This document shows positions 1 through 64,000 of a DNA stretch of 64,000 nt, one piece after another (the first letter of the stretch is position 1; each line of letters starts with the position of its first letter). Source of the DNA: Limnochorda sp. L945t (GTDB lineage: Bacteria; Bacillota; Limnochordia; Limnochordales; Geochordaceae). Made by a program: the position numbers and the translations under genes. The DNA lies in NCBI RefSeq assembly GCF_035593305.1, contig NZ_CP141615.1, positions 248,001 to 312,000 on the forward strand, written 5' to 3'. The notes below the pieces were generated by a model. That model was given only the letters and a program-made list of their open reading frames with translations. It had not been told where the DNA came from and did not search any database.

Positions 1-498
<498 letters not shown>

Positions 499-504
499 GA
501 CCCT

Positions 505-534
505 ATTCTGAGAGGATGGCCCGCTTTCTGTCAA
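505..534 (-). promoter_or_regulatory. Predicted sigma-A promoter of the metG leader
   Basis: On the minus strand there is a perfect -35 TTGACA (534-529), an 18-nt spacer and a -10 CAGAAT (510-505). This puts the transcript start near 498, just before the hairpin that opens the T-box leader. Confidence 0.6.
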
Positions 535-642
535 GGCCCGGCTCGGCCGGCGTAGGAATCGGGCGTTTCGTGGAGGAAGCACCATCTACGGGAAGAGACA
601 CGGGCTCGTTGAGCCATCCGGGCAGGGGAGGGGTCGGTACCG

Positions 643-1428
643 GTGATTCTGGCACGGCTCCGCGCTGAAGTGGTGGGGGTAGGACGCCGGCTGTTGCAGA
701 CGGGGCTGGTGGTGGGCACGTCGGGCAACGTGAGCGCCCGGGACAAGGAGACGGGGTTGGTGGCCATCTCGCCTTCCGGCATGGAGTACGACCGGATCGA
801 CGCCGAGGACGTGCCGGTGGTCGACGAGGAAGGACGTCCGGTGGAGGGGCGGCGCCGGCCGTCGACGGAGCTGCCGACCCACCTGGCCATCTACCGGGCC
901 TACCCGGAGGTCGGCGCCGTCGTCCATACGCATTCCCCGTACGCGACCGTGCTCTCGGTGCTCGGCTGGTCCTTGCCTGCGGTGCTGGGCGAGGCCGCGG
1001 CCGTGCTGGGCGGCGAGGTGCGGCTCGCCGAGTACGCCACCACCGGGTCGGAGCAGCTGGGGGTCTACACCGTGATGGCCCTGGAGGGCCGCCAGGCAGC
1101 CATCCTCAAGAACCACGGGGCCATCGCCGTGGGCGAGGACCTTCTGGAGGCCCTCCACGTGGCATGGGTGCTGGAATCCACGGCCCGGGTCTACTGGGCC
1201 GCTCGCGTGGCCGGCCCGGTCCTGCAGCTCTCGCCCGACGAGGTGCTCCGGATCCGCCACGGCTACCTGATGAACTACGGCCAGCGCCCCAAGGGAGCAC
1301 GCCAGCACGCTCCCACGGGGACGGAGACGCCGGTCCCTCCCGGGCCGACCTATCGCCGGGCGAGCGCCCACGGAGAGCCGGGCGGGGCCGGGCGGTACGA
1401 AGGAGGCCCTTCGCGCGATGGCGATTGA
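643..1428 (+). CDS. Class II aldolase/adducin family protein (fuculose-phosphate aldolase-like)
   Basis: This 261-residue protein has the class II aldolase pattern: GTSGNVS near residue 25 (phosphate binding), SPSG near 43, STELPTH near 75 carrying the candidate catalytic Glu, HTHS near 93 and KNHGA near 152. The three histidines are the expected Zn2+ ligands. Family members cleave L-fuculose-1-P, L-rhamnulose-1-P or related sugar phosphates to dihydroxyacetone phosphate and an aldehyde, or act as methylthioribulose-1-P dehydratase; the substrate cannot be told from sequence. The start is GTG. The C-terminal 30 residues are Pro/Arg/Gly-rich and look disordered. The gene overlaps nadE by 11 nt, so the two are probably translationally coupled, although no functional link is obvious. 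Confidence 0.85.
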   Translation: MILARLRAEVVGVGRRLLQTGLVVGTSGNVSARDKETGLVAISPSGMEYDRIDAEDVPVVDEEGRPVEGRRRPSTELPTHLAIYRAYPEVGAVVHTHSPYATVLSVLGWSLPAVLGEAAAVLGGEVRLAEYATTGSEQLGVYTVMALEGRQAAILKNHGAIAVGEDLLEALHVAWVLESTARVYWAARVAGPVLQLSPDEVLRIRHGYLMNYGQRPKGARQHAPTGTETPVPPGPTYRRASAHGEPGGAGRYEGGPSRDGD

Positions 1429-3265
1429 GAGGCAGTTGGAGCAGGAGGCGAGCGCCAGCTTGCGCATCGCGCTCGGCCAGATCGACGTGACCGTCGGCGA
1501 CCTGCAGGCCAACGCGCGACTCATCGAGCAGGTCGCCGAACAGGCGTACCGGCAAGGAGCGCAGCTGGTGGCCTTCCCGGAGCTCTGCCTGACCGGTTAC
1601 CCGCCGGAAGACCTGCTGTTGCGGCCGAGCTTCATCCGGGAAAACCGCCGTGTGCTCCAGCACCTGGCCCGCCGCCTCCCGCCGCTCGTGGCCATCGTGG
1701 GGTTCGTCGACAGCGAAAGCGACATCTACAACGCCGCGGCGGTGATCCACGGCGGCGAGGTGGCGGCCGTGGCCCGCAAGAACCTGCTGCCCAACTACGG
1801 GGTCTTCGACGAGTTCCGCTATTTCGAGAGCGGCGAGCGGCCGCTGGTCGTCCACGTGGGGCCTTACCGCGTGGGCGTCAATATCTGCGAGGACATCTGG
1901 TATCCCGACGGGCCCATGCGGCTGCAGAGCCTGCTGGGCGGCGCGGAGGTCATCGTCAACATCTCGAGCTCCCCGTACCAGATGGGCAAGATCCAGGATC
2001 GGGAGCGCATGCTGGCCACGAGGGCCCTCGACTACCGCGTCGTGCTGGCTTACGTCAACCTGGTGGGAGGCCAGGACGAGCTGGTCTTCGACGGGACGAG
2101 CTGCGTCATCGACGAGGATGGGGTGGTGGTCGCCCGGGCGCCCTCTTTCCAGGAGGCCCTGCTGGTGGCCGACGTCGATCCGCAGGCGGTCTTCCACCGC
2201 CGGCTCCACGATCCCCGGCGGCGCCAGCAACGCCTGCGCCTGAGCCAGGCCGAGGCACCCCCTCCGACCGACGTGGTGCGCCTTCCCTTGCCGGCCGCCT
2301 CTTCCCCTCCCGACAGGGGAGCCGTCGAGGGCCCGGCCGGTCAGGCACAGGTCCGGCCGGTGATCCGGGAGGCCGTGCCCTTCCTCGGGCCGGAGGCCGA
2401 GGTGCACGCGGCCCTTTGCCTGGGTGTACGCGACTACGTGACCAAGAACGGCTTCGAGACCGTGGCCGTGGCCATGTCAGGGGGTATCGACTCGTCGCTC
2501 GTGGCCACCCTGGCGGCCGACGCGCTGGGGCCGGAGCGGGTCGTGGGGGTGACCATGCCCTCTCGCTTCTCCAGCGAGCAGAGCGTCGAGGATGCCCGGG
2601 AGGTGGCGCGCAGGCTCGGCATCCGCTTCGAGGTCATCCCCATCGAGCCGGTCATGCGAGCCTACCTCGACACCCTCCGTCCCTTGTTCGGCGACCGGCC
2701 GTTCGACGTCACCGAAGAGAACCTCCAGGCCCGCATCCGCGGCACGCTCATCATGGCGCTCTCCAACAAGTTCGGCTGGCTGGTGCTCACGGCGGGCAAC
2801 AAGAGCGAGCTGGCGGTCGGTTACCTCACGCTGTACGGGGCGGATACGACGGGCGGCTTTGCGGTCATCAAGGACGTGCCCAAGACCTGGGTCTACCGCC
2901 TGGCGCGCTGGCGCAACACGTGGCGAGGGGGACCGGTGATCCCCGACTCGGTGCTGACCAAGGCCCCTTCCGCCGAACTGCGACCGGGGCAGAAGGACAC
3001 CGACACGCTGCCCCCGTACGAGGTGCTTGACCCGATGATGGCGGCCTACGTGGAGGAGGACCGGGACGCCCCGGGGCTGGTGGCCATGGGCTTCGATGCC
3101 GCGACGGTGGAGCGGGTGGCCGCCATGATCGCCCGCAGCGAATACAAGCGGCGCCAGGCCCCTCCCGGCGTCAAGGTCACCCGGCGCGCCTTCGGCAGGG
3201 ACTGGCGCTTTCCCATCACCAACCGCTACGTGGAGCGGCTGGCCCGCCCGTCCTCCGGGGATTGA
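1418..3265 (+). CDS. nadE: Glutamine-dependent NAD+ synthetase
   Basis: This 615-residue two-domain enzyme makes NAD+ from deamido-NAD+, ATP and ammonia released from glutamine. The N-terminal nitrilase-type glutaminase domain (about 15-280) shows the Glu-Lys-Cys triad: FPELCLTGYPPEDLL, RKNLLPNYGVFDE and NICEDIW. The C-terminal domain carries the PP-loop SGGIDSS near residue 354, then GNKSELAVGY and a late KVTRRAFGRDWRFPITNRY segment typical of the family. Length is normal for the glutamine-dependent form. The ATG overlaps the 3' end of the aldolase gene. It converges on the following gene with a 16-nt gap, and no clear terminator was seen there. Confidence 0.95.
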   Translation: MAIERQLEQEASASLRIALGQIDVTVGDLQANARLIEQVAEQAYRQGAQLVAFPELCLTGYPPEDLLLRPSFIRENRRVLQHLARRLPPLVAIVGFVDSESDIYNAAAVIHGGEVAAVARKNLLPNYGVFDEFRYFESGERPLVVHVGPYRVGVNICEDIWYPDGPMRLQSLLGGAEVIVNISSSPYQMGKIQDRERMLATRALDYRVVLAYVNLVGGQDELVFDGTSCVIDEDGVVVARAPSFQEALLVADVDPQAVFHRRLHDPRRRQQRLRLSQAEAPPPTDVVRLPLPAASSPPDRGAVEGPAGQAQVRPVIREAVPFLGPEAEVHAALCLGVRDYVTKNGFETVAVAMSGGIDSSLVATLAADALGPERVVGVTMPSRFSSEQSVEDAREVARRLGIRFEVIPIEPVMRAYLDTLRPLFGDRPFDVTEENLQARIRGTLIMALSNKFGWLVLTAGNKSELAVGYLTLYGADTTGGFAVIKDVPKTWVYRLARWRNTWRGGPVIPDSVLTKAPSAELRPGQKDTDTLPPYEVLDPMMAAYVEEDRDAPGLVAMGFDAATVERVAAMIARSEYKRRQAPPGVKVTRRAFGRDWRFPITNRYVERLARPSSGD

Positions 3266-3281
3266 GGCCGGGTCATGCGGG

Positions 3282-4709
3282 TCATGCGCCGGTGCGGCGC
3301 CTGCGGATGAGCAAGCCGGCCGGCACGGGCGGCCACGGTCGCAGGGCGTCGGCGGGCAGCGGGTTGTTGTGCAGCGCCGCCTGCAGGACCTGGTCAGGGC
3401 CCGGCGGCGGCACCAGGAAGGCGACCGCGGCCTCGCCCGAGTCCACGCGCTCGACGGCCCGCTCCGCCGATGGCTCCACGGCCACCGGCTCCCGGTGCAG
3501 CCGGCTCGTCTCGGGCGGGATGCCAAGGGCACGCTCCAACGCCAGGGCGTGCAGGATGTTGACGTCCATGGAACGCCAGGCCGGCCCACCCATGGGGTGG
3601 GTCCAGTTCTCCATCAGCATGCGCCCTTTGGAACGCACGATGTGAAGGCGTCCCTGGCCCCCGTACAGCAGGAAGCCGTTGAACTCCCCCCGGACGCCGG
3701 CCAGCTCCTCCAGGGCCGCGTCGAGTCGCTCCAGCACCGGCCCCGTGGCCGGCGCCCTGGGCTCGAGCAGCCGGAAGTAAGCGGCCAGACGCTGTGCGAC
3801 CACGTCGTAGGAGAGCCCCCGGCCCGCCAGCAGGAGACGGTGCACGGGTAACAGCACCGGGCCCGTCCCCGGCGCGCCGTCGACCGCCGTCAGGAGGGCC
3901 AGGACCGAGGAAGGCCCGCCCTGGCCCGTTCCCGGGGACAGCCCGGCGTGCTGGGGCGCCAACGCGGAGAGGGCCGCTACCTGGACCGCTCCGCCTGCCA
4001 CCACCAGAGCGCGATCGCCCAGGAGCCCGGCGAAGGCCGCCGACTGTCCGGGCTGCAGGCGCCAGAGCTCGTGGACGCTGTCGTCGCCGTCGCCGCCGAG
4101 GCGCAACGTCGCGGGAGACGCCGTGACCTCCTCGACGAGCGCCTGGAGCTTCCTGGCGCCGTCGGCCGCGCCGTTGACCGAGTAAACGGCCCAGACCGGC
4201 GCCACGTCGTAGGCAAAGGCCTTCATGACCGGCACCATGCGGGCGACGAGAGCCGGATCGACCTGCTCGGCGAGCCGCAGCGGCTCGCCCTCTCCCACGG
4301 CGATCCCTGCCATCACGCCGACGAAGGAGGCTTCGGCCGGGACCCAGGGCCCGTGACGAAGCGCGGAAGGCACGGCGGCCCGGGTCCGGACCAGGTACAG
4401 CGAGGCCTCCCGATCCTGCACCAGCACCTGCTCCCGCAGCCAGTCGCCGGCGAGCGTGCCCGCCCAATCGCTGAAAAGGCGCGAAGCGTGGTAGCTCCGG
4501 TCGGCCAGGCCCATGCCGGCTCCCGCGGCCGGCGTCGGCTCCGGGGCCCCCAGGCCGTCGTCCCGGAGCGGGCGGCCCGGCTTGCCGGGGCGCGCCGACG
4601 AGTCCCGGGTGGCGTAGGCGGCCCACTCGGCCGCGTCGGCGATCGGTGGGGACCCGGCCAAGCGACCCGGGTTGTAGTAGATCCCTTCTGCAGCCAACAG
4701 GCGCGGCAT
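3282..4709 (-). CDS. DUF1015-like protein with degenerate signature motif
   Basis: The ATG at 4709 gives a 475-residue protein and has GGAGG upstream. An open frame continues further upstream but there it is antisense to the pepT start. The N-terminus (EGIYYNPGRLAGSP) and C-terminus (SGEAAVAFLVPPPGPDQV ... PVPAGLLIRR) resemble the ends of DUF1015 proteins. Those usually begin with a FRALRYNPEKV-like stretch and end in AAFLLPPTPVEQV and a YPKLLSGLVI-like tail. The central DGHHRYETA-like motif of the family is not preserved: the best aligned stretch reads ALVVAGGAVQVAALSAL. Family function is unknown. The divergence suggests a paralog that has lost its original activity, or a distant family. 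The alignment is from memory and should be tested. Confidence 0.6.
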   Translation of the reverse strand: MPRLLAAEGIYYNPGRLAGSPPIADAAEWAAYATRDSSARPGKPGRPLRDDGLGAPEPTPAAGAGMGLADRSYHASRLFSDWAGTLAGDWLREQVLVQDREASLYLVRTRAAVPSALRHGPWVPAEASFVGVMAGIAVGEGEPLRLAEQVDPALVARMVPVMKAFAYDVAPVWAVYSVNGAADGARKLQALVEEVTASPATLRLGGDGDDSVHELWRLQPGQSAAFAGLLGDRALVVAGGAVQVAALSALAPQHAGLSPGTGQGGPSSVLALLTAVDGAPGTGPVLLPVHRLLLAGRGLSYDVVAQRLAAYFRLLEPRAPATGPVLERLDAALEELAGVRGEFNGFLLYGGQGRLHIVRSKGRMLMENWTHPMGGPAWRSMDVNILHALALERALGIPPETSRLHREPVAVEPSAERAVERVDSGEAAVAFLVPPPGPDQVLQAALHNNPLPADALRPWPPVPAGLLIRRRRTGA

Positions 4710-4834
4710 CCTCGGCGCACCCCTCCGTTTCCAGCTGTCCCGAACGAAGGGGTTTCGGCGAGCAGACGGCGTATCCTTGTGGACGAACCTCACGAATCGA
4801 CCGTAGGCACCGAGGGAAGGATGCGACTCCACCT

Positions 4835-6079
4835 ATGCAGCGCGCACGCTCCCAGCTCTTGCAGGAAGGACTCCTCCAACGCTTCCTCCGCTACGTCCAG
4901 GTCGACAGCCCGTCGGCGGAAGGAGCGGCCGACGTGCCGTCGACCCCCGAACAGTGGGAGATGGCCCGCCTGCTCTTCGGCGAGCTTCAGGCACTGGGCC
5001 TGTCCGGCGTGACCCTGAGCGAGCACGGCATCGTGACCGCCACGCTCCCCGGCCCCGCCGGCGCGCCTGTCGTCGGGCTTCTGGCGCATTACGACACCTT
5101 TCCGGGGGTGCCCGGCAAGGGCGTCCGGCCGCTGGTGCACAGGCGGTACGCGGGCGGCGACATCCCCTTGCCCGCCGGCCCCGTCCTCAGCCCCCGCGAC
5201 CACCCGGCCCTGGCCCGGTGCATCGGGCAGGACGTGATCACGTCGGACGGCAGCACGCTCCTGGGCGCCGACGACAAGGCCGGAGTGGCCGAGGTGATGG
5301 AGGTACTCTGCCGCCTCATCCGAGAGCCCGGCCGGCCACGCCCGACGGTGCGGGTGGCCTTCACGCCCGACGAGGAGACGGGCAGGGGCATCGGCTACCT
5401 GGACGTCGCGACGTGGGGCTGCACGGCGGCGTACACCCTCGACGGGAGCGAGCCCGGCGAGATCAGCGGCGAGAACTTCGACGCCGCCAACGGGCTCGTG
5501 GTCATCGAAGGGCGCAGCAGCCACACCGGGACGGCCAGGGGCAAGCTCATCAACGCCGTCCGGTTGGCGGCCGAGCTGGTGACGTCGGTACCGGCCACCT
5601 TGCTCCCGGAGACCACCGAGGGCCGGGAAGGGTTCATCCACGTCGATGCCATCGAGGGCAACATGGAGAGGGTGACCCTCAAGATCGCGCTGCGGGAGTT
5701 CACTCTGGAGGGGCTCGGGCGCCTGCGCACCCTCGTGGAGGAGGCGTGCCGTGGCCTGGAGCTGCGCTACCCGGGGAGCCGGGCCCGTTTCGAGGTCACC
5801 GGCGGTTACGCCAACATGGCCCGCAAGCTCGAGGAGCGCCCGGAGGTGATGGAACTCGCCCGGGAGGCGGTGCGGCGGGCGGGACTCGAGGTGATCGAGC
5901 GCCCCATCCGGGGAGGAACGGACGGCGCCCGCCTCACCGAGCAGGGTCTCCCGACCCCCAACCTCTTCACGGGGGGCATGAACTACCACAGCCGGACCGA
6001 ATGGGCATGCGCGCAGTGGATGGAACAGGCGGTGGACGTGGTGCTCCGGCTGCTGGAGCTGTGGGCGACCCGGCAGTGA
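4835..6079 (+). CDS. pepT: M20 family peptidase, peptidase T-like (tripeptide aminopeptidase)
   Basis: This 414-residue dinuclear-zinc aminopeptidase probably removes N-terminal residues from tripeptides in the cytoplasm. Visible metal-site motifs are LAHYDTFPG near residue 83, LGADDKAG near 142, TPDEETGRG near 177 (general base Glu), TLDGSEPGE near 200 and the late NYHSRTEWA near 383. The dimerisation domain starts near GRSSHTGTARGK. Motif spacing fits PepT better than PepV or DapE. The start at 4835 (MQRARSQ) was chosen because upstream codons are antisense to the neighbouring DUF1015-like gene. GGGAAGG lies about 14 nt upstream, a little far. This gene and the DUF1015-like gene are divergent. 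Confidence 0.9.
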   Translation: MQRARSQLLQEGLLQRFLRYVQVDSPSAEGAADVPSTPEQWEMARLLFGELQALGLSGVTLSEHGIVTATLPGPAGAPVVGLLAHYDTFPGVPGKGVRPLVHRRYAGGDIPLPAGPVLSPRDHPALARCIGQDVITSDGSTLLGADDKAGVAEVMEVLCRLIREPGRPRPTVRVAFTPDEETGRGIGYLDVATWGCTAAYTLDGSEPGEISGENFDAANGLVVIEGRSSHTGTARGKLINAVRLAAELVTSVPATLLPETTEGREGFIHVDAIEGNMERVTLKIALREFTLEGLGRLRTLVEEACRGLELRYPGSRARFEVTGGYANMARKLEERPEVMELAREAVRRAGLEVIERPIRGGTDGARLTEQGLPTPNLFTGGMNYHSRTEWACAQWMEQAVDVVLRLLELWATRQ

Positions 6080-6110
6080 AAGACCGGGCAGAGAGGCAGG
6101 GACGGGGGCC

Positions 6111-6527
6111 CTACGGGCCCTGGCGGCCCAGGGCCTGCCGGATGCGGCGGAGCACCTGGTCGGGGGCGGCCCGCAGTTCGGCGTTTTCCACGTGGAGCAC
6201 CCGGTAACCGAGCGCCGCGAGAGACCGGTCCTTGAGCCGGTCTTTCTCCCGAATCGGCGCGGCCAGGTGGACGAAGCCGTCCAGCTCCACGACGAGGCGG
6301 GAGCGCTCGAAGAGGAAATCGACCTCCCAGCCCCCCACCACCACCCTCCGGCGGAAAGGCCCGAGCCCCGCCTTGTGGAGCAGGCCGGCGAGACGGTCCT
6401 CCATGTGATGCGCCTGGTGGTCCGGGGCCGGGTGGGCGGCATGCCGGCCCCTGCCCTGAAGCTCACGCAGGCGCTCCTCGAAGAACGACTCCTCCGGCGG
6501 CGGGTGGCCATGCCCTCCGGCCTTCAT
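6111..6527 (-). CDS. DUF559 domain protein (Vsr-like endonuclease fold)
   Basis: This 138-residue protein has a C-terminal DUF559 region from about residue 43: MEDRLAGLLHKAGLGPFRR, then VVVGGWEVDFLFERSRLVVELDGF, then ALGYRVLHVENAEL. The D...ELDGF arrangement resembles the acidic residues of the PD-(D/E)XK/Vsr fold, so a nuclease role is possible but not shown for the family. Residues 1-42 are rich in His, Pro and Glu and look disordered. The ATG overlaps the stop of the preceding membrane-protein gene as ATGA, so translation is probably coupled. A start at the internal Met (residue 42) is also possible. Confidence 0.8.
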   Translation of the reverse strand: MKAGGHGHPPPEESFFEERLRELQGRGRHAAHPAPDHQAHHMEDRLAGLLHKAGLGPFRRRVVVGGWEVDFLFERSRLVVELDGFVHLAAPIREKDRLKDRSLAALGYRVLHVENAELRAAPDQVLRRIRQALGRQGP

Positions 6528-7276
6528 CGCCGGCTCGGCTCCCATGCCCGCCGGGGGCTCCCCTGGGGCACCTGCGAGCCGGCAGCGACGACGGCCGGAG
6601 CTTGCAGGCGGGTCTCCGGTGCGGGCCACCACCGCCCGGTGAAGGCAAAGCGCGGCAGGAAGAAGGCCATGCTCGGCCCGATGAGGGCCGCGGCCGCGAT
6701 GGTGCCGGCTCCCACCGGCCCGCCGAGGAAGTAACCGGCCAGGGTCGCCGCGCCCTCGAGCACCCCTCGCACGACGCCGGCATGCCGGGCCGCACCGGGA
6801 GAGCCGGCCGGCTCGTCCCGGCCGGAGCGGGCCCGGTGCAGGCGGCGGGCCAGCGCCAGCATCATGCCGTCGCGGGGCCCCGAGCCGAGCCGGGCCGACA
6901 AGTACCAGGCCGAACCGCAGGCCAACAGCAGCACCCCTCCTACGAGATAGGCCCACCGCATGGGCACGGACACGGGAGGCGGGAGCCATCCTTTCGCCTC
7001 GACCACGTCGTAGAGTGCCCCCACGTACCACATGTTGAGGAGGGTGCCGGCACGGGGCACCTCTCCCAACACCAGGGCGGCCACCACCAGAACGGCGCCG
7101 ACCACCTGGCTCGCCTGTCCGAACGTGAGGGGCGTGCGCAGGCTGAGGCCCATGTGCAGGACGTCCCAGGGTCCGAGGCCCAGCTCGGCCAGCACCTGCA
7201 TCCGGATACCCAGGGTGATGACCGTCATGCCGGCCACCATCCAGGCCCAGCGTAGCGCCGCCCGGCCCACGCTCAC
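6524..7276 (-). CDS. YczE/YitT-like integral membrane protein
   Basis: This protein of about 250 residues is hydrophobic with roughly five predicted membrane segments. It contains motifs seen in the YczE/YyaS group: ITLGIRMQVLAELGLGPWDVLHMGLSLRT near the N-terminus and YLSARLGSGPRDGMMLAL in the middle. YczE in Bacillus affects lipopeptide and antibiotic production, but the group has no defined activity. The start is uncertain; GTG at 7276 places a short hydrophilic stretch before the first membrane segment, and an upstream GTG in the same frame exists. The C-terminal 45 residues are Pro/Arg-rich. It forms a two-gene unit with the DUF559 gene and is divergent from the macrodomain gene. Confidence 0.75.
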   Translation of the reverse strand: MSVGRAALRWAWMVAGMTVITLGIRMQVLAELGLGPWDVLHMGLSLRTPLTFGQASQVVGAVLVVAALVLGEVPRAGTLLNMWYVGALYDVVEAKGWLPPPVSVPMRWAYLVGGVLLLACGSAWYLSARLGSGPRDGMMLALARRLHRARSGRDEPAGSPGAARHAGVVRGVLEGAATLAGYFLGGPVGAGTIAAAALIGPSMAFFLPRFAFTGRWWPAPETRLQAPAVVAAGSQVPQGSPRRAWEPSRR

Positions 7277-7466
7277 GGCAGCGCCACCAGCAGCTTCTCC
7301 ACTGGCGTCACGGCGAGCCCCCCTGGCTTTTCGCCTGGCGGTCTGTCGTCGGGCCACGTCTTCGCCGACCCGAGCCGCCCCCCTCTTTTCGCCGGGAGGT
7401 GGGCGGTAAGATACGGGAAGGGAGCGATCGGAAGGTCGCGGGCACGGCCCGACGGGCGGGGAGGGG

Positions 7467-8033
7467 ATGCTCGTGGAGCAGGTGACCCTGGTGGAGCAAG
7501 GGGTGCGCCTGGTCGCCGTGCAGGGTGACATCACCCGGCAGGACGTCGACGCCATCGTCAACGCCGCCAACTCGAGCCTGATGGGGGGCGGAGGGGTCGA
7601 CGGGGCCATCCACCGGGCAGGGGGACCGGCGATCCTCGAAGCGTGCAAGGCGATCGTGCAAGAGCAGGGGCCGTTGCCGCCGGGACAGGCCGTCGCGACC
7701 ACCGGGGGCAGGCTCCTGGCGCGCTACGTCATCCACACGGTCGGGCCCGTCTGGCGAGGCGGTGGCCGGGGTGAGCCGGAGGTGCTGCGTTCGGCGTACC
7801 GCAACTCCCTGGCGATCGCAGCCCGCAAGGGCCTGCGCACGGTGGCGTTCCCGTCCATCAGCACGGGCGCCTACGGCTACCCCATCGAAGAGGCGGCACC
7901 GGTAGCGCTCGCGGCGGTGCGGGACTTCATCGCGCAGAGGAAGGCCGCGGGGCCCCTGTCGCTCGAGGAGGTCCGCTTCGTACTGTTCACCCGGGCGGAC
8001 TTCGAGGTGTACCGCCGGCTCATGGCCCCCTGA
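7467..8033 (+). CDS. Macrodomain protein (ADP-ribose/O-acetyl-ADP-ribose hydrolase family)
   Basis: This 188-residue single macrodomain has the diagnostic segments GDITRQDVDAIVNAANSSL, MGGGGVDGAIHRAGG, VIHTVGPVWRGG and FPSISTGAYGYPIEEAAPVAL. These are the ADP-ribose-binding loops, and the NAAN...GGGVDGAIH arrangement is the MacroD type. The activity is probably removal of acetyl from O-acetyl-ADP-ribose or of mono-ADP-ribose from acidic side chains. The ATG at 7467 is preceded by GGGGAGGGG. The gene stands alone and ends just before a strong hairpin. Confidence 0.92.
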   Translation: MLVEQVTLVEQGVRLVAVQGDITRQDVDAIVNAANSSLMGGGGVDGAIHRAGGPAILEACKAIVQEQGPLPPGQAVATTGGRLLARYVIHTVGPVWRGGGRGEPEVLRSAYRNSLAIAARKGLRTVAFPSISTGAYGYPIEEAAPVALAAVRDFIAQRKAAGPLSLEEVRFVLFTRADFEVYRRLMAP

Positions 8034-8052
8034 CGGGCGGCAAGAGCGGCGG

Positions 8053-8087
8053 GGCAGCCCCGGCCACCGGGTCGTGCCGGGGCTGCC
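8053..8087. terminator. Hairpin between convergent macrodomain and ABC genes
   Basis: GGCAGCCCCGGC (8053-8064) pairs perfectly with GCCGGGGCTGCC (8076-8087) around an 11-nt loop. It lies between two convergent genes and could serve both directions. There is no clear T-run, as is common in GC-rich genomes. Confidence 0.65.
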
Positions 8088-8108
8088 GCAGGGGCCGCGC
8101 GAGAGGGA

Positions 8109-8894
8109 TCAGGGGAAGTCGGCGTGGTGCACGTGCCACAGGGAGAAGGCTACCCCCGCGACCCACACGGCCAGGGCGATCAGCGTGACCGTGAGGGCAG
8201 GAGGGATGCCCGTCCAGGCAAACTGAGCGGCCAGGCGGGCGCCTTGGGCCAGAGACGGGGATACCGCCTCGAAGGCAAGGGCCCCGGCGATCCAGGGCAC
8301 GGAGCCCGGAAACAGGATCGCATACTTGGAGTTGATACTGACGACGGCCACCATAGTGGCTGCTACTCCCCACCCGACGCCGGCCATCTGGTTGCGGGTA
8401 GCCAGCGTGAGGCCCACCGCGATGGCGCTCGTGCCGTAAAGCGCGAACGCCGCGGCGGCGCAAGCGGCCAGGCTTCCGAGCACGAGCTCGGGCGTCAGCG
8501 GCCGGGTGCCCATGACGAGCGCCGTCGTACCCAGGGTGAGTGCCCAGCTGCTCATCAGGATGCCCAACCCCACGATGGCCAGCGCGATCCACTTGGCACC
8601 CACCCACACGGACCGGGGTACGGCCGAGGCGAGCAGATTGGGGAGCGTCCGTTCCGTGTACTCCCGCCCGAACAGCATCGTGCCGATGATGGCCGCCCCC
8701 GCCGGGCCCTCGAGGAGCGCTACGGTGAACACCGCCTGGCTGACGAACGTCTCGGCCGACATGTCGAAGCGGCCGCGCGCTGTGTAGTACCAGGCCACGT
8801 CGAGCACGACGGGCACCACCGCCCCCAAGGCCCCGAGCCAGAGGATGCTGTGGCGGCGCAGCTTCATGAGTTCAGCGGAGACCGGCGAGATCAT
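8109..8894 (-). CDS. ABC-2 type transporter permease
   Basis: This 261-residue protein has about six hydrophobic segments and a short cytoplasmic N-terminus (AELMKLRRHSILWLG) like permeases of the bacteriocin-immunity/antibiotic-efflux ABC-2 type. The central FGREYTERTLPNLLASAVPR segment is typical of that group. GGGAGGG lies about 10 nt before the ATG at 8894. The start lies 23 nt inside the end of the adjacent ATPase gene, so the two are coupled. Context (response regulator, sensor kinase, ATPase, permease) suggests drug or antimicrobial-peptide sensing and export. The partner ATPase is truncated, so the system may be non-functional. Confidence 0.8.
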   Translation of the reverse strand: MISPVSAELMKLRRHSILWLGALGAVVPVVLDVAWYYTARGRFDMSAETFVSQAVFTVALLEGPAGAAIIGTMLFGREYTERTLPNLLASAVPRSVWVGAKWIALAIVGLGILMSSWALTLGTTALVMGTRPLTPELVLGSLAACAAAAFALYGTSAIAVGLTLATRNQMAGVGWGVAATMVAVVSINSKYAILFPGSVPWIAGALAFEAVSPSLAQGARLAAQFAWTGIPPALTVTLIALAVWVAGVAFSLWHVHHADFP

Positions 8895-9732
8895 CGACGT
8901 TACGCCCTCCCGTCACCCGGATGAAGTGCTGTTCCAGGGAATCCTGCCCGAAGGCCATGCGCCGCACGCCGACCCCGTGTCGGACGAGGGCCTCCGTGAC
9001 GGCCTCCGGATGCTCGTGCAGCAGGGCCGGGTCGGGTGCGTCGAACACGTGCACGGTGGAGGCGTCGATTACCAGGAAGTCGGAGATGCCGAGCTCGTTC
9101 TCGAGCACCCAGGCGGTCTTGGGCGCGTCGGTCACCTCGATCTCCAGGTAGCGGCGGCTGCGCCGGCGAAGCTCGGTGAGCCCGATCTCCTCCACCACCC
9201 GGCCCTCGTGGATGATCCCGATGCGGGTACACAGCTTCTGCACCTCGGCGAGGATGTGGCTGGAGATGAAGATGGTGAGACCGCGTTCTCGGTGGAGGCG
9301 CCGGAGCAGCTCCCGCAGGTCGCGGATGGCGTAGGGGTCGAGGCCGTTGGTCGGCTCGTCCAGCACCAACAGCTCCGGCTCGTGCATCAGCGCCCGGGCC
9401 AGGGCCAGGCGCTGGCGCTCCCCCTGGGAGAAGCCCTTCAGCAGGCGGCTGGACATGTCGTCCATCCCTACGAGCGACAGGGCGCGTGCGACGGGATCCT
9501 GGCGCTGTTCCGGCAGGCCGAGCATGCGGGCGTGGAGCGCCAGGTTCTCGTAGGCGGTCAGGTTGGGGTAGAAGCCGGGCTGCTCCACGACCACGCCCAC
9601 CCGGCGCAGCAGCGCCTGGTGACCGGGGTACGTGCGCTGTCCGAAGAGGTAGGCTTCTCCGCGGGTGGGATGCACGAGCCCCAGCAGGATGCGGATCGTG
9701 GTGGTCTTGCCGGCGCCGTTGCGCCCCAGGAA
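8872..9732 (-). pseudogene. ABC transporter ATPase lacking its N-terminus (fused out of frame to kinase)
   Basis: From 9732 the frame reads FLGRNGAGKTTTIRILLGLV (Walker A), then VVVEQPGFYPNLTAYENLAL (Q-loop region), FSQGERQRLALARALMHEPE (signature) and LLVLDEPTNGLD (Walker B) through to a normal C-terminal regulatory domain. The roughly 35 residues that should precede Walker A, including the A-loop aromatic, are missing. Upstream of 9732 the sequence instead encodes the H-box of a sensor kinase in another frame. The same frame stays open to 9840, so a hybrid start is conceivable, but no ribosome site supports it. Either a genomic deletion or an assembly collapse explains this. Confidence 0.85.
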
Positions 9733-10108
9733 GCTCCACGTAGCCGATGATGGAGGTGAGCGGCGTACGAAGGTCGTGGGACAGGTCGGCCACCAGGCGC
9801 CGGTAGGCTTCATCCTGGCGGTGCCTGCGGATTTGCGCATCCTGGAGCCGGCGCGCCAGGGCGTTGAGCGAGGAGGCCAGCCGCTCCGCCGCCACGGTCG
9901 AGCCGGGCTCCCTGAACGCCCGGGCCCACAGGTGGCCTTCGGCCAGCTCGTCGACGACGGCGCGCAGGTGTTCCAGCATTCGGTCGAGCGCCCTGGCCCT
10001 CCGGTGCACCCACCATCCCCACCCGATGGCCGTGGCCAAGCCGGCGCCCAGGGCCGCGGCGGGCCACCAGGCCACCGGCCACTGTGCCGGAGCCCAGGGC
10101 GCGGTCAC
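9733..10108 (-). pseudogene. Sensor histidine kinase, truncated right after the H-box
   Basis: The GTG at 10108 overlaps the response-regulator stop as GTGA. The first 125 codons encode an N-terminal membrane segment (WWPAAALGAGLATAIGWGWW), a HAMP-like linker and the phosphoacceptor segment LVADLSHDLRTPLTSIIGYV. At about 9733 the sequence switches abruptly to ABC ATPase DNA in another frame. The second dimerisation helix and the whole HATPase_c domain are missing. The frame happens to stay open to 8900, but that part is a shadow of the ATPase. As it stands the product cannot phosphorylate its regulator. Confidence 0.85.
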
Positions 10109-10830
10109 GACCGGCCGGCTCCCCCCGGGGGCTCGAAGCGGTACCCGACCCCCCACACCGTCCGGATGATGGCCCCGCGGGAGGGGTCGTCCCCCAAACG
10201 TGACCGCAGCCGGCGGATGTGCACCGTCACCGTGTTGGAGTCCGCCTCCAGGTAGCGCTCGCCCCAGACGGCCTCGAACAGCTGCTCCCGGGTGAAGACC
10301 TGGTGGGGGTGGCGGGCCAGGAAGAGGAGCAGGTCGAACTCCCGGGGCGTGAGCGCCACCTCCTGCCCGTCCTTCCACACCTGGCGGGCCGCGGGGTCGA
10401 TGACGAGGCCGGCGAAGCGCAGGGCGTGCCGGCCCTGCTCCCGGAACCGGCGGTAGCGCCGGACGTGCGCGCCGACCCGGGCCACCAGCTCTACCGGGCT
10501 GAACGGCTTGGTCACGTAGTCGTCGGCGCCCGCCCCGAAGCCCCTGAGCTTGTCCGCGTCGGCGTCGCGGGCGGTCAGCATGAGGATGGGGACGTCGACG
10601 CCCGCCTCGCGCAGCTCCCGGCAAAGGGCCATGCCGTCCATCCCGGGCATGGCGACGTCGAGGAGAATGGCGTCGTACGGCCGGCTGCGGGCCTTCTCCA
10701 GCGCCGAGCGCCCGTCGCCGGCCCCGTCGACCTGCCACCCTTGCTGTTCGAAGAAGATGCGGACGAGGTCGACGACATCCGGCTCGTCATCGGCGACCAG
10801 CAGCCGTCCCGCGCCGCCGGTGCTCAGCAT
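10105..10830 (-). CDS. OmpR/PhoB-family response regulator
   Basis: This 241-residue protein has an N-terminal receiver domain (VADDEPD acidic pocket, LLDVAMPG phosphoacceptor Asp, TARD, and TKPF with the conserved Lys). Its C-terminal winged helix (LTPREFDLLLFLARHP ... SNTVTVHIRRLRSRLG ... IIRTVWGVGYRF) is typical of the OmpR family. The ATG at 10830 overlaps the end of the HMG-CoA lyase gene by 7 nt, and its stop overlaps the kinase GTG. It was presumably partnered with the adjacent kinase, which is truncated in this sequence. The transporter genes downstream are its likely targets. Confidence 0.92.
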   Translation of the reverse strand: MLSTGGAGRLLVADDEPDVVDLVRIFFEQQGWQVDGAGDGRSALEKARSRPYDAILLDVAMPGMDGMALCRELREAGVDVPILMLTARDADADKLRGFGAGADDYVTKPFSPVELVARVGAHVRRYRRFREQGRHALRFAGLVIDPAARQVWKDGQEVALTPREFDLLLFLARHPHQVFTREQLFEAVWGERYLEADSNTVTVHIRRLRSRLGDDPSRGAIIRTVWGVGYRFEPPGGAGRS

Positions 10831-11786
10831 GCCCGGGGTCGCTCCTCGGGCACGGGATAGCGCCGGCTCCTGGGGCCGGCCCGCATCACCTGCCCCGGCA
10901 GGGGGCGCCCCAGGAGGCCCTCCAGCCACCGAGCCGTCTCGACGAGGCACGAGAGGTCGATGCCCGTCTCGACTCCCATGGCGTGCAGCATGTGCACCAT
11001 GTCCTCCGTGCACACGTTGCCCGTCGCGCCGGGAGCGAAGGGACACCCGCCGATACCCCCGATGGAGCCGTCGAACCTCACGGCCCCTGCGTCCAACGCG
11101 GCGAGCACGTTGGCCAGACCCGCCCCGCGGGTGTTGTGGAAGTGGAGGCCGAGGCGTGGGGTCCCAGCCAGGCGGGCGGCCTGCCGTACCAGCTCTCCGA
11201 CCTGGGTCGGGTAAGCCATGCCGGTCGTATCGGCCAGCACCACGCCTGCGGCTCCCGCCTCCAGCGCCGCCTCCGCCAGCCGGAGCACCCGATCCGCAGG
11301 TACCTCTCCCTCGTACGGGCAGCCGAACGCCGTGGAGATCGTGACCCACACCGGCACCGCCGGAGCCGGGGCCCGGCCCGGAGCGGCCAGGGCCACGATC
11401 CGCCGCAGCTCCTCCAGGGACTCGTCGATTCCCTTGCGCACGTTACGCCGGTTGAACGTCTCGCTGGCGGCCACGCTGAAGTCGATCTCGTCCACGCCGG
11501 CCTCGAGCGCTCGCTCCGCTCCCCGGCTGTTGCCGACCAGCCCCGTGTACCGGATGGGCGGCCGCCTGCGGATGGCCCGGAAAACCTCCTGCGAGTCGGC
11601 CATCTGGGGCACCAGGTCCGGCCGCACGAACGAGCCGGCCTCGATCTTCTCCAGCGCCCCGCAGCCGGACAGCCGATCGATCAGCGCCACCTTGTCGGCG
11701 GTGGAGAGGGTACGGGGCTCGATCTGCAGCCCGTCCCGTGGCCCCACCTCGACGATGTGGACCCGTGCCGGCACCCGTAGCGGCAT
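10824..11786 (-). CDS. Hydroxymethylglutaryl-CoA lyase
   Basis: This 320-residue TIM-barrel enzyme of the HMGL-like family probably splits HMG-CoA into acetoacetate and acetyl-CoA, a late step of leucine degradation. Motifs are VGPRDGLQIEP (catalytic Arg/Asp), ETFNRRNVRKG, DTTGMAYP, LHFHNTRG (metal ligands) and GGIGGCPFAPGATGN, the HMG-CoA lyase signature containing the catalytic Cys. The start is ATG at 11786. No other leucine-degradation gene lies next to it; instead its 3' end overlaps a response-regulator gene. A related aldolase specificity cannot be excluded. Confidence 0.9.
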   Translation of the reverse strand: MPLRVPARVHIVEVGPRDGLQIEPRTLSTADKVALIDRLSGCGALEKIEAGSFVRPDLVPQMADSQEVFRAIRRRPPIRYTGLVGNSRGAERALEAGVDEIDFSVAASETFNRRNVRKGIDESLEELRRIVALAAPGRAPAPAVPVWVTISTAFGCPYEGEVPADRVLRLAEAALEAGAAGVVLADTTGMAYPTQVGELVRQAARLAGTPRLGLHFHNTRGAGLANVLAALDAGAVRFDGSIGGIGGCPFAPGATGNVCTEDMVHMLHAMGVETGIDLSCLVETARWLEGLLGRPLPGQVMRAGPRSRRYPVPEERPRAC

Positions 11787-11816
11787 GGCGGCTCCCGCCC
11801 TTCTTCCCGGGCCCTG

Positions 11817-13343
11817 TCACAGCCCGTACAACTCCGCGTACTTGCGCTGCAGGTACGCCAGGTACGGCTCCACCCGGATGGGGCTGCCGGTGACCCGCTC
11901 GACCAGCTCTTTGGGGGTGAACTTGCTCCCGTGCCGGTGGATGCGCTCCCGCAGCCAGGACAAGAGCGGCTGGAACTCGCCGTGGGCGACGGCCTCGAGG
12001 ATCTCGGGGCGTTCGCTCCTGGCCTGGTCGAAGAACTGCACGGACAACACGTTGCCCAGGGCGTAAGTGGGGAAATAGCCGATCATGCCCTGGGACCAGT
12101 GGATGTCCTGCAGGACGCCGTGCGCGTCGTCCCGCGGCCGGATGCCGAGGTAGCTCTCCATCTTGGCGTTCCACGCCTCGGGGAGCTCCTTGACGGCCAG
12201 GCGGCCGGTCAGCAGCTCCTTTTCCAGTTCCAGGCGCAGGAAGATGTGGAGGTTGTAGGTGACCTCGTCCGCTTCGGTACGGACCTCACCGGGACGGGAC
12301 CGGTTGACCGCCCGGTAGATGGTCTCCACGTCGGCCTTTCCGAGCTGGTCGGGGAAGAGGGCCTGCGCCTTGGGGAGGAAGAAGCGCCAGAACTCCCGGG
12401 AGCGCCCGATCACGTTTTCCCACAGGCGCGACTGGGACTCGTGCGTGCCGAGGGATGCGGCATCTCCCAGGGGGGTGCGGGCCAGCTCTTCGGGGATGCC
12501 TTGCTCGTAAAGAGCGTGGCCTCCCTCGTGCATGCTCGAGAAGAGGGCGGAGGAGAAGTCCTGGGGGTCGATGCGGGTGGTGAGCCGCACATCGCCGAAC
12601 CCAAGGGTCGTGGTAAAGGGGTGGGCCGACCGGTCCTGGCGCCCCCGCTCGAAGTCGTAGCCGATGGCCTTCAAGGCCTCCAGGGTCAGCTGCCACTGGC
12701 GCTGTTCGTCGTAGGGCTGGTGGAGCAGCGAGTCGTCCACCATCCCCGCCCGCCTCGAGATGGCCTGCACCAGAGGCACCAGCGCGTCCCGCAGCTTCTC
12801 GAACAACGGCTCGATATCCGACAACCGCATGCCCGGCTCGTACTCGTCGAGCAGCGCGTCGTAGGGGTGCTGCTCGTATCCGAGCCGGTCGGCCAGCTCG
12901 CGAAGGAGCGCCAGGTTGCGCTCCAGATACGGAGCGAAGGAGGCGAAGTCGTTGGCCGATCGGGCGCGCGCCCATGCGTGCGACGCCAGGGCGGTCGCCT
13001 CGCCCAGCTCTCCCACCAACCGGGCGGGCACCCGCGTCGCCCGTTCGTAGTCGCGCAGCGCACGCCGCACCAGGCTCGCCTCGAACGAGTCGTAGGGTAA
13101 GTCCTGGACCACGCCCGCCAGACGGTGCAGGAGCTCGCCCGTCCGGGGATCGGTGAAGTGTTGGTGGGAAAGGCGGCGCAGGGTGCCGACCTGCTGTGAG
13201 CGGCTGCCGGCACCGCCGGGAGGCATGTACGTCTCCATGTCCCAGCGCAGTACCGCGGCGGCACGGGCGAGGTCGTCCACCACCGCGAGCCGCTCCAGCA
13301 GCTCCTTGAACTCCGACGAGTCGCGGACCGGGTGTCGTGACAC
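11817..13343 (-). CDS. Carboxypeptidase Taq (M32 metallocarboxypeptidase)
   Basis: This 508-residue protein has the M32 zinc motif HEGGHALYEQG near residue 270 and, about 30 residues later, HESQSRLWEN, which supplies the third ligand. Further family segments are RITTR-like LTTRIDPQDF, IHWSQGMIGYFPTYALGNV and the C-terminal GSPIRVEPYLAYLQRKYAELYG. M32 enzymes release C-terminal residues with broad specificity in the cytoplasm and are well known from thermophiles. Length is normal for the family. It is followed by HMG-CoA lyase on the same strand with a 30-nt gap. Confidence 0.93.
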   Translation of the reverse strand: MSRHPVRDSSEFKELLERLAVVDDLARAAAVLRWDMETYMPPGGAGSRSQQVGTLRRLSHQHFTDPRTGELLHRLAGVVQDLPYDSFEASLVRRALRDYERATRVPARLVGELGEATALASHAWARARSANDFASFAPYLERNLALLRELADRLGYEQHPYDALLDEYEPGMRLSDIEPLFEKLRDALVPLVQAISRRAGMVDDSLLHQPYDEQRQWQLTLEALKAIGYDFERGRQDRSAHPFTTTLGFGDVRLTTRIDPQDFSSALFSSMHEGGHALYEQGIPEELARTPLGDAASLGTHESQSRLWENVIGRSREFWRFFLPKAQALFPDQLGKADVETIYRAVNRSRPGEVRTEADEVTYNLHIFLRLELEKELLTGRLAVKELPEAWNAKMESYLGIRPRDDAHGVLQDIHWSQGMIGYFPTYALGNVLSVQFFDQARSERPEILEAVAHGEFQPLLSWLRERIHRHGSKFTPKELVERVTGSPIRVEPYLAYLQRKYAELYGL

Positions 13344-13372
13344 GGTCTCTTCGTCCCTTCCCCCCTCGAGTC

Positions 13373-14941
13373 TTACCGGGAAAGCGCGGCGGGAGACGGG
13401 CGGGTGGCAGGCGGCTGCGCGCGCGTACCCGGCCCGCCGGCAACCCCGTCGGCACCAGGCGAGGCGGCGGCCATGAGCGCCTCGAGGGCGTTCCTACGCC
13501 GCTCGACGAGCTGGTCCTGCTCGAAGCGTACGGGGGGCGCCGCCCGCTCGGGGCACTGCTCGGGGCTCAGAGGGCATCGCTCGCAGGTCTCGTTGAGCAA
13601 CGCCTCCGGGATGGCCGGGTCGTCGAGGAACGCGAGCTCCTTCTCCAATGCGTCGTCGACACGCAAGCCCAGGATCACGCTGGTGCGCAGGAAAGGCGGC
13701 AAGTTGTCCTGGCGGGCGAATCCCAGGCAGACGAACTCCTTGCGCGATTGCAGGAAGCGGGATCGCTGGATGCCGACGATCGGCCCCGCGTGGCCGCGAT
13801 GGGCCAGGTCGCGGATGATGCGGACCGTGAGCCAGCGCCGGCAAAAGTGCTCGCTGAGGTCGAAGCCGTGGGGGAGCGCGAGCTGGCTCATGTTGAGCTG
13901 CTTGTAGAGGCGGTAGCTGCCGCCCTGCTCGTTGAACCGAAGGAAATGCACCTTCAGCCCGAAGAAACGGGGGATCAGCTCGCTGAACCGGTACAGGAGC
14001 GTCTCCGGGGTCACGTCGTACGCCTCGAGCATGCCCGCCAGTTGCTCCGGGTGCCAGGTGGCCCGGGAGAAAAGCGTGCGGATGGCGTCGACGACGGTAT
14101 CCCGGGGCATCAGCAAGGCTCCACCCACGTAGGCGGCCTTGAAGTCGTTGAGGACCTGGGTGAACGAGTCGGCGCGCTCGGGGGAGTTGGTGAGCGCGCG
14201 CTCGTGCAGGCCCAGCACCCGGTAACCGATCTCCCGGGCCAGCACGAACTTGCGCTGGGACGGCAGGAGGGCCGGGTTGACCAGGAGGCGGGGGCCGTGG
14301 CCGGGGAGAAAGATGGCCCGGTACGCGGCGAGCTCGGGGTAACGCTCCACCGGGATGGGGCCGATGGCGTAGCCGAAGCGGCCCGTGAGCAGCGACGAGA
14401 GGGCCTCTTCGGAAAGGGGGGCCCCCTGGCGGGCGACCAGCTCGTGCTCCCTGGCGAAACGCGCGGCGGCCTCTTCCAGATCCGGGAAGTAGTTTTCGTG
14501 GATCTCCTGGTACGAGCGCAGGGCCGCCCGGAAGAAGTGCTCCTCCTGGATGTTGTATCCACGGGCCATGTCACCGAGGGCGCGAGCGAGCGCGCTCACC
14601 TCGGCGGGGGAACGGGTGAGCAGCTTGACCACCTCAGCCGGGTCGAGCCCGAACAGCTGGAGCGGGAAGTCCTGGATCGCCTGGGAGGAGAGCGCCTGCT
14701 CCAAGAACGCCAGGGGCGGATCGAGGCTGAGGGAGACGAGCCGGTCGTAGTCGAGGTGCAGGGCTCTCGCCAGGCGGAGGATCTTGTCGGCCTTGGGGTA
14801 TTTGCGGCCCTTTTCGATCTCGGTGAGGTACGAGGGCGACAGGCCGCACCGGGCCGCAAGCTCCGTGACCGACAGGCCTTGCTGGAGCCGGGCCTGGCGG
14901 AGCTTGAGGCCGAAGATCACGTGGATGGGGTTGATGGCCAC
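13373..14941 (-). CDS. XRE regulator with IrrE/ImmA-like domain (short-chain fatty-acyl regulator type)
   Basis: This 522-residue protein starts with an XRE helix-turn-helix (LRQARLQQGLSVTELAARCGLSPSYLTEIEKGRKYP, about residues 13-50). The middle matches the IrrE-like region of regulators such as RamB/ScfR, but its metallopeptidase HExxH site is degenerate and reads AREIGYRVLG near residue 235. The C-terminus carries clustered cysteines, CERCPLSPEQCPE. Relatives control acetate, propionate and glyoxylate-cycle genes in response to acyl-CoA. Only carboxypeptidase Taq and a SIMPL protein are adjacent, so targets are unknown. The final 40 residues are Pro/Ala-rich and probably disordered. Confidence 0.82.
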   Translation of the reverse strand: MAINPIHVIFGLKLRQARLQQGLSVTELAARCGLSPSYLTEIEKGRKYPKADKILRLARALHLDYDRLVSLSLDPPLAFLEQALSSQAIQDFPLQLFGLDPAEVVKLLTRSPAEVSALARALGDMARGYNIQEEHFFRAALRSYQEIHENYFPDLEEAAARFAREHELVARQGAPLSEEALSSLLTGRFGYAIGPIPVERYPELAAYRAIFLPGHGPRLLVNPALLPSQRKFVLAREIGYRVLGLHERALTNSPERADSFTQVLNDFKAAYVGGALLMPRDTVVDAIRTLFSRATWHPEQLAGMLEAYDVTPETLLYRFSELIPRFFGLKVHFLRFNEQGGSYRLYKQLNMSQLALPHGFDLSEHFCRRWLTVRIIRDLAHRGHAGPIVGIQRSRFLQSRKEFVCLGFARQDNLPPFLRTSVILGLRVDDALEKELAFLDDPAIPEALLNETCERCPLSPEQCPERAAPPVRFEQDQLVERRRNALEALMAAASPGADGVAGGPGTRAQPPATRPSPAALSR

Positions 14942-15068
14942 CCCGGTGCCCCCGACTTCCGGTACGAATCGCCGCGTGTGAAAAAACTAACCGCGCCGGG
15001 GACGGCGCGTCAAGCCGGAGCACCGTCCTTACGGCCGGCGAGCGGCCGGGTCGCGAGGCAGCGCCGGG

Positions 15069-15833
15069 TCACGGGCCGAGCCGGTACGTCAGGGTGACCG
15101 ATGCCGTGAACTCCAGCAACCCCGGCTCCACCGGAGTCGTGGCCGCCTCGGAGGCGGCCCGGCCGGCGAGGGGCCGCACGATCGGGGGCTCGGGCGCCCC
15201 GGAAAAGCGCACGCCGGAGATGGACAGGAGAGGGCCCAGAGTGACTCCCGCCGCCGCGGCGAGAGTCCGCGCCTGGTTCATCGCATCGCGCACGGCCAGG
15301 GTCAGCGCCTCGTTCTCCAGCGCGCCGGTATCCTGGGCCATGAAGCGGATGGAGTCGATGCGGTTGGCGCCGGCCGCCACCACCGAGTCGACGACGGTGC
15401 CCACCTGGTCGAGATCCTTGAGGGTGAGGCGCAGCGTGTACGACGCCCGGTAGCCTGCCAGCCTGGGCTGCTTCTCCTGGTCGTCGTAACGGTAGACGGG
15501 CATCAGCTGCGTGGACGTGGTCTGGAGATCCCGAAGAGGGATGCCGAGGGCATCCAGCGCCGCCATCACCTGGCGGGCCTTGCGCGCGTTGTCGCGCTGG
15601 GCGGCCTGTGCGGTCGGCGCCTCCGAGTCGATGCCCACGACCAGCTGGGCGGCGTCGGGCCGCGCCCACAGCCGTGCCTGGCCCACCACGACCACGGTGC
15701 GCTCCGCCTCTGACTGGGAAGGGGCCGCCGCCAGCGTATCGCCGCTTGCCGCGGGCAACGCGACCAGCCCCAGCATGGCAAGGGCGAGGGCCGCCTTTCT
15801 CCAGCGGTGAGCCGACGGAAGCCATCGAGCCAT
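15069..15833 (-). CDS. SIMPL domain (DUF541) protein, secreted
   Basis: This 254-residue protein has a clear signal peptide (basic MARWLPSAHRWRKAA, hydrophobic LALAMLGLVALPA, then an Ala-rich cleavage region). The mature part is a SIMPL domain: VVVVGQARLWARPDAAQLVVGIDSE, LQTTSTQLMPVYRYDDQ, GYRASYTLRLTLKDLDQVG and a C-terminal LEFTASVTLTYRL strand. SIMPL proteins are periplasmic or surface proteins of unclear role, linked in some organisms to oxidative stress or outer-layer integrity. The gene is alone and preceded by a 600-nt gene-free region. Confidence 0.85.
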   Translation of the reverse strand: MARWLPSAHRWRKAALALAMLGLVALPAASGDTLAAAPSQSEAERTVVVVGQARLWARPDAAQLVVGIDSEAPTAQAAQRDNARKARQVMAALDALGIPLRDLQTTSTQLMPVYRYDDQEKQPRLAGYRASYTLRLTLKDLDQVGTVVDSVVAAGANRIDSIRFMAQDTGALENEALTLAVRDAMNQARTLAAAAGVTLGPLLSISGVRFSGAPEPPIVRPLAGRAASEAATTPVEPGLLEFTASVTLTYRLGP

Positions 15834-16460
15834 GAGGGTCCATCTCCCCTACGGTGCCTCTCTCGGCTGGCTCTTTCCGGGCCCGGGGCGTCCCTTCCTT
15901 CGTAGACGCCGACCGGGCCGGGGCGGTTCGTCGCCAGGGCGGCGGGAGCCCTGCTGCGTGACCACCGCCCGGCAGGTGGCCGGCCGCCCTCGGGTCCCGC
16001 CGGCAAAAGCGGTTCGGCCGGAAGTGCCGGTTTGATGCCGCCACGGCGGGCGGGACCGCTCGGAATCGAGCGGTAGCGCAGGGGAAAGATGGCATCTTCC
16101 CGGGGGAGAGAGCGGGGAGGAGCGATCTGCCCGGAAAGATCTTGCCGGCCGTTCGCCGCGGTGGCATGCTTAACGAGGTCCGGGTTCACCGGGATCGCCC
16201 CTGCGAAGGGGCAGGCCGTCATTTGCCGGTGGGCCCGAGAGGTGAAGACTGTGGCTGAAGGCGACGGGTTACCGATACGCAGCCCGGCCGAAGCCGCGGT
16301 CTCCACGGCACCCGAGCGGCGGGCCTCTCCCCGCTGAGGCCGGGCACCCCCGGCAGGGCGGCGGCCCGATCCGGTGCCGGTGGTGACGGCAGCTCGGCCG
16401 GAGGTCGCAGGCTGCGCACCGTAACACGGCACCTCGCGAAGCAAGGGGGAGGCCGCTGCC
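15834..16460. other. 627-nt gene-free region between divergent genes
   Basis: No convincing coding frame was found here. The region separates the SIMPL gene (minus) from the ABC permease gene (plus), so it must hold both promoters, but no consensus pair stands out. It is rich in inverted repeats, for example GCCCC/GGGGC around 16197-16212, GGACCGCTC/GAGCGGT around 16053-16074 and further GC-rich hairpins. A conserved-looking patch at about 16228-16275 (CCCGAGAGGTGAAGAC ...) could belong to a structured leader of the transporter operon, but it matches no riboswitch consensus I could recall. Confidence 0.5.
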
Positions 16461-18194
16461 GTGACCGGCTATCACCGGTTCGTGCCGCGCCGGCCGGGTC
16501 TCGTCGACCTGGCCGTCGCCGCGGTGGTCTTCGCGCTCGTATACGCGCTGGTCCGGGTCGGGGCAGGGCTCCGGGCGCCGCTGGCAGCGGCGGCTCCGGA
16601 CGCGATCCGCCTCGAGCCGGCCTTCTTGCCTTATTACGCCGGCCGCTCCATCCTGCGGATGGTCGCGGCCTTCGCCCTGTCCGTGGCGTTCTCTCTCGGA
16701 TACGGATACCTCGCTGCCCGTAGCGCTCGGGCCGAGCGGTTCCTCATCCCTTTGCTCGACATCTTGCAGTCGGTGCCCGTGCTGGGGTTCTTGTCGGTCA
16801 GCATCAACGCGCTCATGGGGCTTTTCCCCGGCCAGATCGTCGGGCTCGAGCTGGCCTCGATCTTCGCCATTTTCACGAGCCAGGTCTGGAACCTCACCTT
16901 TGCCTTCTACTACTCGCTCTCTTCGCTTCCGCGGGAGCTGCGGCTGGTCTCGGAAGTGTACCGGCTGAGCCCGTGGCAGCGCTTCACCCGGCTGGAGTTG
17001 CCGGGTTCGATGATCCCGCTGGTCTGGAACGGCATGATGTCCTTCGGGGGTGGATGGTTCTTCCTGGCCGCCAGCGAGGCGATCACGGTGCTCAACCGCC
17101 GCCTGATGCTGCCCGGCGTCGGGAGTTACCTGGCGACCGCCCTCGAACGGGCCGACGCCCGGGCCGTCGGATACGCCATCCTCACCATGGCCCTGGTGGT
17201 GCTGGGCATCGACCAGCTGGTCTGGCGCCCGCTGGTCGCATGGGCCGAGCGCTTCAAGCTCGAGCAGACGCCCTCGGCGGTAGCCCCTTCTTCGGCGGTG
17301 CTGATGCTCTTGCGCCGCTCGGCGCTCGTGGACGCCTTCGAGCGAGGGGTCCTGGCGCCCCTCGGCACGTTCGTGTCGGCGGCCATGGATCGCCTCTGGA
17401 GAGGCGGAGCCACGCTGGCCGGCCGCCTCGCCGGGCGGCGCTCGCCGCTTTGGGCCTGGGCCGGCCGGGCGGTGATGGTGGCCGCAGGGCTGGGGCTCCT
17501 GCGGTACGCCTGGCTCGCGGCGCTCCTGGTGAGCCACATGGGGGCGAGGCAAATCGGGTGGGTGGCGTGGCTCGGCATCCTGACCTTGCTGCGGGTGATG
17601 GCGGCGGTGGGGCTCGGAGCGGCGTGGACCGTGCCGGTGGGCGTCCTGATCGGCCTTCATCCGCGCCTTGCGGCGATGGGACAGGGCCTCGTGCAGCTGG
17701 CGGCTGCCTTTCCGGCCAACATGCTCTTCCCGTTCATCGCGTTCGTCTACGCCCGGTGGCACGTCAACTTCGAGGTGGGCTCCGTGCTGCTGATGATGCT
17801 CGGCACCCAGTGGTACATCCTGTTCAACGTGATCGCCGGGGCCAGCCAGCTCCCGGCCGAGCTCAAGGAGGCGGCGCTCGTCTTCGGGGTGGGCGGGTGG
17901 ACCCGGTGGCGACGCGTCATCCTGCCCGCCGTGATGCCCTCCCTGGTGACCGGGTGTCTCACGGCCGCAGGGGGTGCCTGGAACGCGAGCATCGTCGCCG
18001 AGGTCACCGCCTGGGGATCGACCCGGCTCGTGGCCACCGGGCTCGGCGCCTACATCACGGAAGTGACCCGGGTGGGAGACCGCGGGGGCATCGTCTGGGG
18101 CATCACGGCGATGGCGATCCTGGTCGTGCTGCTCAACCGCCTGCTCTGGAGACCCCTGTACCTGCGCGCCGAAAGCCGCTGCAGCCTGGCGTGA
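16461..18194 (+). CDS. ABC transporter permease, two fused NitT/TauT-type domains
   Basis: This 577-residue protein contains two tandem binding-protein-dependent permease domains. The first (about 60-260) has the EAA-loop segment YRLSPWQRFTRLELPGSMIPLVWNG. The second (about 370-565) has ALVFGVGGWTRWRRVILPAVMPSLVTG. Each has about five to six membrane segments, plus an extra N-terminal segment. One polypeptide therefore supplies both halves of the channel. The start is GTG, with a GGGGGAGG ribosome site upstream. The next gene encodes the matching ATPase. No substrate-binding protein gene lies nearby, so the substrate is unknown; related fused systems are annotated as nitrate, sulfonate or taurine transporters. 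Confidence 0.85.
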   Translation: MTGYHRFVPRRPGLVDLAVAAVVFALVYALVRVGAGLRAPLAAAAPDAIRLEPAFLPYYAGRSILRMVAAFALSVAFSLGYGYLAARSARAERFLIPLLDILQSVPVLGFLSVSINALMGLFPGQIVGLELASIFAIFTSQVWNLTFAFYYSLSSLPRELRLVSEVYRLSPWQRFTRLELPGSMIPLVWNGMMSFGGGWFFLAASEAITVLNRRLMLPGVGSYLATALERADARAVGYAILTMALVVLGIDQLVWRPLVAWAERFKLEQTPSAVAPSSAVLMLLRRSALVDAFERGVLAPLGTFVSAAMDRLWRGGATLAGRLAGRRSPLWAWAGRAVMVAAGLGLLRYAWLAALLVSHMGARQIGWVAWLGILTLLRVMAAVGLGAAWTVPVGVLIGLHPRLAAMGQGLVQLAAAFPANMLFPFIAFVYARWHVNFEVGSVLLMMLGTQWYILFNVIAGASQLPAELKEAALVFGVGGWTRWRRVILPAVMPSLVTGCLTAAGGAWNASIVAEVTAWGSTRLVATGLGAYITEVTRVGDRGGIVWGITAMAILVVLLNRLLWRPLYLRAESRCSLA

Positions 18195-18227
18195 GGAGAC
18201 CGGCGTGAGGAAAGGAGGAGGAAGGCC

Positions 18228-19586
18228 ATGGCCGTTGCCGTTTCCCGTTCGCCGCTCATCGAGGTGCAGCAGGTCACCAAGTCTTTCCCGCTGCCCGGCG
18301 GAGGGCGGATGCAGGTGCTCGACGGCATCTCCCTGCGCGTGGACGAAGGGGAGTTCGTCGCCATCCTCGGGCCTTCCGGCTCGGGCAAGTCGACGTTCTT
18401 GCGCATCATCACCGGGTTGGTGCCCGCCAGCTCGGGCCAGGTGCTCTACCGGGGCCGCCCCGTCGCCGGGGTCAACCCCGGGGTGGCGATGGTGTTCCAG
18501 AGCTTTGCCCTCTACCCGTGGCTCACCGTCTTGCAAAACGTGGAGCTCGGCCTCGAGGCCCGCGGCGTGCCGGCGGAGCAGCGCCGCCGGCGGGCCCTCT
18601 CGGCCATCGACATGGTGGGGCTGGACGGCTTCGAACACGCCTTTCCCAAGGAGCTGTCCGGCGGGATGAAGCAGCGGGTGGGGCTGGCCAGGGCCCTCGT
18701 GGTGGAGCCCGATGTGCTGGTCATGGACGAACCTTTCTCGGGCCTCGACGTGCTGACCGCGGAAAACCTCCGGAGCGACCTGCTGGAACTCTGGATCGAC
18801 CGGCGCATCCCGACCCGCGCGATGGTGCTCGTCACCCACAGCATCGAGGAGGCTGTCTACATGGCCGACCGGGCGGTCGTGCTGTCGCGAGATCCGGCGC
18901 GGGTCGTCGCAGAGGTGCCGATCCCGCTCCCCCACTGGCGGGACCGGGATGCCCCGGAGTTCAAGGCGCTCGTCGACCAGGTCTACGCCTTGCTCACGAC
19001 ACACCACAAGGACGCAGAGGCGCATCGCGCCCTTCGCCAGGTGGCCGGCTCGGGCGCGGCGGGCTCTGGAGCGGCCGGGCCGGGGCCCGCCCGAGGCGGA
19101 GCGGCTGGCCGGGTGCGCCAGTTGCCCTCGGCCCGCGCCGGGGCGCTCAACGGCTTCATCGAACTGCTGGAAGAGGCCGACGGGCGCGCGGACCTCTACG
19201 CCATGGGATCGCGGCTGCAGCTCGACCTGGAGGACTTGCTCCCCATCGTGGACGCGGCAGAACTCCTCAATCTCTGCCGGGTGAGCGCCGGGGACGTGGA
19301 ACTCACGCCCACCGGGCTCGCCTACGCCCAGGCGTCGGTCACCCGCCGCAAGGAGCTCTTTCGCCAGCAGGTGCTCGCCTGCGTGCCAGAGCTCGAGCGG
19401 ATGCTGGCCGTACTGCGTTCCAAGGCCAACCACCGGATGCCCCGGGAGTTCTTCCTCGACATCCTGGAGCGCCGTTACGGGACGGCCGAAGCGCACCGCC
19501 AGCTCGAGACGCTCATCGACTGGGGCCGCTACGCCGAGCTGTTCGCTTACGACGAGGCGTCGCAGACGGTCTTCCTCGAGAGCTGA
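18228..19586 (+). CDS. ABC transporter ATPase with C-terminal AAA-associated domain
   Basis: This 452-residue protein has an N-terminal ATPase domain: Walker A GPSGSGKST near residue 47, Q-loop VFQSFALYPWLTV, signature LSGGMKQRVGLARAL, Walker B VLVMDEPFSGLD and the H-loop LVTHSIEEA. This resembles SsuB/TauB. After a Gly/Ala-rich linker (about 273-300) comes a helical AAA-associated domain (ARAGALNGFIELLEEADG ... FFLDILERRYGTAEAHRQLETLIDWGRYAELF). It starts 33 nt after the permease gene with AGGAGGAAGG upstream. Its 3' end overlaps the convergent endonuclease III gene by 74 nt. The extra domain is usually found with fused-permease systems like the one upstream and may act as a regulatory sensor. 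Confidence 0.88.
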   Translation: MAVAVSRSPLIEVQQVTKSFPLPGGGRMQVLDGISLRVDEGEFVAILGPSGSGKSTFLRIITGLVPASSGQVLYRGRPVAGVNPGVAMVFQSFALYPWLTVLQNVELGLEARGVPAEQRRRRALSAIDMVGLDGFEHAFPKELSGGMKQRVGLARALVVEPDVLVMDEPFSGLDVLTAENLRSDLLELWIDRRIPTRAMVLVTHSIEEAVYMADRAVVLSRDPARVVAEVPIPLPHWRDRDAPEFKALVDQVYALLTTHHKDAEAHRALRQVAGSGAAGSGAAGPGPARGGAAGRVRQLPSARAGALNGFIELLEEADGRADLYAMGSRLQLDLEDLLPIVDAAELLNLCRVSAGDVELTPTGLAYAQASVTRRKELFRQQVLACVPELERMLAVLRSKANHRMPREFFLDILERRYGTAEAHRQLETLIDWGRYAELFAYDEASQTVFLES

Positions 19587-20340
19587 GCCACGGGCTGGCG
19601 CCGCCGTACGGGCCGGACGGGCACAACGGCCGCAAGGGGCAGTCGTCGCAGTGGGGCCGCCGCGCGACGCAGATCCGGCGGCCGAAGTAGATGAGGCGCA
19701 ACGGCAGGGTGGCCCACCGGTCCCGGGGGACGATCTGCATCAGATCGCGCTCGACGGCGGCCGGGTCCGGCGACGTGGAGAGTCCCAGCCTCCGGGCCAG
19801 CCGCAGCACGTGGGTATCCACCACGATCCCCATGCCGGCGCGTTCCGGCTCCCACCCGGGCCACTTTTCCAGAGCGGCGGCCGAGAGCAGGACGTTGGCC
19901 GTCTTGCGGCCCACCCCGGGCAGCGTGAGAAGCTCGTCCATCGTGCGCGGGACCTCTCCACCGAAGCGAGCCAGGATCAACCGCGCCGCCTCCTGGATCA
20001 TGCGCGCCTTCTGGCGGAAAAAGCCCGTAGGATGGATGATCGCCTCGAGGCGGCCCCGATCGGCGCCGGCCAGAGCTGCTGCGTCGGGATACGCCTCCCA
20101 CAACAGGGGGCTCACCCGGTTGACGGTGGCGTCGGTGCACTGGGCCGACAGGATGGTCGCCATCAGCAGCTGGAGGGGGGAGCCGTGGCGCAGGGGGATC
20201 CGGACCTCCGGCCACCAGCGCTCGAGTTGCTGGACGATGGCGAGGGCGCGCTCCCGGCGTTGCTCGTCGCTTTCGGCGACGGGGTCCGGAGCGGGCGAGA
20301 AGGGGGATGGGGAGCTGAGCTCGTTCACGCTGCCGGTCAT
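19513..20340 (-). CDS. nth: Endonuclease III (DNA glycosylase/AP lyase)
   Basis: This 275-residue base-excision repair enzyme removes oxidised pyrimidines. The helix-hairpin-helix LLTLPGVGRKTANVLL carries the catalytic Lys, and VDTHVLRLARRLGL carries the catalytic Asp. The [4Fe-4S] ligands are C-X6-C-X2-C-X5-C in CVARRPHCDDCPLRPLC. The core is preceded by 28 disordered residues and followed by about 35 basic Ser/Arg-rich residues. That basic tail is encoded on DNA antisense to the 3' end of the ABC ATPase gene, so it may be an accident of lost termination. The start is ATG at 20340. Confidence 0.93.
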   Translation of the reverse strand: MTGSVNELSSPSPFSPAPDPVAESDEQRRERALAIVQQLERWWPEVRIPLRHGSPLQLLMATILSAQCTDATVNRVSPLLWEAYPDAAALAGADRGRLEAIIHPTGFFRQKARMIQEAARLILARFGGEVPRTMDELLTLPGVGRKTANVLLSAAALEKWPGWEPERAGMGIVVDTHVLRLARRLGLSTSPDPAAVERDLMQIVPRDRWATLPLRLIYFGRRICVARRPHCDDCPLRPLCPSGPYGGASPWLSSRGRPSATPRRKRTARRSGPSR

Positions 20341-20465
20341 CCTTCCCGGTGAAGGACAGATGTCCAGGACAAATGACAGGATCGGCGCCCGCGGCCTCGA
20401 ACCCTCTCTTGCCGGGACCTTCTTGTAAACGGTCTATCCCGGCGACCAGGAGGGGCTGGGTGGTC

Positions 20466-20762
20466 GTGAGGATGCCGATCCCGCCCGACGTTGCCGCCCT
20501 CGTCTCCACGCTGGGATGGTGGATGGCGCTGGCGTCGGGTCTGGCGCTCGTGGCCGGCGAGTTTCGCCCGTTGCTCGCGGCGGCGCGCCGCTCCCTCGTG
20601 GCCGCAGGCGCGTGGCGAAGCGGCACGGCGGGCATGGCGAGCCGCTCCCGCCGGCGCCTCATTGCCCTGGGAGTGACGGCAGCCGGTGTGGCGGCCCTGT
20701 GGGCTCTGCTGCTGACGGTCTCCAGCCCCGCGGCTGCGGGTCCTGCGGCGCTCCTGCGATGA
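20466..20762 (+). CDS. Small hypothetical protein with two hydrophobic segments
   Basis: From a GTG start with GGAGGGG about 10 nt upstream, a 98-residue protein reads MRMPIPPDVAALVSTLGWWM and so on. It has two likely membrane helices, around STLGWWMALASGLALVAG and LIALGVTAAGVAALWALLL, separated by a basic loop. A GTG at 20460 and an ATG at 20472 are alternative starts. No homolog is recognised. It sits between nth (divergent) and a GltD-like gene (convergent, 4-nt gap). The hydrophobic pattern and ribosome site support a real gene; the GC-rich context weakens the case. Confidence 0.45.
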   Translation: MRMPIPPDVAALVSTLGWWMALASGLALVAGEFRPLLAAARRSLVAAGAWRSGTAGMASRSRRRLIALGVTAAGVAALWALLLTVSSPAAAGPAALLR

Positions 20763-20766
20763 GGGC

Positions 20767-22233
20767 TCATCCTCCGCCGGCCCGGGGGACCGGCCCGGCG
20801 ACGGCCGGAGCCCCCTCGAGGTAAGCGGCGATGGCCTCGGCGGCCACCCGCCCTGCTGCAACTGCGTGGACCACGGTATTGGCGCCGGTGACGCAGTCGC
20901 CTCCGGCCCACACGGGGAGGCGGGAGGTGAGGCCGTGGGGGTCTTTGACCACGATCCGGCCGCCGCGCCCCGTCTCCAGGCCGGGAGTCTTGTCGCCCAG
21001 GGTCCGCTCCACCCGGTATCCTACCGCCAGGATGGCCAGATCCGCAGGTACGAGGTACTCGGATCCCGGGATGGGCTCCGGCGACGGCCGTCCCGAGGCG
21101 TCCGGCTCACCCAGCCGCATCCGGGCCATCTCGATCGCCCGGAGCCGCCCGCCGTCCCCGACGAAGCGGGAGGGCGCCACCAGGAACTCGAACCGGACCC
21201 CTTCTTCCTCCGCCAGAGCCATCTCCACCGGGCGCGAGGGGCTGTGCTCCCGGGCCCTGCGGTAGTAGACGGCGACGTCGCTCGCCCCGAGGCGGCGGGC
21301 CGTGCGGGCGGCGTCCATGGCCGTGTTGCCGGCGCCTACCACGATGACCCGCTTGCCCACCAGGTCGTGACCTGACGCAGGAGCGGCCCCCCCGATCTGG
21401 CGCCGGGCCACGGCCATGAGGAAGTCCTTGGCGCTCACCACGCCCTCCAGATCCTCGCCCGGCACCCCGAGCCGCACGGCCTCGTTGGCGCCGATACCGA
21501 GGAAGACCGCCCGGTAGCCCATGGGTCCCAGCAGCTCGTCGACCAGCACGTCCTCCCCCACCGTGACGTCCTGGACGAACCGGATCCCCAGCCCCTCCAG
21601 GCGCCGGATCTCGGCCGCCACCGTGCTCTTGGGCAGCACGAACTCCGGGATGCCGTAGCTCATCACGCCTCCGGGCACTACCCAGGCGTCGAGGACCGTG
21701 ACCCGCCATCCCTTGCGAGCGAGCACGCTCGCGCACGAGAGCCCTGCCGGGCCTGCCCCCACCACGGCCACGTCGCCGGGCGGGACCGCGTGGCGGCCGG
21801 AGGGCCAGGGGCCGCGCAGGGAAGGAGGCTGGTCGAACCTGGCGGCGAGCGCCTTCTCCGCCAGGTAGCGCTCGATGGCGCCAATGGCCACGGGCTCGCC
21901 CTTGCGCCCGAGAGGGCAGGCTCCCTCGCACTGGTTCTCCCAGGCGCAGACGCGGCCCGTGCACGACGGGAGGGCGTTGTGCTCCCAGAGCATCTCCGCC
22001 GCCTCGATCGGCCTGCCTTCGGCCACCATGGCGAGGAACGCCTTGATGGGGTTGTGGTTGGGACATGCCTGCTCGCACGCCGGTTTGTAGCACTGCAGGC
22101 ATCGTTGCGCCTCCAGCACGGCCTGATCGTCCGTGTACGTGAGGGCCACCTCGGAGAAGTCCTGGACGCGTTCGCCTGCGTCTCGATGAGGGATGGGCAC
22201 CCGCACGTACTGCGGGCGGCGGACCTGCGTCAC
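20767..22233 (-). CDS. GltD-like NAD(P)-linked flavoprotein (glutamate synthase small-subunit family)
   Basis: The GTG at 22233 has GGGGGGAGG 8 nt upstream and gives 488 residues. The N-terminal ferredoxin-like region has eight Cys in the two-cluster GltD pattern (EAQRCLQCYKPACEQACP and CTGRVCAWENQCEGACP). The first dinucleotide site is VAVVGAGPAGLSCASVLARKG (FAD) and the second is RVIVVGAGNTAMDAARTARR (NAD(P)H). A late PVWAGGDCVTGANTVVHAV completes the FAD site. No large glutamate synthase subunit is adjacent. It may be the homotetrameric GltA-type glutamate synthase, an NfnB/SudA-like transhydrogenase subunit, or a partner of a distant gene. Confidence 0.85.
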   Translation of the reverse strand: MTQVRRPQYVRVPIPHRDAGERVQDFSEVALTYTDDQAVLEAQRCLQCYKPACEQACPNHNPIKAFLAMVAEGRPIEAAEMLWEHNALPSCTGRVCAWENQCEGACPLGRKGEPVAIGAIERYLAEKALAARFDQPPSLRGPWPSGRHAVPPGDVAVVGAGPAGLSCASVLARKGWRVTVLDAWVVPGGVMSYGIPEFVLPKSTVAAEIRRLEGLGIRFVQDVTVGEDVLVDELLGPMGYRAVFLGIGANEAVRLGVPGEDLEGVVSAKDFLMAVARRQIGGAAPASGHDLVGKRVIVVGAGNTAMDAARTARRLGASDVAVYYRRAREHSPSRPVEMALAEEEGVRFEFLVAPSRFVGDGGRLRAIEMARMRLGEPDASGRPSPEPIPGSEYLVPADLAILAVGYRVERTLGDKTPGLETGRGGRIVVKDPHGLTSRLPVWAGGDCVTGANTVVHAVAAGRVAAEAIAAYLEGAPAVAGPVPRAGGG

Positions 22234-22535
22234 GACGAAGCCTCCCCCCGGTCGAATCCCGGCCTTCCACTTTCCACACCAAGAATAGCGACCCTTCTCA
22301 TCACCTTGCGAGGGCCCCCGGTACCGGCCCGCTCGGGACAATTGTCCCAGGCATCGGGGCGTGCACGGATGGCGCGGCTAGGGTCTGCCACGTAGGAACG
22401 TCCCTGTGAAGACCGGGCAAACGACCGTTTCCCCTGTTTCCCCCGTTCGACACAATGGAGTCGCACGAAGCAATCCAACGCCGCCGCCCCGGCGGCGAGC
22501 GTACCGAGCAACGAGCGACGGGGGGCAGGAAGAGG
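22234..22535. other. Gene-free region between GltD-like and DoxX genes
   Basis: About 300 nt separate these divergent genes and must hold their promoters. A short in-frame extension of DoxX back to 22455 is possible, but it is charged and unlike the family. No strong consensus promoter or structured element was recognised. Confidence 0.4.
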
Positions 22536-23051
22536 ATGAAGACCCTAGGCCGAGTGGTGTTCGGTCTGCTCCGGATATGGCTCGGCTACCAGTGGCTGGA
22601 AGCCGGGCTCGAGAAGCTATCCAACCCCGCGTGGGTCGGCGACAAGGCGGGGGTAGCCATCACCGGGTTCTTCAACGGGGCGATCGCCAAGGCGACGGGC
22701 GATCACCCGGCCGTGCAGGGGTGGTATGCAGCGTTCCTGAAGAACGTAGCCCTGCCGCATGCGACGTTCTTCAGCTATCTCGTGCCCATCGGCGAGTTCC
22801 TCGTGGGCATGGCCTTGATCTTCGGCGTGCTGACCGGATTTGCGGCGCTGGTGGGCGCCTTCATGAACCTCAACTTCATGCTCGCCGGCTCGACCAGCAC
22901 CAACCCTATCCTGTACACGGTGGCCATCATCGTGGCGCTGGCAGGCGCTCGAGCGAGCTACTTCGGTCTCGACTACTACGTGATGCCGATCGTTCGCCGG
23001 CTGCTCGACCGGGTGCGGGGCAAAGAGGCCCGGGTGGGCGCAACGGCCTGA
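22536..23051 (+). CDS. DoxX family membrane protein
   Basis: This 171-residue protein has four hydrophobic segments and the DoxX-type start RIWLGYQWLEAGLEKLSNPAW. It continues with FFSYLVPIGEFLVGMALIFGVLTGFAALVGAFMNLNFMLAGSTSTNP, the conserved TM2-TM3 part of the thiosulfate:quinone oxidoreductase DoxD/DoxX group. Function in most bacteria is unclear and has been linked to redox or thiol stress. The ATG has GGAAGAGG directly upstream. A hairpin follows, and the next gene is a Fur-family regulator on the same strand. Confidence 0.82.
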   Translation: MKTLGRVVFGLLRIWLGYQWLEAGLEKLSNPAWVGDKAGVAITGFFNGAIAKATGDHPAVQGWYAAFLKNVALPHATFFSYLVPIGEFLVGMALIFGVLTGFAALVGAFMNLNFMLAGSTSTNPILYTVAIIVALAGARASYFGLDYYVMPIVRRLLDRVRGKEARVGATA

Positions 23052-23095
23052 CCGCAAGGAAGAGCGGCTGTCAGCCCGAGCCGGGCTCACGGGGA

Positions 23096-23128
23096 AGAGG
23101 GCGGGGAGCAGCGAGGCTCCCCGCCCTC
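23096..23128 (+). terminator. Rho-independent-like hairpin after the DoxX gene
   Basis: AGAGGGCGGGGAGC (23096-23109) pairs with GCTCCCCGCCCTCT (23115-23128), 14 bp, around a five-nt loop. It is followed by CTTG rather than a long T-run. It separates the DoxX transcript from the fur promoter. Confidence 0.7.
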
Positions 23129-23157
23129 TCTTGCCGCGCGCAAAAGGAGAAAATACA

Positions 23158-23187
23158 TTGACAACGAGTCCTATGTTGACATAGTAT
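23158..23187 (+). promoter_or_regulatory. Sigma-A promoter of the Fur-family gene
   Basis: There is a perfect -35 TTGACA (23158-23163), an 18-nt spacer and a -10 TAGTAT (23182-23187). A second TTGACA at 23176-23181 abuts the -10. The following AT-rich TATTAATAAATA (about 23202-23213) stands out in this GC-rich DNA and could be an autoregulatory Fur/PerR-type operator. Confidence 0.7.
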
Positions 23188-23229
23188 CTCCGAGGAACGG
23201 GTATTAATAAATAGCGGCGGGGGTTGCCG

Positions 23230-23658
23230 GTGCGAGCCGAAGTGGAAGCTTTCCAACGGATGCTGTCGAGCAACGGGTTGCGCGTGACGCCGCAGCGCCT
23301 CAGCATCTACGAATACCTGTTGAGCACCCGCAGCCACCCGACGGCCGACGAGATCTACCAGGCGCTGCGCAGCCGGTTTCCCATGATGAGCCAGGCCACG
23401 GTCTACAAGACGCTGGAGCTGCTCGTCGAGCTCGGGCTCGTCTGCGAGTTGGGGTTCGGGGACGAGCCCAACCGGTACGACGGCAACCCGAAGGCCCACA
23501 TCAACATCCGGTGTACTCGTTGCCATCGTATCTATGACCTGGAGGAACCCGAACTGGACCGCCTGGCCCGCACGGTGCAGGAGCGTTCCGGCTTCCGCCT
23601 GAGCGGCCAGCGTCATGAGTTTTACGGCGTCTGTCCCGATTGCCAGCGACAGAGGTGA
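23230..23658 (+). CDS. Fur-family transcriptional regulator (PerR-like)
   Basis: From the GTG at 23230, 142 residues comprise the Fur winged helix (NGLRVTPQRLSIYEYLLST, HPTADEIYQAL, SQATVYKTLELLVELGLV) and the dimerisation domain. Two CxxC pairs (CTRC and CPDC) form the structural zinc site. At the regulatory metal site the pattern RYDGNPKAHINIRC keeps the Asp and first His of PerR (D-x5-H), but the second His of the HxH pair is Asn. This points to a metal- or peroxide-responsive repressor of the PerR branch with an altered site. The upstream AT-rich sequence suggests autoregulation. DoxX upstream and a sigma factor downstream are possible targets. Confidence 0.87.
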   Translation: MRAEVEAFQRMLSSNGLRVTPQRLSIYEYLLSTRSHPTADEIYQALRSRFPMMSQATVYKTLELLVELGLVCELGFGDEPNRYDGNPKAHINIRCTRCHRIYDLEEPELDRLARTVQERSGFRLSGQRHEFYGVCPDCQRQR

Positions 23659-23665
23659 TGACCCG

Positions 23666-24652
23666 GTGTCCGTATCGTCGACGGGTACGCTTCCCGCAGC
23701 CTCCAACGTCGATCCACCCGCCCGGCCCCTGAAGCGTCGCTCTGAAGCCGGCGGCGCCGCTGCCGCTCCCCGCGCCGGCACTCGCCCCCGGACGAGCGGG
23801 CGCACGCGTGGTGCCTCGGACCGGGAGAGTTCGGTCAACCTGCTCCACACGTACCTGAAAGAGATTGGGAAGGTACCGCTGCTGACGCGAGAGCAGGAGG
23901 TCGAACTGGCCCAGCGCGCCGAGAAGGGCGACGTGCGAGCCAAGGCCCGGCTGATCGAGGCCAACTTGCGTCTGGTCGTCAACGTTGCCATGCGCTTCGT
24001 GGATCGGGGCGTGCCGGTACTCGACCTCGTCCAGGAAGGCAACATCGGCCTCATGCGCGCGGTCGAGAAGTACGACTGGCGCAAGGGGTACCGGTTCAGC
24101 ACGTACGCCACCTGGTGGATCGTGCAGGCGGTGCGGCGCAGCATCACCGACCAGGCCCGGACGATCCGCTTGCCGGCGCACATGGTCGAGACCATCGGGA
24201 AGGTCAACACGACGGCCACCCGGTTGGGCCACGAGCTCGGCCGCGATGCGAGCCCCCAGGAGGTGGCCGCGCAACTGGGAGTCGACGTCGCTCGCGTCGA
24301 GGATGCCCTGAGGGTCTCCCAGGAACTGGTCTCCCTGGAGAACCCGGTCGGGGACGACGGCATGCGGGTGGCCGACTTCGTCGGCGACGACCAGACACCC
24401 CAGCCCGACGAACAGGCGGCTCGCAGCCTGCTCAAGGATCAGATCCGGGAAGTCATGCGACAGCTCTCGCCCACGGAGCAGACCGTGCTCACGCTCCGGT
24501 ACGGGCTCGACGACGGCCGCCCCCGCACCCTCGAGGAGATCGGCCGCCGGCTGGGCGTGACCCGGGAGCGGATCCGCCAGATCCAGGAGCGGGCCCTTGC
24601 CCACCTGCGAGAGCCCGCGAGGGTGGCCGCGCTCGACGTCTACCTCTCGTGA
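23666..24652 (+). CDS. RNA polymerase sigma factor, sigma-70/RpoD-like
   Basis: The GTG at 23666 has an AGAGGTGA site upstream and gives 328 residues. After about 50 disordered Pro/Ala/Arg-rich residues come region 1.2 (VNLLHTYLKEIGKVPLLTRE), region 2 (ANLRLVVNVAMRFVDRG, DLVQEGNIGLMRAVEKYDW, YRFSTYATWWIVQAV), region 3 and region 4.2 (TLEEIGRRLGVTRERIRQIQERALAHLR). It recognises -35/-10 promoters. It lacks region 1.1 and is not next to dnaG, so it may be a group 2 (non-essential, stress or stationary) sigma rather than the housekeeping one. It begins 8 nt after the Fur-family gene and is probably cotranscribed with it. Confidence 0.88.
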   Translation: MSVSSTGTLPAASNVDPPARPLKRRSEAGGAAAAPRAGTRPRTSGRTRGASDRESSVNLLHTYLKEIGKVPLLTREQEVELAQRAEKGDVRAKARLIEANLRLVVNVAMRFVDRGVPVLDLVQEGNIGLMRAVEKYDWRKGYRFSTYATWWIVQAVRRSITDQARTIRLPAHMVETIGKVNTTATRLGHELGRDASPQEVAAQLGVDVARVEDALRVSQELVSLENPVGDDGMRVADFVGDDQTPQPDEQAARSLLKDQIREVMRQLSPTEQTVLTLRYGLDDGRPRTLEEIGRRLGVTRERIRQIQERALAHLREPARVAALDVYLS

Positions 24653-24721
24653 CCGCGGCCGGCCGGGGCCGTCCCCCGGCGGCAGGTGGACGCCGGGCCT
24701 GCGTCCAATGCCCCTCGCGCC

Positions 24722-25537
24722 ATGGCGTTGCCCGCGGTACCCCTCATCGCCCTGCTGACCGACTTCGGCGAAGGCGAATACGCCGGCGTCGTCAAGGCGG
24801 TGATGGCGAGCCTCTGGCCCCAGGCTCGCTTCATCGACCTGTGCCATACCGTGCGCCCTCACGACGTCCGCGAAGGAGCGTGGCTGCTCCGGACGACCTA
24901 CCGGTATTTCCCGGATGGCACGCTTTTCCTGGCGGTGGTCGACCCGGGCGTAGGCACGGCACGCCCTGCCATTGCCGTGGAAAGCCGGCGCTACCGGTGG
25001 GTCGGCCCGGACAACGGGCTGCTTTACCCCGCGGTGGAGGATGACGGGGCGGTTCGTGTCGTACAACTTCGTGTACCGGTCGAGGCATCCAGCACCTTCC
25101 ACGGACGCGACGTCTTCGCTCCGGTGGCCGCGCGGTGGGCCGCGGGTACGCCGATCGAGCAGCTGGGCTCCGTGCGGGCGTCCCCCCGCCTGGTTCCCTT
25201 GCAGTTCTACCGAGAAGGGTCGTGCGGCGAGATCGTCCGCGTGGACCGGTTCGGCAACCTGGTGACGCCGCTCGAGCCTCCCCCGGGCCTGTCGCCGCCG
25301 GGCCGGGCCGTCGTGACGCTGCTCTCGAAGCGCCGGGCCTTCGTGGCCGCCTCGCCGCCCATCGAGGCCCGCTGGGTCGGCACGTACGGCGACGCCGCTC
25401 CGGGTCAATGGGTGGTGCTGGTGGGTTCCTCGGGGACCCTGGAGGTGGCCCGGGTCCAGGCGTCAGCTGCGGCCATGCTGGACGCCGAGGCCGGGGATCG
25501 CCTGTGCATCCGGCTGGCGCCGGAGACGCGCACCTGA
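24722..25537 (+). CDS. SAM hydroxide adenosyltransferase (DUF62 family)
   Basis: This protein of about 271 residues has the family motifs LLTDFGEGEYAGVVKA, VVDPGVGT, WVGPDNGLLYPA, STFHGRDVFAPVAA and VDRFGNLVTPL. These belong to the enzymes that cleave S-adenosylmethionine to adenosine and methionine, related to the SAM halogenases; the DxxG-type residues rather than the halide loop suggest hydrolysis. The physiological role is unknown. The ATG at 24722 lacks a strong ribosome site, and an in-frame GTG at 24686 is an alternative. It lies between the sigma factor and manC, 17 nt before the latter. Confidence 0.88.
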   Translation: MALPAVPLIALLTDFGEGEYAGVVKAVMASLWPQARFIDLCHTVRPHDVREGAWLLRTTYRYFPDGTLFLAVVDPGVGTARPAIAVESRRYRWVGPDNGLLYPAVEDDGAVRVVQLRVPVEASSTFHGRDVFAPVAARWAAGTPIEQLGSVRASPRLVPLQFYREGSCGEIVRVDRFGNLVTPLEPPPGLSPPGRAVVTLLSKRRAFVAASPPIEARWVGTYGDAAPGQWVVLVGSSGTLEVARVQASAAAMLDAEAGDRLCIRLAPETRT

Positions 25538-25554
25538 GGGGGTAGGGCGACACG

Positions 25555-26697
25555 ATGGAGACGGACCGGCTCGTGGCAGTCATCATGGCGGGCGGCCGGG
25601 GGGAGCGCTTCTGGCCTTTGTCCCGGCGCGCACGGCCCAAGCAGCTCCTCAATCTCGACGGCTCGCGCAGCCTCATCCAGCAGGCGGTGGAGCGGGTACT
25701 GCCCTTGACCGGCCCCGAGAGGGTGCTGGTGGTGACGGGCCGGGAGTATGCCGATTCCATCCGCGAGCAGCTTCCCGAGTTGCCGGCCTCGAGCATCCTG
25801 GTGGAGCCGGCCGGCAAGAACACGGCGGCGTGCATCGGGCTGGCGGCGGTCCACTTGAGCCGGGTGCCGGGCCCGTGGGGGCCCGATCCCATCATGCTGG
25901 TCCTGCCGGCCGACCATGTCGTCCGGGACGGGGAGGCATTCCGGCGCGTCGTCCGCGCGGCCGCCGCGGCGGCTCTCCGGCATCCCCTGGTGACCCTGGG
26001 CATCTGGCCCACCCGCCCGGAGACCGGGTACGGGTACATCGAGCTCGGAGAGCGCGCCGCCGTCGCGCAGGGGTACGACGTGTACCGGGTCCAGCGCTTC
26101 GTGGAAAAGCCGGACCGGGTGCTGGCCCGGCGCTACGTGACCGACGGGCGCCACCTGTGGAACAGCGGGATGTTCGTCTGGCGGACCGGCGCCATCCGGG
26201 AAGCGATCGCCACCTACATGCCGGCGCTGCACGAGGGGCTGGAACGCATCGCGGCCGCCTGGGGCGGGCCGGACCACGCACGGACGGCCGCCGACGTGTA
26301 CGCGAGGCTCGACTCCGTGTCGATCGATTACGGGGTGCTGGAGCGGGCCAGAGAGATCGCGGTGATTCCGGCAGACTTTGGATGGGACGACGCCGGCAGC
26401 TGGCCTGCACTCGAGAGGCTCTTCTCTCCTGACGAAGACGGCAACGTCGTACAGGGCGGCCACCACGTGGGGATCGACACCAGCCAGTGCATCGTATTCG
26501 TCAACGGCGAGCCTTCCAGGTCGACCGACCCGGCCAGGACGGGGCGGCGCCCAAGACTGGTAGCGACTCTCGGCGTGCGCGACCTGGTCATCGTGGAGAC
26601 TGAAGACGTGACGCTGGTATGTGCCAAGGACCGCGCACAGGATATCAAGCACCTCCTGGCGGCCCTGCGAGCGGGAGAGCAGGAGGCCTACCTCTGA
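25555..26697 (+). CDS. manC: Mannose-1-phosphate guanylyltransferase
   Basis: This 380-residue nucleotidyltransferase makes GDP-mannose from mannose-1-P and GTP. The pyrophosphorylase signature is IMAGGRGERFWPLSRRARPKQ near the N-terminus. Other segments are VEPAGKNTAACIGLA (sugar/base loop), LPADHVV, GYGYIE, FVEKPD, WNSGMFVW and DFGWDDAGSW. The C-terminal isomerase cupin of bifunctional AlgA/ManC is absent, so this is the single-function form. It starts the collinear glycan cluster with a phosphohexomutase and two glycosyltransferases, which fits supply of an activated mannose donor. Confidence 0.93.
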   Translation: METDRLVAVIMAGGRGERFWPLSRRARPKQLLNLDGSRSLIQQAVERVLPLTGPERVLVVTGREYADSIREQLPELPASSILVEPAGKNTAACIGLAAVHLSRVPGPWGPDPIMLVLPADHVVRDGEAFRRVVRAAAAAALRHPLVTLGIWPTRPETGYGYIELGERAAVAQGYDVYRVQRFVEKPDRVLARRYVTDGRHLWNSGMFVWRTGAIREAIATYMPALHEGLERIAAAWGGPDHARTAADVYARLDSVSIDYGVLERAREIAVIPADFGWDDAGSWPALERLFSPDEDGNVVQGGHHVGIDTSQCIVFVNGEPSRSTDPARTGRRPRLVATLGVRDLVIVETEDVTLVCAKDRAQDIKHLLAALRAGEQEAYL

Positions 26698-26733
26698 CAG
26701 GCCGGTCCGTGGGCTCACGCCGGTATCGCCGCC

Positions 26734-26762
26734 TTGAGTCCCGATACCCGTCATGGCACAAT
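26734..26762 (+). promoter_or_regulatory. Predicted promoter upstream of the phosphohexomutase
   Basis: TTGAGT (26734-26739), a 17-nt spacer and CACAAT (26757-26762) form a plausible sigma-A promoter. This would allow the mutase and downstream glycan genes to be transcribed apart from manC. Confidence 0.5.
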
Positions 26763-26796
26763 AATGGGTGCGCCGTGGAAGGGCATCCTGGGTACC

Positions 26797-26814
26797 TATA
26801 CCCGGCTGGGTATA
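26797..26814 (+). repeat. Short inverted repeat in the mutase leader
   Basis: TATACCC and GGGTATA form a 7-bp stem with a GGCT loop inside the untranslated stretch before the mutase gene. It could be an RNA hairpin or a protein-binding palindrome. Confidence 0.4.
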
Positions 26815-26898
26815 CCCGCGAGTCCACCTGGCATGGTGCTGCTTGCGGAGGCGTATGTCTTGTCCGTGCCGGTTTGGGGGGGCATCGTGGGCACAGCC

Positions 26899-28407
<1,509 letters not shown>

Positions 28408-28413
28408 AACGTC

Positions 28414-29790
28414 TTGAACTCGGATCACGTACTGGGAATGGAACGGCGGCACCGGGGGCGCATGCAGCGGCCCACCCCCCAGGGCGGCCTGCGGAGGTGG
28501 GGCCACGGCCGGATGCTCAGCGTGGCGTTCGTGAGTTCGTTTCCGCCGCGCAGGTGCGGCATCGCCTCCTTCACGGCCGACCTCGCCCAGGCCGTTCGCC
28601 AGGCGTACCCGTACATCCGGCTCGGGGCCCTGGCGCTCGACCCCGCGTGGGAGGCGCTCGACCGCAAGCCGCCCTACCCAGGCGGGGTGGACGAAGTGCA
28701 CCCGATCGTGGTCGAAGACCTGGACTCCTACCTGCGAGCCGCCCAATTCCTGGAAACCGGCGGGTGGGACGTCATCAACCTCCAGCACGAGTACGGGCTG
28801 TTCGGGGGGGACCAGGGAGAATACGTCCTCCATCTCCTGCGCCATACCCGGTTGCCCGTGGTCGCCACCCTGCACACCGTCTTGCGACGGCCCGACGAGA
28901 AGCAACGGCAGATCCTGGTGGAGCTGGCGGCGCGATCCCGGGTGGTGGTCGTACAGGCCCGTTCGGCGGTCGAGATCCTGCAGCGCCTGTACGGGATCGA
29001 CGCCGGCCGGGTCGTGGTGATCCCCCACGGCACCCCGGCGTTTCCTTCGATCGATCCCGGTGAGGCCAAGCGGCGCCTCGGCTTCCAGGGACGGCCCGTG
29101 TTGCTGACGTACGGGCTGTTGAGCCCGGGCAAGGGGATCGAGCAGGCGATCCGGGCGTTGCCGGCCATCAAGGAGCGGGTCCCGTCGGTGCTGTACGTGG
29201 TGGCGGGACAAACCCACCCCAACGTCCTGAAGCTGTCGGGGGAGAGCTACCGGCAGTCGCTCGTGCAGATGGCGGCCGAGCTCGGGGTGCAGGACAACGT
29301 GCAGTTCGTCGACCGCTACCTGGGCCTGGAGGAGTTGGGCACGCTGCTTGCGGCCACCGACGTCTACGTGGTGCCGTATCCCAACGAGGATCAGGTCGTG
29401 AGCGGCACGCTCAGCTACGCGCTCGCCGCCGGCAAGGCGGTCGTCTCCACGCCGTTCAGGTACGCCCGGGAGGTGGTGGGGCCCGGCCGGGGCCTGTTGT
29501 GCCAGTTCGGAGACCCGGGCTCCCTGGCCAGAGAGGTGCTGCGGCTGCTGGACAATCCCGAGCTGCGCCGGACCCTGGAGCACCGTGCTCTCGCCTTCGG
29601 GCAATCCATGAGCTGGGATATCGTGGGTTCGCGCTACGGGCGCCTGTTCCGGTGGGTGGCCGACAACCCGCCGCAGGCGGTGGAGCCGCTGGAGCAACCC
29701 GCCTCCATCGCCGCGTCGACCTTGCCGGCCCGGCGTTCGGCAGGGTTGCTCGGAGCGAACCCGTGGCGAGAAGCTCAGCCTGGGAGGTAG
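28414..29790 (+). CDS. Glycosyltransferase family 4 protein
   Basis: This 458-residue GT-B fold glycosyltransferase begins at TTG with GAAGGTGAA upstream. The N-terminal domain has VAFVSSFPPRRCGIASFTADL, VINLQHEYGLFGGDQGEY and VVATLHTVLRRPD. The donor domain has VVVIPHGTP, LTYGLLSPGKGIEQAIRAL, YLGLEELGTLLAATDVYVVPY and SGTLSYALAAGKAVVSTPF, in place of the usual EPFGL...EA loop. The family transfers sugars from nucleotide or phosphosugar donors with retention. The close link to manC and a mutase suggests a GDP-mannose-using mannosyltransferase, but the acceptor is unknown. The next gene begins 4 nt downstream. Confidence 0.88.
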   Translation: MNSDHVLGMERRHRGRMQRPTPQGGLRRWGHGRMLSVAFVSSFPPRRCGIASFTADLAQAVRQAYPYIRLGALALDPAWEALDRKPPYPGGVDEVHPIVVEDLDSYLRAAQFLETGGWDVINLQHEYGLFGGDQGEYVLHLLRHTRLPVVATLHTVLRRPDEKQRQILVELAARSRVVVVQARSAVEILQRLYGIDAGRVVVIPHGTPAFPSIDPGEAKRRLGFQGRPVLLTYGLLSPGKGIEQAIRALPAIKERVPSVLYVVAGQTHPNVLKLSGESYRQSLVQMAAELGVQDNVQFVDRYLGLEELGTLLAATDVYVVPYPNEDQVVSGTLSYALAAGKAVVSTPFRYAREVVGPGRGLLCQFGDPGSLAREVLRLLDNPELRRTLEHRALAFGQSMSWDIVGSRYGRLFRWVADNPPQAVEPLEQPASIAASTLPARRSAGLLGANPWREAQPGR

Positions 29791-29794
29791 ATCG

Positions 29795-30895
29795 ATGCGC
29801 TCGGTCCGGTGGCCTGAGTGGAAGCTGGCGCACCTGCGGCGGCTCACCGACAGCACGGGCATCGCCGAGCACGCGGTGGGGGCCGTGCCCAACGCCGCAG
29901 AGGGATATACGCTGGACGACAACGCCCGGGCGCTGGTGGTGGTGCTGCGCTACTACCATCAGACCCGGGATCCGGAAGCGATGGAACTGGCCATCCGCTA
30001 CCTGAGGTTCGTGCTCTACTGCCAGATGGAGGACGGTTGGTTCCACAACGACGTCGGCTACGACCGGCGGTTCCTCGACGAACGAGGCCCGGAGGACCCC
30101 GTAGGCCGGGCGATCTGGGCCCTGGGGGAGGCCGTTTCGCTCGCGGAGGTGGACGGGGTGTGGACCGCGGCGCTGCGCACCCTCGATCGAACCCTCCCGT
30201 GGGCCGAACGGTTCTCGGGGCTGCGGCCGGTGGCCTTCGCCCTGCTGGGCCTGCGGGCGTTGCTCAAGGCGCCTCCCGAGAGGCTCGGCCGGGAGCGGGC
30301 GTCGGCCGCCCGGAGGCTGACCGCAGCCCTGGGCGAGCGGCTGGTCCAGGCCTACCGCCGGGCGCGCGCTCCGGGGTGGGCCTGGTTCGAGGAGCGGCTG
30401 ACCTACTCCAACGCCCGCCTTCCGCAAGCACTCGTCGCCGCCTGGGAAGTGACGGGCCGGCGAGCTTTCCTGCAGAGCGCCACCGACACCCTCGAGTTCC
30501 TGTGGAACCACCAGTGGAGCGGCCGGTACGTCCAGATCGTGGGCAATCGGGGCTGGTCCGAACGCGGCGGGCAACGGGCGCTGTTCGATCAGCAGCCCGT
30601 CGACGCCGGGGCCCTGGCGGAGGCGGCCAGCTCCTTTTATGAGGCGACCGGGCGAGACGTCTACCTGGAACGGGCCGTGCTCGCCCTGGAGTGGTTCTAC
30701 GGGCGCAACGTCCATGGCGTCGTGATGCACGACGAGGCAACCGGAGGCTGCCGGGACGGTTTGGGCGCCGATGGGCCCAACCTCAACGAGGGAGCCGAGT
30801 CGACGCTCGCCCACCTGCTTGCCCGCATGGCCGTCGAAGAGGGGCTGCGCCTGTCCCAGAGCGGCGGGGTCAACAGGTCCTCGGCCCTTGCCTGA
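29795..30895 (+). CDS. Conserved alpha/alpha-toroid-like protein paired with GT4 (function unknown)
   Basis: This 366-residue protein has repeated helix-hairpin stretches and conserved aromatic motifs, including EWKLAHLRRLTDSTGIAEHA, EGYTLDDNARALVVVLRYY, WFHNDVGYDRRFLDERGPEDP and WFEERLTYSNARLPQAL. This looks like the barrel of helical hairpins found in glycosidases and epimerases. The Asp-rich segments could be carbohydrate-binding or catalytic. I recall similar proteins next to GT4 transferases without an assigned activity. It starts 4 nt after the GT4 stop with GGGAGGT upstream, so it is cotranslated. A glycan trimming or modification role is inference from context. Confidence 0.72.
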   Translation: MRSVRWPEWKLAHLRRLTDSTGIAEHAVGAVPNAAEGYTLDDNARALVVVLRYYHQTRDPEAMELAIRYLRFVLYCQMEDGWFHNDVGYDRRFLDERGPEDPVGRAIWALGEAVSLAEVDGVWTAALRTLDRTLPWAERFSGLRPVAFALLGLRALLKAPPERLGRERASAARRLTAALGERLVQAYRRARAPGWAWFEERLTYSNARLPQALVAAWEVTGRRAFLQSATDTLEFLWNHQWSGRYVQIVGNRGWSERGGQRALFDQQPVDAGALAEAASSFYEATGRDVYLERAVLALEWFYGRNVHGVVMHDEATGGCRDGLGADGPNLNEGAESTLAHLLARMAVEEGLRLSQSGGVNRSSALA

Positions 30896-31026
30896 GGGCC
30901 GCGGCCGCATAGACGGCCGCCGTTCGCGCATGCTTCGGGCAGGGGGCGTCGGCCGTTTCCCAGGCGCTTTCGACGACACGTCCGCAGCCCGCAGCCGGCC
31001 CTGACGAGCTTCCCGTCTTCCTGCAC

Positions 31027-32187
31027 GTGATGCGGGAGGCCTCGGGGGGCATGATCACCCATATGGCGGCCCTCGCCGGCGAGCTCTTGCCCGCCGGCCA
31101 CCGCCTGGCCGTGGCGGCGCCGCCGGACGTGCTGCAGCGGCTGTACGGCCGGCTCGACCCGGGGGGATCAGGGGCCCGTCCGGGCGAGCGGGTGGTGCTC
31201 CTTTTCCCCCTGCCGGTCCGGGATGGGGTAGGCGCCCTCGAGGACGTGGCGTCGGCCGTGCGCCTCGCCCGGTTGGTGCGGCAGCTCCGGCCCTGCGTCG
31301 TGCACTTGCACGGCTACAAGGCCACCGTCGTGGGAGCCCTGGCTGCCGGGCTGTGCGCGCGCAGCTTGCGCTGCGGAGGGAAGCCCCCGCTGTGGGTGTC
31401 GACGCTGCACAACGCGTTGCCGGCCCGACGGGCGGCCATCCTGCGGTGGGCGGACCACGAGGCCGGCAGGTGGGCACTGCGGTGCATGGACCGCGTCATC
31501 GCCGTCTCGGACCAGGTTGCCAGGATGTGGGAGCCCGACCTCGGGGAGCAAAGCCCGGAACGTCTGCGCGTCATCCCGAACGGGCTTCCGGACCGGTGGT
31601 TCGACGCCGCGCCAGGATGGGCGCCGCCCGAGGCGGGCCGACCGTGGGTGTTCGGTTGCCTTGCCCGCCTGATCCCTTCCAAGCGTGTGCACGTGGCTAT
31701 CCTGGCTGCGGCGGAGCTGGAGAGCTCCGGCCGGCAGGTGCGGCTTCTCGTCGGAGGGGACGGGCCGCTCCGGCACGAGCTCGAGGCCCTCGTCCGGCGG
31801 CTCGGGGCAGGGCGGGCGGTCCGGCTGCTCGGACCGGTGGACGACCCGCGCCGGTTCTGGGCCGGGGTCCATGCAGCGGTATTCCCGTCGGCGTTCGAGG
31901 GTTTCGGGTACGCGCTGCTGGAGGCGATGGCCTCCCGCCGCCCCGTGATCGCCTCCGCCGGGGCCAACCTGGAGCCCCTGCTTTCGGCCGGCGGCGGGCT
32001 CCTGGTGCCCGGGGGCGATCCGGTCGAGCTGGCCTCTGCCATGCGCCGGCTCATGGACGATCCGGCCCGGACCGGTGAGATGGCCAGGCGGGCGAGGGAG
32101 ACGGCGGGGCGCTTCAGGGCTCCGGCCATGGCTCGAGCGATCCTGGAGCTTTACCGGGCCGGCCGGGAGGCCACCGGGCGTGCGTAG
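31027..32187 (+). CDS. Glycosyltransferase family 4 protein (N-terminus unresolved)
   Basis: The GTG at 31027 (ATG at 31030) gives about 386 residues of a GT-B glycosyltransferase. It shows REASGGMITHMAALAGEL, VVHLHGYKATVVGALAAGL, DRVIAVSDQVARMW, LRVIPNGLPDRWF, FGCLARLIPSKRVHVAI, LVGGDGPLRHELEALV and the donor loop VFPSAFEGFGYALLEAMASRRPVIA. The codons just upstream (31006-31026) read ELPVFLH, which completes the usual first beta strand. The frame has a stop at 30910 and no ATG, GTG or TTG between it and 31027. The true start may use CTG, or a frameshift may be present. It overlaps the next gene by 8 nt. Confidence 0.82.
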   Translation: MMREASGGMITHMAALAGELLPAGHRLAVAAPPDVLQRLYGRLDPGGSGARPGERVVLLFPLPVRDGVGALEDVASAVRLARLVRQLRPCVVHLHGYKATVVGALAAGLCARSLRCGGKPPLWVSTLHNALPARRAAILRWADHEAGRWALRCMDRVIAVSDQVARMWEPDLGEQSPERLRVIPNGLPDRWFDAAPGWAPPEAGRPWVFGCLARLIPSKRVHVAILAAAELESSGRQVRLLVGGDGPLRHELEALVRRLGAGRAVRLLGPVDDPRRFWAGVHAAVFPSAFEGFGYALLEAMASRRPVIASAGANLEPLLSAGGGLLVPGGDPVELASAMRRLMDDPARTGEMARRARETAGRFRAPAMARAILELYRAGREATGRA

Positions 32188-34588
32188 GCCGCGCCGCAAA
32201 CCCCAGGCCGCACCCGGACGGGCAGCGGCTCTGTTCGCGCTGGTCTGGGCGGCGCTGGCGATGGTCGCCCCCGCAGGCCGGGCGGCGGCGTCCGAAGCCG
32301 GCGCCGTCGCCACACCGGCTCGCCGGCCCGTGCTGGTGCTCTTCTGGGAGGGGCTCCACTGGCCGTGGCTGGCCTCGCACACCGCCGCCCAGGGGGAAGG
32401 ATCTTCCTTTGCCCGATGGATCGGGTCGAGCTCGATGGCGCTCCTCAACCCCCTGGTCACCAACCCCCGCGACGCCCTGTCCGCGTACGCCACCCTGGCG
32501 AGCGGCGTACGCCAGGAGAGGCTCGCCGGCCCCATCCTGTTCGCCCGGCCGGACGAAGCCTCTCGGGCTACCTACCGGCGACGCATGGGGCCACCGCCTG
32601 CCCTGGGCCCCGACGGCCTGCTGCTCCTCGACGCGCCCCAACTGGCCCGGGCGATGGGCCAGGAGGCGAGCCCGCCCCTGGGGTGGCTGGGGGACCTGAT
32701 GGAGACGGCCGGGTATCGCCGGGTGGTCATGGGAGACGGGCGGTGGGTGGGAGGGCCGGCCGAGGCGGTCGCCTTTGGGCGCTGGCTTCCATGGGGCGAG
32801 GTCCGGCCCCTCGATCTGGCGGCCCTGGTGGCCGTCGACTCCAGGGGCACGGTGCCCCGGGCCATCCGGATCGACGTGCAGGATCCGGAGGCGCCCGGAG
32901 GCGTGCGCACGGACTGGCAAGCCGTCTGGCAGGAGCTCAGGGCCCTGTCCGTGCGAGAAGGAGCTCTCGGGCCTCCGGCGGTCTTCGTGGACAGCGGGGA
33001 TCTCTTACGCCTGGCCCTCGAAGAGCAGGCGATGACGCCGGGTGCCTTCCGGCAGGCGGGCGAAGCGGTCTCGGCGCGCCTCGGGGAGTTCTTGGAACGG
33101 CTCCGCTCGGATCCGTACTGGGCACAGGCAACGATCATCATCACCGCGTTGCTGCCGTTACCGGCCCTTCCGGACCCCGACGGGACCGAACGGCCGGCCT
33201 TGCTCCTCACCCCTCTCCTGGTTCGAAACCTCGAGGGACCCGGCCTGCTCTACAGCTCGAGCACCCGGCTGGACGGCTTTGCCATCGCCCCGGACCTGAC
33301 CGCCACATTGGCCCGGGCCTTCGGCCTGGCCCACCCGCCGGCGCCGGTGGCGGGCCGGCCGCTCGAAACCGCACCCGGGGCGCGACTTCACGCCGGCCAG
33401 GGGCCCGGCAGCGGCTCCATGGTCGAGTGGCTGCGGGATTGGGCCGTCCTGCGCTCCCGCATCTACTGGCTGCGGCCGAGGGTCATGCCGACGCTCATCA
33501 GCCTGCAGGTCCTGGTCCTGCTGGGAGCGCTGGTCGCGGCCTGGTGGCCCTGGCGGCGGGTGGCCTCCCTGATGGCGGATGCGGCGGTGTGGGCGGCTGC
33601 CGTACCGGTGATGCTCCTGCTCCCGGTGGTGGTCCGACCGCCCCCTCTCCTGGCCGGGTCCGGCGACAGCGCATGGGCTCTGGCCATCGCAGGATCCGGG
33701 GCCTTGCTGCTGACCTGGGGGGCTCGGCTGGCCGGGAAGGCCCTCGGCACGGGTGCGGTCGTGATCGTGGCGGTCCTCGCGCTCGCGAGCACGATCGCCG
33801 ACGCAGTGGCCCATCTTGGGCTCATCGGGAGCTCGCTCATGGGCTACGATCTGGTGGCAGGCGCGCGGTTTTACGGCGTCGGCAACGAGCACTCGGGGCT
33901 CATGCTCAGCGCGGCGCTCCTCGTCGGCCTGGAGGCGATGCGGCGCACGGGCCGCGCCTGGGCCGGAGGGCTCGTGATCGCGGCGACGGCGGTGGTGACG
34001 GGGTGGCCCGGGTGGGGCTCCGACGTCGGAGGCGGGCTCGCCATGACCGTGGCTGCCGTGGTCGCCACGCTGGCCTGGGCGAGGGGGGGCGCGGATCTGC
34101 AGCAGAAGGGGCCCGATCTGCTCGGGCGGGTCCTGTGGGGCGTGGCGGCGGGGATGGCCCTCGTCCTGGCGCTCGGCGGGTGGGACGCGCTGCAGCCCAG
34201 GCCCATGCAGGCGCACTGGGGGCAGGCCCTCGTCGCCTCTCAGGAGGCCGGGCCCGGATACCTCCTGGAGATCGCCCGGCGCAAGCTGGCGCTCAACGTG
34301 CGGCTCATCCGGTACAGCATGTATACGCGGATCATGGTCGTAGCGATGCTGGTGGTGACGGCCGCGTTCTTGCGAGCGCCGAGGCTGTCCGGCCGCATTG
34401 CCGCCCGGGACGGGGCTTACGTGGCGATGCTCCAGGCGGCCGGGGCAGGGGCGCTGGTGGCGCTCGTGGCCAACGACTCGGGGGTGACGGCCGCGGCCAC
34501 CGCGCTGTTGCTGCCTGCTGCGTCGCTGTTGGAGGAGAGCCTGGACCGCCGGGCGAGCGAGGCCGTCGCAGCCGGCGGAGGGGATTGA
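32180..34588 (+). CDS. Large membrane protein with alkaline-phosphatase-like ectodomain
   Basis: The GTG at 32180 has GGGAGG 9 nt upstream and gives 802 residues. The first helix (ALFALVWAALAMVAPAG) is followed by an outside domain of about 390 residues. It starts with PVLVLFWEGLHWPWLA and contains VDSGDLLRLALEE and YWAQATIIITALLP, which resemble AlkP-superfamily strands, although the usual leading Asp is Glu. The C-terminal half has about nine to ten membrane helices and the conserved SSLMGYDLVAGARFYGVGNEHSGLMLSAALL. Proteins of this layout occur in Bacillota without a known function. Its place at the end of the glycan cluster suggests transfer or removal of a phospho-group on a lipid-linked glycan. 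Confidence 0.7.
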   Translation: MRRPRRKPQAAPGRAAALFALVWAALAMVAPAGRAAASEAGAVATPARRPVLVLFWEGLHWPWLASHTAAQGEGSSFARWIGSSSMALLNPLVTNPRDALSAYATLASGVRQERLAGPILFARPDEASRATYRRRMGPPPALGPDGLLLLDAPQLARAMGQEASPPLGWLGDLMETAGYRRVVMGDGRWVGGPAEAVAFGRWLPWGEVRPLDLAALVAVDSRGTVPRAIRIDVQDPEAPGGVRTDWQAVWQELRALSVREGALGPPAVFVDSGDLLRLALEEQAMTPGAFRQAGEAVSARLGEFLERLRSDPYWAQATIIITALLPLPALPDPDGTERPALLLTPLLVRNLEGPGLLYSSSTRLDGFAIAPDLTATLARAFGLAHPPAPVAGRPLETAPGARLHAGQGPGSGSMVEWLRDWAVLRSRIYWLRPRVMPTLISLQVLVLLGALVAAWWPWRRVASLMADAAVWAAAVPVMLLLPVVVRPPPLLAGSGDSAWALAIAGSGALLLTWGARLAGKALGTGAVVIVAVLALASTIADAVAHLGLIGSSLMGYDLVAGARFYGVGNEHSGLMLSAALLVGLEAMRRTGRAWAGGLVIAATAVVTGWPGWGSDVGGGLAMTVAAVVATLAWARGGADLQQKGPDLLGRVLWGVAAGMALVLALGGWDALQPRPMQAHWGQALVASQEAGPGYLLEIARRKLALNVRLIRYSMYTRIMVVAMLVVTAAFLRAPRLSGRIAARDGAYVAMLQAAGAGALVALVANDSGVTAAATALLLPAASLLEESLDRRASEAVAAGGGD

Positions 34589-34613
34589 CAGCCGCAGTCG
34601 CCTTGTCTATGAT
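34585..34613 (+). promoter_or_regulatory. Strong sigma-A promoter of the glutaredoxin-groES unit
   Basis: A perfect -35 TTGACA (34585-34590), a 17-nt spacer and -10 TATGAT (34608-34613) lie about 70 nt before the glutaredoxin start. The -35 contains the TGA stop of the upstream membrane-protein gene. No CIRCE element was seen. Confidence 0.8.
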
Positions 34614-34683
34614 GACCTACGGTACTGGGTAGGGTATTGACCGCCCAAACCCCCTGGCAGTCCACGGGGAAGGGGAGCTGCGG

Positions 34684-34929
34684 GTGAGCCAGCCTCGGGT
34701 CATCGTCTACTCGACGCCGACCTGTCCGTGGTGCAACGCGACCAAGCGGTATCTGCGGGAGCGACAGATTCACTTCTACGACGTGGACGTCTCCCGGGAT
34801 CAGAAGGCGGCCATGGAGATGGTTCGCAAGTCGGGCCAGCAAGGGGTGCCCGTCATCGACATCAACGGGCGGATCGTCGTCGGCTTCGACCGGGCGCGCA
34901 TCGATGCGCTGCTCGGGCTGCGGCGATGA
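34684..34929 (+). CDS. Glutaredoxin-like thiol oxidoreductase
   Basis: This 81-residue thioredoxin-fold protein has the dithiol site STPTCPWCNATKRYL, the cis-Pro segment QGVPVIDINGRIVVGFD and the short length of the NrdH/Grx-like group found in Gram-positive bacteria. It probably reduces disulfides using electrons from thioredoxin reductase or a small thiol. A trxB gene lies nearby. The start is GTG with GGGGAGCTG upstream. It leads groES by 42 nt under one strong promoter. Confidence 0.9.
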   Translation: MSQPRVIVYSTPTCPWCNATKRYLRERQIHFYDVDVSRDQKAAMEMVRKSGQQGVPVIDINGRIVVGFDRARIDALLGLRR

Positions 34930-34971
34930 AGGCCTCGTAGCACGTCCAAGGGATGGAAGGGGGATCATGCG

Positions 34972-35259
34972 TTGAACATCAAACCGCTGGAGGACCGGGT
35001 GCTGCTGCGCCCGGTCAAGCCCGAGGAACGCACCAAGGGCGGCATCATCTTGCCCGACACCGCCCAGGAGAAGTCGCAGGAGGGCGAGGTCGTGGCGGTA
35101 GGGGACGACGAGAACATCAAGGTGAAGCCGGGCGACCGGGTGCTGTACGCCAAGTACTCCGGCACCGAGGTCAAGTTGAACGGCGTCGACTACCTGATCA
35201 TCAACCGGTCCGATCTCCTGGCGGTCATCGAGCGTGACGGCCAGGCACCGAGCTCGTGA
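34972..35259 (+). CDS. groES: Co-chaperonin GroES
   Basis: This 95-residue protein reads NIKPLEDRVLLRPVKPEERT, KGGIILPDTAQEKSQEGEVVAVG, VKPGDRVLYAKYSGTEVKLNG and YLIINRSDLLAVIE, the full GroES fold with its mobile loop. It caps GroEL during protein folding. The start is TTG with GGAAGGGGG upstream; an ATG five bases earlier is out of frame and stops at once. Unusually, groEL does not follow; a hairpin and the convergent trxB gene do. It is probably cotranscribed with the glutaredoxin. Confidence 0.95.
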   Translation: MNIKPLEDRVLLRPVKPEERTKGGIILPDTAQEKSQEGEVVAVGDDENIKVKPGDRVLYAKYSGTEVKLNGVDYLIINRSDLLAVIERDGQAPSS

Positions 35260-35311
35260 CCGTTGGGGCGGTTGCAAACGAGAGCACGAAGAGCCGAGAC
35301 ACAGGCCACAC

Positions 35312-35340
35312 AGGGGCCGTCTCCACGGGGGACGGCCCCT
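35312..35340. terminator. Hairpin between groES and trxB
   Basis: AGGGGCCGTC (35312-35321) pairs with GACGGCCCCT (35331-35340), and TCC/GGG in the loop can extend it. It lies between convergent genes and may terminate both. Confidence 0.75.
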
Positions 35341-35347
35341 CTCCTCG

Positions 35348-36298
35348 TCACGAGGTGGCGGCCGAAGGGCTCAGCTCCGAGGAAGGCTCCAGAGCCTCGA
35401 GGTACTTCTCCACGTCGAGGGCCGCCTTGCATCCCGCGGCGGCCGCCGTGACCGCCTGCCGGTAGCGGAAGTCGTGGACGTCGCCCGCGCAAAAGACCCC
35501 GTCGCGGCTCGTGCGCGTCTCGTCGTGGACCACCACGTACCCGCGCTCGTCGAGCTCCACCTGGCCCGCGAGAAACCCTGTGTTGGGGGCGTGGCCGATG
35601 GCCACGAAGACACCCTGGCACGGCTCGACCAGCGTCTCGCCCGTGACGACGTTGCGCAGCCGTACGCCCTCCACGCTCTTGTGGCCGAGGATCTCCTCGA
35701 CCACGACGTTCCAGATGAAGCGGATCTTGGGGTTGTGGCGGGCCCGCTCCTGGAGGATCTTGCTGGCGCGAAGCTGATCCCTGCGGTGCAGGACGACGAC
35801 CTCGGAGGCGAAGCGCGTGAGGAAAAGCGCCTCTTCCATGGCCGTGTCGCCTCCACCGACCACGACCACCTTCTGATCCCGGAAAAAGTACCCGTCGCAC
35901 GTGGCGCAGCTCGAAACGCCGTGGCCCCTCAGCCGGCTTTCGGAGGGTAGCCCCAGCCACCTGGCCGAGGCGCCCGTCGCGATGATGACGGATCGGGCCT
36001 CGTAGACCGTGTCTCCTGCCGTGACCTTCAACGGCCGGCCGGAGAAATCCACCGCCGTCGCGTCGTCGTCGACGAAGCGCGCGCCGAACCGCTCGGCCTG
36101 GCGCCGCATGGCGTCCATGAGCTCGGGCCCCTGGATGCCTTCGGGAAACCCGGGGAAGTTCTCGACTTCCGTCGTGAGCATCAACTGCCCGCCGGCTTCT
36201 CGCCCGGCGATCACCAGCGGGGCCAGGTTGGCCCGAGCCGTGTAGATGGCCGCCGTGAGGCCGGCCGGGCCCGAACCCAGGATGATCACCTGCTCCAA
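35348..36298 (-). CDS. trxB: Thioredoxin reductase
   Basis: This 316-residue NADPH-dependent flavoprotein keeps thioredoxin-like proteins reduced. It has the FAD site [20 protein letters not shown], the redox site [11 protein letters not shown] (CxxC), the NADPH site [18 protein letters not shown] and the late [24 protein letters not shown]. The start is TTG at 36298 with AGGGAGG 11 nt upstream; there is no ATG or GTG that keeps the FAD strand intact. It follows ispH by 47 nt on the same strand. Likely clients in the window are the glutaredoxin and the protein disulfide oxidoreductase. Confidence 0.94.
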
Positions 36299-36345
36299 CC
36301 CGATCGTCGCCTCCCTGCTTTTACGAAAGGTCTGCCGGCGGTATT

Positions 36346-37278
36346 TTACCCTACGGGGTGGGGTGCCGTCCCGGAGCCCGGCCGCACGGCGGCCGCAGCT
36401 GGCGCCGGCGGCTCGTAGGCCTGCAGCCACCGGATGACCTCCCGCGTGATGCCGCTGGGCGTCGAAGAGCCGGCGGTCACCCCGACCCGCCTGGCCCCGG
36501 CCAGCCACTCCGGGCGGATGCCGGCGACGTCCTCCACGAGGTAGGCCGGCTTGCCTGCCTTCTCTCGGACGACCTGAACGAGGCGTCCCGAGTTGTTGCT
36601 GCGGCGGTCCCCCACCACGATGACCAGGTCGACCCGAGCCGCCTCCCGCACCGCGGCCTGCTGGCGCAGCTGGGTCGCCAGGCAGATCTCGTTGTACACC
36701 TCGGCCCGGGGAAAGCGCTGCTGGATGCGGCGGATGATCACCTGCGTGTCCCACTGGGAGAGGGTGGTCTGGGTCGTCACGGCCACCGGCCGGCCGGAAG
36801 GCACCTCGAGGCCGTCCACCTCTTCTTCGCGCTCTACCAGCACGATGGCACCCGGAGCCTCGCCCACGACCCCCTCGGGCTCGGGGTGGCCCCGCTTGCC
36901 GATGTAGACGATGAAGTAGCCTCGAGCCGCCAGATCCTTCACGAGCTGGTGCGTGCGGGTCACGTCCGGGCAGGTGGCGTCCACGACGTGAAGACCCCTG
37001 GCCCGTGCTCTGGCCTTGACGGCGGGGGCGACGCCGTGGGCCGTGAGGATGACCGTGCCCCGGTCGATGGATTCGAGCAGCGCGAGGCGGTCCGGCCCGT
37101 CCAGGGAGCGAATGCCGAAACGCTCCAGCTCCTCCACGGCGTGACGGTTGTGCACCAGCAGCCCCAGCACGTGGATGGGGCGCGGCACGGACGGATCCCG
37201 AGCGGCAGCCCTGGCGAGCTTCAGGGCGTCCACCACGCCGTAGCAGTACCCCCGCGGGGAGATGGGGACGACTTCCAA
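36346..37278 (-). CDS. ispH: 4-hydroxy-3-methylbut-2-enyl diphosphate reductase
   Basis: This 310-residue enzyme makes IPP and DMAPP in the last step of the MEP isoprenoid pathway using a [4Fe-4S] cluster. The three cluster Cys lie in [29 protein letters not shown] and [14 protein letters not shown]. Substrate motifs are [46 protein letters not shown] and TAGSSTPSG. The TTG at 37278 gives the canonical [15 protein letters not shown] start with GAGG 10 nt upstream; a GTG at 37287 is also possible. ispD and ispF are at 58-59 kb, so three MEP genes lie in the window. Confidence 0.94.
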
Positions 37279-37419
37279 GCCCCGCACACCTCTTCCCCGA
37301 TCGACAGGCCACCCGCCCGGGTTGGCCCTCGAGCACCGTCTCCCGGCGCTCCACGCTGACAGGATAGCGCACGATGGAGCAAGAAGCACGTCCCGTGGGG
37401 GAAGGGGCGCACACGTGTC

Positions 37420-38364
37420 ATGAGTGACGCACAAGCCCAACTCGGCGTGGACCAGCTGGCGGCGCTGTGGGAGGAAGCGGTCCCGGGAGAGCGGCTTCCC
37501 GAGGAGGTGCTGCGGGAGCGGCTCCTGGAGGATCCCGACTGTGATCTCTCCTTGTGGCTGGCGGCCCGGCACGGAGGACGGCTCGTGGGAGCCGCGGTGG
37601 GGGTCGTCCGCCCCGACCCGGCCGGAGGCAAGCCGGCCGGTTACGTGCAGTTCCTGGCGGTCGCTCCGGCTTTTCGCCGGCAGAAGGTCGCCAGCCGCCT
37701 GCTCGACGAGCTGGAGCGGAGGCTCGTGTCGAAGGGCGTGCGGGCGATCCGGGCGTTCGACAGCGCTCCGAGCTACTTGTGGCCGGGGATCGACGTTCAG
37801 TTCACCCCGGCGCTGTGCCTGTTCGAACGCCGCGGGTATGCCCTGCGCTCTTACGAGTTCAACATGAAGGTCGACCTGACCCGCCCTCTGGCCGCTCCCC
37901 CGGAGAAAGAGCGGCGAGAGGCCCTGGAGCGGGCAGGCATTGCCGTGCGCCGGCTCCGTCCGGAGGACGAGGCGTCGCTCGGGGATTGGATGCTGCGGAC
38001 ATGGGGGCCGCATTGGGCGTACGAGGTGGGCGTGGCCCTGAGGCGGCAGCCCCCGGCGGGCTTCGCGGCCGTACAGGACGGGCAGTGGATAGGGTTCGCC
38101 GTGTACGACAGCGGGCGTCCGGGGTGGTTCGGCCCGATGGGCGTGGAGCCGCGGTGGCAGGGTACGGGGCTGGGCATCGAGCTGTGCGTGCGCTGTTTCG
38201 AGGACATGGCGCAGCGGGGGTACACGGAGGCGCAGATCGCCTGGGCCGGCCCGCGGTGCTTCTACGCGCGCAAGCTGGGTGCGAGCATCTCGCGAGTCTT
38301 TGCCCGGGTGGAGAAGGTCGTCGACGTCGCAGACGAGGAGCAGCGGGGTGGCCGCCCGGCCTAG
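37420..38364 (+). CDS. Tandem GNAT acetyltransferase domain protein
   Basis: This 314-residue protein carries two GNAT-like halves. In the first, LVGAAVGVVRPD and VQFLAVAPAFRRQKVASRLLDELERRL form the acetyl-CoA-binding motif A (residues about 68-105). In the second (about 170-290), WIGFAVYDSGRPGWFGPMGVEPRWQGTGLGIELCVRCF provides another. It probably acetylates an amine or amino-sugar, but the substrate is unknown. The ATG at 37420 lies 140 nt from the divergent ispH. The next gene, tdh, follows by 34 nt. Confidence 0.82.
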   Translation: MSDAQAQLGVDQLAALWEEAVPGERLPEEVLRERLLEDPDCDLSLWLAARHGGRLVGAAVGVVRPDPAGGKPAGYVQFLAVAPAFRRQKVASRLLDELERRLVSKGVRAIRAFDSAPSYLWPGIDVQFTPALCLFERRGYALRSYEFNMKVDLTRPLAAPPEKERREALERAGIAVRRLRPEDEASLGDWMLRTWGPHWAYEVGVALRRQPPAGFAAVQDGQWIGFAVYDSGRPGWFGPMGVEPRWQGTGLGIELCVRCFEDMAQRGYTEAQIAWAGPRCFYARKLGASISRVFARVEKVVDVADEEQRGGRPA

Positions 38365-38398
38365 CCGGGCGGCCAGGGAGAGGGAGGAGCGGCATCCC

Positions 38399-39442
38399 AT
38401 GGGGCACGGTCTCATGCCGGCACTGGTAAAGGAGGCTCCGGGGCCTGGGCTGATCCTGACGGAGCGGCCCGTGCCGGAGCCGGGACCCGGGCAGGTGAGG
38501 GCGCGGGTCATCCTGGCCGGCATCTGCGGCACCGACGGGCATATCTACGCGTGGGACGAGTGGGCGGCCGGTCGCATCCGGCCGCCGGTCGTGATCGGGC
38601 ACGAGTGGATGGGCGTGGTGGACGCGGTCGGGCCGGGCGTGGAGGACGTCCGGGTGGGTGAGCGCATCAGCGCGGAGATGCACTTCTACTGCGGGAGGTG
38701 CCGCCCGTGCCGGACGGGGCAGCCTCACCTGTGCACCCGGCTCGTCATCGGCGGGGTCGACGTCGACGGCGCCTTCGCGTCGTACGTGGTGGTGCCCGCC
38801 CAAAACGTGTGGAAGCTCGATCCTGCGATCCCCGACGAGGTCGGGGCCATCATGGATCCCCTGGGCAACGCCGTGCACACGGCGCTGGAGTTTCCGCTCG
38901 CAGGAGCGACGGTGGCGGTGACGGGGGCCGGCCCCATCGGGCTCGCCGCCGTGGCGGTGGCGAGGAAGGCGGGGGCGACGGCTATCTTCGTCACCGAGGT
39001 GAGCCCGGAGCGCCGGCGGCTGGCGGAGCGGATGGGGGCGGACCTGGTGCTCGATCCGTCCGCGGGCGACCCGGTGGAGCGAGTCTTGCGGGAGACCGGG
39101 GGCGAGGGAGTCGACGTGCTGCTGGAGATGTCCGGGCACCCGGCGGCCATGGTCCAGGGGCTGCAGATGGTGCGGCCGGGGGGATCGGTGGCGCAGCTGG
39201 GGCTACCGTCCCGGCCGCTGACGGTCGACCTGGGCCGGCTCGTCGTGCTCAAGGGCCTGACCGTGCGCGGCATCCACGGCCGCCGGATCTTCACCACCTG
39301 GCACCAGCTCAGCGAGATGCTGCGGGGCGGGCTCGACGTGCGCCCGATCATCACGCACCGGTTCCGGCTGGAGGAGTACGGGAGAGCCTTCGAGATGCTG
39401 GCGAGCGGGCGGTGCGGCAAGATCCTGCTCGAGGTCCCGTGA
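38399..39442 (+). CDS. tdh: L-threonine 3-dehydrogenase (zinc-dependent MDR family)
   Basis: This 347-residue medium-chain dehydrogenase probably oxidises L-threonine to 2-amino-3-ketobutyrate with NAD+. The catalytic-zinc part is AGICGTDGHIYAWDEW and GHEWMGVVDAVGPGV. The structural zinc has four Cys in CGRCRPCRTGQPHLC. The coenzyme site is VAVTGAGPIGLAAVAVARKAG. The Tdh-type IHGRRIFTTWHQLSEML segment is present. The ATG has AGGGAGGAG upstream. It is followed by kbl, the next enzyme of the same route, which settles the assignment over a generic sorbitol-type dehydrogenase. Confidence 0.92.
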   Translation: MGHGLMPALVKEAPGPGLILTERPVPEPGPGQVRARVILAGICGTDGHIYAWDEWAAGRIRPPVVIGHEWMGVVDAVGPGVEDVRVGERISAEMHFYCGRCRPCRTGQPHLCTRLVIGGVDVDGAFASYVVVPAQNVWKLDPAIPDEVGAIMDPLGNAVHTALEFPLAGATVAVTGAGPIGLAAVAVARKAGATAIFVTEVSPERRRLAERMGADLVLDPSAGDPVERVLRETGGEGVDVLLEMSGHPAAMVQGLQMVRPGGSVAQLGLPSRPLTVDLGRLVVLKGLTVRGIHGRRIFTTWHQLSEMLRGGLDVRPIITHRFRLEEYGRAFEMLASGRCGKILLEVP

Positions 39443-39505
39443 GCGCCTCGGCGCGGCGCACCGCGTAGCGACGACATCCGACCCGGTGGGGGGGAAGAAA
39501 GGGCC

Positions 39506-40702
<1,197 letters not shown>

Positions 40703-40725
40703 GGCTGGAAGGCGCATGACCGAAG

Positions 40726-40755
40726 CAGAGGACGGCCCGCTGGGGCCGTCCTCTG
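40726..40755. terminator. Hairpin between kbl and the aminotransferase gene
   Basis: CAGAGGACGGCCC (40726-40738) pairs with GGGCCGTCCTCTG (40743-40755), 13 bp, around a four-nt loop. It lies between convergent genes and can serve both strands. Confidence 0.8.
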
Positions 40756-40795
40756 CCGGCGCTTCGATCGCGGCACGACACCCGGCCATGAGGGG

Positions 40796-42133
40796 CTAAG
40801 CCCGGATCTCCTGTGCGATGGCCTGCTCCAGGATCGCCAGGCCCTCCAGCAGCTGCTCCTCTTCGATGACCAGCGGCACCAGCATGCGGATCACGTTGCC
40901 GTAGATGCCCGCCTTGACCGCGATCAATCCCTGCTCGAAGCAACGCTTGAGGATCCGGGAAGTCTCCACGTCGGCCGGCTCCTTGGTGCTCCGATCCCGC
41001 ACCAGCTCCATGGCCATCATGGCGCCCAGGCCGCGTACGTCCCCGATGATGGCAAAACGCTCCTGCATGGCCATCATGCGCTGCCGGATCAGCTCTCCGA
41101 GGCGGCTCGCCCGCTCTACCAGCTGCTGCCGCTCGAAGATGTCCAGCACGGCGAGCCCCGCCGCGCAGGCCACGGGGTTGCCCACGAAAGTGCCGCCCAC
41201 CACCGATTCGCCGAGCCGGTCGTAGAGCTCCGCCCGGGCGATGACGCCCGACAGGGGCAGGCCTGCCGCCAGCGACTTCCCTACGGTCAGCACGTCCGGC
41301 CGGACCCCGAAGTGCTCCACGGCGAAGAACCGCCCCGTCCGCCCGAAGCCCGTCTGGATCTCGTCCACGATGAGGAGGATATCGTGGCGGGCGGTCAGCT
41401 CGCGGACGGCCGGCAGGTACTCCGGGGGCGGCACGACGAAGCCGCCCTCGCCCTGTACCGGCTCCACGATGACCGCGGCCACGGCCTCGGGAGCGACCGT
41501 CGTGACCAGGGCCCGCTTCATGGACTCGACACAGGCGAGGCCGCAGTCGGGGTAACGCAGGCCGAGGGGGCATCGGTAGCAGTAGGGAGCCGGCACCCGG
41601 TACACCTCGGGCACGAAGGGGCCGAACCGCTCCTTGTACGGCTTGACCTTGCTCGTGAGGGTCATGGCCATGTAGGTGCGACCGTGGAACGCCCCCTCGA
41701 GCGCGATGACGCCGGCGCGCCCGGTCGCGTAGCGGGCCAGCTTGACGGCGTTTTCCACCGCCTCGGCGCCGGAGTTGAAGAAGGCGACTTTCCAGGGCCC
41801 GCCCGGAGCCTGCCGGGCCAGGCGCTCGGCCAGGCGCACGTACGGCTCGTAGGGCACCACGGTGAAGTCCGTGTGCAAGAAGCGGCGGGTCTGCTCGGTG
41901 ACGGCGTCGACCACTTCCGGCGGGGCGTGACCCACGTTGACCACCCCGATGCCGCCCGAGAAATCGATGAACTGGTTGCCGTCGACGTCCTCGACGATGG
42001 CGCCCGAGGCGCGGGCAATCACCGCCGGCACGTGCGGCGTCATGGCGCGCGGCACGTAACGCTGCATCAGCTCGAGGATCTCTCGGGATCGTGGGCCGGG
42101 TACCTGCGTTTTCATCCTTGCATACTTGGGCAC
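40796..42133 (-). CDS. Class III aminotransferase, 4-aminobutyrate aminotransferase-like
   Basis: This 445-residue PLP enzyme has the class III pattern: FIDFSGGIGVVNVGH, FFNSGAEAVENAVKLAR, ALEGAFHGRTYMAMT, VEPVQGEGGFVVPPPEYL, LIVDEIQTGFGRTGRFFA and the PLP-Lys segment LTVGKSLAAGLPLSGVI. A Cys-rich insertion, CYRCPLGLRYPDCGLAC, is shared with GabT of Gram-positive bacteria. The likely reaction is transfer of the amino group of 4-aminobutyrate to 2-oxoglutarate, but other omega-amino substrates are possible. It is a single gene, divergent from the PadR unit. Confidence 0.87.
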   Translation of the reverse strand: MPKYARMKTQVPGPRSREILELMQRYVPRAMTPHVPAVIARASGAIVEDVDGNQFIDFSGGIGVVNVGHAPPEVVDAVTEQTRRFLHTDFTVVPYEPYVRLAERLARQAPGGPWKVAFFNSGAEAVENAVKLARYATGRAGVIALEGAFHGRTYMAMTLTSKVKPYKERFGPFVPEVYRVPAPYCYRCPLGLRYPDCGLACVESMKRALVTTVAPEAVAAVIVEPVQGEGGFVVPPPEYLPAVRELTARHDILLIVDEIQTGFGRTGRFFAVEHFGVRPDVLTVGKSLAAGLPLSGVIARAELYDRLGESVVGGTFVGNPVACAAGLAVLDIFERQQLVERASRLGELIRQRMMAMQERFAIIGDVRGLGAMMAMELVRDRSTKEPADVETSRILKRCFEQGLIAVKAGIYGNVIRMLVPLVIEEEQLLEGLAILEQAIAQEIRA

Positions 42134-42241
42134 GCGAAATCCCCCTTCCCGCCCGGCCGGCAGGTGCCCCTCCGGCCGTCGAGGCGCGGGCTGCCCTCCT
42201 CAGATTACGCTGCGTGCCGGGCGGATACCTCTCAGGAGGAG

Positions 42242-42270
42242 TTGTTCGGCTGTAGGTATGTACGTATAGA
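42242..42270 (+). promoter_or_regulatory. Predicted promoter of the padR unit
   Basis: TTGTTC (42242-42247), a 17-nt spacer and TATAGA (42265-42270) sit in an AT-rich island. Transcription would start near 42277, where an in-frame ATG also lies, leaving about 60 nt before the preferred GTG start. The repeated GTATGTACGTATAGAATATAG stretch could be a PadR autoregulatory site. Confidence 0.6.
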
Positions 42271-42339
42271 ATATAGATGCGAGGCAACCATAACGACCGC
42301 ACGCGAGGACCGGGATGGCGGAGGAAAGAGGGGACGGCC

Positions 42340-42789
42340 GTGGGGCCGGGATGGCACAGGGGGAGCGCCAGAGGGCCGGGCGCAGGCTGTGGCCCGTGGG
42401 GTAGAAGGGCCGCCGCCCACCGGGCCGGGCCGGGCGGCGGGCTGTGGATGGCCCGCATCCTGCTGAGCCTCGCGCGGGGGCCGCTGCACGGGTACCGCCT
42501 CCTCGAACTGCAGGAGCAAGAGACGTGGGGCGACGCCCCCCCGCTGCTGCCCGGTACGCTCTACCGGTGGCTGCGGGAGCTGGAACGCGCCGGCCTGGTG
42601 GTCTCGTCGTGGGAAACCGGCGAGTCGGGCCCCGCCCGCCGCACGTACGTCCTCACGCCCCAGGGGTGGGAGCTCCTGGAGGAGCTGATCCGTCACCTGC
42701 GCCGGCAGCGGCAGGCCATCGACGGCGTCCTGGAGGCCTACGCCCGCCTGCGGGCGCCCGGTCCTGCGAGCGGCGAGGAGAGGAGGTGA
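42340..42789 (+). CDS. PadR-family transcriptional regulator
   Basis: The GTG at 42340 has AGAGGGG just upstream and gives 149 residues. After a Gly/Arg-rich lead (about 35 residues) comes the PadR winged helix: ARILLSLARGPLHGYRLLEL, LLPGTLYRWLRELERAGLVVSSWE and ARRTYVLTPQGWELLEELI, then a dimerising helix. An in-frame ATG at 42277 would give 170 residues, possibly from a leaderless transcript. The last bases form the ribosome site of the next small gene. PadR proteins repress nearby stress or efflux genes and often control themselves. Confidence 0.87.
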   Translation: MGPGWHRGSARGPGAGCGPWGRRAAAHRAGPGGGLWMARILLSLARGPLHGYRLLELQEQETWGDAPPLLPGTLYRWLRELERAGLVVSSWETGESGPARRTYVLTPQGWELLEELIRHLRRQRQAIDGVLEAYARLRAPGPASGEERR

Positions 42790-42797
42790 GCACGGCG

Positions 42798-43079
42798 ATG
42801 CACGGCATGCACGGGATGCACGTCATGCCCGGTGCCGGTCAGGGTTGGGGAGCCTGGAGCAGCCCTCTGGGCTGGGGCCCCCGCCGGATGGGATGGGGAT
42901 GCGGGGGGCCCAGGGGTACGGGCTTCCGGCGGCGCTTCATCTCGCGCCAGGAACGCCTCGAATGGCTCCGGGAGTACCTGCGCCAGCTTCGTCTGGAGGC
43001 CCAGGCCGTCGAAGAGGCCATCCGGGAACTCGGCGGCGAGACCTCTTCCGAGCAAACACCCGGCTCCCCGGCGGCCTGA
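42798..43079 (+). CDS. Small Met/His-rich protein with C-terminal coiled coil (DUF5320-like)
   Basis: The ATG at 42798 lies 8 nt after a perfect AGGAGGTGA, which overlaps the padR stop. The 93-residue product starts MHGMHGMHVMPG, continues with a Gly/Trp-rich stretch (GWGAWSSPLGWGPRRMGWGCGG) and ends in a helix with heptad character (ISRQERLEWLREYLRQLRLE then AQAVEEAIRELGG). This layout resembles small DUF5320-type proteins often encoded after PadR genes. The Met/His repeats could bind metal; that is inference. A GTG at 42786 is an alternative start. Confidence 0.72.
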   Translation: MHGMHGMHVMPGAGQGWGAWSSPLGWGPRRMGWGCGGPRGTGFRRRFISRQERLEWLREYLRQLRLEAQAVEEAIRELGGETSSEQTPGSPAA

Positions 43080-43113
43080 GCGGTCACTCCCATGGTAAGA
43101 GGCCCACGAGGCC

Positions 43114-43728
43114 TCAGGCAACCGGAGGGAGCGCCGGAGGCGGCAACGTCCGGGCCGCCCCGGCGCTCGCCGGCGCATGCGGCCCCGAAGCGTCCTCCCG
43201 ATCGAGGAGACTGCACAGGCGCCGGCCCAGCGTCCGTCCGACGGCGCTCGCCATCGGTTCCTCGATCATCAGGAGGTACTGGCGGAGGCTGACCGGGACG
43301 CCAAGGCGCTGCAGCAGGAAAAACCCGCCGACGAACGCCCGGTGCTCGACGGCCCGCTCGAGCTCGGGCGACTCGGCGGCGAAGAGCCGGTCCGCAAGCC
43401 CGGGGTGGCGGTCGAAGTCCAGGGCGTGTCCCAGTTCGTGGGCCAGGATCATCACGAGGTACGAGAGGGACTGGTCGCGCAGGTCGGGCAGCCACGCCAG
43501 GATGGCACGCCTGCCCGGGTGGTACATCCACTGCCGCGGCACAGGGCTCGGCTCGAGGGAGATACGGCGCTGCCTGGCGAACCGCACGAGGCTTTGCACG
43601 TAAGGATTGGGAGGAAAGCGCCGGGCGATGCTGCGGCTGACGACCGGGCGCGTCGCGCCCACGCTCAACTGGCGGCTCCGGCCGAGGGCGCCGCGGAGCC
43701 GCAGGTTGCGGGATGAATGCCTGCGCAT
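43114..43728 (-). CDS. Compact HExxH zinc metallopeptidase-like protein
   Basis: This 204-residue protein contains LSYLVMILAHELGHALDFDRH near residue 95, a clear HExxH zinc motif, and downstream ELERAVEHRAFVGGFFLLQRLG, whose Glu could be the third ligand. A basic N-terminus and a Pro/Ala-rich C-terminus flank the core. No signal peptide is evident. The family was not identified; ImmA/IrrE-like and gluzincin-like folds are both possible. It lies between the convergent PadR pair and the spore-maturation genes on its own strand, separated from spmB by 69 nt but transcribed away from it. Confidence 0.7.
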   Translation of the reverse strand: MRRHSSRNLRLRGALGRSRQLSVGATRPVVSRSIARRFPPNPYVQSLVRFARQRRISLEPSPVPRQWMYHPGRRAILAWLPDLRDQSLSYLVMILAHELGHALDFDRHPGLADRLFAAESPELERAVEHRAFVGGFFLLQRLGVPVSLRQYLLMIEEPMASAVGRTLGRRLCSLLDREDASGPHAPASAGAARTLPPPALPPVA

Positions 43729-43797
43729 GATTCGATGCTATCACCTCGGTGCGGCGGCGGGCATGGGAATGGCCGGCTCCGCTGCCGCTCGGCCCCA

Positions 43798-44334
43798 TCA
43801 GTGCCAGCCCATCAGGTGGACCGCCAGCACCGAGGCCCCGAAACCGGCGAGATCCGCCAGCAGGCCTGCCGCCAGGGCCCAGCGGGCGTCGCGGACACCC
43901 ACGGCTCCCAGGTAGACCGTCACGACGTAGAGCGTGGTCTCCGTGCTCCCCTGCATGACGCTCGCGAGCCGCCCGACGAAGGAGTCGGGGCCGTGGGTCT
44001 CGAGCAGGTGTGCCAGGAGGCCCGAGGCGGCGGAGCCGGAGAGAGGGCGGACGAGGGCCATCGGCAGGACCTCCACCGGCATCCCGGCCCACCCGGCCAG
44101 CGGCCGGACCGGGTCCAGCACCGCCTGCATGGCCCCCGAACGCTGGAAGAGTTCCGTGGCGGCCAGCATCGCCACCATGTAAGGGATGACCCGGACGCCC
44201 ACCAACAACCCGCTGCGCGCCCCCTGCACGAAACTCTCGTACACGTGCACCCGCCGCCCCAGGCCCAGCAGCAAGATGGCCAGCACGAGCAGCGGCACGC
44301 TCCACGCCGCGACGACTCCGAAGAGCTGCGCCAA
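43798..44334 (-). CDS. spmB: Spore maturation protein B
   Basis: This 178-residue membrane protein has a nucleoside-recognition (Gate) domain: ESFVQGARSGLLVGVRVIPYMVAMLAATELFQRSGAM, then MALVRPLSGSAASGLLAHLLETHGPDSFVGRLASVMQGSTETTLYVV. The start is TTG at 44334. Its GGAGGT ribosome site overlaps the stop codon of spmA, so the two are tightly coupled. In Bacillus, SpmA and SpmB are needed for normal spore-core dehydration and heat resistance. The pair implies an endospore-forming ancestry, although such genes also occur in non-sporulating lineages. Confidence 0.9.
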   Translation of the reverse strand: MAQLFGVVAAWSVPLLVLAILLLGLGRRVHVYESFVQGARSGLLVGVRVIPYMVAMLAATELFQRSGAMQAVLDPVRPLAGWAGMPVEVLPMALVRPLSGSAASGLLAHLLETHGPDSFVGRLASVMQGSTETTLYVVTVYLGAVGVRDARWALAAGLLADLAGFGASVLAVHLMGWH

Positions 44335-44339
44335 CGCCC

Positions 44340-44924
44340 CTACCTCCGCAGCGACCGGGAACGGAAGTACGCGTCGGCGACCAGCGCCACGAGGGTCGAA
44401 TAGGTGGTGGCGATCAACGTCGGGACGAGGATGTCCGCCGGCTGCGAAGCCCCGGCCGCGGCCCGCAGGGCGATGACCCCGGTCGGCACCACGGTGACGC
44501 TCGACGTCGATAGCGCCAGCAGGGTGCACATGGCGGGGGAGGCCCGCCGGGGTTCGGGATTGAGGCGCTGCAGCTCGCTCATCGCCTTGATGCCGAGAGG
44601 CGTCGCCGCGTTGCCGAGCCCGAGGACGTTGGCACTGATGGCCATCAAGAGCGCTCCCATGGCCGGGGAGTCGCCGGGTACGGATGGAAACAACCGGCGC
44701 GCCAGGGGCTCCAGGGCCCTGGCGAGCCAGCGGGTGAGCCCCGCGTCGTCGGCGATCCGGATGAGCCCGGTCCAGAGCATGATGGCTCCCAGCATGCGCA
44801 CGCCCAGCTCGACGCCGCGCAGCGCCCCATCCGTCAGCGCCTGCGTCACGACGTCCGGTTGGCCGCTCAGGAGGGCCGCCAGCGTGCCGCCCAGCACGAG
44901 TGCACCCCACACGTAGTTGATCAC
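44340..44924 (-). CDS. spmA: Spore maturation protein A
   Basis: This 194-residue membrane protein starts at GTG 44924 with GGGAGG 10 nt upstream. MINYVWGALVLGGTLAALLSG, GVELGVRMLGAIMLWTGLIRIADDAGL, ISANVLGLGNAATPLGIKAM and MCTLLALSTSSVTVVPTGVIALR match the SpmA Gate-domain pattern. It is the first gene of the spmA-spmB unit and divergent from ctsR. No sporulation-sigma promoter was recognised in the 170-nt gap. Confidence 0.9.
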   Translation of the reverse strand: MINYVWGALVLGGTLAALLSGQPDVVTQALTDGALRGVELGVRMLGAIMLWTGLIRIADDAGLTRWLARALEPLARRLFPSVPGDSPAMGALLMAISANVLGLGNAATPLGIKAMSELQRLNPEPRRASPAMCTLLALSTSSVTVVPTGVIALRAAAGASQPADILVPTLIATTYSTLVALVADAYFRSRSLRR

Positions 44925-45006
44925 GGACAGGCTGCCTCCCGGCCCTGATACTATGAGGCTGCGTCCCGGGACCTGCCGGGCCGTCCTGCGCTTACCCGCC
45001 GGAGCC

Positions 45007-45035
45007 TTGCGCGTCCGGTGCAGGCGCGCGATAAT
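45007..45035 (+). promoter_or_regulatory. Promoter of the ctsR operon
   Basis: TTGCGC (45007-45012), a 17-nt spacer and GATAAT (45030-45035) form a sigma-A-like promoter. The CtsR operator begins 10 nt downstream, over the expected transcript start. Confidence 0.65.
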
Positions 45036-45044
45036 CCGGGTGAA

Positions 45045-45062
45045 AGGTCAAAAAAGGTCAGA
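45045..45062 (+). promoter_or_regulatory. CtsR operator
   Basis: AGGTCAAAAAAGGTCAGA is a direct repeat of the CtsR heptad: GGTCAAA (45046-45052), three A, then GGTCAGA (45056-45062), one mismatch in the second half. The position just after the -10 box fits repression of the downstream ctsR-mcsA-mcsB-clpC operon and release on heat shock. Confidence 0.9.
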
Positions 45063-45095
45063 CACCGAGCCCGAGGGAGGGTCCGACGAGGCGCG

Positions 45096-45587
45096 ATGGC
45101 TTCGCTGGCAGATGCCATCGAGCGTCACATCAAGCAGCTGTTCGAGCAGTCCATGGCGGACGTCATCGAGATCCGCCGGGTGGACCTGGCCGGGCATTTC
45201 TCGTGCGTGCCGTCCCAGATCAACTACGTACTGCAGACCCGGTTCACGCCTCAGCGGGGCTATGCGGTGGAGAGCCGCAGGGGCGGTGGGGGGTTCATCC
45301 GCATCATCCGGCTGCGAGAGGCCCAAACCGATCGAGCCGGCACGGTGCACAGCCTGGCCGAGCGGATCGGGCCGTCCATCGGCGCCCGCGAGGCGGACGC
45401 CCTCATCGAGAGCCTGGAGCAGGCCGGGCTCATCGCCCCGCGGGAGGCGCTGGTCTGGCGGGTGGCCATTCACCACCAGACGGCAGGGTTGCCGGCGGGG
45501 CTGAGGGATCGGGTGAGAGCCGCTCTGTTGCGCAGCGTGATGATGGTGCGGTTCCTGGACCTGTTCGAGCCACAGGGTATGATGTAG
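45096..45587 (+). CDS. ctsR: Transcriptional repressor CtsR
   Basis: This 163-residue repressor of class III heat-shock genes has the N-terminal winged helix with EIRRVDLAGHFSCVPSQINYVLQTRF and the Gly-rich wing YAVESRRGGGGFIRIIRL, where the Arg contacts the heptad DNA. The C-terminal half resembles the dimer and McsB-regulated part. The ATG at 45096 has CGACGAGG upstream. Its own operator lies 34 nt before the gene, so it is autoregulated. Confidence 0.95.
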   Translation: MASLADAIERHIKQLFEQSMADVIEIRRVDLAGHFSCVPSQINYVLQTRFTPQRGYAVESRRGGGGFIRIIRLREAQTDRAGTVHSLAERIGPSIGAREADALIESLEQAGLIAPREALVWRVAIHHQTAGLPAGLRDRVRAALLRSVMMVRFLDLFEPQGMM

Positions 45588-45618
45588 GGGCAAAACGAGG
45601 TGGAGAGAGCGATGGGCC

Positions 45619-46140
45619 ATGATGTGTGAACGTTGCGGCATCCGGCCGGCGACGGTGCACAAGGTGCGCATCGAAAACGGCGTGAAGACGGAGTTGCACC
45701 TCTGCGAGGAGTGCGCCAGGGAGACGGGCGAGCTCCACTTCGGCCCCTCCCCCTTCGGCGCGACCTTCGAGGACCTGATGAAGTCGTTTTTCGACCTGCC
45801 GTTCATGGAGGCGCCTTCGGCGGAGGCCCCTGCTCGGGCTCCGACCCGCTGCCCCAACTGCGGCCTCACGTGGTCCGACTTCAAGCGGCTGGGGCAGCTC
45901 GGCTGCAGCCAGTGCTACGACACGTTCCAACGGGAGCTCGGCCCGGTACTGCGGCGCCTGCACGGCGCCACCGAGCACGCGGGCAAGCGACCGGGCCAGC
46001 ACGGCGAGTCGGTCCGGCGCCGGCAGCTGGAGCGGCTGCGGGAAGAGCTGAGAGAGGCCATCGCCTCCGAACAGTATGAGCGGGCGGCGACGCTGAGGGA
46101 CCAGATCCGGCAGATCGAGAAGGAGAGCAAGCAGCCGTGA
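45619..46140 (+). CDS. mcsA: McsA, activator of the McsB arginine kinase
   Basis: This 173-residue protein has N-terminal zinc motifs CERCGIRPATVH and CEECA, a second pair CPNC and CSQC in the middle, and a C-terminal UVR helix hairpin (LREELREAIASEQYERAATLRDQIRQIEKE). McsA activates McsB and helps deliver CtsR and misfolded proteins to ClpC. It begins 31 nt after ctsR. Its stop overlaps the GTG of mcsB by 4 nt (GTGA), which favours equal production of the two. Confidence 0.93.
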   Translation: MMCERCGIRPATVHKVRIENGVKTELHLCEECARETGELHFGPSPFGATFEDLMKSFFDLPFMEAPSAEAPARAPTRCPNCGLTWSDFKRLGQLGCSQCYDTFQRELGPVLRRLHGATEHAGKRPGQHGESVRRRQLERLREELREAIASEQYERAATLRDQIRQIEKESKQP

Positions 46141-47219
46141 GCTTCGACGAGATGATCCGCCGCCACGTGCGCGGCTGGATGGTGGGTCAGGGGCCGGACT
46201 CCGACGTGGTGCTCGGCACGCGGGTGCGCCTGGCGCGCAACCTCAAGGACATCCCGTTTCCCGGAGTGGCGACCCAGGAGCAGCTTCATGAAGTGGTGAA
46301 GCGGGTCCGCCCGGCCATCGAGTCGCTGGACGCCCGGTGGGGCGGGCCGTTGAAGTTCACCCGGATGGGAGACGTGCCGGATCTCACGCGCCAGCTGCTG
46401 GTCGAGCGGCATCTCATCAGCCCGGCGCACACGCAGCAGGTGCGGGAGAAGGCGTTCGCCGTGCGGGACGACGAGGCCGCCAGCATCATGGTCAACGAGG
46501 AGGATCACCTCCGCATCCAGGCGCTGTTTGCCGGGTTCCAGCTGGAGGAAGCCCTCAACCTCGCCGACCGGGTGGACGACGGGCTTTCGGAGCGCCTGGA
46601 GTACGCCTTCTCGGAGCGGGTAGGCTATTTGACGGCCTGGCCCACCAACGTGGGGACCGGTTTGCGGGCGTCGGTGATGCTCCACCTGCCGGCGCTGGCC
46701 ATGGCCGGGCAGCTGCAGCACGTGCTGTCGGCGGTGGCCCGCTTCGGGGTGGCCGTCCGGGGGCTGTACGGGGAAGGGACGGAGTCGGTCGGCAACATCT
46801 TCCAGATCTCCAACCAGGTGAGCCTGGGCCGCAGCGAGGACGAGATCCTCAAGCACCTGGCCAACCTGGCGCACGAGGTGGTCGGTCACGAGCGGACGGC
46901 GCGCCAGCGCCTGATGTCGGACCGGCGCGCCCTGGAGGATCGCATCTGGCGCTCGTACGGGGTGCTGCGGTATTCTCGGGCCATCAGCTCGCAGGAGGCC
47001 ATGCAGCGACTCTCCGATGTGCGCCTCGGCATCGACCTCGGCATCATCGAGGGGCTGGACCAGCGTATCCTGACCGAGCTCTTGGTGGTGATCCGGCCGG
47101 CGCACTTGCAGAGCTTCATGGGCCGGGAATTGACGCCCGCGGAGCGGGACGTCCACCGGGCTGCTTTGATTCGTGAACGCATCCGCCTGCCGAACGAACG
47201 GCTGGCCCAGGGGCCGTAG
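46137..47219 (+). CDS. mcsB: Protein-arginine kinase McsB
   Basis: This 360-residue guanidino-kinase-fold enzyme phosphorylates arginines on CtsR and damaged proteins, marking them for ClpC-ClpP. Motifs are [19 protein letters not shown] (phosphate-binding Arg cluster), [43 protein letters not shown] and [21 protein letters not shown]. The GTG start overlaps mcsA. Length is normal for the family. Confidence 0.95.
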
Positions 47220-47269
47220 GGCGAGCCGGAGCGGCAGGTGTAGGGCTTGAAGGGAGTGTGACATCGGCC

Positions 47270-49714
47270 ATGTTCGGGCGCTTTACGGAACGAGCCCAGC
47301 GGGTCGTCGTGCTCTCTCAAGAAGAGGCGCGCCGGCTCGGGCACAACGTGGTGGGCACCGAGCACATCTTGCTGGGGCTCATCGCCGAAGGCGAAGGCGT
47401 GGCGGCCCGTGCGCTGCAGAGCATGGGGATCAGCCTCGAGCGCGTGCGGGCCGAAGTGGAAAAGGTGATCGGGCGCGGCGAAGGGACGACCACCGGCCAG
47501 ATCGGCTTCACCCCGCGCGCCAAGCGGGTGCTGGAGCTGGCCTTCGACGAGGCGCGCCAGCTGGGGCACACCTACATCGGCACGGAGCACATCCTCCTCG
47601 GCCTGATCCGCGAGGGCGAGGGTGTCGCCGCACAGGTGCTGCGCAACATGGGAGCCGACCTCGACAAGGTGCGCCGCACCGTCGTGGAGCTGCTCGGCGG
47701 CACGACTCCGACCCAGGCCAAGGCGAGCCGGGGGCGCAAGACGCCGACCCTGGATCAGTATGGCCGGGATCTCACGGAGCTGGCCCGGGAGGGCAAGCTC
47801 GACCCGGTGATCGGCCGGGAGCGCGAGATCCAGCGGGTCATCCAGGTGCTGTCGCGGCGTACCAAGAACAATCCCGTGCTCATTGGGGAGCCGGGTGTGG
47901 GCAAGACCGCCATCGCGGAGGGGCTCGCACAGAAGATCGTGGCCGGCGACGTGCCGGAGACCCTGCTCAACAAGCGGGTCGTCACGCTGGACCTGGCGGC
48001 CGTGGTCGCCGGTTCCAAGTTCCGGGGCGAGTTCGAGGAACGGCTCAAGAAGGTGATGGACGAGATCCGCAACTCCGGCGACGTCATCCTGTTCATCGAC
48101 GAGCTCCACACCATCATCGGAGCCGGCGCGGCGGAGGGGGCCATCGATGCCTCCAACATCCTCAAGCCGGCGCTGGCGCGCGGGGAGCTGCAGGCGATCG
48201 GCGCCACGACCCTCGACGAGTACCGCAAGCACATCGAGAAGGACGCGGCGCTGGAGCGGCGGTTCCAGCCCATCATGGTGGATGAGCCGACGGTCGACGA
48301 GACCATCGCCATCCTGCAGGGCTTGCGCGATCGCTACGAGGCGCACCACCGGGTCAAGATCACGGACGAGGCGCTGCGGGCTGCCGCACGGTTGTCCGAC
48401 CGCTACGTGAGCGACCGATTCCTGCCCGACAAGGCCATCGACCTCGTAGACGAGGCGGCCTCCAAGGTGCGGCTGCAGGCGCTGGTGGCGCCACCGGAGT
48501 TGAAACAGCTCGAGGAGGCCATCCAGGAGCTCCAGACCGAGAAGGAAGCGGCCATCAAGAACGAAGAGTTCGAGAAGGCGGCGAGCCTGCGCGACAAGGA
48601 GCAGCGGATGCGGGAAGAGCTGGAGCGCAAGCGGCAGGAGTGGAAGTCCAGCCGCAGCCGCACCGAGGGCGTCGTGACCGACGAGGACATCGCGCAGGTG
48701 GTCTCGGCGTGGACCGGCATCCCCGTCTCCAAGCTGCAACAGGAGGAGACCGAGCGCCTGTTGCACCTGGAGGAGGTGCTGCACCAGCGGGTCGTGGCCC
48801 AGGACGAGGCCATCGACGCCGTGTCGCGAGCGATCCGGCGGGCCCGGGCCGGGCTCAAGGATCCGAAGCGGCCCATCGGCTCGTTCATCTTCCTCGGGCC
48901 GACCGGCGTGGGCAAGACGGAGCTGGCGCGGGCGCTGGCCGAGGCGCTGTTCGGCGACGAGGATGCCATGATCCGGATCGACATGTCCGAGTACATGGAG
49001 CGGCACACCGTCTCGCGGCTGGTGGGCGCACCGCCCGGCTACGTGGGTTACGAGGAGGGCGGCCAGCTCACCGAGCGGGTCCGCCGCCGCCCCTACTCGG
49101 TCATCCTGCTCGACGAGATTGAAAAGGCACATCCGGAGGTGTTCAACATCCTGCTCCAGGTGCTGGAAGACGGGCGCCTGACCGACGCGAAGGGGCGCAC
49201 CGTGGACTTTCGCAACACGGTGGTCATCATGACCTCCAACGTCGGCGCCCAGGAGATCCACCGCCAGGCGCGCCTGGGCTTCCGGGCCGTGGAGGACGAA
49301 AAAGAGAGCTACGACACGATGAAGAAGAAGGTGCTGGAAGAGCTGCGGAGGACCTTCCGGCCCGAGTTCCTCAACCGGATCGACGAGGTGATCGTCTTCC
49401 ACGCCCTCAACAAGGAGCACATCCGCCAGATCATCGAGATCATGCTGAAGCAGGTGGTCAAGGAGATCAACGAGCGGGGGGTGCAGGTGGAGTTCACCGA
49501 CGCCGCCAAGGAGGTGCTGGCGGACGAGGGCTTCGACGCCGACTACGGAGCCCGGCCCCTGCGCCGTGCCATCCAGCGCCTGGTGGAAAACCCGCTGTCC
49601 GACGAAATGCTGCGGGGACGGTTCAAGGAGGGGGATACCATCGTGGTGGACGCCGCCGACGGCTCCATCACGTTCAACAAGAAGACCGAGATGGCCCAGG
49701 CCTCGAGAGCCTGA
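47270..49714 (+). CDS. clpC: ATP-dependent Clp protease ATP-binding subunit ClpC
   Basis: This 814-residue class I Hsp100 unfolds proteins for ClpP. The N-domain repeats start [20 protein letters not shown] with two EHILLGLI copies. AAA-1 has Walker [10 protein letters not shown] and Walker [11 protein letters not shown]. The middle region carries a UVR-type helix pair ([20 protein letters not shown] ... [17 protein letters not shown]) that binds McsA-like adaptors. AAA-2 has [11 protein letters not shown]. The ATG at 47270 gives the standard ClpC start; a GTG at 47258 is possible. A 19-bp terminator follows the stop. Confidence 0.95.
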
Positions 49715-49716
49715 GC

Positions 49717-49764
49717 AAACGGCGCAGGGCCGGCGTCAACCGAGGCGCCGGCCCTGCGCCGTTT
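49717..49764 (+). terminator. Strong terminator of the ctsR-clpC operon
   Basis: A perfect 19-bp stem: AAACGGCGCAGGGCCGGCG (49717-49735) with its exact complement at 49746-49764, around a 10-nt loop and ending in GTTT. It starts three bases after the clpC stop and separates the heat-shock operon from ldh. Confidence 0.92.
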
Positions 49765-49826
49765 GGGACGGGGGTCGCCCAGACAAGCTAGGGCCGGAGC
49801 CAGCCAGCGACCGGGAGGGAAGGCGC

Positions 49827-50879
49827 GTGCACGACATGGACGGGTCGACGCTACGCCCCATGGGGGAGGCGGCAGCGCCGGGACCGGACGGCGGGCCGAG
49901 CCCCATCAGGCCGCCCAAAGTCGGCATCGTGGGCACCGGCCTGGTCGGGTCCACCATCGCTTACACGCTCTTGGTCAAGGGCCCGCATTGCGAGCTGGTC
50001 CTCGTGGACGTCAACCGGGACAAGGCCGAGGGCGACGCCATGGATCTGCGCCACGGCATGCCCCTGGCCGGGCCGATGCCCATCCGTGCCGGCGACTATG
50101 CCGAACTGGCGGGAGCGGACGTGGTGATCCTCTCGGCGGGTGTGGCGCAGCGCCCGGGCGAAACGCGCCTCGATCTGCTCAAACGCAACGCCCGGATCAC
50201 GACGGAGGTGGTCCGGCAGGTGGTGCGCTTCGCTCCGCACGCCATCCTCCTCGTGGTCACCAACCCGGTCGACGTCCTCAGCTACGTGGCGCAGAAGACG
50301 AGCGGGCTCCCCCCTTCCCGGGTCATCGGCAGCGGCACGCTCCTCGACACCATGCGGTTGCGCTACCTCCTGGGCGAGTACTTCGGTTGCGACCCGAGAA
50401 GCGTCCACGCCTACGTCATAGGGGAGCACGGAGACAGCGAGATCCCCGTCTGGAGCCTGGCCAACATCGCGGGCGTCCGCATCTCCGAGCTGGGCCCGCG
50501 GTGGGAGCGGGGACGGGTGCAGGAAGACCTGGCCCGGATTTTCGAGGAGGTGCGCACCGCCGCCTACCAGATCATCCAGCGCAAGGGGGCGACCTACTAC
50601 GGCATCGCTCTGGCCGTCGCGCGGCTCGTGGAGAGCATCCTGTACCACCAGCACTCGGTGCTGACCGTCTCGACCCTGGTCGACGGGTGGCACGGCATCG
50701 ACGACGTCTACCTGGGCATGCCTTGCGTGGTGGGCCGATCGGGCATCGAGCGCATGGTGGATCTCCCGCTCGCCCCCGAGGAGCTGCGGGCGCTCGAGCG
50801 GTCCGCCTCGGTGCTCAAGCAGGCGATCTCGGAAGTGCTGGGAGCCACGGTCGAGGAGGTCCCGGGGCAGACGACGTAG
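49827..50879 (+). CDS. ldh: L-lactate dehydrogenase
   Basis: This 350-residue NAD-dependent enzyme interconverts pyruvate and L-lactate. Motifs are VGIVGTGLVGSTIAYTLLVKG (NAD), LVDVNRDKAEGDAMDLRHG, SAGVAQRPGETRLDLLKRN (with the substrate-loop Gln-Arg that separates LDH from malate dehydrogenase), VVTNPVDVLSYV, and the active-site GEHGDSEIPVWS. GTG 49827 has GGGAGGGA 6 nt upstream; ATG 49836 is an alternative. The first 30 residues are an unusual disordered lead. Its last 172 nt overlap the convergent MFS gene. Confidence 0.92.
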   Translation: MHDMDGSTLRPMGEAAAPGPDGGPSPIRPPKVGIVGTGLVGSTIAYTLLVKGPHCELVLVDVNRDKAEGDAMDLRHGMPLAGPMPIRAGDYAELAGADVVILSAGVAQRPGETRLDLLKRNARITTEVVRQVVRFAPHAILLVVTNPVDVLSYVAQKTSGLPPSRVIGSGTLLDTMRLRYLLGEYFGCDPRSVHAYVIGEHGDSEIPVWSLANIAGVRISELGPRWERGRVQEDLARIFEEVRTAAYQIIQRKGATYYGIALAVARLVESILYHQHSVLTVSTLVDGWHGIDDVYLGMPCVVGRSGIERMVDLPLAPEELRALERSASVLKQAISEVLGATVEEVPGQTT

Positions 50880-52027
50880 GCAGCGGCCAGCGTCGCCGCC
50901 CCGGCGAAGAAGGGCGCCTCGAGCCCGGCCACGTCTCCGAGCACGCCGCCCGCGAAAGGACCGAGGACCGCACCGAGGCCGTTGATGGCCTGCAGCACCC
51001 CGAAGGTCCTGCCCCGGTGACGGGCCTCCACGGTGGTGGCGATGAGGACGCTGGAGGCGACCACCACCAGGCTGGCCACCAGGCCGAAGGCGAACCGGAT
51101 CGTCCCCAGCCAGAGGGTATGGGGCACCACCGGGTGCAGGGCGTATACGCCCGCCGAGACCAGCAGCCCCAGGCGCAACGCCGTGAGCGGGGCCCGGTCG
51201 GTGAAGCGGGAAGCCAGGGGCGACCCGACGGCGGTGGCGACCCCTACCGCCGAGTAGACGACGCCCGTGATCAGGTTGACGTTGTGGGTGGCCAGGCGGG
51301 CGATGTAAAGGGGCAGCGTGGGCTGGACCAGCACCTGCGCCGCCGTGAAGAGCAGCTGGACGGCGAACAGCCCCCGGAGCGTCCGGTTTTGCAGCACTTC
51401 GCGGACGTCCGCGCGCACCTGGGCCCGCACGCCCGAGACGGAAAGCGGCGACGCGTCGGCCTGCACTTGCTCCTCGAGCCGCAGCACCAGCGGCAGGAGG
51501 CCTGCCACGAGCAGCAGCCCCGCCGACAGCAGCATGGTGCCCCGGGCGCCCACCATCTCCGAGGCGATCCCGCCGACCAGGGGCCCGGTGATGAGCCCGG
51601 CGGCCGCCACTCCCTGCAAGACGCCCAGAGCGCGTCCGAGGGAGGCGTCAGGGGTATTGCTCGCTACCAGCGTGTTGGCGGCCGGGATGTACCCTGCGAG
51701 AAGGCCGTTGACGGCCCGCCAGAGCGCGAGCTCCCACACCGAATGGGAGAAAGCCATCAGCCCGTACGTGGCGGCGATGCCGAGCCCCGCCCGGATCATC
51801 ATGGGGCGCTTGCCCACCCGATCCGAGAGCGAGCCCCAGACGGGAGCCATCAGGCTCGAAGTCAGGAAGTTGACGGCGAACACGACCCCGGACCACAGCC
51901 CGACGTTGCGCTCGACGCCCACCTCCACCAGCAGCGCGGGAAGGAACGGCACGATGATGGAGAAGCCGATCTGAGCGATGAATACTCCTATGGTGACGAT
52001 GACGAGATTGCGCCGCCAGTTGATCAA
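50708..52027 (-). CDS. MFS transporter (drug-efflux-like, 12 TM)
   Basis: This 439-residue protein has twelve predicted membrane helices and the MFS loop motifs GSLSDRVGKRPMMI (TM2-3) and FTDRAPLTALRLG (second half). NGLLAGYIPAANTLV and GPLVGGIASEMVGARG resemble the antiporter motif C region of DHA1 exporters, so a small-molecule exporter is likely; the substrate is unknown. The start is TTG at 52027 (INWRRNLVIVTIGVFIAQIGFS); upstream codons are antisense to trpS. After the last helix the frame continues for about 57 Ser/Arg-rich residues antisense to ldh, because no earlier stop exists. Confidence 0.85.
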   Translation of the reverse strand: MINWRRNLVIVTIGVFIAQIGFSIIVPFLPALLVEVGVERNVGLWSGVVFAVNFLTSSLMAPVWGSLSDRVGKRPMMIRAGLGIAATYGLMAFSHSVWELALWRAVNGLLAGYIPAANTLVASNTPDASLGRALGVLQGVAAAGLITGPLVGGIASEMVGARGTMLLSAGLLLVAGLLPLVLRLEEQVQADASPLSVSGVRAQVRADVREVLQNRTLRGLFAVQLLFTAAQVLVQPTLPLYIARLATHNVNLITGVVYSAVGVATAVGSPLASRFTDRAPLTALRLGLLVSAGVYALHPVVPHTLWLGTIRFAFGLVASLVVVASSVLIATTVEARHRGRTFGVLQAINGLGAVLGPFAGGVLGDVAGLEAPFFAGAATLAAAYVVCPGTSSTVAPSTSEIACLSTEADRSSARSSSGASGRSTMRSMPDRPTTQGMPR

Positions 52028-52111
52028 GACGCCCGCCGCCCGCTGCCCATTTAAGCATACCCGCGACCGGAAAGCCAGCACCGGCTGAAGGCCCGGCCCG
52101 CAGGGACGCGA

Positions 52112-52120
52112 TGGTATAAT
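52112..52120 (+). promoter_or_regulatory. Extended -10 promoter of trpS
   Basis: TGGTATAAT is an extended -10 (TGn plus a perfect TATAAT at 52115-52120). There is no good -35, as expected for extended -10 promoters. Transcription would begin near 52127, about 25 nt before the GTG start, so no T-box leader can be present. Confidence 0.7.
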
Positions 52121-52151
52121 GGGCCGCAAGAGAAGGAGTGAGGCTGGCGAA

Positions 52152-53156
<1,005 letters not shown>

Positions 53157-53249
53157 GCGGCCGGCGGCCGGCCATGCGCCGGAGGAGGCCGGCGCGGATC
53201 GGGCGTATGGAAGAGACGGGGCCATCAGCGACGCATCGGGGGGAGCGGT

Positions 53250-54431
53250 ATGCGCAGGGTGATGCTGGTGGGCGCGGCCCGGACGCCGATCGGTTCTTTC
53301 CTGGGGAGTTTGAGCCCGCTTTCAGCGCCGCAGCTCGGGGCCGTTGCCGTTCGTGGTGCGCTCGAGCGGGCGGGCGTCTCGCCGGATCAGGTCGACGAGG
53401 TCATCATGGGCAACGTCATCTCCGCAGGCCTCGGGCAGGCCCCTGCCCGTCAGGCCGCGTTGCTGGCCGGGCTCCCGCGTAAGGTCGAGTGCCTGACCAT
53501 CAACAAGATGTGCGGTTCCGGGCTCAAGGCGGTCATGCTGGCGGCGCAGGCCATCGCGGTTGGCGACGCCGACGTCGTGGTCGCGGGGGGCATGGAGAGC
53601 ATGTCCAACGCCCCGTACGTGCTGGCCGGAGGGCGAGGCGGCCTGCGAATGGGGCACGCGCGGCTGCTGGACGCCATGATCCACGACGGGCTTTGGGACG
53701 TCTACAACGACTGCCACATGGGCAGTTGCGCGGAGCGACTCGCCCGCCGGCGCGGCTACACGCGCCAGGCGCAGGACGAGTACGCCTTGAGGAGCTACCG
53801 GAGGGCGCAGGCGGCTGCCCGGGAGGGCTGGTCGGCCGAGGAGATCGTGCCGGTCAGGGTACCCACTCGCAAGGGGGCGGAGCCGGAGGTAGCGGCGGAC
53901 GAAGAGCCCGGGCGGCTCGTCGAAAGCCGGTTCCGGGAGTTGCGCCCGGCTTTCGAAGAGGGGGGCACCGTCACGGCAGGCAATGCGTCCAGCATCAGCG
54001 ACGGTGCGGCGGCGGTCGTGGCCGTGGCCGAAGAGGTGGCCGAGCGGTGGCACCTGCGCCCCCTGGGCCGGGTCGTCGCTCAGGCCGCCTCGGCCACGGA
54101 TCCGGAGTGGTTCACCCTCGCTCCCATCGCCGCCGTGAGGAAAGTGCTGGAAAAGGCCCGCCTGTCGGTGCAGGACATCGACCTGTTCGAGATCAACGAG
54201 GCCTTCTCCGTCGTTCCCATGGCCGCCATCGACGAGCTCGGGCTCGACCCGGAGCGGGTCAACGTCCGGGGCGGGGCGGTCGCCCTCGGCCATCCCATCG
54301 GCGCAAGCGGTGCCCGCGTGCTCGTCACCCTGCTCTATGCCATGCAGCGCCAGCAGGCCCGGTTCGGGCTGGCCACCCTGTGCATCGGGGGCGGAGAAGC
54401 CGTCGCCATGGTCGTCGAGCGGGCCGCGTAG
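53250..54431 (+). CDS. Acetyl-CoA acetyltransferase (thiolase)
   Basis: This 393-residue thiolase condenses two acetyl-CoA or cleaves 3-ketoacyl-CoA. The nucleophilic Cys lies in TINKMCGSGLKAVMLAAQAI, and the catalytic His in RGGAVALGHPIGASGARVL. The second Cys lies in LATLCIGGGEAVAMVVE. VVVAGGMESMSNAPYVL is also characteristic. Length and motif spacing fit the biosynthetic acetoacetyl-CoA type. With the HMG-CoA lyase at 11 kb it hints at acetoacetate metabolism, but no adjacent beta-oxidation genes are seen. Confidence 0.93.
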   Translation: MRRVMLVGAARTPIGSFLGSLSPLSAPQLGAVAVRGALERAGVSPDQVDEVIMGNVISAGLGQAPARQAALLAGLPRKVECLTINKMCGSGLKAVMLAAQAIAVGDADVVVAGGMESMSNAPYVLAGGRGGLRMGHARLLDAMIHDGLWDVYNDCHMGSCAERLARRRGYTRQAQDEYALRSYRRAQAAAREGWSAEEIVPVRVPTRKGAEPEVAADEEPGRLVESRFRELRPAFEEGGTVTAGNASSISDGAAAVVAVAEEVAERWHLRPLGRVVAQAASATDPEWFTLAPIAAVRKVLEKARLSVQDIDLFEINEAFSVVPMAAIDELGLDPERVNVRGGAVALGHPIGASGARVLVTLLYAMQRQQARFGLATLCIGGGEAVAMVVERAA

Positions 54432-54457
54432 GGGCCGCGAGGCCGGCCCCTCTCGTC

Positions 54458-54859
54458 TCAGCCGATGGGCAGCCCCGGCTCGCATGGACGGTCGGGTCGC
54501 AGCAGGACGACCCGGCCGTCGCTTTCCATGGCGCCCAGCACCAGGACCTCGGAGCGAAACCCGGCGACCAGGCGCGGCGGGAAGTTGACGACCGCCACGA
54601 CCAGGGTACCGACGAGGCTGTCCGGCTCGTAGTAGTGCGTGATCTGGGCGCTGGACCGGCGGATGCCGAGCGGTCCGAAGTCGATGGTGAGCTGGTAGGC
54701 CGGCCTGCGGGCCTTGGGTGCGGGCCGGGCCTCGAGGATGCGACCCACGCGGATGTCGAGGCTCTGGAACACCTCGACGCCTACGGTGGGCTTGGGCAGG
54801 GCAGCGGTCTCGTGGGCTGCCTGCCGGGAGCCGGGGTCCTGCGGTTGCGCGTCGTGCAT
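54458..54859 (-). CDS. csaA: CsaA-like tRNA-binding domain protein
   Basis: This 133-residue protein has a disordered lead (about 28 residues) followed by an EMAP/CsaA OB-fold: FQSLDIRVGRILEARPAPKARRPAYQLTIDFG, then RRSSAQITHYYEPDSLVGTLVVAVVNFPPRLVAGFRSEVLVLGA. CsaA of Bacillus has export-chaperone activity and binds tRNA-like structures. The ATG at 54859 has GGGGGGAGG upstream. It is convergent with the thiolase gene and divergent from disA. Confidence 0.9.
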   Translation of the reverse strand: MHDAQPQDPGSRQAAHETAALPKPTVGVEVFQSLDIRVGRILEARPAPKARRPAYQLTIDFGPLGIRRSSAQITHYYEPDSLVGTLVVAVVNFPPRLVAGFRSEVLVLGAMESDGRVVLLRPDRPCEPGLPIG

Positions 54860-54947
54860 ACCGGTACCTCCCCCCGTGATAGCCCGAGCAGCGAGCCTGT
54901 ACGGCGAGCTTTTCGCCTTGCCGGCGCTGCGCTCGGCCTCGGGCGCG

Positions 54948-54976
54948 TTGTGAGCGCCGTCACCGCGATCTATAAT
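54948..54976 (+). promoter_or_regulatory. Sigma-A promoter of disA
   Basis: TTGTGA (54948-54953), a 17-nt spacer and a perfect TATAAT (54971-54976). The transcript would start near 54984 and carry a leader of about 90-130 nt depending on the disA start used. Confidence 0.8.
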
Positions 54977-55113
54977 GCAAGAGTGGGAGCCTGGGGTGTC
55001 CTGCCGGTACCCGGATTGCGCGGCGGCACCGGGCTTTCGTGCTCGCGGCGACGTGGCCTGCCTGGCAAGAGGGAGTGGACGCCACCGGTTTGGCCGAGAC
55101 CCGAGAGGAAACA

Positions 55114-56160
55114 TTGACCCGGGTGCTGCGCATGGTGGCCCCCGGCACGCCGTTACGTGAAGGCCTCGAAAACATCCTTCGGGCCCGCACGGGAGCGCTG
55201 ATCGTCGTCGGCGACGACCCCCAGGTCCTGGAGTTGGTGGATGGTGGCTTCCATGTGGACACGCCTCTCAACCCCTCTGCCCTGTACGAGCTGGCGAAGA
55301 TGGACGGGGCCATCATCCTGAGCTCGGACGCGGAGCGCATCCTGTACGCCAACACGCAGCTCAACCCCGACCCCATGATCCCTACCTTCGAGACGGGCAC
55401 CCGGCATCGCTCGGCGGAGCGCATGGCCCGCCAGACGGGGCAACTGGTCATCTCCATCTCCCAGCGGCGCAACATGGTGACCCTTTACAAGGGCGAGGTG
55501 AAGTACGTCCTCCAGGACGTGGGCGTCATCCTGGCCAAGGCCAACCAGGCGCTGTCGACGCTGGACCGGTATCGGACCGTGTTGGAGCAGTCCCTCATCA
55601 ACCTTTCCGCACTGGAGTTTGAAGACCTGGCCACGTGGATGGACGTGACCACGGTGCTGCAGCGGGCTCAGATGGTGGCCCGGATCGCGCGGGAGATCGA
55701 GCGCTACGTGGTTGAACTGGGGACCGAGGGCCGCCTCGTCGCCATGCAGATGGAGGAGTTGACGGCCGAGGTCCAGGACGAAGGGCCTCTGGTCATGCGG
55801 GACTACTGGGTCGGCCAGGACGGCCGGCATCCCGAGGATGCCTGGCGCGATCTGTGCCGCTCCGACTCCGACGAGCTCCTGGATCCGGTCACGATCCTGA
55901 AGAGCATGGGTCACGTGCAGACTCCGAGCATGGAAACGTCCGTCACGCCCAGGGGTTACCGGATCCTGCACAAGATCCCCCGCCTTCCGATGCCGGTCAT
56001 CGAAAATCTTGTAAAGAAGTTTCAGCGCTTGCCCCACATCCTCACCGCTTCCATCGACCAGCTGGACGACGTCGAGGGGATCGGCGAGGTCAGGGCCAAG
56101 GCGATCAAGGAGGGGCTTCATCGCCTGCGGGAGCAGGTGCTGCTGGATCGGCACCTGTAG
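55114..56160 (+). CDS. disA: DNA integrity scanning protein DisA (diadenylate cyclase)
   Basis: This protein makes cyclic di-AMP from two ATP and pauses at DNA junctions. The DAC domain shows MVAPGTPLREGLENILRART, MDGAIILSSDAERILYANTQL (DGA motif) and TFETGTRHRSAERMARQTG (RHR motif). A helical linker and a C-terminal helix-hairpin-helix (LTASIDQLDDVEGIGEVRAKAI) follow. The TTG at 55114 has GAGAGG 5-6 nt upstream and gives 348 residues; GTGs at 55075 and 55039 would add 13 or 25 residues, which would match the usual family length better. The usual neighbour radA is absent. Confidence 0.93.
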   Translation: MTRVLRMVAPGTPLREGLENILRARTGALIVVGDDPQVLELVDGGFHVDTPLNPSALYELAKMDGAIILSSDAERILYANTQLNPDPMIPTFETGTRHRSAERMARQTGQLVISISQRRNMVTLYKGEVKYVLQDVGVILAKANQALSTLDRYRTVLEQSLINLSALEFEDLATWMDVTTVLQRAQMVARIAREIERYVVELGTEGRLVAMQMEELTAEVQDEGPLVMRDYWVGQDGRHPEDAWRDLCRSDSDELLDPVTILKSMGHVQTPSMETSVTPRGYRILHKIPRLPMPVIENLVKKFQRLPHILTASIDQLDDVEGIGEVRAKAIKEGLHRLREQVLLDRHL

Positions 56161-56271
56161 GCGGAGCGTGCCGCCTTGGTACGGTGGGAAAGAGAGCCCG
56201 GATGCGTACGGTCGAGCATGACCTATCTAGAATCGTGTAGAAGTGCGTCATCTGCTCTACGGCGCCGTAAT

Positions 56272-56300
56272 TTGACAGGAACCGCCAGGAGTGGTACCCT
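56272..56300 (+). promoter_or_regulatory. Promoter of the CarD-family gene
   Basis: A perfect TTGACA (56272-56277), a 17-nt spacer and TACCCT (56295-56300). It starts a likely transcript running through the PIN-TRAM, ispD and ispF genes. Confidence 0.7.
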
Positions 56301-56344
56301 GTGATAGGGTGCGGTGTCGCGGTTCGACGGGAGGTCATGGTCGA

Positions 56345-56827
56345 TTGGTGACGTTCAAGGTCGGCGACAAAGTCGTCTACCCGATGCACGGCGCGGGTAT
56401 CATCGAGGCCATCGAAGAGCGTGAGGTGCTGGGGCAGCGCCAGCAATACTACATCATGAAGCTGCCCATGGGCGACATGCAGGTCATGATCCCGCTGCGT
56501 AGCGTCGAGGAAGTGGGCCTGCGCGAGGTGATCAGCCCCGAAGAGGTCAACCGCGTCTTCGACGTGCTCCAGGGCGAGCGCACGAAGATGTCGCAAAACT
56601 GGAACCGGCGCTACCGGGCCAACCTGGAGAAGATCAAGAGCGGCGACATCTTCGAGGTGGCCGAGGTGGTCCGCAACCTCGCGCTGCGTGACAAGGAAAA
56701 GGGGCTCTCCACCGGTGAGCGCCGCATGCTGGACAGCGCCCGGCAGATCCTCATCTCCGAGCTGGTACTGGCTCAGGGGCTCCCGGCGGGAGAGGTCGAG
56801 CGGAGGATCAACGAGGTTCTCGGCTGA
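56345..56827 (+). CDS. CarD/CdnL-family RNA polymerase-binding regulator
   Basis: This 160-residue protein has an N-terminal Tudor-like RNAP-interaction domain (VTFKVGDKVVYPMHGAGIIE ... YYIMKLPMGDMQVMIPL) and a helical C-terminal DNA-binding domain (EVAEVVRNLALRDKEKGLSTGERRMLDSARQILISEL). CarD proteins bind the beta subunit and stabilise open complexes at rRNA and other promoters. The start is TTG at 56345 with GGGAGGT upstream; the next codon is GTG. It precedes a PIN-TRAM gene, a standard arrangement in Bacillota. Confidence 0.92.
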   Translation: MVTFKVGDKVVYPMHGAGIIEAIEEREVLGQRQQYYIMKLPMGDMQVMIPLRSVEEVGLREVISPEEVNRVFDVLQGERTKMSQNWNRRYRANLEKIKSGDIFEVAEVVRNLALRDKEKGLSTGERRMLDSARQILISELVLAQGLPAGEVERRINEVLG

Positions 56828-56875
56828 GATGCATGGCCGGTTGCCACCGACGCGGCACGGGGGTGAGCGCGCGGC

Positions 56876-58012
56876 ATGCTATCGGCCTTTCTCCGTTGGC
56901 TACTGGCAGCCGTAGGCGCGGTTGCCGGTTACCGGCTGGGAGCGCTCATGGCCGGTGACCTGCCGTGGCTCGATCGCCTCGGGACGGGCCAGCTGCGGCT
57001 GGTCCTCCCCCTCGCCCTGGCGCTGCTCGGCTTGCTGGCGGGTGGCGCCATCTCCCGGTGGATCGAGGCAATGTTGGGCCTCATCACTTCGAGGCTCCAT
57101 CGCACCCCCGTGCAGGACCTCCTGTGGGGCACGGTCGGCCTGGTGGCCGGCCTGGTCATCGCGTTCTTGCTGACTCTCCCCATTCCGAGGGACATACCGG
57201 TGGTGGGCGACCTCATCCCGTTCGTCGTTACGGCCGGGGCCGCCTACGTCGGCATGATGGTCGGGGTACGCAAGCGGGAGGAGTTGAGCTCGCTCTTTCG
57301 CACCCGGACCCGGGTGGATAGCAGCGCCTCCGAGCCCGGCGCGTCCGGCGAGGAGATCCCTCAGGACCACGCCCCATCCAAAGAGGTCGGGTACAACGGC
57401 GCGGCGCCCATCGTGCTCGACACGAGCGCCATCATTGACGGGCGCATCGGCGACATCTGCCGGACAGGCTTCCTCGACGGCAAGCTCGTCGTCCCGAGCT
57501 TCGTCATCGGGGAGCTGCAGCGGGTGGCCGACTCCACCGATCCCCTCCGCCGCAACCGGGGCCGGCGCGGCCTCGACATGTTGAGCCGGCTGCAGAAGGA
57601 GCCACGGGTGCGGGTGGAGATCGTGGAGGACGAAAGCCGGGGAGACGTGGACCAGCGCCTGGTGAAGCTGGCCCGGAAGCTGCAGGCCCGCGTGGTCACC
57701 AGCGATTACAACCTCAACAAGGTGGCCTCGATCCACGGCGTGGCGGTGCTCAACGTCAACGAGCTGGCCAACGCGCTCAAGCCGGTGGTGCTCCCGGGCG
57801 AGGAGATGAGCGTGCAGCTGATCCGGGACGGCAAGGAACAGGGCCAGGGCGTCGGTTACCTGGATGACGGTACCATGATCGTCGTGGACGGGGGCCGCAA
57901 GCACATCGGGGAGACGGTCGATGTCACCGTCACGAGCGTGCTGCAGACGCCGGCCGGCCGGCTCATCTTCGCCCGCCCCAAGTCGCCTGACCGGGTTGGC
58001 CGCCCGTCATGA
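56876..58012 (+). CDS. PIN-TRAM domain membrane protein (YacL-like)
   Basis: This 378-residue protein has four N-terminal hydrophobic segments (about 1-130), a charged linker, a PIN nuclease-fold domain and a C-terminal TRAM domain. The PIN domain starts IVLDTSAIIDGRIGDICRTG and contains VPSFVIGELQRVADSTD, RRGLDMLSRLQ and VVTSDYNLNKVASI; its four acidic residues are the expected metal site. The TRAM part is GYLDDGTMIVVDGGRKHIGE and VDVTVTSVLQTPAGRLIFARP. YacL-type proteins probably act on RNA at the membrane; the target is unknown. The stop overlaps ispD as ATGA. Confidence 0.9.
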   Translation: MLSAFLRWLLAAVGAVAGYRLGALMAGDLPWLDRLGTGQLRLVLPLALALLGLLAGGAISRWIEAMLGLITSRLHRTPVQDLLWGTVGLVAGLVIAFLLTLPIPRDIPVVGDLIPFVVTAGAAYVGMMVGVRKREELSSLFRTRTRVDSSASEPGASGEEIPQDHAPSKEVGYNGAAPIVLDTSAIIDGRIGDICRTGFLDGKLVVPSFVIGELQRVADSTDPLRRNRGRRGLDMLSRLQKEPRVRVEIVEDESRGDVDQRLVKLARKLQARVVTSDYNLNKVASIHGVAVLNVNELANALKPVVLPGEEMSVQLIRDGKEQGQGVGYLDDGTMIVVDGGRKHIGETVDVTVTSVLQTPAGRLIFARPKSPDRVGRPS

Positions 58013-58791
58013 CCGGCACGGTGGCGGTGGTGGTGGCTGCCGGCCAGGGGCGCCGGATGCAGGACCGCTGGCAGGGCTCGGTCACCATGGGGTTCGTGTC
58101 GATGCCCGTGGCCAAGCAGTTCCTGCCGGTGCAGGGCAAACCGCTGGTCTGGTGGGCCCTCGACGTCATGGAGCGGGCGGACGTCATCGACTCGGTGGTG
58201 CTGGTGGTACCCGAAGGCAACGTGGAGTGGGTTCGCGGCGAGATCGTGGAGCGCTTGCACCTGAGCAAGGTGCACAGCGTCGTGGCCGGCGGGGTCACCC
58301 GGCAGGAGTCGGTCTTCCGGGCCCTGCAGCACCTCCAGGCGTCTTCGGCTTCCTGCGACTACGTGGTGGTCCACGACGGGGTGCGCCCGCTCGTGAGTGA
58401 GGCGGAGGTCGCCTCGGTCCTCGAAGAGGCCCGCCGCTATGGGGCCGCTACCCTGGGGGTGCCGGCGCGGGAGACGATCAAGGTCGTGGACCCCAAGGGG
58501 CTGGTGGTACTTACTCCCCAGCGCGACCGGCTCTGGAGCATCCAGACGCCCCAGGCGTTCCGGTTCCGCCTGCTGGTCGAGGCGCATGCCATGGCCAGGG
58601 CCAGGGGCTATGCCGGCAGCGACGACTGCTCGCTGGTGGAGGCGCTGGGCGAGCCGGTGCGGGTCGTTGCAGGCTCCCAGGCCAACATCAAGGTCACCTG
58701 CCCGGAGGACCTGGTGATGGTCGAGGCGTTGCTGGCCCGCCGCCGCGAGCTGGAGGAGCCGGGTGGCGGGGGGCGCAATGGCAACCGGTGA
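58009..58791 (+). CDS. ispD: 2-C-methyl-D-erythritol 4-phosphate cytidylyltransferase
   Basis: This 260-residue enzyme couples CTP to MEP in the third step of the MEP pathway. It has the nucleotide-binding VVVAAGQGRRM, with an insertion before KQFLPVQGKPLVWWAL, then VVAGGVTRQESVFRAL, VVVHDGVRPLVSEAEV, TIKVVDPKG and WSIQTPQAFRFRLLVEAH, all conserved. The insertion of about 16 residues between the Gly-rich loop and KQFLP is longer than in typical IspD. It overlaps both neighbours, so the PIN-TRAM, ispD and ispF genes are translationally coupled. Confidence 0.93.
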   Translation: MTGTVAVVVAAGQGRRMQDRWQGSVTMGFVSMPVAKQFLPVQGKPLVWWALDVMERADVIDSVVLVVPEGNVEWVRGEIVERLHLSKVHSVVAGGVTRQESVFRALQHLQASSASCDYVVVHDGVRPLVSEAEVASVLEEARRYGAATLGVPARETIKVVDPKGLVVLTPQRDRLWSIQTPQAFRFRLLVEAHAMARARGYAGSDDCSLVEALGEPVRVVAGSQANIKVTCPEDLVMVEALLARRRELEEPGGGGRNGNR

Positions 58792-59308
58792 CGCGGGCGG
58801 GCCGTCCGCGCCCGTTCCGGGGGCGGTGCGAGTCGGCCTGGGCTTCGACGTGCACCCCCTGGTGCCGGGCCGGCCCCTGCGCCTCGGGGGGGTGGAGATC
58901 CCCTTTCCCCTGGGACTGGCCGGTCACTCCGACGGGGATGCCCTGTTGCACGCGGTGATCGACGGCCTGCTCGGAGCTGCGAATGCGGGCGACATCGGCT
59001 CCCTCTTTCCCGACACGGACACGTCCATCGCCGGGATCGACAGCCGGGAGATGCTGCGGGAGGCAGGCCGGCTGGTGGCGGAGCGGGGCTGGACGGTGAG
59101 CTTCGTCGACGCCGTGGTCGTGGCGGCACAGCCCCGGTTGGCGCCGTACCGGGAGGCCATGGCGGCAGCGATCCGGGAGAGCCTGAACATGCCTCACCTC
59201 GAGGTATCCGTCAAGGGGAAGAGCGGCCAGGGGCTCGAGCCCCTGGAAGGCGGCAAGGCGATCGCCTGCCTGGCGACCGTTACCCTGGTACGTCAGCGGC
59301 CATCTTGA
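58763..59308 (+). CDS. ispF: 2-C-methyl-D-erythritol 2,4-cyclodiphosphate synthase
   Basis: This protein of up to 181 residues forms the MEP cyclic diphosphate. The zinc and diphosphate motifs are VGLGFDVHPLVPGRPLRLGG, LAGHSDGDALLHAVIDGLLGAA, GDIGSLFPDTD and VSVKGKSGQGLEPLEGGKAIAC (normally TTTEGLGF in family members, here divergent). GTG 58763 has GGAGGAG just upstream; ATG 58778 would remove five residues. It overlaps ispD by 29 nt. Its stop lies inside the -35 box of the next promoter. Confidence 0.93.
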   Translation: MAGGAMATGDAGGPSAPVPGAVRVGLGFDVHPLVPGRPLRLGGVEIPFPLGLAGHSDGDALLHAVIDGLLGAANAGDIGSLFPDTDTSIAGIDSREMLREAGRLVAERGWTVSFVDAVVVAAQPRLAPYREAMAAAIRESLNMPHLEVSVKGKSGQGLEPLEGGKAIACLATVTLVRQRPS

Positions 59309-59333
59309 CTTTTCCTTCACCTCGTGGTATCCC
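59305..59333 (+). promoter_or_regulatory. Promoter of the protein disulfide oxidoreductase gene
   Basis: TTGACT (59305-59310), a 17-nt spacer and an extended -10, TGGTATCCC (hexamer 59328-59333). The -35 contains the ispF stop codon TGA. Confidence 0.65.
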
Positions 59334-59398
59334 TGTCGTCGGCGAGATACCCTACCCGGTAGGGGCATTCCGTCTCGCACGGGAGGCAACGCAAACGC

Positions 59399-60121
59399 AT
59401 GGCGTTCATTTCGGAGAAGGACCGCAAGTATCTCTCGTCCCTTTTCGACGGGATGGAGGGGACGGCACGCCTGATCGTCTTCACCGAGGGCCCTTCTCGC
59501 CTGGTCGTGCCGGGTGAGAAGCCTTGCCAGTACTGCAGGCAAACGGTGGAGCTCATGGAAGAGCTCGGCTCTTTGTCCGGCAAGATCGCCGTCGAGGTAC
59601 TCGACCGCAAGATCCACCTGGACCGGGCGCAGGAGATGGGGATCGACAAGGTGCCCGCGGTGATCGTCTCGGATGATGCCGGCACCCGCAAGAGCGTGCG
59701 GTACTTCGGCATCCCGGCGGGCTACGAGTTCAGCGCCCTGGTGGAGGACATCGTGGATTCGGGCAACGGCCGGACCCGTCTCTCCCAGTCCACGAAGGAT
59801 GCGCTGGCGGCCATCGACACGCCGGTGCACCTCAAGGTGTTCGTCACCCCGACCTGCCCCTATTGCCCCAAGGCGGTGCGGCTGGCCCACCAGTTTGCCA
59901 TGGAGAGCTCCTACGTCACCGCGGACATGATCGAGGCGACCGAGTTCCCGGAGCTGGCGGAGAAGTACGGGGTCTACGGGGTCCCGAAGACCGTCATCAA
60001 CGAGACCGGCGAGCTCGAGGGGGCCGTACCCGAGGCGCATTTCCTCCGGGAAGTGCTCGCGGCCATCGGGGCGAAGGCGCCTGCCGAGCCCGGCGGCGAG
60101 AGCGGGCGGCGCCTGCCGTGA
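59399..60121 (+). CDS. Protein disulfide oxidoreductase (two thioredoxin-fold units)
   Basis: This 240-residue protein has two thioredoxin-like halves, each with a CxxC: PGEKPCQYCRQTVELMEEL in the first and FVTPTCPYCPKAVRLAHQF in the second. Each half has its cis-Pro segment (KVPAVIV and GVPKTVINETG). This is the glutaredoxin-like PDO known from hyperthermophilic archaea and thermophilic bacteria, where it works with thioredoxin reductase in forming and reshuffling cytoplasmic disulfides. The trxB at 35-36 kb is a likely partner. The ATG at 59399 has GGGAGG upstream, and its own promoter precedes it. Confidence 0.9.
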   Translation: MAFISEKDRKYLSSLFDGMEGTARLIVFTEGPSRLVVPGEKPCQYCRQTVELMEELGSLSGKIAVEVLDRKIHLDRAQEMGIDKVPAVIVSDDAGTRKSVRYFGIPAGYEFSALVEDIVDSGNGRTRLSQSTKDALAAIDTPVHLKVFVTPTCPYCPKAVRLAHQFAMESSYVTADMIEATEFPELAEKYGVYGVPKTVINETGELEGAVPEAHFLREVLAAIGAKAPAEPGGESGRRLP

Positions 60122-60181
60122 GGTGGCGCCCAGGCGAGGGGCGGCGGGTGGGCGGCAGACCGCGCGCAAAGGTGGTGTGGC

Positions 60182-60457
60182 GTGACGGTGGCCATTACCA
60201 GGAGTGGCCGTGAAGTCGAGGATCTGGTCAACCGGATGAAGCGGATCGAGGGACAGGCTCGCGGCGTCCAGCGGATGCTGGAGGAGAGCCGCGACTGCGA
60301 AGAGATCATCTTGCAGCTGGCGGCCATGCGCGCCGCGCTCTCCAAGGTGGCGATGGCGCTCATGAGCGACCACTTCCGGGAGTGCATGGCCAAGGAAGGG
60401 CCCGACCGGGACGAGGCCCTGGAGCGGGCTGCCCGGATGTTCTTGCGCTTTTCGTGA
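60182..60457 (+). CDS. CsoR/FrmR-family metal-sensing repressor
   Basis: This 91-residue all-helical protein has the family core VEDLVNRMKRIEGQARGVQRMLEESRDCEEIILQLAAMRAALSKV and MSDHFRECM. The Cys in RDCEE and the His and Cys in DHFREC match the Cys-His-Cys copper(I) site of CsoR. Such proteins repress copper exporters until Cu(I) binds. No copper ATPase or chaperone lies nearby; the preceding oxidoreductase and following glycosidase-like gene are the only neighbours. The start is GTG with AAAGGTGG upstream. Confidence 0.87.
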   Translation: MTVAITRSGREVEDLVNRMKRIEGQARGVQRMLEESRDCEEIILQLAAMRAALSKVAMALMSDHFRECMAKEGPDRDEALERAARMFLRFS

Positions 60458-60507
60458 CGATCCCCGGGATGCCGGCGTAGGAGCACCCCCTCCTCGGGGA
60501 GTAGTAG

Positions 60508-61845
60508 ATGGGTGTCATGCCACGACGTGACACTCGAACGGGCTGGGGGGCCCGGGGTGACTCCGGGGGATGGCGCCGGGGCGTGCTCCTGGTTGCCGCG
60601 CTGGTGTCGTCCATGCTCGGGTCGGCTTGGGCAGTGCGCCAGGAGGCGCTCACCCGGGGGCTCGAGGCCGTGCTCGCATCTCCCGAGGCCCGTGGGTACC
60701 GGGTCGGCCTCTGGGTGAAAGAAAACACGCTGCTCACCCCGGACGGCGTCGAGGCGGCGGTCGCCATGGCCCGGAAGGTCGGGGCCGACACGCTCTTCGT
60801 GCAGGTGCTCGCGCGGGGCGCCGCCGCCTACCGGTCGGACATCTGGCCCCGGGCTGCTTCGCCGTCGGGGCCTGCCTTCGACCCCTTGGCTGCCGTGCTG
60901 CAGGCGGCACACCGGGCTCCGCGGCTGTCGGTCCACGCGTGGGTCAACGTCTTCACGTGGGGCGAGCTGGGCGTCACACCGGAGGACGGGCTGCATCCTC
61001 TGGCCCGCCATCCCGATTGGGTGACGCTGGATGCCTCGGGGCGCTCCCTGTGGACCTACCGCCCTCGGGAAGACGAGCGGGTCAACGCGCTCTTCGCAGA
61101 CCCCGGCCTTCCGGGGGTGCGCCGGACCATGCTGGAGACGGTGCTGGAGATCGTCCGGCGCTATGAGGTAGACGGGATTCACCTCGACTACGTCCGCTAC
61201 CCGTGGGCCGGAGCGGGCTACCATCCCGAGGCGTTGAAGGCGTTCTGGCAATGGTGGTCGGCCTCGGCCGGCGGCGATGGGGCACGGCAGTCGCCGGACG
61301 CGCAGGGAGATCCCCTCGCGGTGCGGATTCCGCAAAGCGTCGGCGAAAGGGGCGGCAGACCCCGCCTTCCGAGCACGCCCGAGGAGCAGGCCGGGTGGAA
61401 CCTCTTCCGTGCCAGGCAGGTGACCGCGCTGGTGGAGGAGCTATCCCGCTCCCTGGCCCGGGAGGCCCCGGGCGTAGAGCTCACCGCGGCGGTCTTGCCC
61501 GAGCCGCGCCGGGCCTACGAGGAGGAGCTCCAGGAGTGGCCGGAGTGGCTTTCCCAGCGGCTCCTCTCGGGGATCGTGCTGATGAGCTATACGGCCTCCG
61601 ACCAGACCCTCTCCGGATGGGTCCAGGGGGCCAGGAGGTTCGCGCCGGACATCCCGGTCTACGCCGGGATTGGCGCCTACCTGCTCTCCGGGAAACCCGA
61701 GGGCCTCGAGCGGCAGACCCGCCTGGCGCTTCAGGCGGGAGCCTCCGGCGTGGTCTACTTCTCCTTCGAGGCGCTCGAGTCCGACCCGGCGCTGGTGGAG
61801 GCTGCCGCCAGGGCGGCCCGCTTGCCCCCTGCCCGGCGACGGTGA
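60508..61845 (+). CDS. Glycoside hydrolase-like protein (GHL10/DUF187 type), exported
   Basis: This 445-residue protein has a basic N-terminus and a signal or anchor segment (GVLLVAALVSSMLGSAWA). It then reads as a TIM-barrel: GLWVKENTLLTPDGVEAAVAMARKVGADTLFVQVLAR, LSVHAWVNVFTWGELG, HPDWVTLDASGR, FADPGLPGVRRTMLETVLEIVRRYEVDGIHLDYVRYPW, and late LSGIVLMSYTASDQTLSGWV. The DGIHLDYVRYP strand is the hallmark of GHL10/DUF187 putative glycosidases. Such proteins may act on cell-wall or surface glycans; the substrate is unknown. It is convergent with ribH. Confidence 0.85.
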   Translation: MGVMPRRDTRTGWGARGDSGGWRRGVLLVAALVSSMLGSAWAVRQEALTRGLEAVLASPEARGYRVGLWVKENTLLTPDGVEAAVAMARKVGADTLFVQVLARGAAAYRSDIWPRAASPSGPAFDPLAAVLQAAHRAPRLSVHAWVNVFTWGELGVTPEDGLHPLARHPDWVTLDASGRSLWTYRPREDERVNALFADPGLPGVRRTMLETVLEIVRRYEVDGIHLDYVRYPWAGAGYHPEALKAFWQWWSASAGGDGARQSPDAQGDPLAVRIPQSVGERGGRPRLPSTPEEQAGWNLFRARQVTALVEELSRSLAREAPGVELTAAVLPEPRRAYEEELQEWPEWLSQRLLSGIVLMSYTASDQTLSGWVQGARRFAPDIPVYAGIGAYLLSGKPEGLERQTRLALQAGASGVVYFSFEALESDPALVEAAARAARLPPARRR

Positions 61846-61864
61846 CGGCCGATCCCGGCAGGCG

Positions 61865-62359
61865 TCACGCTTGCGCGGTGGCCCGGCCGGGCGGAGCCTG
61901 CAGGGCCCGGTAAAGGCGAGCCATCTCGATGGCCGCGACGGCCGCGTCGAACCCCCGGTTGCCGGCCTTGGTCCCGGCCCGCTCGATGGCCTGCTCCAGC
62001 GTATCCGCGGTGAGGACCCCGTAGATCACGGGGATGTCGAGGCGCAGGCCGAGTTCGCCGATGGCGCGACTCGTTTGCTGCGCCACGAACTCGAAATGGG
62101 GCGTTGCTCCGCGGATGACGGCCCCGAGGCAGACGAGGGCGTCATAACGTCCCGTCTGAGCCATGCGCAGCGCAGCGGGGCCGATCTCGAACGACCCCGG
62201 CACCCAGGCCACGTCGATCGCATCCTCTGACGCCCCGTGGCGCAGCAGGGCGTCGCGGGCGCCTTCCAGCAGGCGAGCGGTGATGAACTCGTTGAAGCGG
62301 GCCACCACGATGCCGAAGCGCAAACCGGCAGCGTCGAGATGGCCCTCGAAGGTTGCCAT
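61865..62359 (-). CDS. ribH: 6,7-dimethyl-8-ribityllumazine synthase
   Basis: This 164-residue enzyme condenses the ribityl-pyrimidine with dihydroxybutanone phosphate, the step before riboflavin. Motifs are [62 protein letters not shown] (catalytic His) and [21 protein letters not shown]. It follows ribBA by 34 nt on the same strand. Confidence 0.95.
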
Positions 62360-62393
62360 GGGCTGTGGTCCCCGCCTCTCCCTCGGCCAGTGG

Positions 62394-63710
62394 TCAATCT
62401 TCCCGGGCCCTCCGGCCGTTGCGTGACGGGGCCGGCCGGACGGGCTGCTCCTCCGTGGCGACGACCGCTCCGGGCGGAGCATCCAGGTGCAGGAGGTGGC
62501 CCAGCTTCTGCTGCTTGGTCCACAGGTACCGGAGGTTTTGGGGCCGCGGCGGCACGACGATGGGGACGCGCTCGACGATCTCGATGCCGTACCCCTCGAG
62601 CCCGGCCACCTTACGGGGGTTGTTGGTCATGAGCCGGATGCTGGTGACCCCCAGGTCCACGAGGATCTGGGCGGCGAGGCCGTAGTCCCTCAGGTCGGGC
62701 GGGAAGCCGAGCGCCAGGTTGGCTTCGACGGTATCCTTGCCCTCGTCCTGCAGGCGGTACGCCATGAGCTTGTTGAGCAGCCCGATGCCTCGGCCTTCCT
62801 GGCGCATGTAGACCAGGACGCCGGCCCCCTCCTGCTCGATGGCATCCAGCGCGGCCACCAGCTGCTCGCCGCAGTCGCACCGCACCGAACCGAAAACGTC
62901 ACCCGTCAGGCACTCGGAGTGCACCCGGGCCAGCACCCCGCGGCGGCTCGCCACGTCGCCCTTGATCAGCGCCACGTGCGCTTCGCCGTCGATCTGGCTT
63001 TCGTAGCCCACCACCCGGAACTCTCCATGGCGGCTGGGCAGCGCCGCCTCCGTCACGCGCCGCACCAGCTTCTCCGTACGCAGGCGGTAGCGGATGAGGT
63101 CGGCGATGGTGACGAGCTTCAAGCCGTGCTGGGCCGCGAACGCCTGCAGCTGCGGGAGCCGGGCCATGGTGCCGTCCGGGTTCATGATCTCGCAAACGAC
63201 GCCCGCCGGATAAAGCCCCGCGAGCCGGGCGAGGTCCACGGCCGCCTCCGTATGGCCCGCCCGCTGGAGGACTCCGCCCGGCTTGGCGCGCAGCGGAAAG
63301 ACGTGGCCGGGCCGGATGAACTGCTCGGAGGTGGTGCGAGGGTCGGCCAGCGCCCGTACCGTGGCGGCCCGTTCGAACGCCGAGATCCCCGTGTGTACCC
63401 CCACGACGTCGACCGAGACCGTGAAGGCCGTGCGCATGCTCTGCTCCGATACGCCCGGCATCAAGGGGATCTGCAGCTGGTCCAGCCGTTCGCCGGTCAG
63501 CGGCACGCACAAGAGCCCTCGCCCGTACTGGGTCATGAAGTTGATGGCCTCGGGCGTCGCCTTCTGGGCGGCCATGACGAGGTCGCCCTCGTTTTCCCGA
63601 TCCTCGTCGTCGACCACGACGACCATGCGCCCGGCGCGAATGTCGGCGATAGCGTCCTCGATGGAACTGAACGGAACGCCTCCATCCCCGGGACCGGCCG
63701 ATGCGTGCAT
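62394..63710 (-). CDS. ribBA: Bifunctional DHBP synthase / GTP cyclohydrolase II
   Basis: This 438-residue fusion supplies both riboflavin precursors. The N-terminal DHBP synthase (about 15-215) has [33 protein letters not shown] and [33 protein letters not shown]. The C-terminal cyclohydrolase has [21 protein letters not shown] (zinc Cys), [21 protein letters not shown] and [20 protein letters not shown]. The start is ATG at 63710, and the ribE stop lies 4 nt upstream. The order ribE-ribBA-ribH indicates one rib operon running out of the window. Confidence 0.95.
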
Positions 63711-63714
63711 CCGA

Positions 63715-64000
63715 TCACTCGCCCCCCTGTTCGCGATCCTGCAGGAAACCGTGGTCGGCCAACAATGCCAGCGTGACGCCGGCCCCGGGCGTCAATGCCC
63801 GCCCGGCGGCCAGCGCCTCCAGCTGGCGTGCCACATAGCGTGCCAGGACGTCCGCTTCGAAGTTGACGCGAGCGCCGGCGCGCAAGTCGCCCAGATTGGT
63901 GTGGTCCAGCGTGTAGGGCACCAGCGCAGCCCAGAAGCCGCCGTCGAAGAGGCCCGCGACGGTGAGGCTCACCCCGTTGATCGCCACCGAACCCTTCAAG
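63715..64000 (-). CDS. ribE: Riboflavin synthase alpha chain, C-terminal part (cut by window edge)
   Basis: The visible 94 residues read [55 protein letters not shown] and a short Glu/Gly-rich tail. This matches the second beta-barrel and C-terminal helix of riboflavin synthase (consensus KGSIAVDGVSLTV and TNLG...VNIEVD). The enzyme dismutates two lumazines to riboflavin. The N-terminal barrel lies outside the window, so this cannot be checked for completeness. Confidence 0.92.

Follow-up and report, generated by a model that had tools for sequence, protein, structure and literature searches.

The window, a 64,000-nucleotide stretch of the Limnochorda sp. L945t genome, encodes a predicted (α/α)6 helical barrel (termed the toroid) directly behind a GT4-like glycosyltransferase gene. 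We regard this toroid as an uncharacterised carbohydrate-active domain that works with the upstream transferase and most likely carries out glycoside-hydrolase-type chemistry, a prediction to which we give even chances. The toroid frame starts 4 nt after the transferase gene, whose TAG stop codon ends at 29790; the frame (29795-30895, + strand, ATG start, 366 residues) is present just as an earlier sequence-only reading of this DNA had placed it. The transferase and toroid frames, opening at 28414 and 29795, lie in different reading frames, and thus the two are separate genes rather than a read-through fusion. The source genome, a single contig of 3.31 Mb, holds one copy of the toroid.

The features of the locus are collected in the table. 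The ManC-type product reaches 299 bits against the NCBIfam model GMP_PMI, under its cut-off of 373. Translation of the mutase gene may begin further downstream than its listed TTG, as its Pfam match begins at residue 62, and comparison with homologues suggests the ATG at 28513 as the start of the partner GT4 gene. Further downstream, an 837-aa frame (32075-34588, + strand), judged by eye to abound in hydrophobic stretches, found no match in Pfam or NCBIfam at E up to 1; a relative with 34-38% identity likewise lies 3′ of the second GT4 gene in both same-family genomes (L101 and L102).

Table. Features of the toroid locus (window coordinates)
Feature	Position	Strand	Basis
Mannose-1-phosphate guanylyltransferase, ManC-type, would supply GDP-mannose	25555..26697	+	Pfam NTP_transferase 5.7e-41, ManC_GMP_beta-helix 3.7e-17
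Phosphomannomutase/phosphoglucomutase-type enzyme	26734..28407	+	Pfam PGM_PMM domains I-IV
GT4-like glycosyltransferase, toroid partner	28414..29790	+	Pfam Glycos_transf_1 1.8e-22
Q-X7-Y (QVVSGTLSY) in place of the EX7E of retaining GT-B enzymes	29392..29418	+	Alignment with two canonical GT4 enzymes
Shine-Dalgarno-like GGGAGG ahead of the toroid gene, abutting the GT4 stop codon	29782..29787	+	Read directly
Toroid protein, (α/α)6, 366 aa	29795..30895	+	ATG open reading frame; AlphaFold2 model; 7tem Z 39.1
Codons of the candidate catalytic Asp residues D41-D42, first inner helix, N-terminal end	29915..29920	+	56 and 57 of 57 GT-linked; 6/6 exported
Codon of the candidate catalytic Glu residue E335, last inner helix, N-terminal end	30797..30799	+	57/57 GT-linked; 6/6 exported
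Second GT4, canonical EX7E	31027..32187	+	Pfam; relative also 3′ of the toroid gene in both same-family genomes (L101, L102; 41% identity)

AlphaFold2 prediction from 57 sequences gave an (α/α)6 barrel with a pLDDT of 95.9 and a pTM of 0.94; the guess of a helical toroid holds to the extent that a predicted model can show it. Structural similarity search revealed that the nearest solved structure is YPO2471 (PDB 7tem), over 335 residues at 2.5 Å and 21% identity. Among the fold neighbours AGE-type enzymes are the most numerous, with the cellobiose 2-epimerases at Z scores of 30.3-31.5 over 324-336 aligned residues; the exo-acting GH9 enzymes range from 25.3 to 30.4, GH76 enzymes reach 27.7, and the mannan hydrolase MmpH scores 26.0. 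The sequence-only reading had proposed a comparison with AGE-type barrels, and these do match; the best match, 7tem, is also without an assigned function. YPO2471 is a sequence homologue as well (E 2.4e-23 with the profile) and shares with the toroid the DD pair and the positions of N85, R105, W197, Y204, N206, N305, D321, N331 and E335. Unlike the GT-linked toroid, it is named as exported (a putative exported protein of unknown function).

To map conserved residues, we used an alignment (A2) of 57 members, for which, once near-duplicates had been removed, 56 of the 79 usable loci were taken, with L031 omitted for its broken frame. Both motifs picked out in the sequence-only reading are conserved: Y38, D42 and R45 do not vary among the 57 members, D41 is kept in 56, and N85, R91 and D101 are found in 56, 54 and 57 members, respectively. 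In total, 34 columns of polar or aromatic residues reach a conservation of 80% or more, 24 of which fall in the N-terminal zones of the six inner helices; these zones cover 126 of the 366 positions (hypergeometric p of 7e-6, indicative only, since they were drawn by hand from the secondary structure). The conserved aspartates D41/D42 map to the N-terminal end of the first inner helix and are common to the GT-linked members and to distant exported relatives. We infer that catalysis would fall to D41/D42 and E335. Only two histidines, H13 and H26, are conserved in the 57 members, and each belongs to the N-terminal segment; elsewhere histidine occupies at most 19 of 57 rows in any column.

The exported relatives are six distant homologues with frames of 600-826 aa, which were hand-picked because one long frame contained two distinct stretches that matched; genomes with a single marginal match were left out. 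Read by eye, their starts look like signal peptides, and the regions read contain no such GT4. All six keep Y38, D41, D42, R45, N85, R105, W108, W195, W197, Q266, W300, N305, D321, N331 and E335, whereas D101, R144, Y204, N206 and Q267 are conserved in the GT-linked members but not retained in the exported ones, as seen in a joint alignment with the first 30 of the 57 rows of A2. In four of the six regions (L151-L154) the exported relative is part of a sugar-uptake gene cluster that includes GH130; each of these clusters has a Pfam-confirmed LacI regulator, and those of L151, L152 and L154 also have Pfam-confirmed components of an ABC transporter. The fifth region (L155) is a 5-kb piece, and GH130 is absent from the 19 kb read of the sixth (L156). 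Pfam search of three of the six proteins revealed a CBM9-like domain in L152, a weak GH9 match in L151 and none in the third. The exported relatives thus sit where a secreted glycan-degrading enzyme is expected, which is the strongest argument for a catalytic barrel.

The Pfam and NCBIfam profiles assign the window protein to no family. The sequence-only reading knew of no assigned activity and called for a profile search; the window protein stays below all Pfam cut-offs for helical-barrel families, with four Pfam matches in total, every one of them under its cut-off, and no NCBIfam family at E up to 1. The GH9 profile (PF00759) does not match the window protein, and it gives 23.1 bits against a cut-off of 27.7 for the exported relative in L151; in a profile-profile alignment of the toroid with GH9 sequences the probability is 4.9%. 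The Asp/Asp pair and the acid Glu that GH9 has at opposite ends of its barrel sequence may have counterparts in D41/D42 and E335, which lie at similar places in the aligned ranges, an equivalence that is topological only. GH76 (PF03663) is matched by five of the 57 members with E values no higher than 0.01, the lowest being 7.7e-5; the two of these that were inspected gave 17.5-18 bits against a cut-off of 25.9, and the profile-profile probability is 46%. The sets used for profile-profile alignment with AGE, GH9 and GH76 were small, at five, five and three sequences from relatives' genomes, respectively, and provide no usable residue register. At the same E threshold, 25 of the 57 members match GH88, 18 match glucuronyl C5-epimerase and 12 match GH127; in ten members inspected, most of these matches span ~30-130 residues at differing places. 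Two members (L037 and L097) exceed the C5-epimerase cut-off (25.6 and 30.0 against 23.3 bits) over stretches of ~35-60 residues at different places, and one (L098) matches GH127 over 274 residues, but with 22.7 bits against a cut-off of 24.9. Membership in GH88, C5-epimerase or GH127 was rejected, the matches being mostly short cross-matches in inconsistent places, and on the same grounds membership in GH76 was not favoured.

Among the best 80 loci of a scan of genome contigs, the toroid is fused behind a GT4 domain in 65 and encoded by the next gene in 13, while two (L020 and L096) have no partner, the upstream genes looked at there belonging to other families. The pairing with a transferase, which had been called obligate, is therefore nearly so in these closer relatives; it does not extend to the distant exported members. 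The split arrangement of the window is shared by two relatives in its family and two in its order, whereas the fused form occurs in three further relatives from the order and in one from the class. A quick tree of 99 toroids, in which L020 and L096 were scored as split, requires six changes between the fused and split states and groups the window protein with the split members of its family and order. Alignment A3 covers 43 of the 44 listed fusions, L032 being left out. The model of one fused relative (L033) comprises two well-predicted domains of no fixed orientation (pLDDT 91, pTM 0.56); the idea that the two fused domains form one tight, composite active site was considered and is not supported by a model with this pTM.

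The transferase half of the L033 model has a GT-B fold that matches sucrose-phosphate synthase (6kih, Z 36.5), MshA (35.5) and PimA (34.5). By sequence, the solved enzymes closest to the partner GT4 of the window are MshA, PimB′, sucrose-phosphate synthase and PimA. Membership in GT4 is indicated by the Pfam profile for the window gene and by the GT-B fold seen in the L033 model, and the partner otherwise aligns with canonical GT4 enzymes, but the EX7E motif is missing. Among the 98 informative partner transferases of the fetched loci (one further partner being too short), the glutamine is present in all 98 and the tyrosine in 94. In the mycobacterial mannosyltransferase ManT, Glu313 is retained and the first glutamate of EX7E matters for activity, according to the available part of PMC9883506; the Q-X7-Y motif is thus a marked departure, and judged from the motif the activity of the partner transferase is uncertain. 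A second, small GT4 lies within 5 kb of the toroid in 36 of the best 80 loci (L058:4090-5118 on the + strand and like genes). That of L058 resembles glucosylsucrose synthase TeGSS (7fg9, E 2.3e-72), for which the portion of PMC9909042 at hand gives the published context.

The toroid is widespread. Relatives from two genomes of its family are 66-69% identical to it and those from five genomes of its order 42-48%, and 10 of 31 genomes (the source genome and its relatives) have a match. The scan of genome contigs found at least 566 matching stretches in bacteria and archaea; as it used two patterns, one gene may yield two stretches. These relatives and those of the same family and order show that the toroid frame is not a chance one. 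Bacteroidota, Chloroflexota, Armatimonadota, Planctomycetota, Spirochaetota and candidate phyla, among others, contribute to the best 80 loci, whose archaeal sources include Bathyarchaeota, Asgard archaea and Methanosarcina. On a Bathyarchaeota contig (L031:7977-9017), the toroid frame is split into two ORFs 3′ of the GT4 gene. Plasmid records with a match number 27, of which 26 have a single match spanning 80% or more of the query and 19 are annotated as "glycosyltransferase family 4 protein". A viral origin was rejected, the viral structure library giving three matches at E up to 0.001 and none with a TM above 0.6. Among the titles listed by the literature search, none was on a GT4-toroid protein.

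Gene context connects the toroid with GH130, the β-mannoside phosphorylase family. A GH130 gene lies within 5 kb of the toroid in 64 of the best 80 loci; five of the other 16 have full 5-kb flanks and the rest less. In a phylum sample of 199 genomes, 47 of the 48 genomes with a strong toroid match (E below 1e-40) contain GH130, compared to 25 of the 151 others (Fisher 5e-26). When all 62 reported toroid matches are counted, the numbers are 53 of 62 against 19 of 137. The sole strong-match genome lacking GH130 (G048) is 78% complete. Counted from their labels, the 48 genomes span 29 families, and in 31 of them toroid and GH130 lie no more than 10 kb apart. The source genome has one GH130 match, 249 kb from the toroid; its nearest solved chain is Lin0857 (1.2e-99), and against two NCBIfam mannobiose-phosphorylase models it scores 426 bits (cut-off 550) and 210 bits (cut-off 450). 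A relative of ManC is found beside or near the GT4-toroid pair in 10 of the 15 toroid loci from relatives' genomes. As a universal neighbour ManC was rejected: it occurs within 5 kb in only two of the 80 wide loci, and the claim of a mannose donor is therefore limited to the lineage of the window.

Three proteins of ~1,200 aa (L109:4021-7662, − strand; L110:7774-11364, − strand; L112:2971-6678, + strand) carry a C-terminal GH130 after a region of ~890 aa. That region has marginal GT2 matches in L109 (E 0.18) and L112 (E 0.11) and none in L110; in L109 it also matches a GT81-type model at 2.3e-4. The GH130 part of L109 is closest to the β-1,2-mannobiose phosphorylase 7fip. The gene lies beside the GT4 and toroid genes in L109, one gene off in L110 and on another contig in L112.

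Based on ManC, the mutase and GH130, we infer that the substrate is a mannoside. ManC and the mutase would provide GDP-mannose, from which the GT4-like enzyme would build a manno-oligosaccharide or mannan. The toroid, using D41/D42 and E335 at one end of the barrel, might then cut or transfer units of this product, setting its length or releasing primers, and the GH130 phosphorylase would return mannose-1-phosphate. The gene, its predicted fold, its conservation, its pairing with the GT and its association with GH130 are observed; the catalysis by the toroid and the order of these events are proposals. Among the roles offered in the sequence-only reading, trimming fits best with the polar residues at the inner-helix N-termini, with the DD pair and the glutamate that the exported relatives share, and with the GH130 genes in four of six exported clusters and 47 of 48 strong-match genomes; AGE-type epimerisation is not supported, no histidine pair being conserved. 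GT4 enzymes are normally retaining and would give an α-product from GDP-mannose, whereas GH130 acts on β-mannosides. This mismatch leaves two options: GH130 may attack a different portion of the molecule, or the transferase lacking EX7E may be unusual.

A precedent is the mycobacterial methylmannose polysaccharide system, in which a GT4 mannosyltransferase using GDP-mannose (ManT) is accompanied by an (α/α)6 hydrolase (MmpH), as the accessible text of PMC9883506 describes. MmpH (7qsj) and ManT (7qsg) are among the fold matches of the toroid and GT domains, respectively. The same text reports that replacement of Glu262 in MmpH abolished activity, and that replacement of Asp47 or Asp50 cut it drastically. 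The two systems differ in that MmpH and ManT are separate proteins, the identity is 11%, ManT has Glu313 in place of the glutamine found here, and the available portion of that text mentions no GH130. The exo-acting GH9 glucosidase/glucosaminidases VC0615, VP2484 and PBPRA0520 are also (α/α)6 barrels. In VC0615, Asp140 (with Asp144) is the postulated base and Glu546 the acid, according to the part of PMC6096475 that was available; these residues lie towards opposite ends of the aligned range, a placement that D41/D42 and E335 of the toroid share. Compared to the toroid, these enzymes have ~15% identity and no confident profile match, and the window protein has no Pfam GH9 domain. A similar gene set was described in Thermoanaerobacter (Teth514_1785-1789), comprising a hypothetical protein, a GT4, a ManC-type enzyme and two GH130 β-1,2-mannoside phosphorylases. 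Teth514_1785 is left hypothetical in the accessible part of that report (PMC4264767), and its likeness to the toroid locus is one of gene set.

Other functions were weighed against hydrolase-type chemistry. The toroid might be a non-catalytic module, perhaps a former enzyme, that binds the acceptor or product and holds the chain for the transferase. Such a role would account for a pairing that is near-constant and mostly within one polypeptide, and the unfixed tether of the L033 model would suit a binding arm; we nonetheless think it rather unlikely, because acidic and polar residues are kept over long distances, even in the GT-less exported relatives, which are located where an extracellular glycanase is expected. 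An AGE-type epimerase or isomerase acting on the product or acceptor is suggested by the fold list that AGE enzymes dominate (Z up to 31.5), and by a weak profile match with a probability of 79% that is half a barrel out of register. Like the toroid, cellobiose 2-epimerases and other AGE members have a barrel of comparable size, the toroid being the shorter (366 against ~390 aa). However, AGE epimerases act by a two-histidine mechanism, and titles of structure entries name the mutants H247F and H248A, whereas the toroid lacks conserved histidines in its middle and C-terminal helices, keeping only H13 and H26 near the N-terminus. The window protein gives 14.9 bits against the AGE profile (PF07221), under the cut-off of 23.4. 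Despite the fold list, AGE-type epimerisation was rejected as first choice for want of a histidine pair, and we consider it very improbable.

In cyclic β-1,2-glucan synthase, transferase, barrel and phosphorylase modules act on one chain. A transglycosylase or cyclising role of this kind would be in keeping with the recurrent set of a GT, an (α/α)6 barrel and GH130, and with those GH130 domains that follow ~890 aa with marginal GT matches, beside the GT4-toroid pair in L109. Nevertheless, neither a cyclic product nor a linkage was found, nor any direct homology to a domain of this kind, and we hold this role to be quite improbable. Returning to hydrolase-type chemistry, a bolder version, which we advance as speculation that is unlikely to hold in full, is a build-and-trim system for prokaryotic β-mannans that extends across bacteria and archaea. 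Here the EX7E-less GT4-like enzyme would make mannosides, perhaps inverted (β), the fused toroid would edit the chain as the founder of a new family of glycoside hydrolases or transglycosylases, and GH130 would recover mannose-1-phosphate. The mannogen of Leishmania, described as a β-1,2-mannan reserve in the available text of PMC8950772, is a case for comparison.

A domain that occurs in many phyla, including archaea, together with an unusual transferase and mostly with GH130, is nameless in both Pfam and NCBIfam. If catalytic, the toroid would represent a new carbohydrate-active family and hint at a common intracellular mannoside cycle. In the lineage of the window, GT4 and toroid are encoded by separate genes, which makes separate assays easy.
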